This document shows positions 1 through 28,138 of a stretch of DNA of 28,138 bases, piece after piece (positions within the stretch are counted from its first letter, which is position 1; every line of letters starts with the position of its first letter). Location of the stretch: the IMG/VR virus record IMGVR_UViG_3300030116_007557, positions 710-28,847 of that record; one strand, 5' to 3'. The translations under genes were made by a program, and so were the position numbers. This DNA is from a virus. Below the pieces are notes generated by a model that worked only from the letters and a program-made list of their open reading frames with translations, was not told the DNA's origin and searched no databases.

Positions 1-2
1 AT

Positions 3-77
3 TATGTATGTAAAAAAATTGGTGATCCACGTATTGAAGGATGGGAAGATAAATATAATGCTGAAAATGTAACTTAA
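3..77 (+). CDS. C-terminal end of an unidentified protein (5' end outside window)
   Basis: An open frame enters from the left edge and ends with TAA at 75-77. Its 24 visible residues include IGDPRIEGWEDKYNAE, a normal-looking soluble C-terminus. It lies 10 nt before guaC on the same strand, so it is probably the preceding gene of the same unit. The other two forward frames give a stop at 11-13 or an unconvincing basic peptide. The tail is too short to name a family. Confidence 0.55.
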   Translation, partial: YVCKKIGDPRIEGWEDKYNAENVT

Positions 78-87
78 TTAATCGAAT

Positions 88-1116
88 ATGAGAATTGAAA
101 ATGAAATTAAATTAGATTATAAGGATGTCCTTTTAAGACCTAAACGGTCAACATTAGGGTCAAGATCTGATGTAACTTTAAAGAGACTATTTAAATTTAA
201 ACATACTGCACGTGAATGGCTTTGCCATCCCATTGTAGCTGCTAATATGGACCATACTGGTACGTTAGAAATGGCAGATGCGCTAGAACAACATAACATG
301 CTTGTCTGTTTAGGTAAACATCTTAATCATAAAGCATCTAACTTTGATAAAGAAAGAAGCAATGTTGCAATATCAACAGGTATATTAGATAATGATTGGA
401 TAAGATTAAAGGCTATTCTTTGTAAACAACATTGGATAAAAGCTATTTGTATTGATGTTGCTAACGGCTATTCAGAAAAGTTTGTTAAATTTGTAAATAC
501 TGTTAGAGAGGAATTTCCTGATAAGATTATTATTGCTGGTAATGTAGTTACCGGTGAGATGACGGAACAATTAATTTTAAATGGTGCTGATATTGTTAAA
601 GTGGGCATTGGCCCTGGGAGCGTTTGTACTACTCGCATACAGACTGGTGTCGGGTATCCTCAACTCAGCGCAGTCATTGAATGCGCCGACGCTGCTCATG
701 GGATTGGTGGACATATCATGGCTGATGGTGGGTGTACTTGTCCTGGCGACGTGGCCAAAGCTTTCGGTGCTGGCTCTGATTTCGTTATGCTGGGCGGTAT
801 GTTCGCTGGCCATGATGAATGTTCAGGCGAGATCATCGAAACGAAAGAAGGTAAGTTCAAAGAATTCTACGGAATGAGTTCTGCTACTGCAATGGAAAAA
901 TATGCAGGTGGAGTAGCTAACTATAGGAGTTCAGAAGGTAAGACTGTTAAAGTTCCATATAGAGGTCCTGTTAGAGAGACAGCTTATAACATCCTAGGTG
1001 GGCTACGTAGTACATGCACGTATATTGGCGCTAGCGCCATCAGATATATGCCTAGATGTGCTACATTTGTTAGAGTTAATCAACAATCAAATGAAATCTT
1101 TGGAAAGAATACATAA
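88..1116 (+). CDS. guaC: GMP reductase (GuaC)
   Basis: NADPH-dependent GMP reductase converts GMP to IMP and ammonia and so returns guanine nucleotides to the adenine branch. The 342 residues match the usual length (about 347 in E. coli). The N-terminus ([15 protein letters not shown]), AANMD at 51-55, the catalytic loop [11 protein letters not shown] with nucleophile Cys180, the [10 protein letters not shown] and GGMFAGH motifs and YGMSS near 261 are all GuaC-like. The long CBS-domain insert of IMP dehydrogenase is absent, which separates it from GuaB. The whole catalytic core is present, so it should be active. The next gene begins on the last base of the stop codon (TAATG). Bases of about 601-840 are much richer in GC than the rest of the gene. 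GuaC rather than GuaB is near certain. Confidence 0.95.
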
Positions 1117-1586
1117 TGATATTATCACTATACGGTCAGCCTGGCTCAGGTAAAACAACTCTTGCAACTATGATGCGAGAGAGAATACAACACGACCCAT
1201 TTTGGAGATGGGAACCTATATTACTTGACGGTGATAGAATTAGACAACTTTTTAAAAATTATAAATATGGTAAAGCAGGTAGATATCAAAACATTAGAAA
1301 TATAAATGCTATAGCAACACATCATGATAATTATTCAGAAAATGATGTAATTATATCTGCAGTTAATCCATATGCTGAGCTAAGAAAAGAACTAAAACAA
1401 AATAACAAAGTTTTAGAAGTGTTGTTAATTTCAAATAGAGACTTGAAGAGAGAATATCATGTAAAAGAATTTGAAAATGGTGAACCTGACCTTATAATCA
1501 ACACAGACGAAACTATTTGTGATAGTTATAAGCGATTGGAGAAATTATGTGCGGCATTTTTGGGTCTAGCAATTACGAAAGATTAA
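1116..1586 (+). CDS. Small P-loop kinase, adenylylsulfate-kinase-like
   Basis: This 156-residue protein is a single P-loop NTPase domain. Walker A is GQPGSGKTT at residues 7-15. LLDGDRIRQLF at 36-46 resembles the LDGDNxR substrate loop of adenylylsulfate (APS) kinase, and the arrangement after it fits the CysC/zeta-type small-molecule kinase fold. No sulfurylase partner is visible, so the true substrate is uncertain; APS, a sugar or a nucleotide are all possible. The ATG shares one base with the guaC stop and the 3' end overlaps the next gene by 40 nt, so translation is probably coupled to both neighbours. The kinase fold is clear; the substrate is inference. Confidence 0.7.
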   Translation: MILSLYGQPGSGKTTLATMMRERIQHDPFWRWEPILLDGDRIRQLFKNYKYGKAGRYQNIRNINAIATHHDNYSENDVIISAVNPYAELRKELKQNNKVLEVLLISNRDLKREYHVKEFENGEPDLIINTDETICDSYKRLEKLCAAFLGLAITKD

Positions 1587-2209
1587 AAACTCTTTATAAT
1601 CTTAATAAAGAACGTGGCAGCTTTGCATACGGGTATCTTTATAGAGATGGTCAAGATAAATTTTTAATACAAAAAGGTGAGGGTGATACAATGCCTTCAT
1701 CTATTGTAGATGAAAATGATTTTAATTATTATCTAGGGCATACACAAGGACCTACCTCATCAGAAAGATTATTTACAGAAGAAACATCTCACCCGTTTAG
1801 AAATGGTAGGTGGATTGTATCGCATAATGGTGTTCTATCTAACTATAAAGAGCTTTATCCAGATAATCATTGCGTCGTTGATAGCTCAGTTATACCATAC
1901 CTTCTTGATAAAAATTTTAAAGATGATGTTGTAGATACTATTAGTGAAACATGTTCTCAGTTAGAGGGCACTTTTAGCTGTTGGATATTTGATGCATATG
2001 AAAATGATATCTATATTGTAAGGTGCGGAAGTACTCTATTTTATAATGAAAATGGAGATATATCTTCGAAAAAACCTGATGATAGTTGGGCTACTATTAA
2101 GGAAGGAGATATATACAAGCTTATAAACAATAATACGATTGATGGTGCACCAACCAATTTCGTATCTGTAGGCTCATTTAAAACTAACTCTCCATATTTT
2201 ATTTTATGA
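1547..2209 (+). CDS. Stand-alone class II glutamine amidotransferase domain
   Basis: The protein begins MCGIFG. In class II (Ntn-hydrolase) amidotransferases the initial Met is removed and this Cys becomes the N-terminal nucleophile releasing ammonia from glutamine. GHTQGPT at 64-70 aligns with GHTRWAT of GlmS, SHNGVLSNY at 92-100 contains the oxyanion-hole Asn-Gly, and VDSSVI near 111 corresponds to the (S/T)D(S/T)E segment. The Arg that holds the glutamine carboxylate in GlmS is Gln67 here. At 220 residues there is room only for the glutaminase domain: no isomerase or synthetase domain follows. The start is fixed by the need for Cys2. The acceptor enzyme is unknown; the kinase before it and the glycosyltransferase after it are the obvious candidates. 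Confidence 0.85.
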   Translation: MCGIFGSSNYERLKTLYNLNKERGSFAYGYLYRDGQDKFLIQKGEGDTMPSSIVDENDFNYYLGHTQGPTSSERLFTEETSHPFRNGRWIVSHNGVLSNYKELYPDNHCVVDSSVIPYLLDKNFKDDVVDTISETCSQLEGTFSCWIFDAYENDIYIVRCGSTLFYNENGDISSKKPDDSWATIKEGDIYKLINNNTIDGAPTNFVSVGSFKTNSPYFIL

Positions 2210-2916
2210 GAACTTTAATAGGAATTTGCACTAAGCATAACAAAGAGAGCTTTGAGACAACACCAACATATAAAACTATGCTGGAAGATTTCTCTGCTGA
2301 AGCGAATAAAGATTATATTCTCTATGAAGGAGCATTTACAGATGCAGTAGTAAAAACATGTAACAAAGAAAATATTGGTAAGCATTATAATAAAGTTTTA
2401 AAAATGGCAGTAACTGAAGGATATAAAACTGTTATTTTAATGCATGATGACATTCAAATGGATGATTGGGGCTGGTCTGATAAACTTGAAGAAGCATTTA
2501 AGGAATATGATATTGTAGGCCTTGCAGGTGCAAAACAGGTAGAAATCAAACAACCAGCCTTATGGCATTTAATGTCTAAGCAAGAAGATTGGTCAGGAGC
2601 TGTCGCCCATCCAGCTAATGATAAACAAATTTTTATGACCAGCTTTGGTCCAACTCCGCAAAGATGCTTAGTGCTGGATGGACTATTTTTAGCAATTAAA
2701 GTTAGTAGTTTAAATGACAATATTAGGTTTGATGAAAACATACCCGCTATAGCACATCATTATGACCTAGATTTTTGCTTGACTGCGAACAAAAATAAGC
2801 TAAAATTGACTACATGGCCTATATGGGTTATACATAAAAGTCCTGGGCTAGAAAAACCTGATAAAGGTTTCCATGATTCTGAAAATTATTTTATTAATAA
2901 ATGGCTGAAAAACTAG
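2206..2916 (+). CDS. GT-A glycosyltransferase, family-2/StrF-like
   Basis: A 236-residue protein of the GT-A kind. After an N-terminal beta strand (MRTLIGICT) and a segment ending in VILMHDDIQM, the HDD at 80-82 sits where the metal- and nucleotide-sugar-binding DxD lies. HHYDLDFCL at 184-192 resembles the conserved (F/H)xYDxDFCL motif of the StrF-like glycosyltransferase group (Glyco_tranf_2_5). No signal peptide or membrane segment is visible, so it is probably cytosolic. ATGA overlap with the amidotransferase gene and a 16-nt overlap with gp41 place it in the same transcript. The acceptor (host envelope, virion or nucleic acid) cannot be told. Confidence 0.7.
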   Translation: MRTLIGICTKHNKESFETTPTYKTMLEDFSAEANKDYILYEGAFTDAVVKTCNKENIGKHYNKVLKMAVTEGYKTVILMHDDIQMDDWGWSDKLEEAFKEYDIVGLAGAKQVEIKQPALWHLMSKQEDWSGAVAHPANDKQIFMTSFGPTPQRCLVLDGLFLAIKVSSLNDNIRFDENIPAIAHHYDLDFCLTANKNKLKLTTWPIWVIHKSPGLEKPDKGFHDSENYFINKWLKN

Positions 2917-4226
2917 ATTTAGATTTCTTTGAGAATGTTATTGCTTATCATCTCCTTACGGATGAGCTATATCTAGCTTCCGTATGTGAAGACCTATCTC
3001 CTAGTTATTTTAAGGATAAGAATGTACAAACTATTGTAGGGGTTATAACAGAATTTTATAAGACAAGAAATACTATCCCTAATACATCGGAGATTAAATC
3101 TTATCTGACAACTGCTGAACTTAAAAAGGCGTTTGTCTCTTTAGTTCAGAGCTTTAATAATTTAGATAAGAACTTTAACAAGGATGAGTTGTATGCTAAT
3201 ACGGAATCTTTCTTAAAGCAGAAAGCAGTATATCATACGATGATGGAGGTGGTAGATAAATGTACTTCAGGTGAAGTAGATACTCCTGAAATTTTAGCTA
3301 AGTTTGAAAAGGCTTGTGGTATTACATTAAGCGCAGATTTAGGTTTAGAGTTTTTCTCTGAGATTGACAGACATATTGAAGACCTTACTACAGAAGAAAA
3401 GCATATACCGTCCGGTTGGGAATGGTTAGATCGTAAGCTTGGTGGTGGGTTTTTAGAGACAGGTAGATCATTATACTTGTTTGCCGGTCAAACTAATGTT
3501 GGTAAGTCAATCTTTCTTGGTAATATTGCAACTAATGTAGCTGAGCAAGGTAAAACTGTTGTACTCATCTCACTTGAAATGTCAGAGCTAATGTATGCAA
3601 AGCGTATATCATCTAAAGTAACTGGTATTAATATTGGTGACTTACAGACTAGCTCGGATTTGGTTAAAACTAGAGTAGAAGATATAACTCAACGCAAGAA
3701 ACCTAAGTTAATTATTAAGGAGTTTCCTCCTAACGCTGTTACAGCTAATCAGATAAGTGCCTATCTTAAGAAGCTTATTAATAAAGGTATCAAACCTGAT
3801 ATGGTTGTATTGGATTATATTAATTTGCTTAACTCACCTATAGGTAATAACTCTTATGAACGTATTAAACATACGTCAGAGCAAGTACGTGCCCTGTCAT
3901 ATACGTTTAAATGCCCGTTTGTAACTGCTACTCAGATTAACAGAAGTGGTATTAATGAGCAAAATCCTGGCGTAGAAAATATTAGTGAAAGTATTGGTCT
4001 AGCAGCTACTGCCGACTGTATTATGAGTATCTGGCAGGAAGAAGGAGATGTAGACTTAGGTGTTATTCGTCTAGGTATGATGAAAAATCGATATGGACAG
4101 AATTTTGGTTCGTGCGGTATGGCTATAGATTATTCAACTCTAACTTTATCGCAGACACAAATGATTAATAGTACAGATGAAATGGATGGTGTTGATCGCA
4201 CATTAACTACACTTGAAGATTTATAA
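2901..4226 (+). CDS. 41: Replicative DNA helicase, T4 gp41 / DnaB family
   Basis: Hexameric 5'-3' replicative helicase that moves on the lagging strand and works with primase gp61. It has 441 residues, close to T4 gp41 (475). An alpha-helical N-terminal domain (about 1-145) precedes a RecA-type core: Walker A GQTNVGKS at 196-203, SLEMSE at 224-229, Walker B MVVLDYINLL at 301-310, and the ATQINRSG sensor segment near 343-350. The C-terminus after about 410 is acidic and probably flexible. It is the first replication gene of the module and precedes the DHH-like gene, the gp59-like loader and gp32. The start ATG lies inside the glycosyltransferase gene; no strong Shine-Dalgarno is visible. Confidence 0.95.
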   Translation: MAEKLDLDFFENVIAYHLLTDELYLASVCEDLSPSYFKDKNVQTIVGVITEFYKTRNTIPNTSEIKSYLTTAELKKAFVSLVQSFNNLDKNFNKDELYANTESFLKQKAVYHTMMEVVDKCTSGEVDTPEILAKFEKACGITLSADLGLEFFSEIDRHIEDLTTEEKHIPSGWEWLDRKLGGGFLETGRSLYLFAGQTNVGKSIFLGNIATNVAEQGKTVVLISLEMSELMYAKRISSKVTGINIGDLQTSSDLVKTRVEDITQRKKPKLIIKEFPPNAVTANQISAYLKKLINKGIKPDMVVLDYINLLNSPIGNNSYERIKHTSEQVRALSYTFKCPFVTATQINRSGINEQNPGVENISESIGLAATADCIMSIWQEEGDVDLGVIRLGMMKNRYGQNFGSCGMAIDYSTLTLSQTQMINSTDEMDGVDRTLTTLEDL

Positions 4227-4247
4227 AAGTGGGTTAAATAATAATAA

Positions 4248-5123
4248 ATGTCTAAAAATAGACAATTTATTTTTACAAATTTAGATATTGATGGGTCATT
4301 ATCCTATTTAATTTTAAGTTGGATAACAGGACAACCAATACCTTATAAGAGTACATCAGTCTTTAACTTAGAAAAAGACTTTTCTGATTGGTATCGTACA
4401 AATGGTGAAAAGTATGAACGAGTTTATGTACTAGGTGTTGATGTAAGTCAATGTGCTAACGTTCTCAATAGAGATAATGTTGTTGTATTTGCGCATAAGC
4501 TACCTATAACAGAACTTTCTAATGCTAAAGTTATTACCAGTAAAGAAGACAGTACATCAATGCTTCTTTATAAATCATTTGCAAAAAAGATATCATTTAA
4601 AGATAGACAAAAATTATTAGTCTTATTAGTTAATGATATAAAGAAGCATACGTTTGATTTACCATACAGTCGAGAGTTAGATATGCTATATAGAGCATAT
4701 ACAGGTGATAAACTATCAAAATTTACAACAGATTTTAATATAGGTTATGACGGTTTTTCGGATAAACAAAAACGTCTAATAAATTTTTATAAAAAGAGTG
4801 TTGAAAATATAATAAAAGATTTAAACGTTTTTAAAGGAACAATTCCTTTTAAAGGAAAAACATATAATGTTGTTTCTACCTTTGCAGAAAAATATATTAA
4901 TGAAATATCTGATAAGCTTCTAGATGATTATAACAGTGATGTATGTTTTGTAGTAAATGTTGATAAAGAAAGAGTTAGTTTTAGGCGCTCTAAAAATTGT
5001 GATTTGGATCTATCTATACTAGCCGATAAAATATCCCATGGCGGTGGGTTCCCGTATGCTGCCAGTGGCATAATGAATGAGAACTTCATAACTATAACTA
5101 AGCTCTTTAAACAAGTCAAATGA
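4248..5123 (+). CDS. DHH/DHHA1 phosphoesterase-like protein with degenerate DHH motif
   Basis: The 291 residues have the plan of a DHH-family phosphoesterase. TNLDIDGSLSYLIL at 10-23 matches motif I (TH-x-DxDG), keeping Asp13 and Asp15 but with Asn11 for His. VLGVDVS at 61-67 matches motif II with Asp65. The signature DHH at motif III is replaced by AHK (VVVFAHKL, 78-85). The C-terminal region has SFRRS followed by GGGFPYAASG at about 265-274, equivalent to the GGGHxxAAG substrate loop of DHHA1 domains. Related proteins (RecJ, NrnA) cut ssDNA or short oligonucleotides using two metals bound by motifs I-III, so loss of the third motif argues for altered or lost catalysis. It lies 21 nt after gp41, and its stop overlaps the next ATG (ATGA). 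Confidence 0.6.
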   Translation: MSKNRQFIFTNLDIDGSLSYLILSWITGQPIPYKSTSVFNLEKDFSDWYRTNGEKYERVYVLGVDVSQCANVLNRDNVVVFAHKLPITELSNAKVITSKEDSTSMLLYKSFAKKISFKDRQKLLVLLVNDIKKHTFDLPYSRELDMLYRAYTGDKLSKFTTDFNIGYDGFSDKQKRLINFYKKSVENIIKDLNVFKGTIPFKGKTYNVVSTFAEKYINEISDKLLDDYNSDVCFVVNVDKERVSFRRSKNCDLDLSILADKISHGGGFPYAASGIMNENFITITKLFKQVK

Positions 5124-5443
5124 TTAATTTAAATGTAAAAACGGATCCAGCTTCCAACATCGTTGATACGGAACATAAAAATAATTTCTTGAAATTTTGC
5201 ACTCTATTATGTATAATACATAATAAGAAGTTAAATCTTGCTAATATCTTCTTGTTAATCTTACAAGAAAAGCAGATTAAAAAACTTTACATGAATATGT
5301 GTGATTTTGATACGGAGATGGAAGCATTAAAATCTTTCTTCGAATATGATAGCACTTTGCATAAGAGCAAGTATATTAAGAAATATCTTAATTCAAGAAC
5401 ATTTAAGAGAAAAAATGACCGAGTTAGAAAAAAACGTCTATAA
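5120..5443 (+). CDS. Unknown 107-residue protein in the position of T4 gene 33
   Basis: A small mostly helical protein with a hydrophobic stretch (FLKFCTLLCIIHN, about 23-35) and a very basic C-terminus (RTFKRKNDRVRKKRL). I do not recognise the family from sequence. In T4 the gene directly before 59 and 32 is gene 33, a 112-residue late-transcription co-activator, so position and length suggest that role. However, the C-terminal hydrophobic clamp-binding tail of T4 gp33 (LDFLL) is not present here; the protein ends in KKRL. It starts by ATGA overlap with the preceding gene and runs 29 nt into the gp59-like gene. Confidence 0.6.
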   Translation: MINLNVKTDPASNIVDTEHKNNFLKFCTLLCIIHNKKLNLANIFLLILQEKQIKKLYMNMCDFDTEMEALKSFFEYDSTLHKSKYIKKYLNSRTFKRKNDRVRKKRL

Positions 5444-6065
5444 CACTTATCTAAGAGTAAGCCGTACACGGTCTGGAAAACAATTTAAATATAGAAAAAA
5501 TTTTGATAATTTTGAGGAAAATAAATCCTACGTACCTGTTAAAAAAATAGCTAAGCTTCTAGCTAACCATCCACATATTAATATTAATGATTACTTCAAT
5601 GCTCCATATGAAGTATATCCAGAAAAAAATCATGACTATGGGTACGATATTTCATTTTATACTGGACTAAAAGCTACATCTTGTTATAGCATTTACAAAA
5701 AGATGCAAGATGATAGAGAGCCAGACGAACAAATTAAAGAAATAAAAGATTCGTTCTATTTTATATATAAATTTTGTAAAGAGAACAAAATTGACTTAGA
5801 TCAATATTTAGAACATATGACAAACACAGAAAGAACTTTTATGTTGCATCTCCGCGAAAGAAAGGTTAATATATATTCTTTGCTAGGATTTAGCAACTTT
5901 GATAATGTAATGTCAAAAATTGATCCAAATATTGGTAAATTTGTTATCGGCCATTTATATTCAAGCCTTGACTTATATAGAACAAGATACTATAATTCTA
6001 CTATAACGATTAACGTCGTTTGTGAAGCAAAAGAAAAACTAACTAAAATACTAAAAAACAAATGA
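5415..6065 (+). CDS. 59: Probable helicase loader, T4 gp59-like
   Basis: In T4, gp59 loads gp41 helicase on gp32-coated forked DNA. I chose the ATG at 5415, preceded by AAGAGA, because it gives 216 residues, almost exactly the length of T4 gp59 (217); a longer frame opens at 5346 but would overlap the previous gene almost completely. The protein is basic and helical. The block IKEIKDSFYFIYKFCKEN followed by a C-terminal helical half with FMLHLRERKVNIYSLLGF resembles the layout of gp59 (FEEDIRNIYYFSKK, then a helical domain). It sits immediately before gp32 (ATGA overlap), as in T4. Sequence similarity read by eye is modest, so the call leans on length and gene order. Confidence 0.6.
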   Translation: MTELEKNVYNTYLRVSRTRSGKQFKYRKNFDNFEENKSYVPVKKIAKLLANHPHININDYFNAPYEVYPEKNHDYGYDISFYTGLKATSCYSIYKKMQDDREPDEQIKEIKDSFYFIYKFCKENKIDLDQYLEHMTNTERTFMLHLRERKVNIYSLLGFSNFDNVMSKIDPNIGKFVIGHLYSSLDLYRTRYYNSTITINVVCEAKEKLTKILKNK

Positions 6066-6937
6066 GCAGTTATACTAATTCAATGTTCGATAGCATTAAG
6101 ACAGCCCTGAGCGATGCTAATACAAAGAACAAAGGCGGGCTATACAGAGAAATTCTTAAACTAACACCAGGCAATACTTATATTGTTAGGTTATTACCTA
6201 ATGTTGCTGACCCTAAGAAGACATTCTTCCATTATTATACTCATGCATGGGAAAGCTTTGCTACTGGCAATTATACAGCTGAGGTAAGCCCTCAAACTTG
6301 GGGTGAGAGAGACCCTATTGGAGAGTACCGGTTAAGTATCTCTAAACATGGTACTGAAGAAGAGAAAGATAAAGCAAAAGCAATTATGCGTCGTGAAAAT
6401 TGGCTTGTAAATGCTTATGTAGTTAATGATCCTGTTAATCAAGATAATAACGGTAAGGTTAAACTTATTCGTTTTGGTAGGCAGCTTCATAAAATTATTA
6501 TGGAAGCTATTGAAGGTGAGGATGCTGAAGAGTTTGGTGCTCGCATCTTTGATTTATCTTCTAGTGGTTGTAACTTTAAGATTAAATGTGAAAAGCAAGG
6601 AGACTTTCCGACGTATGTATCGTCTCGATTTGCTCCTCCCGCTGAAGTTGCAGGCTTAGATGACGATAATATTCAAGAGGTGTATGATAATATTCATGAT
6701 CTTGAGAGTGTATTCCCTGTTAAGTCATATGATGATCTTAAGAAAGTGTTAGATGAACATTTTCATTGCAAATCACCAGAACCAGAAACATTTACTGATT
6801 CAGCTAAAGAAGTACAAGGTAAAGGCAGTGTAGCTTATACGCCAGAAGCAGCAAATATTGATAATACCGATACATCAGAGGATGATGATCCTTTAAATGA
6901 TGATAAAGTAAAAGAACTTCTTGATGGATTAGGATAA
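6062..6937 (+). CDS. 32: Single-stranded DNA-binding protein, T4 gp32
   Basis: Cooperative ssDNA-binding protein that coats replication and recombination intermediates and binds gp59 and other replisome parts. It has 291 residues (T4 301). The OB-fold core includes KLTPGNTYIVRLLPN, THAWESF near 74-80 and WLVNAYVVNDP followed by GKVKLIRFGRQLHKII, which align with T4 YWANILVVKDP and GKVFKYRFGKKIWDKI. The C-terminal tail is strongly acidic (TSEDDDPLNDDKVKELLDG), the usual protein-interaction tail. The zinc-binding His-Cys-Cys-Cys set of T4 (CPVC) is missing: the matching segment reads SPQTWGERDPIGEYR. It starts by ATGA overlap with the gp59-like gene. Confidence 0.92.
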   Translation: MSSYTNSMFDSIKTALSDANTKNKGGLYREILKLTPGNTYIVRLLPNVADPKKTFFHYYTHAWESFATGNYTAEVSPQTWGERDPIGEYRLSISKHGTEEEKDKAKAIMRRENWLVNAYVVNDPVNQDNNGKVKLIRFGRQLHKIIMEAIEGEDAEEFGARIFDLSSSGCNFKIKCEKQGDFPTYVSSRFAPPAEVAGLDDDNIQEVYDNIHDLESVFPVKSYDDLKKVLDEHFHCKSPEPETFTDSAKEVQGKGSVAYTPEAANIDNTDTSEDDDPLNDDKVKELLDGLG

Positions 6938-6938
6938 G

Positions 6939-7451
6939 ATGGACGATCAAGCACATAAACAGGTTCAGGCTGTTGCAGCATTAGCAGGTATGGTAAAAGC
7001 AAACGCTGCTGAACTAGATGAGAATATTATTTCTACATCTGGTAACTTGCAACCAATCAACTCTAAGTGGAGCCCTGAGGACGTGGTGCGGAGAGAAGTT
7101 CAAAGTATTGCTGATAGCCAGGGTGGTATAGTACCACCTTCGGCTCCAGCACATCCCCCGCCTCCACCACCTCCTATACCACAAGTAGATGCTATTCCGC
7201 AAGTGCCAGTATATGCAGAACCTGTAGCCCCACCAACACAACCTATGAATTTAGATTTATTTACAGAAATTAATAACAGGCTTAAAGCTATTGAGACAGA
7301 TGTATCAACTATAAAAGGTACATATGAACAAATACTCAATAATATGTTGAATTCGAAAGCAAAGACTATTACAATTAAGTTTGATGAAGCTCAAAATACC
7401 AAACAAGACAGAGTTCGTAAATCGGTTTCTAAATCAGATAAGCAAGATTAA
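6939..7451 (+). CDS. Unknown proline-rich protein with C-terminal coiled coil
   Basis: Family not recognised. Of 170 residues, about 1-50 are polar and helical, about 65-103 form a proline-rich linker (APAHPPPPPPPIPQ and PVAPPTQP), about 104-137 look like an amphipathic coiled coil (LFTEINNRLKAIETDVSTIK), and the tail is basic (DRVRKSVSKSDKQD). This pattern suits a flexible tether or oligomeric scaffold rather than an enzyme. It starts one base after the gp32 stop and ends 68 nt inside the clamp gene, so it is co-transcribed with both; a link to the replisome is inference from position. Confidence 0.75.
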   Translation: MDDQAHKQVQAVAALAGMVKANAAELDENIISTSGNLQPINSKWSPEDVVRREVQSIADSQGGIVPPSAPAHPPPPPPPIPQVDAIPQVPVYAEPVAPPTQPMNLDLFTEINNRLKAIETDVSTIKGTYEQILNNMLNSKAKTITIKFDEAQNTKQDRVRKSVSKSDKQD

Positions 7452-8118
7452 TACTGCTTGCGTTCTTAAAATAACTGAAAAAGGTATTAGTAGCTTATTA
7501 ACAGCGGCTGATAATACTCTTATTTTATTTTCTCGTTATAATGCTGATTTAGGTGTAGATAAAAATATTAATTTAAATATTCCTGATTTAAATCGTCTAT
7601 CAAAGATGATTCAATGCATACCTGGAGATAGTATAGAATTAGACGTTTATGACTCTGTTATTAAGTTTGAATCGAAAGATGTAAGATTTAATTACTATCT
7701 TCTTGATGATGGTATTATAGAGACACCTCCGCTAAGTGAGCAAAAGATTAAAGAGATTGAGTATAATACTAATTTTAAATTACCTTATGAAACTTTAATA
7801 GGTTTAATTAAGAGTAGTTCATTTGTAGTAGATATACATAAAGTATATTTCTTTACTAAAGAAGGTGCTATATATGCTGAAGTAAACGATAAAAAGAGAC
7901 AAAATATAGATAATATATGTCTTAAGTTATCAGATAATTATAATGGTGATCAAATTACAACTCCATTACCTATGAGCCTTGAAACTATAAGACTACTTGG
8001 TTCTGCTAGATCAGAAAATATTGATGTACTTATTAATAATAAGTTGAATGTTATGATGTTCGGCGTCAATAATAACGATATTAAATTAACATATATAGTA
8101 TCAGGATTAGTAAAATAA
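7384..8118 (+). CDS. 45: Sliding clamp, T4 gp45-like
   Basis: Trimeric DNA polymerase processivity clamp; in T4 it also activates late transcription. The 244 residues compare with 228 in T4. The opening MKLKIPNKTEFVNRFLNQI followed by INTACVLKITEKGI resembles T4 MKLSKDTTALLKNF then INSGIMLKSG, and the chain then alternates short strands (INLNIPDLNRLSKMI, SIELDVYDSVIKFES) in the two-domain clamp pattern. I prefer ATG 7384 to the TTG at 7381. The first 68 nt overlap the end of the proline-rich gene in another frame. Identity to T4 is low, but fold pattern, length and context agree. Confidence 0.75.
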   Translation: MKLKIPNKTEFVNRFLNQISKINTACVLKITEKGISSLLTAADNTLILFSRYNADLGVDKNINLNIPDLNRLSKMIQCIPGDSIELDVYDSVIKFESKDVRFNYYLLDDGIIETPPLSEQKIKEIEYNTNFKLPYETLIGLIKSSSFVVDIHKVYFFTKEGAIYAEVNDKKRQNIDNICLKLSDNYNGDQITTPLPMSLETIRLLGSARSENIDVLINNKLNVMMFGVNNNDIKLTYIVSGLVK

Positions 8119-8119
8119 T

Positions 8120-8452
8120 ATGCCAAAGAATAAAACTCACACACAAGGTTATTTCATTAAAAGGTTGCGAGATAGCGGTTATTATGTTATAAGACTTTTT
8201 GATAAATACTCACAATCTGATCCAAGGCGCTGGACAATCGTTATTAATCCTAATAATGAAACTGTGTTTATTACATGCTACAGGGATAAATTTGGTAACT
8301 CTTATTTTGAATTTAATGATGGTGGTAAAAAATTTGCTAAAAACTTCCAGCTAACTACTGATTCCTTAGAAGTTGTCATGGTACATTTAAATGAAAGAGG
8401 CATTACAGGTAGTAATCCACTAAATAATTTAAGCCATGCCTCAAGAGAATAA
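8120..8452 (+). CDS. Unknown 110-residue basic protein
   Basis: Not recognised. The start lies one base after the clamp stop. The protein is basic at the N-terminus (MPKNKTHTQGYFIKRLRDSG) and then looks like a small alpha/beta domain with strands YYVIRLFDKY, WTIVINPNNETVFITCYR and YFEFNDGGKKF. A single compact cytosolic domain is likely. Its last 17 nt overlap the next gene, which suggests the two are made together. In T4 the clamp gene is followed by the clamp-loader genes 44 and 62, but nothing here resembles an AAA+ protein. Confidence 0.7.
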   Translation: MPKNKTHTQGYFIKRLRDSGYYVIRLFDKYSQSDPRRWTIVINPNNETVFITCYRDKFGNSYFEFNDGGKKFAKNFQLTTDSLEVVMVHLNERGITGSNPLNNLSHASRE

Positions 8453-8753
8453 TGATCATAATGCCGATGGGGAAGATAGCTTGGAGCGTTTATCAGAAAT
8501 GTTTGATAAATTAGCTACTGATAAATCTCAAGAAGAAAAAGATTTACAAATTGAAAATCTTTGTGGTAAAGTTGAAGAAGTCTTATCTACGTATATGATT
8601 ATAGGGTATAGTGTAGATGGGGAACCTGTTACTGTAACTTACGCGAAAAATAAAAAAGATAGCGATGCACTAGCACATCTTTTTAATAGACAGATTGCTA
8701 ATTCCTATTATGGTTCAGGCGGTAATAATAGTGGCAATTCTGAGCCACTATAA
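8436..8753 (+). CDS. Unknown 105-residue acidic protein
   Basis: Not recognised. The N-terminal half is acidic and helical (GEDSLERLSEMFDKLAT, then KDLQIENLCGKVEEVL); the second half has a short beta segment (YMIIGYSVDGEPVTVTYA), a helix (DSDALAHLFNRQI) and a glycine/asparagine-rich tail. No membrane segment or signal peptide. It overlaps the preceding gene by 17 nt and ends 12 nt before the sugar-reductase gene. Confidence 0.7.
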   Translation: MPQENNDHNADGEDSLERLSEMFDKLATDKSQEEKDLQIENLCGKVEEVLSTYMIIGYSVDGEPVTVTYAKNKKDSDALAHLFNRQIANSYYGSGGNNSGNSEPL

Positions 8754-8765
8754 TAATATGTATAT

Positions 8766-9641
8766 ATGAATGTTTTAATTTTAGGTAAGGGCTATATAGG
8801 TTCCTATCTTGAAAAATACCTTAAAACATGCTCCTCAAAGCTTAAAGATGTTCGTATTGTTTCTCGTGATTTGTGTGACTATAGTACAGTAACCGGATTG
8901 CACGATCTTATGGAACAAAAATGGGTTGATTTTATTATTAACTGTAGCGGCTTTACTGGTAAACCAAATGTTGATGCATGTGAAGATGCAAAAGACTTAT
9001 GTTGGGATTTAAATGTTACAGTACCTAGTCGCATTGCACAAGTTTGTCTAGAGAATAATATTCCTTTCGGTCAAGTTAGTAGTGGATGTATATATACTGG
9101 TTATGAAAAAGAATATTCTGAAACAGATATACCTAACTTTGGTTTATATAATAATGAAAGTAGTTTTTATAGTAAATCAAAACATGCATGTGAATTAGCA
9201 TTAGCTGATAAAAATGCCTATATATGGAGAATAAGAATGCCATTCTGTAACACGTGGTCTCCTAAAAATATTTTAACTAAGATATATAAATATGACAAGC
9301 TAATAAGTATGCCAAACTCATTAACTAATGTTAATGACTTGTGTAAGTATATCTATAAATTTATTGAAAGAGAATATACTAAAGAACGACTTCCAACTGG
9401 TATTTATAATGTAGTTAATGAAGGTAGTTTAAATGCGCGTAGTATAGTAGAAATGATGATGGATCATTGCATTAAAAATCCTAATTGGCAATTTATTAAT
9501 TATAATGAGTTAGATATCAAAGCAAACAGATCTAATTGTGTTTTATCACAAGATAAAAATAAACAATATGGTATTGACTTACCTGATGCAAGAGAATCCG
9601 TCAATAAAGCATTACAAGAAATGTCAAAAATAACAATATGA
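8766..9641 (+). CDS. RmlD-like NAD(P)-dependent sugar reductase/epimerase
   Basis: Short-chain dehydrogenase of the extended type. The nucleotide-binding loop GKGYIG is at 7-12, DFIINCSGFTGKPNVDACE resembles the INxAAYTxVDxxE segment of dTDP-4-dehydrorhamnose reductase, the active-site Ser is in VSSGCIYTG (104-112), and Tyr135/Lys139 form the YxxxK pair. At 291 residues it has the usual RmlD length. RmlD reduces dTDP-4-dehydro-rhamnose with NADPH; here the exact sugar is not determinable, because the 3,5-epimerase RmlC is not visible in the window. ATGA overlap with rmlB indicates coupled expression and a shared pathway. Confidence 0.75.
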   Translation: MNVLILGKGYIGSYLEKYLKTCSSKLKDVRIVSRDLCDYSTVTGLHDLMEQKWVDFIINCSGFTGKPNVDACEDAKDLCWDLNVTVPSRIAQVCLENNIPFGQVSSGCIYTGYEKEYSETDIPNFGLYNNESSFYSKSKHACELALADKNAYIWRIRMPFCNTWSPKNILTKIYKYDKLISMPNSLTNVNDLCKYIYKFIEREYTKERLPTGIYNVVNEGSLNARSIVEMMMDHCIKNPNWQFINYNELDIKANRSNCVLSQDKNKQYGIDLPDARESVNKALQEMSKITI

Positions 9642-10618
9642 AATGTGTAGTAACAGGTGGATATGGATTTATAGGTAGTAATTTTGTTAAATACCTTTAT
9701 GAAAATACCGATGATGAAATATACATCGTCGATACAATGACTTATGCGGCATCATTTTCGAATATTGAGAAAGAAATACAAGAATCGGGTCGTGTTCATA
9801 GTATCTATGTTGATATTGCTAAAATTAATTGTGCTAATGATTCATTTTATTCTAAAATAGAGGGTTGTGATGTAATATATCATTTTGCGGCAGAGAGTCA
9901 TGTAGATAATAGCATTTCCGGTCCGGGAATTTTTATTGATACTAATATTAAAGGTACATTTAATCTTTTAGAGGTGGCAAAAAAGCACAATATTAAGTTT
10001 GTACATGTATCAACAGATGAAGTATATGGAATGCTTGATACTTATGACGATCCATTTACAGAAAAAACTAATTTAGATCCAAGCTCTGTATATTCGGCAT
10101 CAAAAGCAAGTTCTGATTTGCTCGTAAAGGCATATAATACTACATATGGTGTTGATACTGTTATAACACGGTGTACGAATAACTATGGCCCGCGACAACA
10201 CGTAGAAAAACTGTTACCTAAAGTGATAACTAATGCGTTAACAAAAAAATCAATTCCTGTTTATGGAAAAGGTTTAAATATTCGGGAATGGATCCATGTT
10301 GAGGACCATTGCTCTGGAATATTGGCAGCTAGCACTGCAAAACATAAGGATAATGTGTTTAATATTGGTTCTGGCGTAGAAATAACAAATATTGATTTAG
10401 TTAAGAAAGTTCTTGACATTATTGGAGAATCATATACACTTATTGAGTACGTAGAAGATAGATTAGGTCATGATTTTCGTTATGCTATGAATAGTGACAG
10501 GCTACGTAAGGTTACTGACTGGAAACCTAAGTATGATACAGAAAATTTTGTCAAAGGTCTCGAGCTTACTGTCGAATGGTACAGAGCCAAAGAGCAAGAT
10601 GATTTACGCAGTAAATAG
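9638..10618 (+). CDS. rmlB: dTDP-glucose 4,6-dehydratase
   Basis: Converts dTDP-glucose to dTDP-4-keto-6-deoxyglucose, the common precursor of dTDP-rhamnose and many deoxysugars. All hallmarks are present in 326 residues: TGGYGFIG at 6-13 (NAD binding), HFAAESHVD at 82-90, the catalytic Thr-Asp-Glu in STDEVYG at 125-131, Tyr152/Lys156 in VYSASK, RCTNNYGPRQ, GLNIREWIHVEDH and DRLGHDFRYA. It is therefore very likely active. It is slightly shorter than bacterial RmlB (about 350-360). It overlaps the RmlD-like gene before it and the small gene after it (20 nt). Confidence 0.93.
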   Translation: MKCVVTGGYGFIGSNFVKYLYENTDDEIYIVDTMTYAASFSNIEKEIQESGRVHSIYVDIAKINCANDSFYSKIEGCDVIYHFAAESHVDNSISGPGIFIDTNIKGTFNLLEVAKKHNIKFVHVSTDEVYGMLDTYDDPFTEKTNLDPSSVYSASKASSDLLVKAYNTTYGVDTVITRCTNNYGPRQHVEKLLPKVITNALTKKSIPVYGKGLNIREWIHVEDHCSGILAASTAKHKDNVFNIGSGVEITNIDLVKKVLDIIGESYTLIEYVEDRLGHDFRYAMNSDRLRKVTDWKPKYDTENFVKGLELTVEWYRAKEQDDLRSK

Positions 10619-10826
10619 CGGAGATTATCTTGGTGAGTTTTTTGTTTATATGGAATCTAATGAAAATGAGTATAGATTTCTTTCCTTACCTAAAATGCAG
10701 CTGAGAAAAGTACCTAAAGATAAATTTAAATTTGCAATTGATAATAAAGTACTTGAATTAGTTGAGAAGTTACCATCTGAAACATACGAAGTATGTAAAG
10801 CCCAATATGAAAACATTAATAATTGA
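10599..10826 (+). CDS. Unknown 75-residue protein
   Basis: The open frame extends upstream to 10494, but that part lies inside rmlB. The ATG at 10599 gives MIYAVNSGDYLGEFFVYME, with beta strands followed by a basic segment (MQLRKVPKDKFKF) and a C-terminal helix. Overlaps of about 20 nt with rmlB and 20 nt with rnh fit this start and suggest translational coupling. A small cytosolic domain of unknown role; no enzyme motif is visible. Confidence 0.65.
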   Translation: MIYAVNSGDYLGEFFVYMESNENEYRFLSLPKMQLRKVPKDKFKFAIDNKVLELVEKLPSETYEVCKAQYENINN

Positions 10827-11712
10827 TAGTAGCAATTTAATTTACCGTATATGGTGGATTAATAAGGCTAAGAATCTTTCAGATAATGATGATACATTTA
10901 CTGTGTATATGTTTCTTAGATCTCTCCGTTCATATGTACAGAGATATCCATGTGATAGAATTGTAAGTGTTTGGGATAAACGTTTATCATACCCGGAAAA
11001 AAATTTCCGAAAGGAATATAGTGAAGGAGATTATAAAGGTACAAGATCTCATGATAACGTTGAGGAAGTTTACAGGCATACAGATAAAATCGTAAACTTA
11101 TTAGAGTCACTTGGTGTGTATAATATGTTTCCTGATCGGATGGAAGGAGATGATGTAGTAGCTTGGTTATCAGATCAAGATGGTGAAAGCGTTATTGTGT
11201 CTGCGGATCAAGACATGTATCAATTGATTACTAGCTCAACTAAAGTTTACAACCCAATTAAAAAAGTAGAAGTTAATAACATTAATTTTGAAGATGTAAC
11301 AGGTGTTAGTATCGATAATTATGTTTTATATAAGTCTCTTATAGGAGATAAGTCCGATAATATTAAAGGTCTACCACGCGTTGGTAAGAAGACAGCATTA
11401 AAGTATATAAGCAATTGGGATAAAACTTTAAAGAAGCTAACCGAGAGCAATCTTCAGCAAGTAAAAGATAATATTACGTTAATGGATCTAAGATATGGAT
11501 ATAATTATTATGATACGGAAGTAATATCATATAAAAAACAATACAAAGAACAAGAAGATATTGTTTATGATAAAAATGCTTTCCTTAAGTTATGTAAAGA
11601 ACATAATCTTCATAATATTTCGAAAGATGTTAATTGGAGTGATTGTTTTAGTCATGGAGTTGAAGATGCCGTAGTTTCTGTTATTGAAGCTTTGGGGCTA
11701 CAGAATAAATAA
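10807..11712 (+). CDS. rnh: RNase H / 5'-3' exonuclease, T4 Rnh (FEN-1 family)
   Basis: Flap-endonuclease-family nuclease that removes RNA primers from Okazaki fragments. The ATG at 10807 (MKTLIIDSSNLIYRI) gives 301 residues against 305 in T4. Metal-binding acids are in place: Asp7 in LIIDSS, Asp57 in VWDKR, EGDD at 113-116, SADQD at 132-136 and GDKSDN at 180-185. They are followed by the helix-three-turn-helix DNA-binding segment (IKGLPRVGKKTALKYI). The lysine- and arginine-rich arch region (about 58-80) is present. A frame continuing upstream to 10762 is rejected because it would lie inside the previous gene and add non-family residues. Confidence 0.9.
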   Translation: MKTLIIDSSNLIYRIWWINKAKNLSDNDDTFTVYMFLRSLRSYVQRYPCDRIVSVWDKRLSYPEKNFRKEYSEGDYKGTRSHDNVEEVYRHTDKIVNLLESLGVYNMFPDRMEGDDVVAWLSDQDGESVIVSADQDMYQLITSSTKVYNPIKKVEVNNINFEDVTGVSIDNYVLYKSLIGDKSDNIKGLPRVGKKTALKYISNWDKTLKKLTESNLQQVKDNITLMDLRYGYNYYDTEVISYKKQYKEQEDIVYDKNAFLKLCKEHNLHNISKDVNWSDCFSHGVEDAVVSVIEALGLQNK

Positions 11713-11717
11713 TATAT

Positions 11718-11900
11718 ATGCCGGATTACGTACAGCTTAAAAAGATTGTTTCTCCATTTAGCGGTGAGATGTGTACACCTAAAACTAAGCAACTAGACTA
11801 TGGAGATAGAATTGTCACTGAAGCTTATTGGTATTGCCCACGAACTGGTAAGTTCGTACATAAGGGTGTAGTAAGTGATGAGCCAAAGAAAAAAGACTAG
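11718..11900 (+). CDS. Unknown 60-residue protein
   Basis: A very short protein (MPDYVQLKKIVSPFSGEMC...), with mixed beta content, two cysteines (Cys19 and Cys40, the second in WYCPRTGKF) and a lysine-rich end. The SGEMC and YCPRTG segments recall half of a zinc ribbon, but two Cys pairs are not present. It starts five bases after the rnh stop with no clear Shine-Dalgarno. Accepted because it fills the gap exactly and continues the strand; function unknown. Confidence 0.6.
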   Translation: MPDYVQLKKIVSPFSGEMCTPKTKQLDYGDRIVTEAYWYCPRTGKFVHKGVVSDEPKKKD

Positions 11901-11934
11901 TTGTTTTTCCTTATTATTCACTTAGAATAAATAT

Positions 11935-12951
11935 GTGATTCTACCCGAAGAATACGTATCGCAAAAGTTCTATCAGCTTGCCGGTTATGTTAAGCATAAG
12001 CGTTATAATAACGTGTATGAAGGTGGCTGTCCGATATGTAGAGAGGGTAAAAGCTGGGGTAGAAAGCGCCGGTTGTATTATATAGCGAAACAAAATTATA
12101 TCTTTTGTCATAATTGTGGATGGACAGGTGACCCGGTAAAGTTTATTCAAGAAGTTGAAGGTATTACCTTTAAAGAGATTATAGCAGAAGCTAAAGACTA
12201 TGATGTAATACCAATTCAAGAAGAAGAAGCAGTTAAAAAGTATAAAGAGACTGAAACACTACCTACTGATTCAATTAATTTAATGGATTCAAACCAGGTA
12301 GATTATTTTAAAGATAATAAAATAGTTCAAACAGCTCTTTCTTATATAAAAGAAAGAAAGCTAGATACTGCTATTAACAAACCAAAAAGTATGTGGTTAA
12401 GCTTAAAAGATTATACACATAAAAACAGACTAGTACTTCCATTTTATGATTTAGATAATAAGATAGTGTTCTATCAAACAAGAACCTTACTTAAGGAAGA
12501 CAATAAGCTACCTAAATATCTTTCAAAGATAGGAAGTGAGAAGTCGCTTTTTAATATTAATAATATAGATCCTAGTATTGATAAAATTTTTATAGCTGAA
12601 GGTCCTATTGATGCTTGCTTCATAAAAAATTGCGTTGCTGTAGCTGGTATTCAAGAGTCAAGTGAAACAACATTTACAAGTAAGCAGGATAAGCAATTAG
12701 ATAGATTTAAATTTCACGATAAGATATGGGTATTAGATTCTCAATATCAAGATAGAGCAGCAAAGCTAAAGACTAGAAAGCTTATTGAGCAATATCAATC
12801 AGTTTTTATATGGCCTGAAAAATATGGTACAGCATTTAAAGACTTTAATGATATGTGTTTGGGTCTAGGTATAAGCGAAGTCCCGTATAAGTTTATACTC
12901 GATAATACCTATACGGGACCTAAAGCTATGCTTAAACTGGGCAGTATTTAG
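11935..12951 (+). CDS. 61: DNA primase, T4 gp61
   Basis: Makes RNA primers for lagging-strand synthesis together with gp41. The 338 residues match T4 gp61 (342). An N-terminal zinc-binding domain has Cys32, Cys35 (CPIC), Cys58 and Cys61 (CHNC). The TOPRIM part shows IFIAEGPIDACF with Glu222, IWVLDSQ with Asp268, and KDFNDM with Asp303/Asp306. The start is GTG at 11935, since the preceding ATG (11933) runs straight into TGA and no later ATG exists before the zinc domain. The C-terminal coding end contains a perfect 10-bp inverted repeat. The stop TAG overlaps the stop of the convergent minus-strand gene. Confidence 0.92.
   Translation: MILPEEYVSQKFYQLAGYVKHKRYNNVYEGGCPICREGKSWGRKRRLYYIAKQNYIFCHNCGWTGDPVKFIQEVEGITFKEIIAEAKDYDVIPIQEEEAVKKYKETETLPTDSINLMDSNQVDYFKDNKIVQTALSYIKERKLDTAINKPKSMWLSLKDYTHKNRLVLPFYDLDNKIVFYQTRTLLKEDNKLPKYLSKIGSEKSLFNINNIDPSIDKIFIAEGPIDACFIKNCVAVAGIQESSETTFTSKQDKQLDRFKFHDKIWVLDSQYQDRAAKLKTRKLIEQYQSVFIWPEKYGTAFKDFNDMCLGLGISEVPYKFILDNTYTGPKAMLKLGSI
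12880..12919. repeat. Perfect 10-bp inverted repeat (hairpin) at the end of gp61
   Basis: GTCCCGTATA at 12880-12889 and its exact reverse complement TATACGGGAC at 12910-12919 flank a 20-nt loop, all within coding sequence and about 30 nt before the two convergent stop codons. No T-run follows on either strand, so it is not a classical terminator; it could slow polymerase or protect transcript ends. Confidence 0.6.
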
Positions 12952-13343
12952 ATAGACCCTTGATTACGCAATCTAAGATGTCTAGCTGCGCTACCTTGAT
13001 TACCTTTATATGAATCTTCTTTAGTAATTGCAACACCTTTACCAATAGCTTCTACTATACCAGGTGTAAATGTAATTCTTGCTGGCTGTTGAGCTGCACA
13101 AAGAGTATCATATGTTGATGCATATGTAATAGCACTAATTGTGTAAAGAGTGTCTGCACTACCGGGCAAGAAGAAAGTATCATTTACCTTCCAGTTAGCA
13201 CGGCCTACACCATCTGAATCGTCCTTCGCAAACGAACTTACAAGCATCGCTGTTGAGTTATAAGCGAACGCGCCAGAAGTATTGGCTGTTATCGTATCAG
13301 TTGATTGCCCATCGTTAAAATTATTTGTCCAGTTTACTGCCAT
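12948..13343 (-). CDS. Unknown late protein, probably virion-associated
   Basis: Not recognised. The 131 residues are rich in Ser, Thr, Ala, Asn and Gly (MAVNWTNNFNDGQSTDTITA, then FAYNSTAMLVSSFAKDD) with a beta-strand character typical of phage structural or decoration proteins, and the C-terminus is basic (AARHLRLRNQGSI). A late box lies 8 nt before the ATG, so it is expressed late. Its TAA shares bases with the gp61 stop on the other strand. The structural role is inference from composition and promoter. Confidence 0.7.
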   Translation of the reverse strand: MAVNWTNNFNDGQSTDTITANTSGAFAYNSTAMLVSSFAKDDSDGVGRANWKVNDTFFLPGSADTLYTISAITYASTYDTLCAAQQPARITFTPGIVEAIGKGVAITKEDSYKGNQGSAARHLRLRNQGSI

Positions 13344-13351
13344 AACGTAAA

Positions 13352-13359
13352 TATTTATG
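13352..13359 (-). promoter_or_regulatory. T4-type late promoter box CATAAATA
   Basis: Reads CATAAATA on the minus strand, 8 nt before the ATG of the 131-residue gene. Using the T4 rule (box at -13 to -6) transcription would start about 3 nt before the start codon. Confidence 0.65.
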
Positions 13360-13374
13360 TTTTAAAGAGGTATT

Positions 13375-13788
13375 TTATTCAGAGTCTGAAGATAAAAGAT
13401 AAGCTTTTAGAGATTCAGATAATGCTCTTAAGTCTTGAGCGATTCTACCAATCTTTTTAGTCTCGCTTCTAGCAATATCAGCATAAAGAGTTTCGCAAGC
13501 TGAGTTATTTAGCTGGGACTGTATTGATTCAGCGCCAAGACCATTCATATACTCACTAAAGTCGTCAATTTGTTGAATCCATTGTTGTAAAGATTCCATT
13601 TGCCCAGCATTTTCCATATTTTTAGCATCTGCTACAGGATCTGCATCAGGTTGTACATCATCATATGCGTCAGGTGGGGTATTAGGATCTAAGTCAGCCG
13701 CTGCTGCTTGAGCATCAACATCCGGAGCGTCTGCTACTTCTTGTTCAAGCAAGACATTAAAGCGTTTACTATAGAGATTCTGTGACAT
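13375..13788 (-). CDS. Unknown acidic late protein
   Basis: Not recognised. It opens MSQNLYSKRFNVLLEQEV and continues with an Ala/Asp/Pro-rich acidic stretch (about 18-58, for example DVDAQAAAADLDPNTPPDAY) and a helical C-terminal half (MESLQQWIQQIDDFSEYM, RIAQDLRALSESLKAYL). This looks like a flexible acidic region joined to a helical bundle, as in head-core or scaffold components, but there is no specific motif. A perfect TATAAATA precedes it, and a gene for another late helical protein diverges from the same intergenic region. Confidence 0.7.
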   Translation of the reverse strand: MSQNLYSKRFNVLLEQEVADAPDVDAQAAAADLDPNTPPDAYDDVQPDADPVADAKNMENAGQMESLQQWIQQIDDFSEYMNGLGAESIQSQLNNSACETLYADIARSETKKIGRIAQDLRALSESLKAYLLSSDSE

Positions 13789-13796
13789 ATTATAAT

Positions 13797-13804
13797 TATT
13801 TATA
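13797..13804 (-). promoter_or_regulatory. T4-type late promoter box TATAAATA (perfect)
   Basis: Exact T4 late consensus on the minus strand, 8 nt before the ATG at 13788. It is back to back with a plus-strand box at 13814 in a 39-bp divergent intergenic region. No Shine-Dalgarno lies between box and start. Confidence 0.8.
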
Positions 13805-13813
13805 GCTAGAAAG

Positions 13814-13821
13814 GATAAATA
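13814..13821 (+). promoter_or_regulatory. T4-type late promoter box GATAAATA
   Basis: GATAAATA six bases before ATG 13828. The predicted start point (6 nt after the box) would be 13827, giving an essentially leaderless transcript. Confidence 0.65.
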
Positions 13822-13827
13822 ATTAAA

Positions 13828-14217
13828 ATGTCTAAAAAAATCTTATCAGAAGATAGAAAGCAAGTATCGGATCAATGGGCAACAGGCATGTCTGGCAGAA
13901 GTGCAGGCCCGCAACCAATGACTTTATTAGATATTCTTAAGAAAGATGCACAATTTAAAGGTACTGATGGTCAAGCACCATCTCTCATGCCATACCCTAC
14001 TGAGAGTTTAGTTGAGCTATTAAGCGATCTTTACGTAAAAGCAACAGATGTACAATCAACTATAAAATTAGTTGGTAATAATCCAGTTTTAAGAGATAGA
14101 GAAAAAGCCGAAAAACAACTAAAGGCTATTTTACGTAAAGCTGAACTTATTAAAAGAATTATTAAATTAATGGGTAAAGATGTAGATAATTTTGTAGTTG
14201 ATAAGCAAAGCAAATAA
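13828..14217 (+). CDS. Unknown late helical protein
   Basis: Not recognised. Of 129 residues the first 60 are polar and probably extended (MSKKILSEDRKQVSDQW, QAPSLMPYPTESL), and the rest is a charged helical region (LVELLSDLYVKATDVQSTIK, REKAEKQLKAILRKAELIKR) that may form a helical hairpin. No membrane segment. It is first in a five-gene plus-strand late unit (to 15601) driven by the box at 13814. Confidence 0.7.
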   Translation: MSKKILSEDRKQVSDQWATGMSGRSAGPQPMTLLDILKKDAQFKGTDGQAPSLMPYPTESLVELLSDLYVKATDVQSTIKLVGNNPVLRDREKAEKQLKAILRKAELIKRIIKLMGKDVDNFVVDKQSK

Positions 14218-14231
14218 TCTATAATTAATAC

Positions 14232-14657
14232 GTGCTACAATCACTAGTTAGATCTCTTGGAATAACCTTCGTCGTAAGCGGTATTGTTGCGTATTTTCTT
14301 ACTCATTTTGACATTTTATTCCTTAAGTCATTTCTTCTTACAACACTCGTACAATTTTTAGCATGGTATGGTATAGGTTATATTAATGAAGCAAAAACTA
14401 ATGCTAGGAATAGAGAAATTGAAGCAGACATGTATAAAGAATTTTCAAAACAGTTTGCTGAAGTTAATTGTGCTTTTTGTAGTACTAAGAACAACGTACC
14501 AATTGTTATAACTGGAACAAATGAGTTTGAATGTAACACATGCGGTAAAAGGACGGCAGTTTATGTAAATTTAGAAGTAGCTCAAACAACGACACCTGTG
14601 GAAGATCCTACAGAAAAAATTATTGAAAAGATAACACAAGATGGAACCGGAAATTAG
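14232..14657 (+). CDS. Membrane-anchored zinc-ribbon protein
   Basis: The frame begins with GTG at 14232 (MLQSLVRSLGITFVVSG). Two hydrophobic segments, about 9-24 (GITFVVSGIVAYFLTH) and 28-50 (ILFLKSFLLTTLVQFLAWYGIGY), form a likely membrane hairpin. A charged helix follows (ARNREIEADMYKEFSKQF), then a zinc-ribbon pattern with CAFC at about 80-83 and CNTC at about 100-103. The soluble ribbon would face the cytoplasm if both segments cross. The family name is unknown to me; a membrane anchor for a virion-assembly or host-takeover step is speculation. It lies 14 nt after the preceding gene and overlaps the next by 17 nt. Confidence 0.75.
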   Translation: MLQSLVRSLGITFVVSGIVAYFLTHFDILFLKSFLLTTLVQFLAWYGIGYINEAKTNARNREIEADMYKEFSKQFAEVNCAFCSTKNNVPIVITGTNEFECNTCGKRTAVYVNLEVAQTTTPVEDPTEKIIEKITQDGTGN

Positions 14658-15063
14658 ATCAAGTACATACATACCTCCTGTTAAAACTATTTCAAAAGAA
14701 CTTACACCTAGTGAAGTAGAACAATATTTTGTAGATTTGTGGAAGAAGATAGATTCGGATTACGCAAAAGATTTTAAGAGGGGTATGCTAGTATCCAAAT
14801 CTCAAGCCGGTAAATCAACTGATGCCGAAAAAACTATGAGAGCTATATTTTCTCTATATCTTTACTCAATAAAAGAAAAAATTAACGAACTAGACAGTGA
14901 ACGAGATAAAGAAATATTCTCAAAACAAGTGCACGAACTAGATAAAGTTATGGATAGCCTTTTACAAATGAGTTCGGCGCTAGATTTAAATATTGATAGA
15001 AAAGACTTGCTTCCTTCCTTGAATGGGTATATACTAGAAACTACATCTAGGATTAAATTATGA
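14641..15063 (+). CDS. Unknown 140-residue helical protein
   Basis: Not recognised. Almost entirely alpha-helical and charged (SEVEQYFVDLWKKIDSDYAK, then IKEKINELDSERDKEIF and VHELDKVMDSLLQM), with a short unstructured start (MEPEIRSSTYIPPVKT). No catalytic motif, signal or membrane segment. It overlaps the zinc-ribbon gene by 17 nt and ends in an ATGA overlap with the next gene, so it is part of the same late operon. Confidence 0.7.
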   Translation: MEPEIRSSTYIPPVKTISKELTPSEVEQYFVDLWKKIDSDYAKDFKRGMLVSKSQAGKSTDAEKTMRAIFSLYLYSIKEKINELDSERDKEIFSKQVHELDKVMDSLLQMSSALDLNIDRKDLLPSLNGYILETTSRIKL

Positions 15064-15335
15064 AGATTGAACAAGCACTGAATATTAATGTCGACCAAAA
15101 AGTTAAAGTAGGAAATGAAGAGATGTCTCTTTACCAAGTTGCAAGATGGTCAGCTATGATGCAGGGTTTAGACGTTATCAGTAAGCGAGCTAATCAACTT
15201 AAAATTGATTTAGATAAAGATAAAAATTGGTTAAAGCCGTTAGCTCTTCAAAAATATATTGAAGAAGAAACACCGGTAGCTATTGCAGAAATTAATCAAG
15301 GAATGAAATGCACTACATCCCAGGGACAAGATTAA
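15060..15335 (+). CDS. Unknown 91-residue protein
   Basis: Not recognised. It begins MKIEQALNINVDQKVKVGNE, a short beta segment, and continues with two helices (SLYQVARWSAMMQGLDVISK and LKPLALQKYIEEETPVAIAE). Cytosolic. ATGA overlap upstream and a 28-nt overlap downstream tie it to its neighbours; the last residues (MKCTTSQGQD) are read in the frame preceding the next gene's start. Confidence 0.65.
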   Translation: MKIEQALNINVDQKVKVGNEEMSLYQVARWSAMMQGLDVISKRANQLKIDLDKDKNWLKPLALQKYIEEETPVAIAEINQGMKCTTSQGQD

Positions 15336-15601
15336 TACCCTCTGGTAATACAGGTAGACAGCATAACACTATATCTCAATTTAAATCTGCTAAGAAAAAA
15401 GTTGGCCCATTTTTAGTAGGTAAAGAATATGAGCTATGGTGTATACGCAAAACACCTCAAGAAACCTATAAGTATACTTTTAAAGATTTATCTTCTTCTA
15501 ATAGAGAAGAAATGATATTTGATACTATGATACAAGCTGATGAGTTTATAGCTAGAGTAAGGGGAGAAGATCTACCAAATTATAATAACACAGACAATTA
15601 A
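15308..15601 (+). CDS. Unknown 97-residue protein with strong Shine-Dalgarno
   Basis: Not recognised. A small basic domain (IPGTRLIPSGNTGRQH, KSAKKKVGPFLVGKEYELWC, ETYKYTFKDL) with beta character and an acidic end. ATG 15308 is supported by AAGGA at 15298-15302, five bases upstream, one of the few clear ribosome sites in the window; a closer ATG at 15303 belongs to the frame of the previous gene. The stop TAA shares bases with the stop of the convergent gp14-like gene. Confidence 0.7.
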   Translation: MHYIPGTRLIPSGNTGRQHNTISQFKSAKKKVGPFLVGKEYELWCIRKTPQETYKYTFKDLSSSNREEMIFDTMIQADEFIARVRGEDLPNYNNTDN

Positions 15602-16338
15602 CGATAGTCTCCATAGACATCATCATTATCTCCATACTGAGAATAATCAAATATATCTGCTGACTCTGTATCAACGTCATAACCATATGATTTAGAGTCA
15701 GTTTGTTCATTAGTATACCCTGATAATCTTCCACTAAAGGCATTATCATATACTTGATCAGATTTCTTCTCTGCTGTAAGCCCGGGCTGGAACGTATAAT
15801 CCAATCTTTTGCCTTTAATAAGCCATACATAATGTCCCATTAGAGGATTAATTTCACTTATCTCTTGATCAAGACGTTGAGTTATTTCGAACATTTTAGC
15901 ACCACGACCTCCAGGTCTATCATCACCATACTCTGTAAGCATAAACACGTCACCAGATTTAGGTTCTGGTCGGGTGTCGTTAGCTGAAGACATTGCGGTA
16001 TAATATGAACTAATTGAAATATAAGCTGTTACATCGTCATCTCCAACAATACCAAATTTAGAGAGCAGTACTGATTGTTCAGATAAATTAACATACATTA
16101 TAACACTCTTAGAAGCAAGATATGTTGCATTTGGTTGTTCACCATATAACCCATCATGAGCTGATAACTGATAATTTAAAGCAAAATAGTCTACTTGCTG
16201 CCCATAGATATCAATTTGTTCTTTTAAATAGTAGTAATAATTATTACGTTCATTATCATTAATGCTTTTATCAGAAATACGAAAATCTCCTGTATAGTAT
16301 CTCTGACCTGCTGCATAAGATGGAAAAGGTTCACCCAT
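15598..16338 (-). CDS. 14: Neck protein, T4 gp14-like
   Basis: T4 gp14 forms the head-to-tail neck with gp13. This 246-residue protein (T4 256) shares its order of elements: a Tyr-rich N-terminal part ending QQVDYFALNY, an ISxFG-like element SVLLSKFGIVGDDDVTAYIS (compare T4 KSFFSNFGMQVQDEVTLSI), the EPKSGDVFMLTEYGD segment (compare EPKEGDLIYFP), KMFEITQRL and a QEISEINPLMGHYVWLIKGK region. The C-terminus is Asp/Tyr/Gly-rich (YDVDTESADIFDYSQYGDND). The start ATG overlaps the upstream nucleotidyltransferase stop (TAATG), so it depends on that gene's late promoter. Identity is low but the colinear motifs are persuasive. Confidence 0.65.
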   Translation of the reverse strand: MGEPFPSYAAGQRYYTGDFRISDKSINDNERNNYYYYLKEQIDIYGQQVDYFALNYQLSAHDGLYGEQPNATYLASKSVIMYVNLSEQSVLLSKFGIVGDDDVTAYISISSYYTAMSSANDTRPEPKSGDVFMLTEYGDDRPGGRGAKMFEITQRLDQEISEINPLMGHYVWLIKGKRLDYTFQPGLTAEKKSDQVYDNAFSGRLSGYTNEQTDSKSYGYDVDTESADIFDYSQYGDNDDVYGDYR

Positions 16339-17534
16339 TATTTTTTAAGTATAAAGCAATTTCGTTGAGGGCACCACATAACAACTATTCCTGTGTTACC
16401 TAAATTTCTTGGTTTATCTTTAGTAAGATCACCAACGTTATATTTTTTAATTACCTTTTGTAATATTGCTCCCATGATTGGTATATTATTACTTTTACCG
16501 TCTTTAATTTGTTTAACTTGTATAATTTCGTCTGGATCAGATTTATGACAAGCAGGTACTAAATTTTGATGCAATCTACCCATACCAGTAAACCCGGTCT
16601 GTTGTCTGGTCTTTGGTAAGCCCCCAGACATGCTTAACGCTTTATTTGCTAATGATGCAAAGCTTTCTTTCTTTACAAATAAATTTTTAATATCTTCAAC
16701 TTCACTCTTCTTAACCTTTTCATCCTCTCCTACTATATCTTTAATATGTTTAATAAGATGAATATAATAATAACGTTCTAAAAATTTAAAAATAACATTA
16801 CCTGGTAGGTGAGTCTTTCTACCAAATTTTTTAATTTGTTGACTAGTCATATCTTTCTCAAAAGCATCCTGTCTTGCAGTTTTTATTTCTTTGTAGCTCT
16901 TAAGAAGAATAGAAATATCATAATTGATCTCTTTTAATTTATCATCAAGTTCTGCCTTAAGACCTTTAAGATCCTTTTCTGGTATCTCAACAAGATACGC
17001 ATAATCAAGTACATCTCTCTTTAACTCACCTGCACTAATATCTAATTTATTAAAAATGTCATTAAGTTCAGCTCTATAGTTACTAACTTTTATATTTTTA
17101 GGTTCAGTTTGTTTAATCCATTTATCATTTTTTACATCATATGCTGCTTCTGTTTTTTCAAAATCATAATCAACGTCTGAAATATAATATTGTAAAGGAT
17201 AATTAGTACCAAAAGCTGGTGTCTCATCAACCTTACTCCATAATTTTTCAATTTTATTTTTTATGTTTTCTTTATCAGGTATATCTGCAAAAATATAAAC
17301 ATCAATATCAGCCTTAGGACCATATTGTTTTGTTAATATACTTCCTTTAATAAAAAAACCTTTAACTGGTACTATTCTATTAAACAATGAAACATGTTGT
17401 TTAATTTGAGCTGAGATCTCTGGTTTCAGTCTTGGCTTTTTAGATGCTGGATCTACAAAAACATCTTTAGAGTAAGATTTTCTTGTATTATCAATTGATG
17501 ATTCAAGATGCAATGTTAGATCGTTAAAATGCAT
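16338..17534 (-). CDS. Nucleotidyltransferase-fold protein (Pol-beta-like superfamily), late expressed
   Basis: The 398-residue chain carries the superfamily signature: FFIKGSILTKQYGPKADIDV, with Gly64-Ser65, then ten residues, then Asp76-x-Asp78. A further acidic cluster at 120-124 (SDVDYDF) could supply the third metal ligand. The middle (about 165-240) is a long charged helical region, and the last 100 residues include a basic part (GLPKTRQQTGFTGMGRLHQ). Family members transfer nucleotides to proteins, RNA or antibiotics; the substrate here is unknown. A CTAAATA box lies 6 nt before the ATG and the stop overlaps the gp14 start, so it is made with virion proteins. Its acids appear intact, so activity is plausible. 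Confidence 0.65.
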   Translation of the reverse strand: MHFNDLTLHLESSIDNTRKSYSKDVFVDPASKKPRLKPEISAQIKQHVSLFNRIVPVKGFFIKGSILTKQYGPKADIDVYIFADIPDKENIKNKIEKLWSKVDETPAFGTNYPLQYYISDVDYDFEKTEAAYDVKNDKWIKQTEPKNIKVSNYRAELNDIFNKLDISAGELKRDVLDYAYLVEIPEKDLKGLKAELDDKLKEINYDISILLKSYKEIKTARQDAFEKDMTSQQIKKFGRKTHLPGNVIFKFLERYYYIHLIKHIKDIVGEDEKVKKSEVEDIKNLFVKKESFASLANKALSMSGGLPKTRQQTGFTGMGRLHQNLVPACHKSDPDEIIQVKQIKDGKSNNIPIMGAILQKVIKKYNVGDLTKDKPRNLGNTGIVVMWCPQRNCFILKK

Positions 17535-17540
17535 TGTAAT

Positions 17541-17548
17541 TATTTAGT
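17541..17548 (-). promoter_or_regulatory. Late promoter box ACTAAATA
   Basis: CTAAATA on the minus strand, 6 nt before the ATG at 17534. It lies just after the terminator that ends the previous unit, as expected for a new transcription unit covering the nucleotidyltransferase and gp14 genes. Confidence 0.65.
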
Positions 17549-17555
17549 CAAATAT

Positions 17556-17586
17556 AAAAAAAGCCCTATACGAAAACGCAAAGGGC
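17556..17586 (-). terminator. Rho-independent terminator
   Basis: On the minus strand GCCCT...AGGGC (17586-17563) forms a stem of about 9 pairs with one mismatch and a TTTT loop, followed by seven T (17562-17556). It follows the stop of the holin-like gene by about 24 nt. Confidence 0.8.
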
Positions 17587-17609
17587 CTGATTTAATTATA
17601 TAAAGATTA

Positions 17610-17861
17610 TTATTTTTTAGCAGGCTTTTTCTTTGGAGCTGCTTTTTTCTTAGGAGCTTCTTCACCTGTTTGCTTTGCTTTACCAACATTAAGAGCGAAC
17701 CAATCAATAAGCGTATACGCTTTCTTGACCCAGTTGTCATCTTTAGGTGTAGGGGTAAGCGCAGCAATGGCGGAAGCTGCAGCTACAATAGCGGTTGCTG
17801 TTGTAACTATAGTCCCACTGTTACTAATAACCCAATTATATACTGACATTACTTGTTCCAT
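17610..17861 (-). CDS. Small membrane protein, holin-like
   Basis: An 83-residue protein with one clear transmembrane segment (about 16-36, GTIVTTATAIVAAASAIAAL). A LTPTPKDDNWVKKAYTLIDW segment follows, then a very basic Lys/Ala/Pro tail (KKKAAPKKKPAKK). The TPTPKDD-WxxKxYxxIDWxALNxGKAK pattern is familiar from small phage proteins, some annotated as holins; I cannot prove the role. A late box lies 5 nt before the ATG and AAGGAG lies just upstream of the box (13 nt from the ATG). A terminator follows. The neighbouring lipoprotein and short membrane protein support a lysis cluster. Confidence 0.6.
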   Translation of the reverse strand: MEQVMSVYNWVISNSGTIVTTATAIVAAASAIAALTPTPKDDNWVKKAYTLIDWFALNVGKAKQTGEEAPKKKAAPKKKPAKK

Positions 17862-17866
17862 ATAAT

Positions 17867-17874
17867 TATTTATT
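17867..17874 (-). promoter_or_regulatory. Late promoter box AATAAATA
   Basis: AATAAATA on the minus strand, 5 nt before ATG 17861; predicted start point falls at or next to the A of the ATG. An AAGGAG directly upstream (17875-17880) would serve as ribosome site only for read-through transcripts from the lipoprotein gene. Confidence 0.6.
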
Positions 17875-17879
17875 CTCCT

Positions 17880-18305
17880 TTAAAATATATTACTCCAAAT
17901 ACTATCAGTTTTTCTCTTAGCTTTTCGCCACTGATTTAATAAAGCAAAGTATGTTAGATGTTGCTTGTCAATCTCCCATACTTTATTACCATATTGGTCT
18001 GTATGAGATTTAATACCTGCATCTTCTTTTAATTCAACGCCTTTCTCCTCTTCAAACTGATTTTTATAATCATTAATAAGCTTATTATATCTTTTACGAG
18101 CGTTGTCAGTTATTACTCCATTACCATTATCAGCAAAAAATAAGAAACCTCCATTTTTGCTATCATATTGAGACGGTGTTGATGCATCATATGACGCTGA
18201 ATCATCATCTACTGTATCTGGAAAGATAGTACAGCCAGGAAGGGTTAATACTATAGCCAATAAGGCTACAATAACATTATTCGGAAAGAAGGTTACGCAT
18301 TTCAT
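17880..18305 (-). CDS. Lipoprotein, possible outer-membrane spanin subunit
   Basis: The N-terminus is a lipoprotein signal: MKCVTFF, a hydrophobic core (VIVALLAIVLTL) and the lipobox LPGC with Cys25 as the lipid-modified residue, followed by Asp at +5 and an acidic linker. The mature part (about 115 residues) is soluble, with a basic/helical middle (ARKRYNKLINDYKNQFEEEK). Its start lies 29 nt inside the upstream short gene, the kind of overlap seen in i-spanin/o-spanin pairs. Most T4-type o-spanins are shorter, so a different surface lipoprotein is possible. The lipoprotein call is strong; the lysis role is inference. Confidence 0.7.
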   Translation of the reverse strand: MKCVTFFPNNVIVALLAIVLTLPGCTIFPDTVDDDSASYDASTPSQYDSKNGGFLFFADNGNGVITDNARKRYNKLINDYKNQFEEEKGVELKEDAGIKSHTDQYGNKVWEIDKQHLTYFALLNQWRKAKRKTDSIWSNIF

Positions 18306-18459
18306 CTTTATTTTTTTCTTCTATAGTTTTTTCTACTTTGTTTTGGAATTTTACATCTCGCTTAGCTTCAGCATTTTGAATCATTTCTTTACTGTTTTTA
18401 CGTTTAAAGATAGTTCCAATTATATCAAATAATCCACCAAGTAATTTTAAAATACCCAT
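18277..18459 (-). CDS. Short membrane-associated protein, possible inner-membrane spanin subunit
   Basis: A 60-residue protein with an N-terminal hydrophobic or amphipathic helix (GILKLLGGLFDIIGTIF, 2-18), then a charged coiled-coil-like segment (SKEMIQNAEAKRDVKFQNKV, then EKTIEEKNKDEMR). This is the general layout of an i-spanin, though shorter than usual and with an Asp inside the hydrophobic stretch. It is co-transcribed with, and overlaps, the lipoprotein gene. A CTAAATA box precedes it. Confidence 0.55.
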   Translation of the reverse strand: MGILKLLGGLFDIIGTIFKRKNSKEMIQNAEAKRDVKFQNKVEKTIEEKNKDEMRNLLSE

Positions 18460-18464
18460 ATAAC

Positions 18465-18472
18465 TATTTAGT
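18465..18472 (-). promoter_or_regulatory. Late promoter box ACTAAATA
   Basis: CTAAATA on the minus strand, 5 nt before ATG 18459. With T4 spacing the first transcribed base would be the A of the ATG. It lies just after the terminator of the preceding unit. Confidence 0.65.
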
Positions 18473-18480
18473 CAGAACAT

Positions 18481-18503
18481 AAAAAAAGCCTCCCGAAGGA
18501 GGC
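18481..18503 (-). terminator. Rho-independent terminator with TTCG loop
   Basis: On the minus strand GCCTCC-TTCG-GGAGGC (18503-18488) is followed by seven T (18487-18481). Perfect 6-bp GC-rich stem with the stable TTCG tetraloop, 24 nt after the stop of the acidic protein gene. Confidence 0.92.
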
Positions 18504-18527
18504 TATAATCTATGAGGTTATTGTTTA

Positions 18528-19316
18528 TTAGAGCTTAGCGCCAACTTTATGATTACCGGCTGTCTTAGCTTTTGTATTGTGCGGAACACCGTCCTTAGCA
18601 GGCTTAGGATCTCCACCATCAGCAGCAGTGGCCTTAGCATCTGCACTACCTGGGGTTGGATCAGCAGCACCAGCTACTTTATTGTCACCACCAGCATGAC
18701 CAGACTTAGCATTTACTAATGCGTGACCGTGATCTTCATGCTCAACCTCTTCTTCAAAAGGATCGTTAGCATCTTCAAGGTCCTCCATGTCGTCGCCAGC
18801 GTCATCATCCATGGAATCAAGAACTTCTTGAAGAGTTTCGATGCATGATTGGACCTTGCTCTTAAGATCACCATCATCACCACCTTCTTCATCACCTTCA
18901 GGATCCATATCAAGATCCATGCCGTCATGTAAGTCCTCGGCAGGAAGCTCGAATTCAGCTTCCCCCATTACGTCTTCAAAAAGTTTATCAAATGTAGATT
19001 TATCACTCATAGTAAAATTATTTATTTCTTCTTGGTCATTTTCCTGGAGATTTTCGATATTTTTTACTGATTCTTTACTAACAGTATTAGAATATTTGTC
19101 TTCCTCATAGGAAGAATCATCTTTTTTCTTTTTAGGATCAAGTTCAGGTGCGTGAAACCCGTCTGCATTCGCAGGACCACCATCATCAAATACCTTACCA
19201 GTGCTTCCCTCACTACCGTGCTGTTCTAATTCTTGAGCGCCCGGACCAGGCTTAGTTGGAAGTACTACATCCTCATTATAGATATTGTTTAAATCGTCAA
19301 TGTACTGCTTAGGCAT
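18528..19316 (-). CDS. Acidic low-complexity late protein; possible fusion of two genes
   Basis: Not recognised. A 262-residue, very acidic protein. Residues 1-102 (MPKQYIDDLNNIYNEDVVL..., with ELDPKKKKDD) are polar and disordered. From Met103 (MSDKSTFDKLFEDVMGEAEF) a second start-like sequence leads into an Asp/Glu-rich region (DLDMDPEGDEEGGDDGD), a helix (VQSCIETLQEVLDSMDDD) and an Ala/Gly/Asp/Lys-rich tail ending TAGNHKVGAKL. TATAAATA lies 5 nt before the first ATG, and AATAAATA lies 8 nt before the internal ATG at 19010, so a 160-residue internal product is possible. The codons of the acidic half are richer in GC than their surroundings. A structural or head-core role is only a guess. A strong terminator follows. 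Confidence 0.75.
   Translation of the reverse strand: MPKQYIDDLNNIYNEDVVLPTKPGPGAQELEQHGSEGSTGKVFDDGGPANADGFHAPELDPKKKKDDSSYEEDKYSNTVSKESVKNIENLQENDQEEINNFTMSDKSTFDKLFEDVMGEAEFELPAEDLHDGMDLDMDPEGDEEGGDDGDLKSKVQSCIETLQEVLDSMDDDAGDDMEDLEDANDPFEEEVEHEDHGHALVNAKSGHAGGDNKVAGAADPTPGSADAKATAADGGDPKPAKDGVPHNTKAKTAGNHKVGAKL
19019..19026 (-). promoter_or_regulatory. Internal late promoter box AATAAATA
   Basis: Lies inside the acidic protein gene, 8 nt before an in-frame ATG (19010-19008, codon 103). The same spacing is seen at 13352 and 13797. Chance occurrence in AT-rich coding DNA is possible. Confidence 0.4.
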
Positions 19317-19321
19317 ATTAA

Positions 19322-19329
19322 TATTTATA
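19322..19329 (-). promoter_or_regulatory. T4-type late promoter box TATAAATA (perfect)
   Basis: Exact consensus on the minus strand, 5 nt before ATG 19316 of the acidic protein gene. Confidence 0.8.
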
Positions 19330-19346
19330 GTTACTGGGCTTTTATT

Positions 19347-20027
19347 TTATATTTTTAATTCGAATAATCCGTTATACCCATAATATTTGTTAGATTGCTT
19401 AATATGATGTACTGCTTTATTATATACAATTTTGTCATGTTCATTATGAGTCATATCAGTAAATAGCTCTGCATCACGTGTACATTGAAAGTTAACCATT
19501 TCAAAATCAGGGTATTGAAGTTTTAAAAACATACCTGTCCAGTGATCTACGTAATGATGTTTAAAAGCTTCACTTAATATCCTTCCTGCAAATTCCTCTT
19601 CAATAATTCTTCTATGTAAACAGGGTATGTATATAACAGGATATCTAAAAGGAGACAAATGTCCATAACGCCTAATTTCATGAGTATAATTTTCTTTATG
19701 TATATTAAAAATATGTGACTGTGGATATTCTTTTGGTAGTTCCTTAAACCAATATCGAGGATCTTTTGCTAGATGTATATCATCTGTAAGAAGACATATC
19801 CAATCATATGAAGCATGTCTATAACCTTCATTATAATTTTCAACTGAAGTAAAAAATTTTGTATGTATATATTTTGCTGACGGGTCTATATCAGTATAAC
19901 TGCGCTCACTTGTAAAAATTATTTCATAATTGTTATCGCATATATTATTAATAGCATTAATAGATTGATTAATAAAAGTGCTATCTCTTTTTGACGTAAT
20001 AATAAAACTTATTTGTGTATCATACAT
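19347..20027 (-). CDS. Glycosyltransferase-like protein (GT-A, family-2 type)
   Basis: The 226-residue chain opens with a strand (TQISFIITSKRD) like family-2 glycosyltransferases. It then has a second strand (YEIIFTSERSY), NEGYRHASYDWICLLTDDIHL at about 66-86 with TDD at 81-83 as the likely DxD-type metal site, and a Trp/His-rich acceptor part (HHYVDHWTGMFLKLQYPDFE). No membrane segment. It is a second glycosyltransferase, unlike the one at 2206. ATG 20027 is preferred; a late box diverging from that of the terminase gene lies 13 nt upstream. The acceptor is unknown: virion protein or host glycan are possible. Confidence 0.65.
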   Translation of the reverse strand: MYDTQISFIITSKRDSTFINQSINAINNICDNNYEIIFTSERSYTDIDPSAKYIHTKFFTSVENYNEGYRHASYDWICLLTDDIHLAKDPRYWFKELPKEYPQSHIFNIHKENYTHEIRRYGHLSPFRYPVIYIPCLHRRIIEEEFAGRILSEAFKHHYVDHWTGMFLKLQYPDFEMVNFQCTRDAELFTDMTHNEHDKIVYNKAVHHIKQSNKYYGYNGLFELKI

Positions 20028-20033
20028 TAGATG

Positions 20034-20047
20034 CTAAATATATTTAG
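20034..20047. promoter_or_regulatory. Palindromic divergent late promoter CTAAATATATTTAG
   Basis: A perfect 14-bp palindrome made of two CTAAATA boxes, one per strand, joined without spacer. The plus-strand box (20034-20040) is 10 nt before the terminase ATG 20051; the minus-strand box (20041-20047) is 13 nt before the glycosyltransferase ATG at 20027. The entire 23-bp intergenic region is thus one two-way late promoter. Confidence 0.75.
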
Positions 20048-20050
20048 AGT

Positions 20051-21826
20051 ATGCCTAAAAAACAACAAGATGATAAATTTTATCTTGGTAATAAAAACTT
20101 ACCTAGACCAGAGCAGGAGTTTGAATGGACTCCAAAAATGGCTCGTGATCTAAAGAAGTGCAAACAAAATATTTTATATTTTGCAGAAAATTATTTTTAT
20201 ATTGTTAATCTAGATCGCGGTAAAGAAAAAATTAAACTACATGCTTGTCAAAAAAGAACTTTACGAGATTTAAGAGATAACAGATTTGTATCATTACTTG
20301 CTTCTCGCCAGGTTGGTAAAACCACAATGATGACAATATACTGTTTATGGATAGCATGCTTTCAAGAAGATCAACGTATATTAATTGTTGCTAACAAAGA
20401 GCAAACAGCAATCAATATTTTTAAACGAGTTAGATTAGCGTATGAAAGTTTACCTAATTTTTTGAAACCAGGAGTTGAAGAATATGGTAAAACTGGCATG
20501 CAACTTGCAAATGGTTCCAGTATTGGTATATCAACTACCTCATCGGATGCTGGTCGTGGTGATTCTTGTAACGTTTTAATTCTGGATGAGCTTGCATTTA
20601 TTGATAACCATCTTGTAAGAGACTTTTGGAAATCTGTCTTCCCTATTATTTCATCTTCTAAAAAATCTAAAATCTTTATAGCAAGTACTCCTAATGGTAC
20701 CGATAATTTATTTTATGAATTATACAGTAACGCTGAAAAGGGTATTAATAACTGGAAAGCATCTCGAATAGACTGGCATGAAATACCTGGTAGAGATGAT
20801 AAGTGGAAAGAAGACACTATCAAAGCTCTTGGTTCAATGGAAGCTTTTAATCAAGAATTTGGTAATGTGTTTTTACAGACTGGAGAATCAGCAATTGATG
20901 ATGAACTTTTTGATAAGTTAAAATTAAGCTGTAGAGAACCAGAATTTATTTTTGATGATGGGAAATATTTGTTATGGGAAGAACCTAATCCAGATCATCT
21001 ATATGTTGTAGGTGTTGATATATCTGAAGGTGTTGGTGAAAATGCATCTGTTGTACAAGTGATGGATATGACAGATCTTAAAAACATAAAACAAGTAGCA
21101 ACGTACTGGAACAATCATATATCTCCTTATAAGTTTACTACTAAATTATATGAAATATTATCTCATTGGGGATTTCCGCCATCTGCTATCGAGAGAAACA
21201 ATTGTGGTGCGCAAGTTGTAGATAATCTGGCTAACACGCACGGCTTCACAAATATTATTAGCTTTTCACCTAAAAAATCCGCTTCAAGGTCTTACGACCG
21301 GCTTGGTGTTATTGCTCATACAAATACTAAGTACAAAGGTGTAATGAATATGCGTTACTGGGTCAATGAACTTAGATGCGTTGAGTTTCATGACATAAAT
21401 ACTATTAACGAACTAAAAGACTTTGTAAGGTATCCGAACGGTACTTGGGCTGCAAAAAGAGAACAAGGCGCATTAGATGATAGAGTAATGTCTCTTATAT
21501 GGTCATTAATAGCTCTAGAAAATAGTGTTACAGAAAGATACTTTGATATTGTTGAGTTAGATGATAATGAGCGACCAGCAAAAATACAGCCATTAGATTA
21601 TGGAGTTAAAAATTTTGTTAGTCCAACATCAATGTATATGAATGAGAAGGGTGGAAAAGGTGGTCAAGTAGGTACACCAGTTTATTTTCCTGGAGATGGT
21701 AGCGGAGGTGGTACAGGCGATGATATTGCAGAGTTAAATAGTATGGGGTACCATATGCTAGGTACACCTGAAAGTACAGATGATGGCTGGCAACCATTAC
21801 AAAATGATTTTGATATTTATCAATAG
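20051..21826 (+). CDS. 17: Terminase large subunit, T4 gp17
   Basis: Packaging motor ATPase and headful nuclease. The 591 residues compare with 610 in T4. ATPase domain: LLASRQVGKTTMM with Walker A SRQVGKTT at 85-92, Walker B NVLILDELAF with Asp179/Glu180, and the coupling motif FIASTPNGT at about 209-217. RNase-H-fold nuclease domain: YVVGVDISEG with Asp323, AIERNNCGAQ with Glu381 and GALDDRVMSLIW with Asp476/Asp477, matching T4 Asp401, Glu458 and Asp542. The last 60 residues are Gly-rich and less conserved. No small-terminase (gp16) gene lies before it; a divergent glycosyltransferase gene does. Confidence 0.96.
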   Translation: MPKKQQDDKFYLGNKNLPRPEQEFEWTPKMARDLKKCKQNILYFAENYFYIVNLDRGKEKIKLHACQKRTLRDLRDNRFVSLLASRQVGKTTMMTIYCLWIACFQEDQRILIVANKEQTAINIFKRVRLAYESLPNFLKPGVEEYGKTGMQLANGSSIGISTTSSDAGRGDSCNVLILDELAFIDNHLVRDFWKSVFPIISSSKKSKIFIASTPNGTDNLFYELYSNAEKGINNWKASRIDWHEIPGRDDKWKEDTIKALGSMEAFNQEFGNVFLQTGESAIDDELFDKLKLSCREPEFIFDDGKYLLWEEPNPDHLYVVGVDISEGVGENASVVQVMDMTDLKNIKQVATYWNNHISPYKFTTKLYEILSHWGFPPSAIERNNCGAQVVDNLANTHGFTNIISFSPKKSASRSYDRLGVIAHTNTKYKGVMNMRYWVNELRCVEFHDINTINELKDFVRYPNGTWAAKREQGALDDRVMSLIWSLIALENSVTERYFDIVELDDNERPAKIQPLDYGVKNFVSPTSMYMNEKGGKGGQVGTPVYFPGDGSGGGTGDDIAELNSMGYHMLGTPESTDDGWQPLQNDFDIYQ

Positions 21827-21843
21827 TAAAGGAACAATATAAA

Positions 21844-22452
21844 ATGGCAGATATAGCAAAACAATCAGTTTTAAACAAGAGTAGACTTGATAAGTTTATA
21901 CTCGCCTTCACAGTTCCAGAAGGTTTAAAGGAATATTCTTCTAGAGTACAAAGAGCAACAGGTGTATCAAGCTACTCAAAAGTAATTCCTAATTCTTTAC
22001 AGTATGCTGTAGAAGGTACAGTAGTGCCTTCAGTTAATATACCTCCAATTGATCAGGGATTTGATAGACAGGTAATGAAAGTTTCATCCCATTCCCGTCT
22101 AGGTTATGATGACGTTACTGTCAACTTCAAAATTGACAATCAGTTCAACAATTACTGGTATATATACAGCTGGTTAAACATGATAAGCGATTCTAAACAT
22201 GGTTCTTTTAATTACAGAGATGAGCTAAGAGAAGTCCAAGGTGCAAAAAGAGAAAAAGATTATATGAAAGATTATATGACTGATTTTTCTTTAATTGGTA
22301 TGAATGAATATAATAAAGAGATTATTAAATTTACATATACTAAAGCGTTTCCAATTAGTTTAGGTGGTATTGATTATAATTACCAAACTCAAGGAGAGAT
22401 ACAATCAAGTATTGCTTTCTCCTTCACTCAAATGTTGGTCGAGCTCGTCTAA
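21844..22452 (+). CDS. Tail tube-fold protein (gp19-related)
   Basis: A 202-residue protein with gp19-like features: an opening basic segment, VVPSVNIPPIDQGFDRQVMK, a strand-rich centre (DDVTVNFKIDNQFNNYWYIY) and a C-terminal SLGGIDYNYQTQGEIQSS followed by IAFSFTQM, which resembles the final strands of tube proteins. It differs from the main tube protein at 25345 and could be a tail terminator, tube initiator or minor tube component. AAAGGA upstream gives an unusually good Shine-Dalgarno. It is 17 nt after gp17 and probably read from the same late transcript. Its last 48 nt overlap the gene on the opposite strand. Confidence 0.6.
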   Translation: MADIAKQSVLNKSRLDKFILAFTVPEGLKEYSSRVQRATGVSSYSKVIPNSLQYAVEGTVVPSVNIPPIDQGFDRQVMKVSSHSRLGYDDVTVNFKIDNQFNNYWYIYSWLNMISDSKHGSFNYRDELREVQGAKREKDYMKDYMTDFSLIGMNEYNKEIIKFTYTKAFPISLGGIDYNYQTQGEIQSSIAFSFTQMLVELV

Positions 22453-22863
22453 AACAGTTAAAACTGTACCTTTTGGAAAATTATGTTTAGTTGATGGTAA
22501 TATTCTCTTAACTTTATGAATTCTTTTCTTTTTTAGGTTAACTAGTGTCGTTGCCTCAAATAAAGTCTTAGTGAAAAAGTCTTTTTCCGACTCAAAAACA
22601 GTTACTGTTGATGGTTGTCCTGGTATATCAAATTGTATTTTGATAGGCTTGTAGTTTTTATGTTGCTTCCTATTTTCATTGTATGATTGGGTATGTTTTT
22701 TAATACGCTCTTCTTTTACTGGGTCGGGGGTGTTCTCAATCGTTAGTTTATGTTCATAATTGCGTCTTTCCCAATAATATACATCGTCTTTGAGTTCTTC
22801 CGTGCGCTTCTCGTAGATCTCCTTTACTTCCTCTGGCGATTTGTCTTTAGTCCAATCACTCAT
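22405..22863 (-). CDS. Unknown 152-residue charged protein on the opposite strand
   Basis: Not recognised. I start it at ATG 22863 (MSDWTKDKSPEEVKEIYEKR); the longer frame to 22899 would need a TTG. The N-terminal half is a very charged helix (RTEELKDDVYYWERRNYEHK). A middle part (KPIKIQFDIPGQPSTVTVFE) looks beta-stranded, and a basic stretch follows (NLKKKRIHKVKRILPSTK). It is the only minus-strand gene among plus-strand tail genes, and its end overlaps the tube-like gene by 48 nt in antisense. No canonical late box lies directly before the ATG (TATATATTA only). Codon use looks like its neighbours, and the frame is intact, so it seems to be a real gene. Confidence 0.65.
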   Translation of the reverse strand: MSDWTKDKSPEEVKEIYEKRTEELKDDVYYWERRNYEHKLTIENTPDPVKEERIKKHTQSYNENRKQHKNYKPIKIQFDIPGQPSTVTVFESEKDFFTKTLFEATTLVNLKKKRIHKVKRILPSTKHNFPKGTVLTVLDELDQHLSEGESNT

Positions 22864-22938
22864 ATTAATATATAATTCAATTACCTGGTTAATAAACAAC
22901 TATTTTATATTGTAATCCGAAATAGTTGGCTAGTTTTT

Positions 22939-22946
22939 AATAAATA
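22939..22946 (+). promoter_or_regulatory. Late promoter box AATAAATA upstream of sheath gene
   Basis: AATAAATA on the plus strand in the 111-nt gap before gp18; predicted start near 22952 gives a leader of about 23 nt, the longest late leader in the window. The rest of the gap (22864-22938) shows nothing I can assign. Confidence 0.6.
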
Positions 22947-22974
22947 TTTCTAAGAACTCGAAAGTCAACACATT

Positions 22975-25323
22975 ATGGCACGTACAATTCAATCACCAGG
23001 CGTAGAAGTAAACGAAGTAGATCTTTCCTTGAGGCCAGTCGTACCTACCGGTACAGATATTCTTGTTACAGGGTATGCAGCACAGGGTCCTACTGATGAG
23101 GCATTAGAAGTAACAAGTTTTTCAGAATTTGAGCAAGTTTACGGTAAACCAACCAATTCAGCTGAAAGATACTTTTACCATAGTGCTAAAAATGCTTTTA
23201 ATAGCGATGGAAGAGTAATAACCGCGCGTTTGCCTTATGGTGCTGGTGATGGCCAAGGGTTTGATAAAGATTACAGTGCACTTATTTATCCTGTTTATGC
23301 TCATGATGCTTCTGCGGAAGTAGTTGCAACAAGTGCACAGCATCTTAGTGGTGATGGTGCTGGTCTTTCTCTTAGCGCAGCTGATTCTGGGTTTGTATTT
23401 GGTAAACCTACATTGGTTAAAATGAACGAGGCTATTTATCAAAAAGTAGCTGCTGGTGATTTTACATGGTATGACAGTGTTACAGCTAGCCAGACATTCT
23501 CTACAGGTGCTTCTGCAGATTGGGGCAAAGCTGGTATGATTGTTCTTAATAAAGGACGTACTACAATTAATGATAAGTATGAAGGTTATTATGTAGGTAT
23601 TACTGACAGTGCTCAGCTTAATCCAGCTACTAGTTATGACTCATTTAGAAAGATTGGTACAGTAAATGCAAATAATACTGATGGACATGACATTGATAGC
23701 ATTACAATACCAAGTACACGTTTAAGATTTGCTTTGACTGGTACATCAACTGATGCAACAGATAGCTTATCAGAGACGATTGAAGACGGTATACCATCTT
23801 TTGAGCTTAACTCAACAGAATTTAAAGATACACTCGTTGTTGGTGTTGTAAAATTAAGACAATCTACATTAGGAACTGATCCTCTTGTATTAGACTTTTC
23901 TATTCCAGAAGGTTATGTAGGATCTCTTGATAGTTTCCGACAAGTTAACAACACAACAGGCGGAACACCTAAATCGTTCTTCTTAGGAGAAGTAGAAAAC
24001 AGTTCACCTAACGTAGAAATATTAGTTAATCCTCATATCTCTACTAAATCAGGTACTTGGCAAACTGGTTCTGATAATAACCCATCCAAATTTGTACAGA
24101 TGAGAATAGGAGATGGTTCTGGAGGCTTCTTAGACTCTGGTCTTAACTCATTCTTGTTGGATTACGTTGCATTACCGACAATAGATGGCTTAGCACCGCT
24201 AGGTACATATCAAAAAGCAGATCCAGGTAACAAAGTTATTGGTAATACACCAACAAAACTTAATAGATTATTTGAAAATAGTGCATTAAACAACTTAGAA
24301 GTTGTAAACGTTGATGTTTCAATTGAAGGTGGTTTAGGTACAGTATATGCTGGTGCACAAGCACTAGGTACTGTCGGATATGATGAAGAAGAAAACATCA
24401 ATATTGGTGTTTATGCTGACAGTTCTGGTGTATTTAAGATTTCTGAAGGTTTAACTACAGAAGCCGGTGCACTCAAGCATGAGACATACCGTGATAGTTA
24501 CAGATTAGTGTTTAATGAGTTTAAGGACTTTGCAGAACAGAAACGTAAAGATCATATTCACATTGCTGATGTACCAAGACACTTATTAGTACAGGGCGAG
24601 AATGCTAAAGCATTGGATGATAAGTCAAAATCCTTCTCACAGGCTATATATTGGCCATTAAAACATGTATTTGGTGCATATAACACAAGTTATGTGTCTG
24701 TTTACGGTAACTGGGGCAGAAATTACGATGCAGTTGCAGATAAATTTGTATATACTCCGTTCTCTGCAATTGCTGCAGCTACTTATGCAAATGTTGACGG
24801 AACATTCCAACCATGGTTTGCTCCAGCCGGGTTTACAAGAGGTAGATTCTCCGGTGCTGTTAATTTAGCAATTAAACCTTCACAACGTCAAAGAGACTTG
24901 TTATATAGAATTGGTGTTAACCCAGTTACCCAATTCCCTAATGAAGGATTTGCGATCTTCGGTCAAAAGACCCTATTCAAGAAGCCAAGCGCGTTTGATA
25001 GAGTAAATGTACGAAGATTGTTCTTGTACCTTGAAAAGGTTGTGCGTAATACGATGAGGTTCTTCGTATTCGAACCTAATACATTGCTAACAAGAACACA
25101 GGTTGTTAATATCCTAACTCCTATCTTTGAAAATGCAAAGAATACGGAAGGTGTTTATGATTACTTGATCGTCTGTGATGAACGTAATAATACACCAGAT
25201 ATTATAGACCAAAATGAATTAGTCGTTGATATATACTTGAAACCAGTTAGAGCCGCTGAGTTCATCTTAGTGAACTTCTACGCAACAAGAACTGGCCAAG
25301 ATTTTAACGAGCTTTTGAGTTAA
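22975..25323 (+). CDS. 18: Tail sheath protein, T4 gp18
   Basis: Contractile sheath subunit that surrounds the tube and contracts on infection. The N-terminus MARTIQSPGVEVNEVDLS is the sheath signature (SPGVEVxExD), followed by GYAAQGPTDEALEVTSFSEF (flow to the first domain) and FYHSAKNAFNSDGRVITARL. The conserved C-terminal domain has GRFSGAVNLAIKPSQRQRDL, NPVTQFPNEGFAIFGQKTL and VNVRRLFLYLEKVVRNTMRF, then a C-terminal strand (KPVRAAEFILVNFYATRTGQ) that links neighbouring subunits. At 782 residues it is longer than T4 (659); the extra length lies in the variable middle (about 110-510), which usually faces outward. Confidence 0.96.
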   Translation: MARTIQSPGVEVNEVDLSLRPVVPTGTDILVTGYAAQGPTDEALEVTSFSEFEQVYGKPTNSAERYFYHSAKNAFNSDGRVITARLPYGAGDGQGFDKDYSALIYPVYAHDASAEVVATSAQHLSGDGAGLSLSAADSGFVFGKPTLVKMNEAIYQKVAAGDFTWYDSVTASQTFSTGASADWGKAGMIVLNKGRTTINDKYEGYYVGITDSAQLNPATSYDSFRKIGTVNANNTDGHDIDSITIPSTRLRFALTGTSTDATDSLSETIEDGIPSFELNSTEFKDTLVVGVVKLRQSTLGTDPLVLDFSIPEGYVGSLDSFRQVNNTTGGTPKSFFLGEVENSSPNVEILVNPHISTKSGTWQTGSDNNPSKFVQMRIGDGSGGFLDSGLNSFLLDYVALPTIDGLAPLGTYQKADPGNKVIGNTPTKLNRLFENSALNNLEVVNVDVSIEGGLGTVYAGAQALGTVGYDEEENINIGVYADSSGVFKISEGLTTEAGALKHETYRDSYRLVFNEFKDFAEQKRKDHIHIADVPRHLLVQGENAKALDDKSKSFSQAIYWPLKHVFGAYNTSYVSVYGNWGRNYDAVADKFVYTPFSAIAAATYANVDGTFQPWFAPAGFTRGRFSGAVNLAIKPSQRQRDLLYRIGVNPVTQFPNEGFAIFGQKTLFKKPSAFDRVNVRRLFLYLEKVVRNTMRFFVFEPNTLLTRTQVVNILTPIFENAKNTEGVYDYLIVCDERNNTPDIIDQNELVVDIYLKPVRAAEFILVNFYATRTGQDFNELLS

Positions 25324-25325
25324 CC

Positions 25326-25333
25326 AATAAATA
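25326..25333 (+). promoter_or_regulatory. Late promoter box AATAAATA
   Basis: AATAAATA 11 nt before the tube gene ATG (25345) and 2 nt after the sheath stop; predicted leader about 6 nt. It would allow the abundant tube protein to be made independently of the sheath transcript. Confidence 0.65.
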
Positions 25334-25344
25334 ATTAAAACGTT

Positions 25345-25887
25345 ATGGCAGATATTAAACAAACTATTCAGGACTTTTATAGAGTTGCCCAAGATCGCGA
25401 CTTTCTAAGATCGTTTCAATTCAGAGTACTTGATGTCTCCAACCAAGGAGTGCCAGTCCTTTCACAAGAGGACTTAATCTATGTTACTACCTCTACGCTG
25501 CCATCCCGTTCTATACAGATGTTTGATGTACCATTCATGGGACTCAATTTTCATGTACCTGGTACAGCATCTTATCCTGGTTCTGAAGGTTATGCCTTAA
25601 ACTTTAGAAGTGATAGTGAAGCATCTCTACGTAAAATCTTTGAAGACTGGTCAAATAGTATTTTCAACGATGAAACAAGCAGCGGAGATTTTAAAATACA
25701 TGCTGACTCAACTGTAACACTAGCTCTTCTTGACCAAGATCATAATACAACACAATTATATACATTGTATGGCGTTATCCCAACCGATGTAGGCACTTTA
25801 GATTTTGATATTACCCAAGGTGCTCAAAATGTTAACTTTAGTACTACTATTGCTTATCAATATTGGAGACGAAGAGGTCTTTCCTAA
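25345..25887 (+). CDS. 19: Tail tube protein, T4 gp19
   Basis: Main inner tail tube subunit. At 180 residues it is near T4 gp19 (163). The sequence IQDFYRVAQDRDFLRSFQFRV is the typical marine T4-like tube opening, and SRSIQMFDVPFMGLNFHVPG with TASYPGSEGYALNFRSDSEA is the conserved central hairpin. IFEDWSNSIF, VTLALLDQ and YTLYGVIPTDVGTLDFDIT complete the fold, with VNFSTTIAYQYW at the C-terminus. It lies directly after gp18, as in T4, with its own late box. Confidence 0.95.
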   Translation: MADIKQTIQDFYRVAQDRDFLRSFQFRVLDVSNQGVPVLSQEDLIYVTTSTLPSRSIQMFDVPFMGLNFHVPGTASYPGSEGYALNFRSDSEASLRKIFEDWSNSIFNDETSSGDFKIHADSTVTLALLDQDHNTTQLYTLYGVIPTDVGTLDFDITQGAQNVNFSTTIAYQYWRRRGLS

Positions 25888-25896
25888 TACTCCTAG

Positions 25897-25904
25897 CATA
25901 AATA
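25897..25904 (+). promoter_or_regulatory. Late promoter box CATAAATA
   Basis: CATAAATA 7 nt before ATG 25912; predicted start near 25910 leaves a leader of about 2 nt. Confidence 0.65.
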
Positions 25905-25911
25905 CTTAAAG

Positions 25912-26691
25912 ATGTTAGGCATCTTTAGTAATATATTCACGATTAATGATAACGGTCCCGCGACTCGGGATGGCTTTATGCGTGTTCTTGAAACCTGGGA
26001 AGCTAATTTCGCGTTTGATACTTACTATATGGTTAAATTTAGTATCCCTAATCTTGTCTCTGATAGTGCAATAAAAAATCATGGTGAATTTATAGAAGGT
26101 GTTAATTATGCTAAAAGGAGCTTTAATACCAAAACTTATAGTCAAAACGTTGGTTGTGTATTTTGTACGGGAGTGAGTTTACCTCAAGAAAGTTCACAAG
26201 CTGTTTATCATCCATCCGTGCAAAACAGAGGTTTTATTGGATCTCCTTATATTGTATCTCGAGACACTTTCGTTCCCCTTACAACTGAAGTATACGAATC
26301 AAATTTATCGTATATAGATTTTTTACTTAAACCATGGTCAGTACTTGTAAGTCATCGCGGTTTAGCAGCACCTGCTAATCCAAGAGATAATATTAAAACA
26401 AACATGCAAATATTTGAACTTGCAAAAGGCGGTGAATCAAGAGGTTTATTCGGTACATCAGGCGGTTTAATAACAAGAAAGATAACTACGATATTTGACT
26501 GCTGCCCTGTTAGAATATCTGGTAGAAGAGTCGCTCAACAATCATCTGGTGATATATCAAGATCATCCGTTGAATGGGTCTACAGTAGATATAAACATGA
26601 ACTCCCACGCAGTGCAAAAGCAGCCGCTGATAAAGGTGGTAGTGGAGAAGATTCTGGTTTTGGTATCCTAGGTAGACTATTAGGCATATAA
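25912..26691 (+). CDS. Tube/baseplate-tube protein (gp19/gp54-related)
   Basis: A 259-residue protein with a tube-fold look. WEANFAFDTYYMVKFSIPNL opens the fold, GVSLPQESSQAVYHPSVQNR matches the loop region, and FVPLTTEVYESNLSYIDFLLKPW is the central strand-helix. TTIFDCCPVRISGR and SSVEWVYSRYKHELP close it. It is longer than gp19 and shorter than T4 gp54 (320), the baseplate protein that starts the tube; the Gly-rich C-terminus (GGSGEDSGFGILGRLLGI) is extra. gp54-like tube initiation is a reasonable guess; a minor tube component is the alternative. Own late box. Confidence 0.6.
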   Translation: MLGIFSNIFTINDNGPATRDGFMRVLETWEANFAFDTYYMVKFSIPNLVSDSAIKNHGEFIEGVNYAKRSFNTKTYSQNVGCVFCTGVSLPQESSQAVYHPSVQNRGFIGSPYIVSRDTFVPLTTEVYESNLSYIDFLLKPWSVLVSHRGLAAPANPRDNIKTNMQIFELAKGGESRGLFGTSGGLITRKITTIFDCCPVRISGRRVAQQSSGDISRSSVEWVYSRYKHELPRSAKAAADKGGSGEDSGFGILGRLLGI

Positions 26692-26705
26692 GATTAAATT
26701 TTTAC

Positions 26706-27587
26706 GTGCCTAAGTTTATATATCCAGCTCGTACAACTACAGGTACATACCAACTTACCGAAATAACTCAAGGCATTTACAAAACATTTACTAAAATGAT
26801 TTTGAATAATGATGGGCAATGCCTCAACATTTTCGTTAATAAATTAATTAAAGAGTTAGCAGATAATAATCCCCTTCCTGAAAATCTTAATGTAATAGAT
26901 AAATTAGTTCTTTTATTAGATGCAAGATGTTATAGCATATCCCCTATTATAGATCTAGCTAAAGAGGTTGAAAAGAAAAAACTTAACTATCAACTTGATA
27001 TAAACAAAGTAATTGATTCTATTCTACAGCTTGAATATGATAAAGAGTTTAGCTATACAACTAAAGCAATTAACTGCAAAGCAACTCTTCCTAGACAGTT
27101 AATATATAATGAACCTGGGGATATATTTGTAGATAGTCTATCTTATCTGGAATTAAATGGAGATGTTATTACTCTAGACTTTTCTTTCCAAGATAAAAAG
27201 AAACTGGTTGATAAATTACCACCAATACTATTAACCGAATATTTAAAATTTATTGGCCAGGTAGAGGATAAAATCAAAACTATAGACGTAGTTAGCTTAC
27301 CGGAAGATATATCAGAAGAAAAATATCCGATTTCAATTTTTGGGAATAATATTGTACAACTTTTAAGCCTGTTCTTTTATTTAGATTTAGCAACCACACA
27401 TCAAAATGAATATCAGTTAATACGTAACTTTAATTTTACTGTTGAACAAATTAACAATACACCACCTGCAGAGATAACATTATACTATAATTATATTGCT
27501 GCAGAAGCAGAAGAAGCTAAGAGGGAACAACAAAAAGCTTCTCAATCATCTGATGGGGTATCTTTTCCAGCTGGATTAAGTCATTAA
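26706..27587 (+). CDS. Baseplate-hub assembly family protein candidate (gp26/gp51-like)
   Basis: A 293-residue protein begun by GTG 26706 (MPKFIYPARTTTGTYQLTEI). The segment IDKLVLLLDARCYSISPIID at about 64-83 resembles the IDxxxLLxxLRxxSxG part of the T4 gp26/gp51 baseplate-hub family, as does the similar part of the next gene (IDKEVVLFGLRYATDTK). A large helical middle and a charged C-terminal helix (YIAAEAEEAKREQQKASQ) follow. The position between a tube-initiator-like gene and a gp26-like gene agrees. Similarity is judged by eye and is weak, so the name is provisional; no Shine-Dalgarno or late box is evident, so it is probably read from the preceding transcript. Confidence 0.5.
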   Translation: MPKFIYPARTTTGTYQLTEITQGIYKTFTKMILNNDGQCLNIFVNKLIKELADNNPLPENLNVIDKLVLLLDARCYSISPIIDLAKEVEKKKLNYQLDINKVIDSILQLEYDKEFSYTTKAINCKATLPRQLIYNEPGDIFVDSLSYLELNGDVITLDFSFQDKKKLVDKLPPILLTEYLKFIGQVEDKIKTIDVVSLPEDISEEKYPISIFGNNIVQLLSLFFYLDLATTHQNEYQLIRNFNFTVEQINNTPPAEITLYYNYIAAEAEEAKREQQKASQSSDGVSFPAGLSH

Positions 27588-27605
27588 AAATAGTAAATTA
27601 TTAAA

Positions 27606-28138
27606 ATGGATACGTTTCTAGATACGCTTAAGCAAGTTGAAGAGTTTGCTGCTGAAAATACAGTAGCATTACATTGTCCAGTTGCTGGTGTTGAGCTTAA
27701 TTTTAAACCTTTAACAGTTGAGCAAACAAAACTAATGTTAAAGTCTCAGATTGATACTAGCTCTGATGTTGTTGAGTCAGGTGTTACCCTTGCCAATACA
27801 TATAATGATATTGTACTGCAAAATTGTATAGAAGGAAAAGAGACTGCCAATGGTTTATCAAATATTGATAAAGAAGTTGTCTTATTTGGTTTAAGATATG
27901 CAACAGATACAAAATATACTGTTGAAGATAAGAAAGTAGATTTAAATGTAGTTAATGAAAATATTAAAACGTTAAAACCAGATAAAAAAGTTATTAGTGC
28001 ATCTAAAACATTAAAATTTAAAACCGGTAATATTGTAGTTGAGACATCTTTACCAACTATTGCAAAAGATACAGCGTATAATAAAGCAGTACTACGCAAA
28101 GTTAAGAGCAAAAAGATAAACGATATTGTTATTGAGAT
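27606..28138 (+). CDS. Baseplate hub subunit candidate, gp26-like (3' end outside window)
   Basis: Open from ATG 27606 to the window edge without a stop; 177 codons are visible. The N-terminus (FLDTLKQVEEFAAENT), the strand with VAGVELNFKPLTVEQTKLML (compare the VKFRPFLVKEEKILL type of gp26) and NIDKEVVLFGLRYATDTKYT agree with the T4 baseplate-hub gp26 family. The visible C-terminal part is lysine-rich with beta character (SASKTLKFKTGNIVVETSLP). It follows the previous gene by 18 nt with no promoter-like box between. Confidence 0.6.
   Translation, partial: MDTFLDTLKQVEEFAAENTVALHCPVAGVELNFKPLTVEQTKLMLKSQIDTSSDVVESGVTLANTYNDIVLQNCIEGKETANGLSNIDKEVVLFGLRYATDTKYTVEDKKVDLNVVNENIKTLKPDKKVISASKTLKFKTGNIVVETSLPTIAKDTAYNKAVLRKVKSKKINDIVIE

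Follow-up and report, generated by a model that had tools for sequence, protein, structure and literature searches.

The window, i.e., the whole stretch of 28,138 nucleotides that was analysed, is part of a 28,847-base IMG/VR record. T4-type proteins identified in the window by PHROG comparisons include a replicative helicase, single-strand binding protein, sliding clamp, terminase, tail sheath and tail tube. The acidic gene under study is located on the minus strand and is divergent from a gp17-like large terminase gene (20051-21826, +) whose product is 34-38% identical to the terminases of the best-listed phages, e.g., phiM9 and marine cyanophages. A weakly glycosyltransferase-like gene (19347-20027, -) is situated between the two, and the relatives L005 and L007 have such a gene at the same place, which L002 and L009 lack. 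The features of the acidic gene, all on the minus strand, are as follows.

18528..19316, minus strand: outer (long) late gene, an open reading frame of 262 aa, acidic and mostly predicted to be disordered
19322..19329, minus strand: putative outer late promoter box TATAAATA, 5 nt upstream of the ATG at 19316
19011..19316, minus strand: upstream part, codons 1-102, present in the long product only (dN/dS; conserved N-terminal helix at residues 3-16)
19019..19026, minus strand: putative inner late promoter box AATAAATA, within the coding sequence, 8 nt before the ATG at 19010
18528..19010, minus strand: inner (short) gene of 160 aa that shares frame and stop with the long gene (ATG conservation; dN/dS)
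18969..19010, minus strand: predicted N-terminal amphipathic helix of the short product, MSDKSTFDKLFEDV (conservation; model of the relative L086; likeness to capsid-targeting peptides)
18487..18504, minus strand: terminator-like hairpin with a T run, directly past the shared stop (sequence)

An earlier note on this DNA had drawn attention to an internal start at codon 103 preceded at exactly 8 nt by a late-type box, to the similarity of this geometry to that of other late promoters in the window, and to a perfect box for the part before codon 103. The feature and its geometry are real. The ATG at 19010 is codon 103 of the 262-aa gene, the 160-aa frame that it opens begins MSDKSTFDKLFEDVMGEAEF, and AATAAATA at 19026-19019 precedes it by 8 nt, while TATAAATA at 19329-19322 stands 5 nt from the outer ATG. 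In the same scan, other late-type starts of the window were found with spacings of 8 nt (at 13788 and 13343) and 5 nt (at 18459 and 17861), and NATAAATA at either spacing preceded only five of the 1084 ATG triplets on both strands of the window. The next gene downstream possesses its own ACTAAATA box 5 nt before its ATG. In 31 of 72 relatives, a hairpin similar to that past the shared stop was detected no more than 110 nt from the stop, compared to 0 of 72 random pieces.

Relatives were retrieved with the peptide K[SP][TKV]FD[KQ]L[FY] in two IMG/VR alignment scans. The peptide is downstream of the inner start, and thus neither the box nor the ATG was selected for. The scans reported 142 and 228 relatives from which the best 80 of each were kept. 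The first set (best 80 of 142), with loci from earlier scans and the window, comprised 86 frames that fell into 42 clusters at 90% identity, the second (best 80 of 228) comprised 80 frames in 34 clusters, and the joint non-redundant set (best 80 of 142 plus best 80 of 228, hereafter the joint set) consisted of 74 clusters at 90%. The earlier scans, with the window protein and with the neighboring neck gene, had yielded three and six loci, respectively, in which a single frame was observed wherever the acidic gene was still present. Excluded before clustering were L006 and L012, which are from the contig of L001, and L004 and L008 yielded no row; other same-contig repeats, L002/L046, L003/L049, L005/L011 and L079/L100 among them, were collapsed through clustering alone. 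The conservation counts below ignore shared ancestry, against which clustering at 50% is the nearest guard. In a host search of GTDB genomes, 78 matches to the pattern included no relative, and searches of Pfam, PHROGs, PDB sequences and INPHARED produced no usable match, the last by tblastn, which masks low-complexity sequence and may let acidic proteins escape. A PHROG match to a major head protein was weak (best E 0.026, 14 of 42 members), spanned the acidic stretch, and was disbelieved. No equivalent of the acidic gene is annotated beside gp17 in the phiM9 and S-WAM1 neighborhoods. Two further observations concern genes nearby in the relatives. The large terminase gene is interrupted in L002:830-3880 and in L003, with intein-like ends and a GIY-YIG-like frame between the halves as judged by eye, and very long SGYSG-repeat (collagen-like) proteins are encoded downstream of the neck gene at L009:6068-10708 and L010:4957-7064.

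The inner ATG is kept in all 74 clusters of the joint set (best 80 of 142 plus best 80 of 228) and is preceded by TAAATA in 73 of these, at 5 nt in 69 and at 8 nt in four, the latter spacing being that of the subgroup to which the window belongs. The motif is missing only in L009: in this distant relative (L009/L010) the inner ATG is present and a recognizable box is absent. At 50% clustering of the joint set, the box is retained in 11 of 12 clusters. In the first clade (42 clusters, best 80 of 142), the inner box is TATAAATA at 5 nt in 30 clusters and AATAAATA in ten, at 5 nt in five and at 8 nt in five; NATAAATA is lacking at the inner start in two, L009 and L079, the second of which has ACTAAATA. 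All inner boxes of the second clade (34 clusters, best 80 of 228) are at 5 nt, as CCTAAATA (17), ACTAAATA (10), CTTAAATA (4) or ATTAAATA (3). Thus, the inner box of the window, with its 8-nt spacing and A at -13, is not the commonest form in the group.

The codons that carry the box are fixed to a degree that the amino acids do not demand. Where codon -4 specifies isoleucine in the joint set, it is ATA in 35 of 35 cases compared to 253 of 937 isoleucine codons elsewhere, and where it specifies leucine in the second clade (best 80 of 228) it is CTA or TTA in 34 of 34 compared to 268 of 694 elsewhere. Codon -3 is asparagine in 73 of the 74 joint clusters, encoded by AAT in 73 of 73. The residue preceding codon -4 varies over many amino acids. 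As the box codons are fixed while adjacent residues vary, the constraint acts on the DNA. In a recoding control, the six upstream codons were replaced by synonymous ones in 200 runs according to the codon usage of the family: the box was kept in a mean of 17.8 and a maximum of 31 of the 74 clusters, in comparison with the 73 observed (best 80 of 142 plus best 80 of 228). Other internal methionine codons were accompanied by a box in eight of 435 cases, of which seven are true first starts and one is an adjoining MM. Synonymous divergence between the window and L011 is 1.6 in the upstream part, yet just one of the 24 bases preceding the inner ATG differs between them.

The outer start shows a similar arrangement. 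In 67 of the 74 clusters of the joint set (best 80 of 142 plus best 80 of 228), TAAATA precedes the first start by 4-9 nt, and in 59 of them by 5 nt; two of the seven exceptions are truncated by contig ends and five of the 74 have complete upstream sequence without the box. Among 16 close pairs chosen by hand, dN/dS was 0.06-0.34 in the upstream part and 0.12-0.36 downstream of the inner start, ratios by which both halves are under purifying selection; by the former range, the upstream part is more than filler. An N-terminal helix at residues 3-16 of the upstream part is conserved in the alignment and appears in a low-confidence AlphaFold2 model; the mean pLDDT of the long form was 49.6. The upstream part ranges from about 108 to 339 aa among relatives. 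In L013 (3112-4176), the long form carries a Gly/Ala-rich, zipper-like insert of ~85 aa immediately ahead of the inner start, and L001 (2-643), which is cut by the contig end, probably contains the same insert. A swapped upstream part had been considered for L001 and was abandoned when L013 revealed an insertion instead. A single continuous frame is maintained in the 160 loci kept (best 80 of 142 plus best 80 of 228) and in the other examined loci that hold the gene, save a few cut by contig ends.

In the second clade (L100-L179, e.g., L146:2089-3588 and L112:2971-4197) the long form is built of variable modules in series. One to six copies of an EEDEE-like acidic peptide mark the module borders in all 34 second-clade relatives (best 80 of 228), and the peptide is absent from other frames of at least 60 aa in the same loci. 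In 21 of the 34 (best 80 of 228) it ends 12-30 residues before the inner methionine. By sequence, the second-clade long form resembles a precursor in which cut or linker sites recur.

The spacing between late box and start was assessed in other genes. Among ATG frames of at least 45 codons with TATAAATA no more than 20 nt away in the first 42 loci, the spacing was exactly 5 nt for 29 of 47, and other NATAAATA boxes were at this distance for 20 of 38 starts, whereas five control 8-mers showed no peak at 5 nt. In 140 kb of the relative G001 (L091-L097) the box was at 5 nt in 18 of 39 cases. Many genes, in G001, in the first-scan loci, and in the window at 18459, 17861 and 19316, have late boxes exactly 5 nt, sometimes 6 nt, before the ATG. 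Of the 16 boxes that T4 (49 kb) has no more than 300 nt from an annotated start, 12 are 14-35 nt away and none is nearer; S-WAM1 and phiM9 (49 kb each, with few boxes) display no peak at 5 nt. A Shine-Dalgarno-like motif at the usual distance accompanies 11 of 12 late-box genes in T4, compared to one of 45 in G001 and one of eight in the window. The motif was found in eight of 87 G001 genes without a box, indicating that weak use of Shine-Dalgarno sequences is general in G001.

Both boxes of the acidic gene fit the T4-type (gp55) late promoter, the outer as TATAAATA and the inner as AATAAATA, a known variant with A at -13. This base occurs at nine of 50 T4 late sites according to PMC2988020, whose numbering implies that the T4 late box extends from -13 to -6. 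The cyanophage late promoter is given as NATAAATA in PMC2984593. A gp55 homolog is encoded in eight of nine long relative records, a sample that is separate from the 28.8-kb record of the window. With a box from -13 to -6 and a spacing of 5 nt, position +1 falls on the A of the ATG. We infer from the T4 +1 position that the late mRNAs of the group would be leaderless. A remark in PMC5312081 states that phage transcripts often are leaderless; searches of an open-access library showed no description of leaderless late mRNAs for a part of the T4 superfamily.

Conservation of the inner box and ATG, together with purifying selection on both halves, argues strongly for a nested in-frame late gene with two promoters that is conserved across the group, an interpretation that we regard as likely. 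The arrangement is old and group-wide and is not a local accident. Two T4-type late promoters, one before and one inside the open reading frame and each a few bases from an in-frame ATG, would direct synthesis of two late proteins with a common C-terminus, of 262 and 160 aa in the window. Both promoter activity at the two boxes and the pair of products are predictions. Where box and ATG are separated by 5 nt, transcription would begin at the A of the ATG to produce a leaderless mRNA, so that the promoter itself would fix the translation start; the 8-nt inner spacing of the window subgroup would leave a 3-nt leader.

That the AT-rich genome simply yields TAAATA near an internal ATG by chance has in its favor the base composition of the window and relatives, in which AAT and ATA codons are common. 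However, no genuine box accompanies other internal methionines of the same frames, and the box is kept in 73 of 74 joint clusters (best 80 of 142 plus best 80 of 228) when recoding never exceeded 31, which refutes the chance reading and reduces its probability to a negligible level. The inner box might instead serve only to transcribe downstream genes, the inner ATG being unused, and late genes do follow on the same strand. This is improbable: the ATG is invariant in the 74 joint clusters, the box is at 5 or 8 nt in 73 (best 80 of 142 plus best 80 of 228), a hairpin of terminator type comes after the shared stop both in the window and in 31 of 72 relatives, and the next gene has a late box of its own. 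A further alternative is that a prohead protease cuts the short form from the long form and that the box arises incidentally from conservation of a peptide. A gp21-type protease is encoded in one of ten relatives (G001), and the EEDEE-like peptide ends 12-30 residues before the inner methionine in the 21 of 34 second-clade relatives (best 80 of 228) described above, but the peptide at the box differs between clades, being IN in one and LN in the other, whereas the DNA box stays constant and synonymous codons are fixed there. Proteolysis as the source of the short form is accordingly judged highly improbable.

The remaining alternative concerns origin and predicts the same expression as the nested arrangement. 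The earlier note had explained the locus as two neighboring late genes fused in frame, the second of which retained its promoter and start. The two late-type boxes and the two nested in-frame starts of that proposal stand and are conserved; the fusion itself does not share this support, as the relatives examined are all single-frame. Both halves possess a late box, a start and an N-terminal helix of their own, and the junction tolerates large changes, including the ~85-aa insert of L013 and probably L001 and the variation of the upstream part from ~108 to 339 aa, as might be expected of joined genes. On the other hand, two separate genes were not observed in any of the 160 loci (best 80 of 142 plus best 80 of 228) or in the other loci examined, no intermediate was seen among them, and gain of an inner promoter inside one gene fits equally well. 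The converse pattern, i.e., full-length homologs with a conserved junction and no inner box, also is not what was found, the box being present in 73 of 74 joint clusters. As no relative has two separate genes, fusion is only a possible origin, to which nearly even weight is given.

The start of the short form is the most conserved stretch in A3, A4 and A6. It reads MKSTFDKLFE or MSDKSTFDKLFE, which by eye only resemble the T4 sequences MKTFKEF and MKTYQEFIAE, and a low-confidence AlphaFold2 model of L086 places a helix at residues 4-17 of the short form, with pLDDT 79 for the first block. A loose pattern of the targeting-peptide type is present at the start of 27 of 127 late-box open reading frames compared to 18 of 469 others, counts in which relatives are not collapsed. 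Other late proteins of the group begin similarly, MKSKFDTIFEAY and MSLYVKKFSKFLNE among them. In T4-type targeting peptides, a cleavage site of the form (I or L)-x-E follows. The LxE site is not kept throughout the group: LFE is present in the window and first clade, and LYD, LYN or LFD in many second-clade relatives. The remainder of the short form is acidic, like T4 gp67. The acidic gene is situated beside gp17 and not gp20-gp21; gp22-like and gp23-like genes follow gp21 in G001, as judged by eye. The targeting-like N-terminal helix and the acidic remainder favor, as a distinctly tentative assignment, an acidic protein of the prohead core or the head interior. Against this assignment stand the loss of the LxE site in many second-clade relatives, the location beside gp17, the lack of a significant match in Pfam, PHROGs or PDB, and the low confidence of the models. 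The long and short forms would then both be produced late in infection as structural or internal head proteins, and the N-terminal helix of the short form would act like the capsid-targeting peptide of T4 internal proteins. Separately, the window late genes at 13375-13788 (-) and 16338-17534 (-) encode similar amphipathic starts, MSQNLYSKRFNVLLEQE and MHFNDLTLHLESS; the product of the latter is weakly nucleotidyltransferase-like and could be a head-packaged enzyme by analogy with T4 Alt.

A broader proposal, held with somewhat less than even confidence, is that the late promoters of this uncultured T4-like group also act as the signal for translation start. Late mRNAs would be leaderless and devoid of Shine-Dalgarno sequences, and genes could be embedded in others by writing box and ATG into codons. 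In this way, the acidic gene would make a short form that is constant and a long form that swaps modules, the latter perhaps a precursor that is packaged in the head and cut at the repeated EEDEE peptides. The nested gene offers a clean, testable case of two proteins from one frame, of which gene callers may overlook the inner one. It also suggests that part of the T4 superfamily transcribes its late genes without leaders.

Several known systems resemble the acidic gene in part. The roles of T4 gp67 and the internal proteins are treated in PMC9958956. The small protein gp67 has a very acidic tail, and internal proteins IPI-III begin with a short targeting helix (ipI MKTFKEF; ipII/ipIII MKTYQEFIAEA), which the predicted helix of the short form resembles by eye. 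However, the family search revealed no detectable homology of the acidic gene with either, gp67 is encoded between gp20 and gp21 and the acidic gene beside gp17, and no nested long form is annotated for the internal proteins. Nested in-frame products also are annotated for T4 genes 21 and 26, but for gene 21 as internal translation initiation and not as an inner promoter. In lambda C/Nu3, the scaffold protein arises from an in-frame start inside a longer head gene; this system, likened here by description only, is not known to carry a separate late promoter at that start. T4 gene 17 is similar in that gp17, gp17' and gp17'' are, per the T4 record, nested late products with the same C-terminus, the shorter of which result from internal transcription and in-frame translation. 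As in the 17/17' type, the products of the acidic gene would share frame and stop, with the inner start in 74 of 74 joint clusters (best 80 of 142 plus best 80 of 228). Gene 17 differs in specifying a terminase protein and in having no TATAAATA in the 40 nt before its annotated inner starts, whereas in the acidic gene the inner box-ATG geometry is that of an ordinary late gene start and is conserved across a large group. Overlapping in-frame late genes of T4-like phages were known previously as single T4 cases; new here is a probable nested late gene kept over a large uncultured group, with its promoter written in codons and held at the DNA level.
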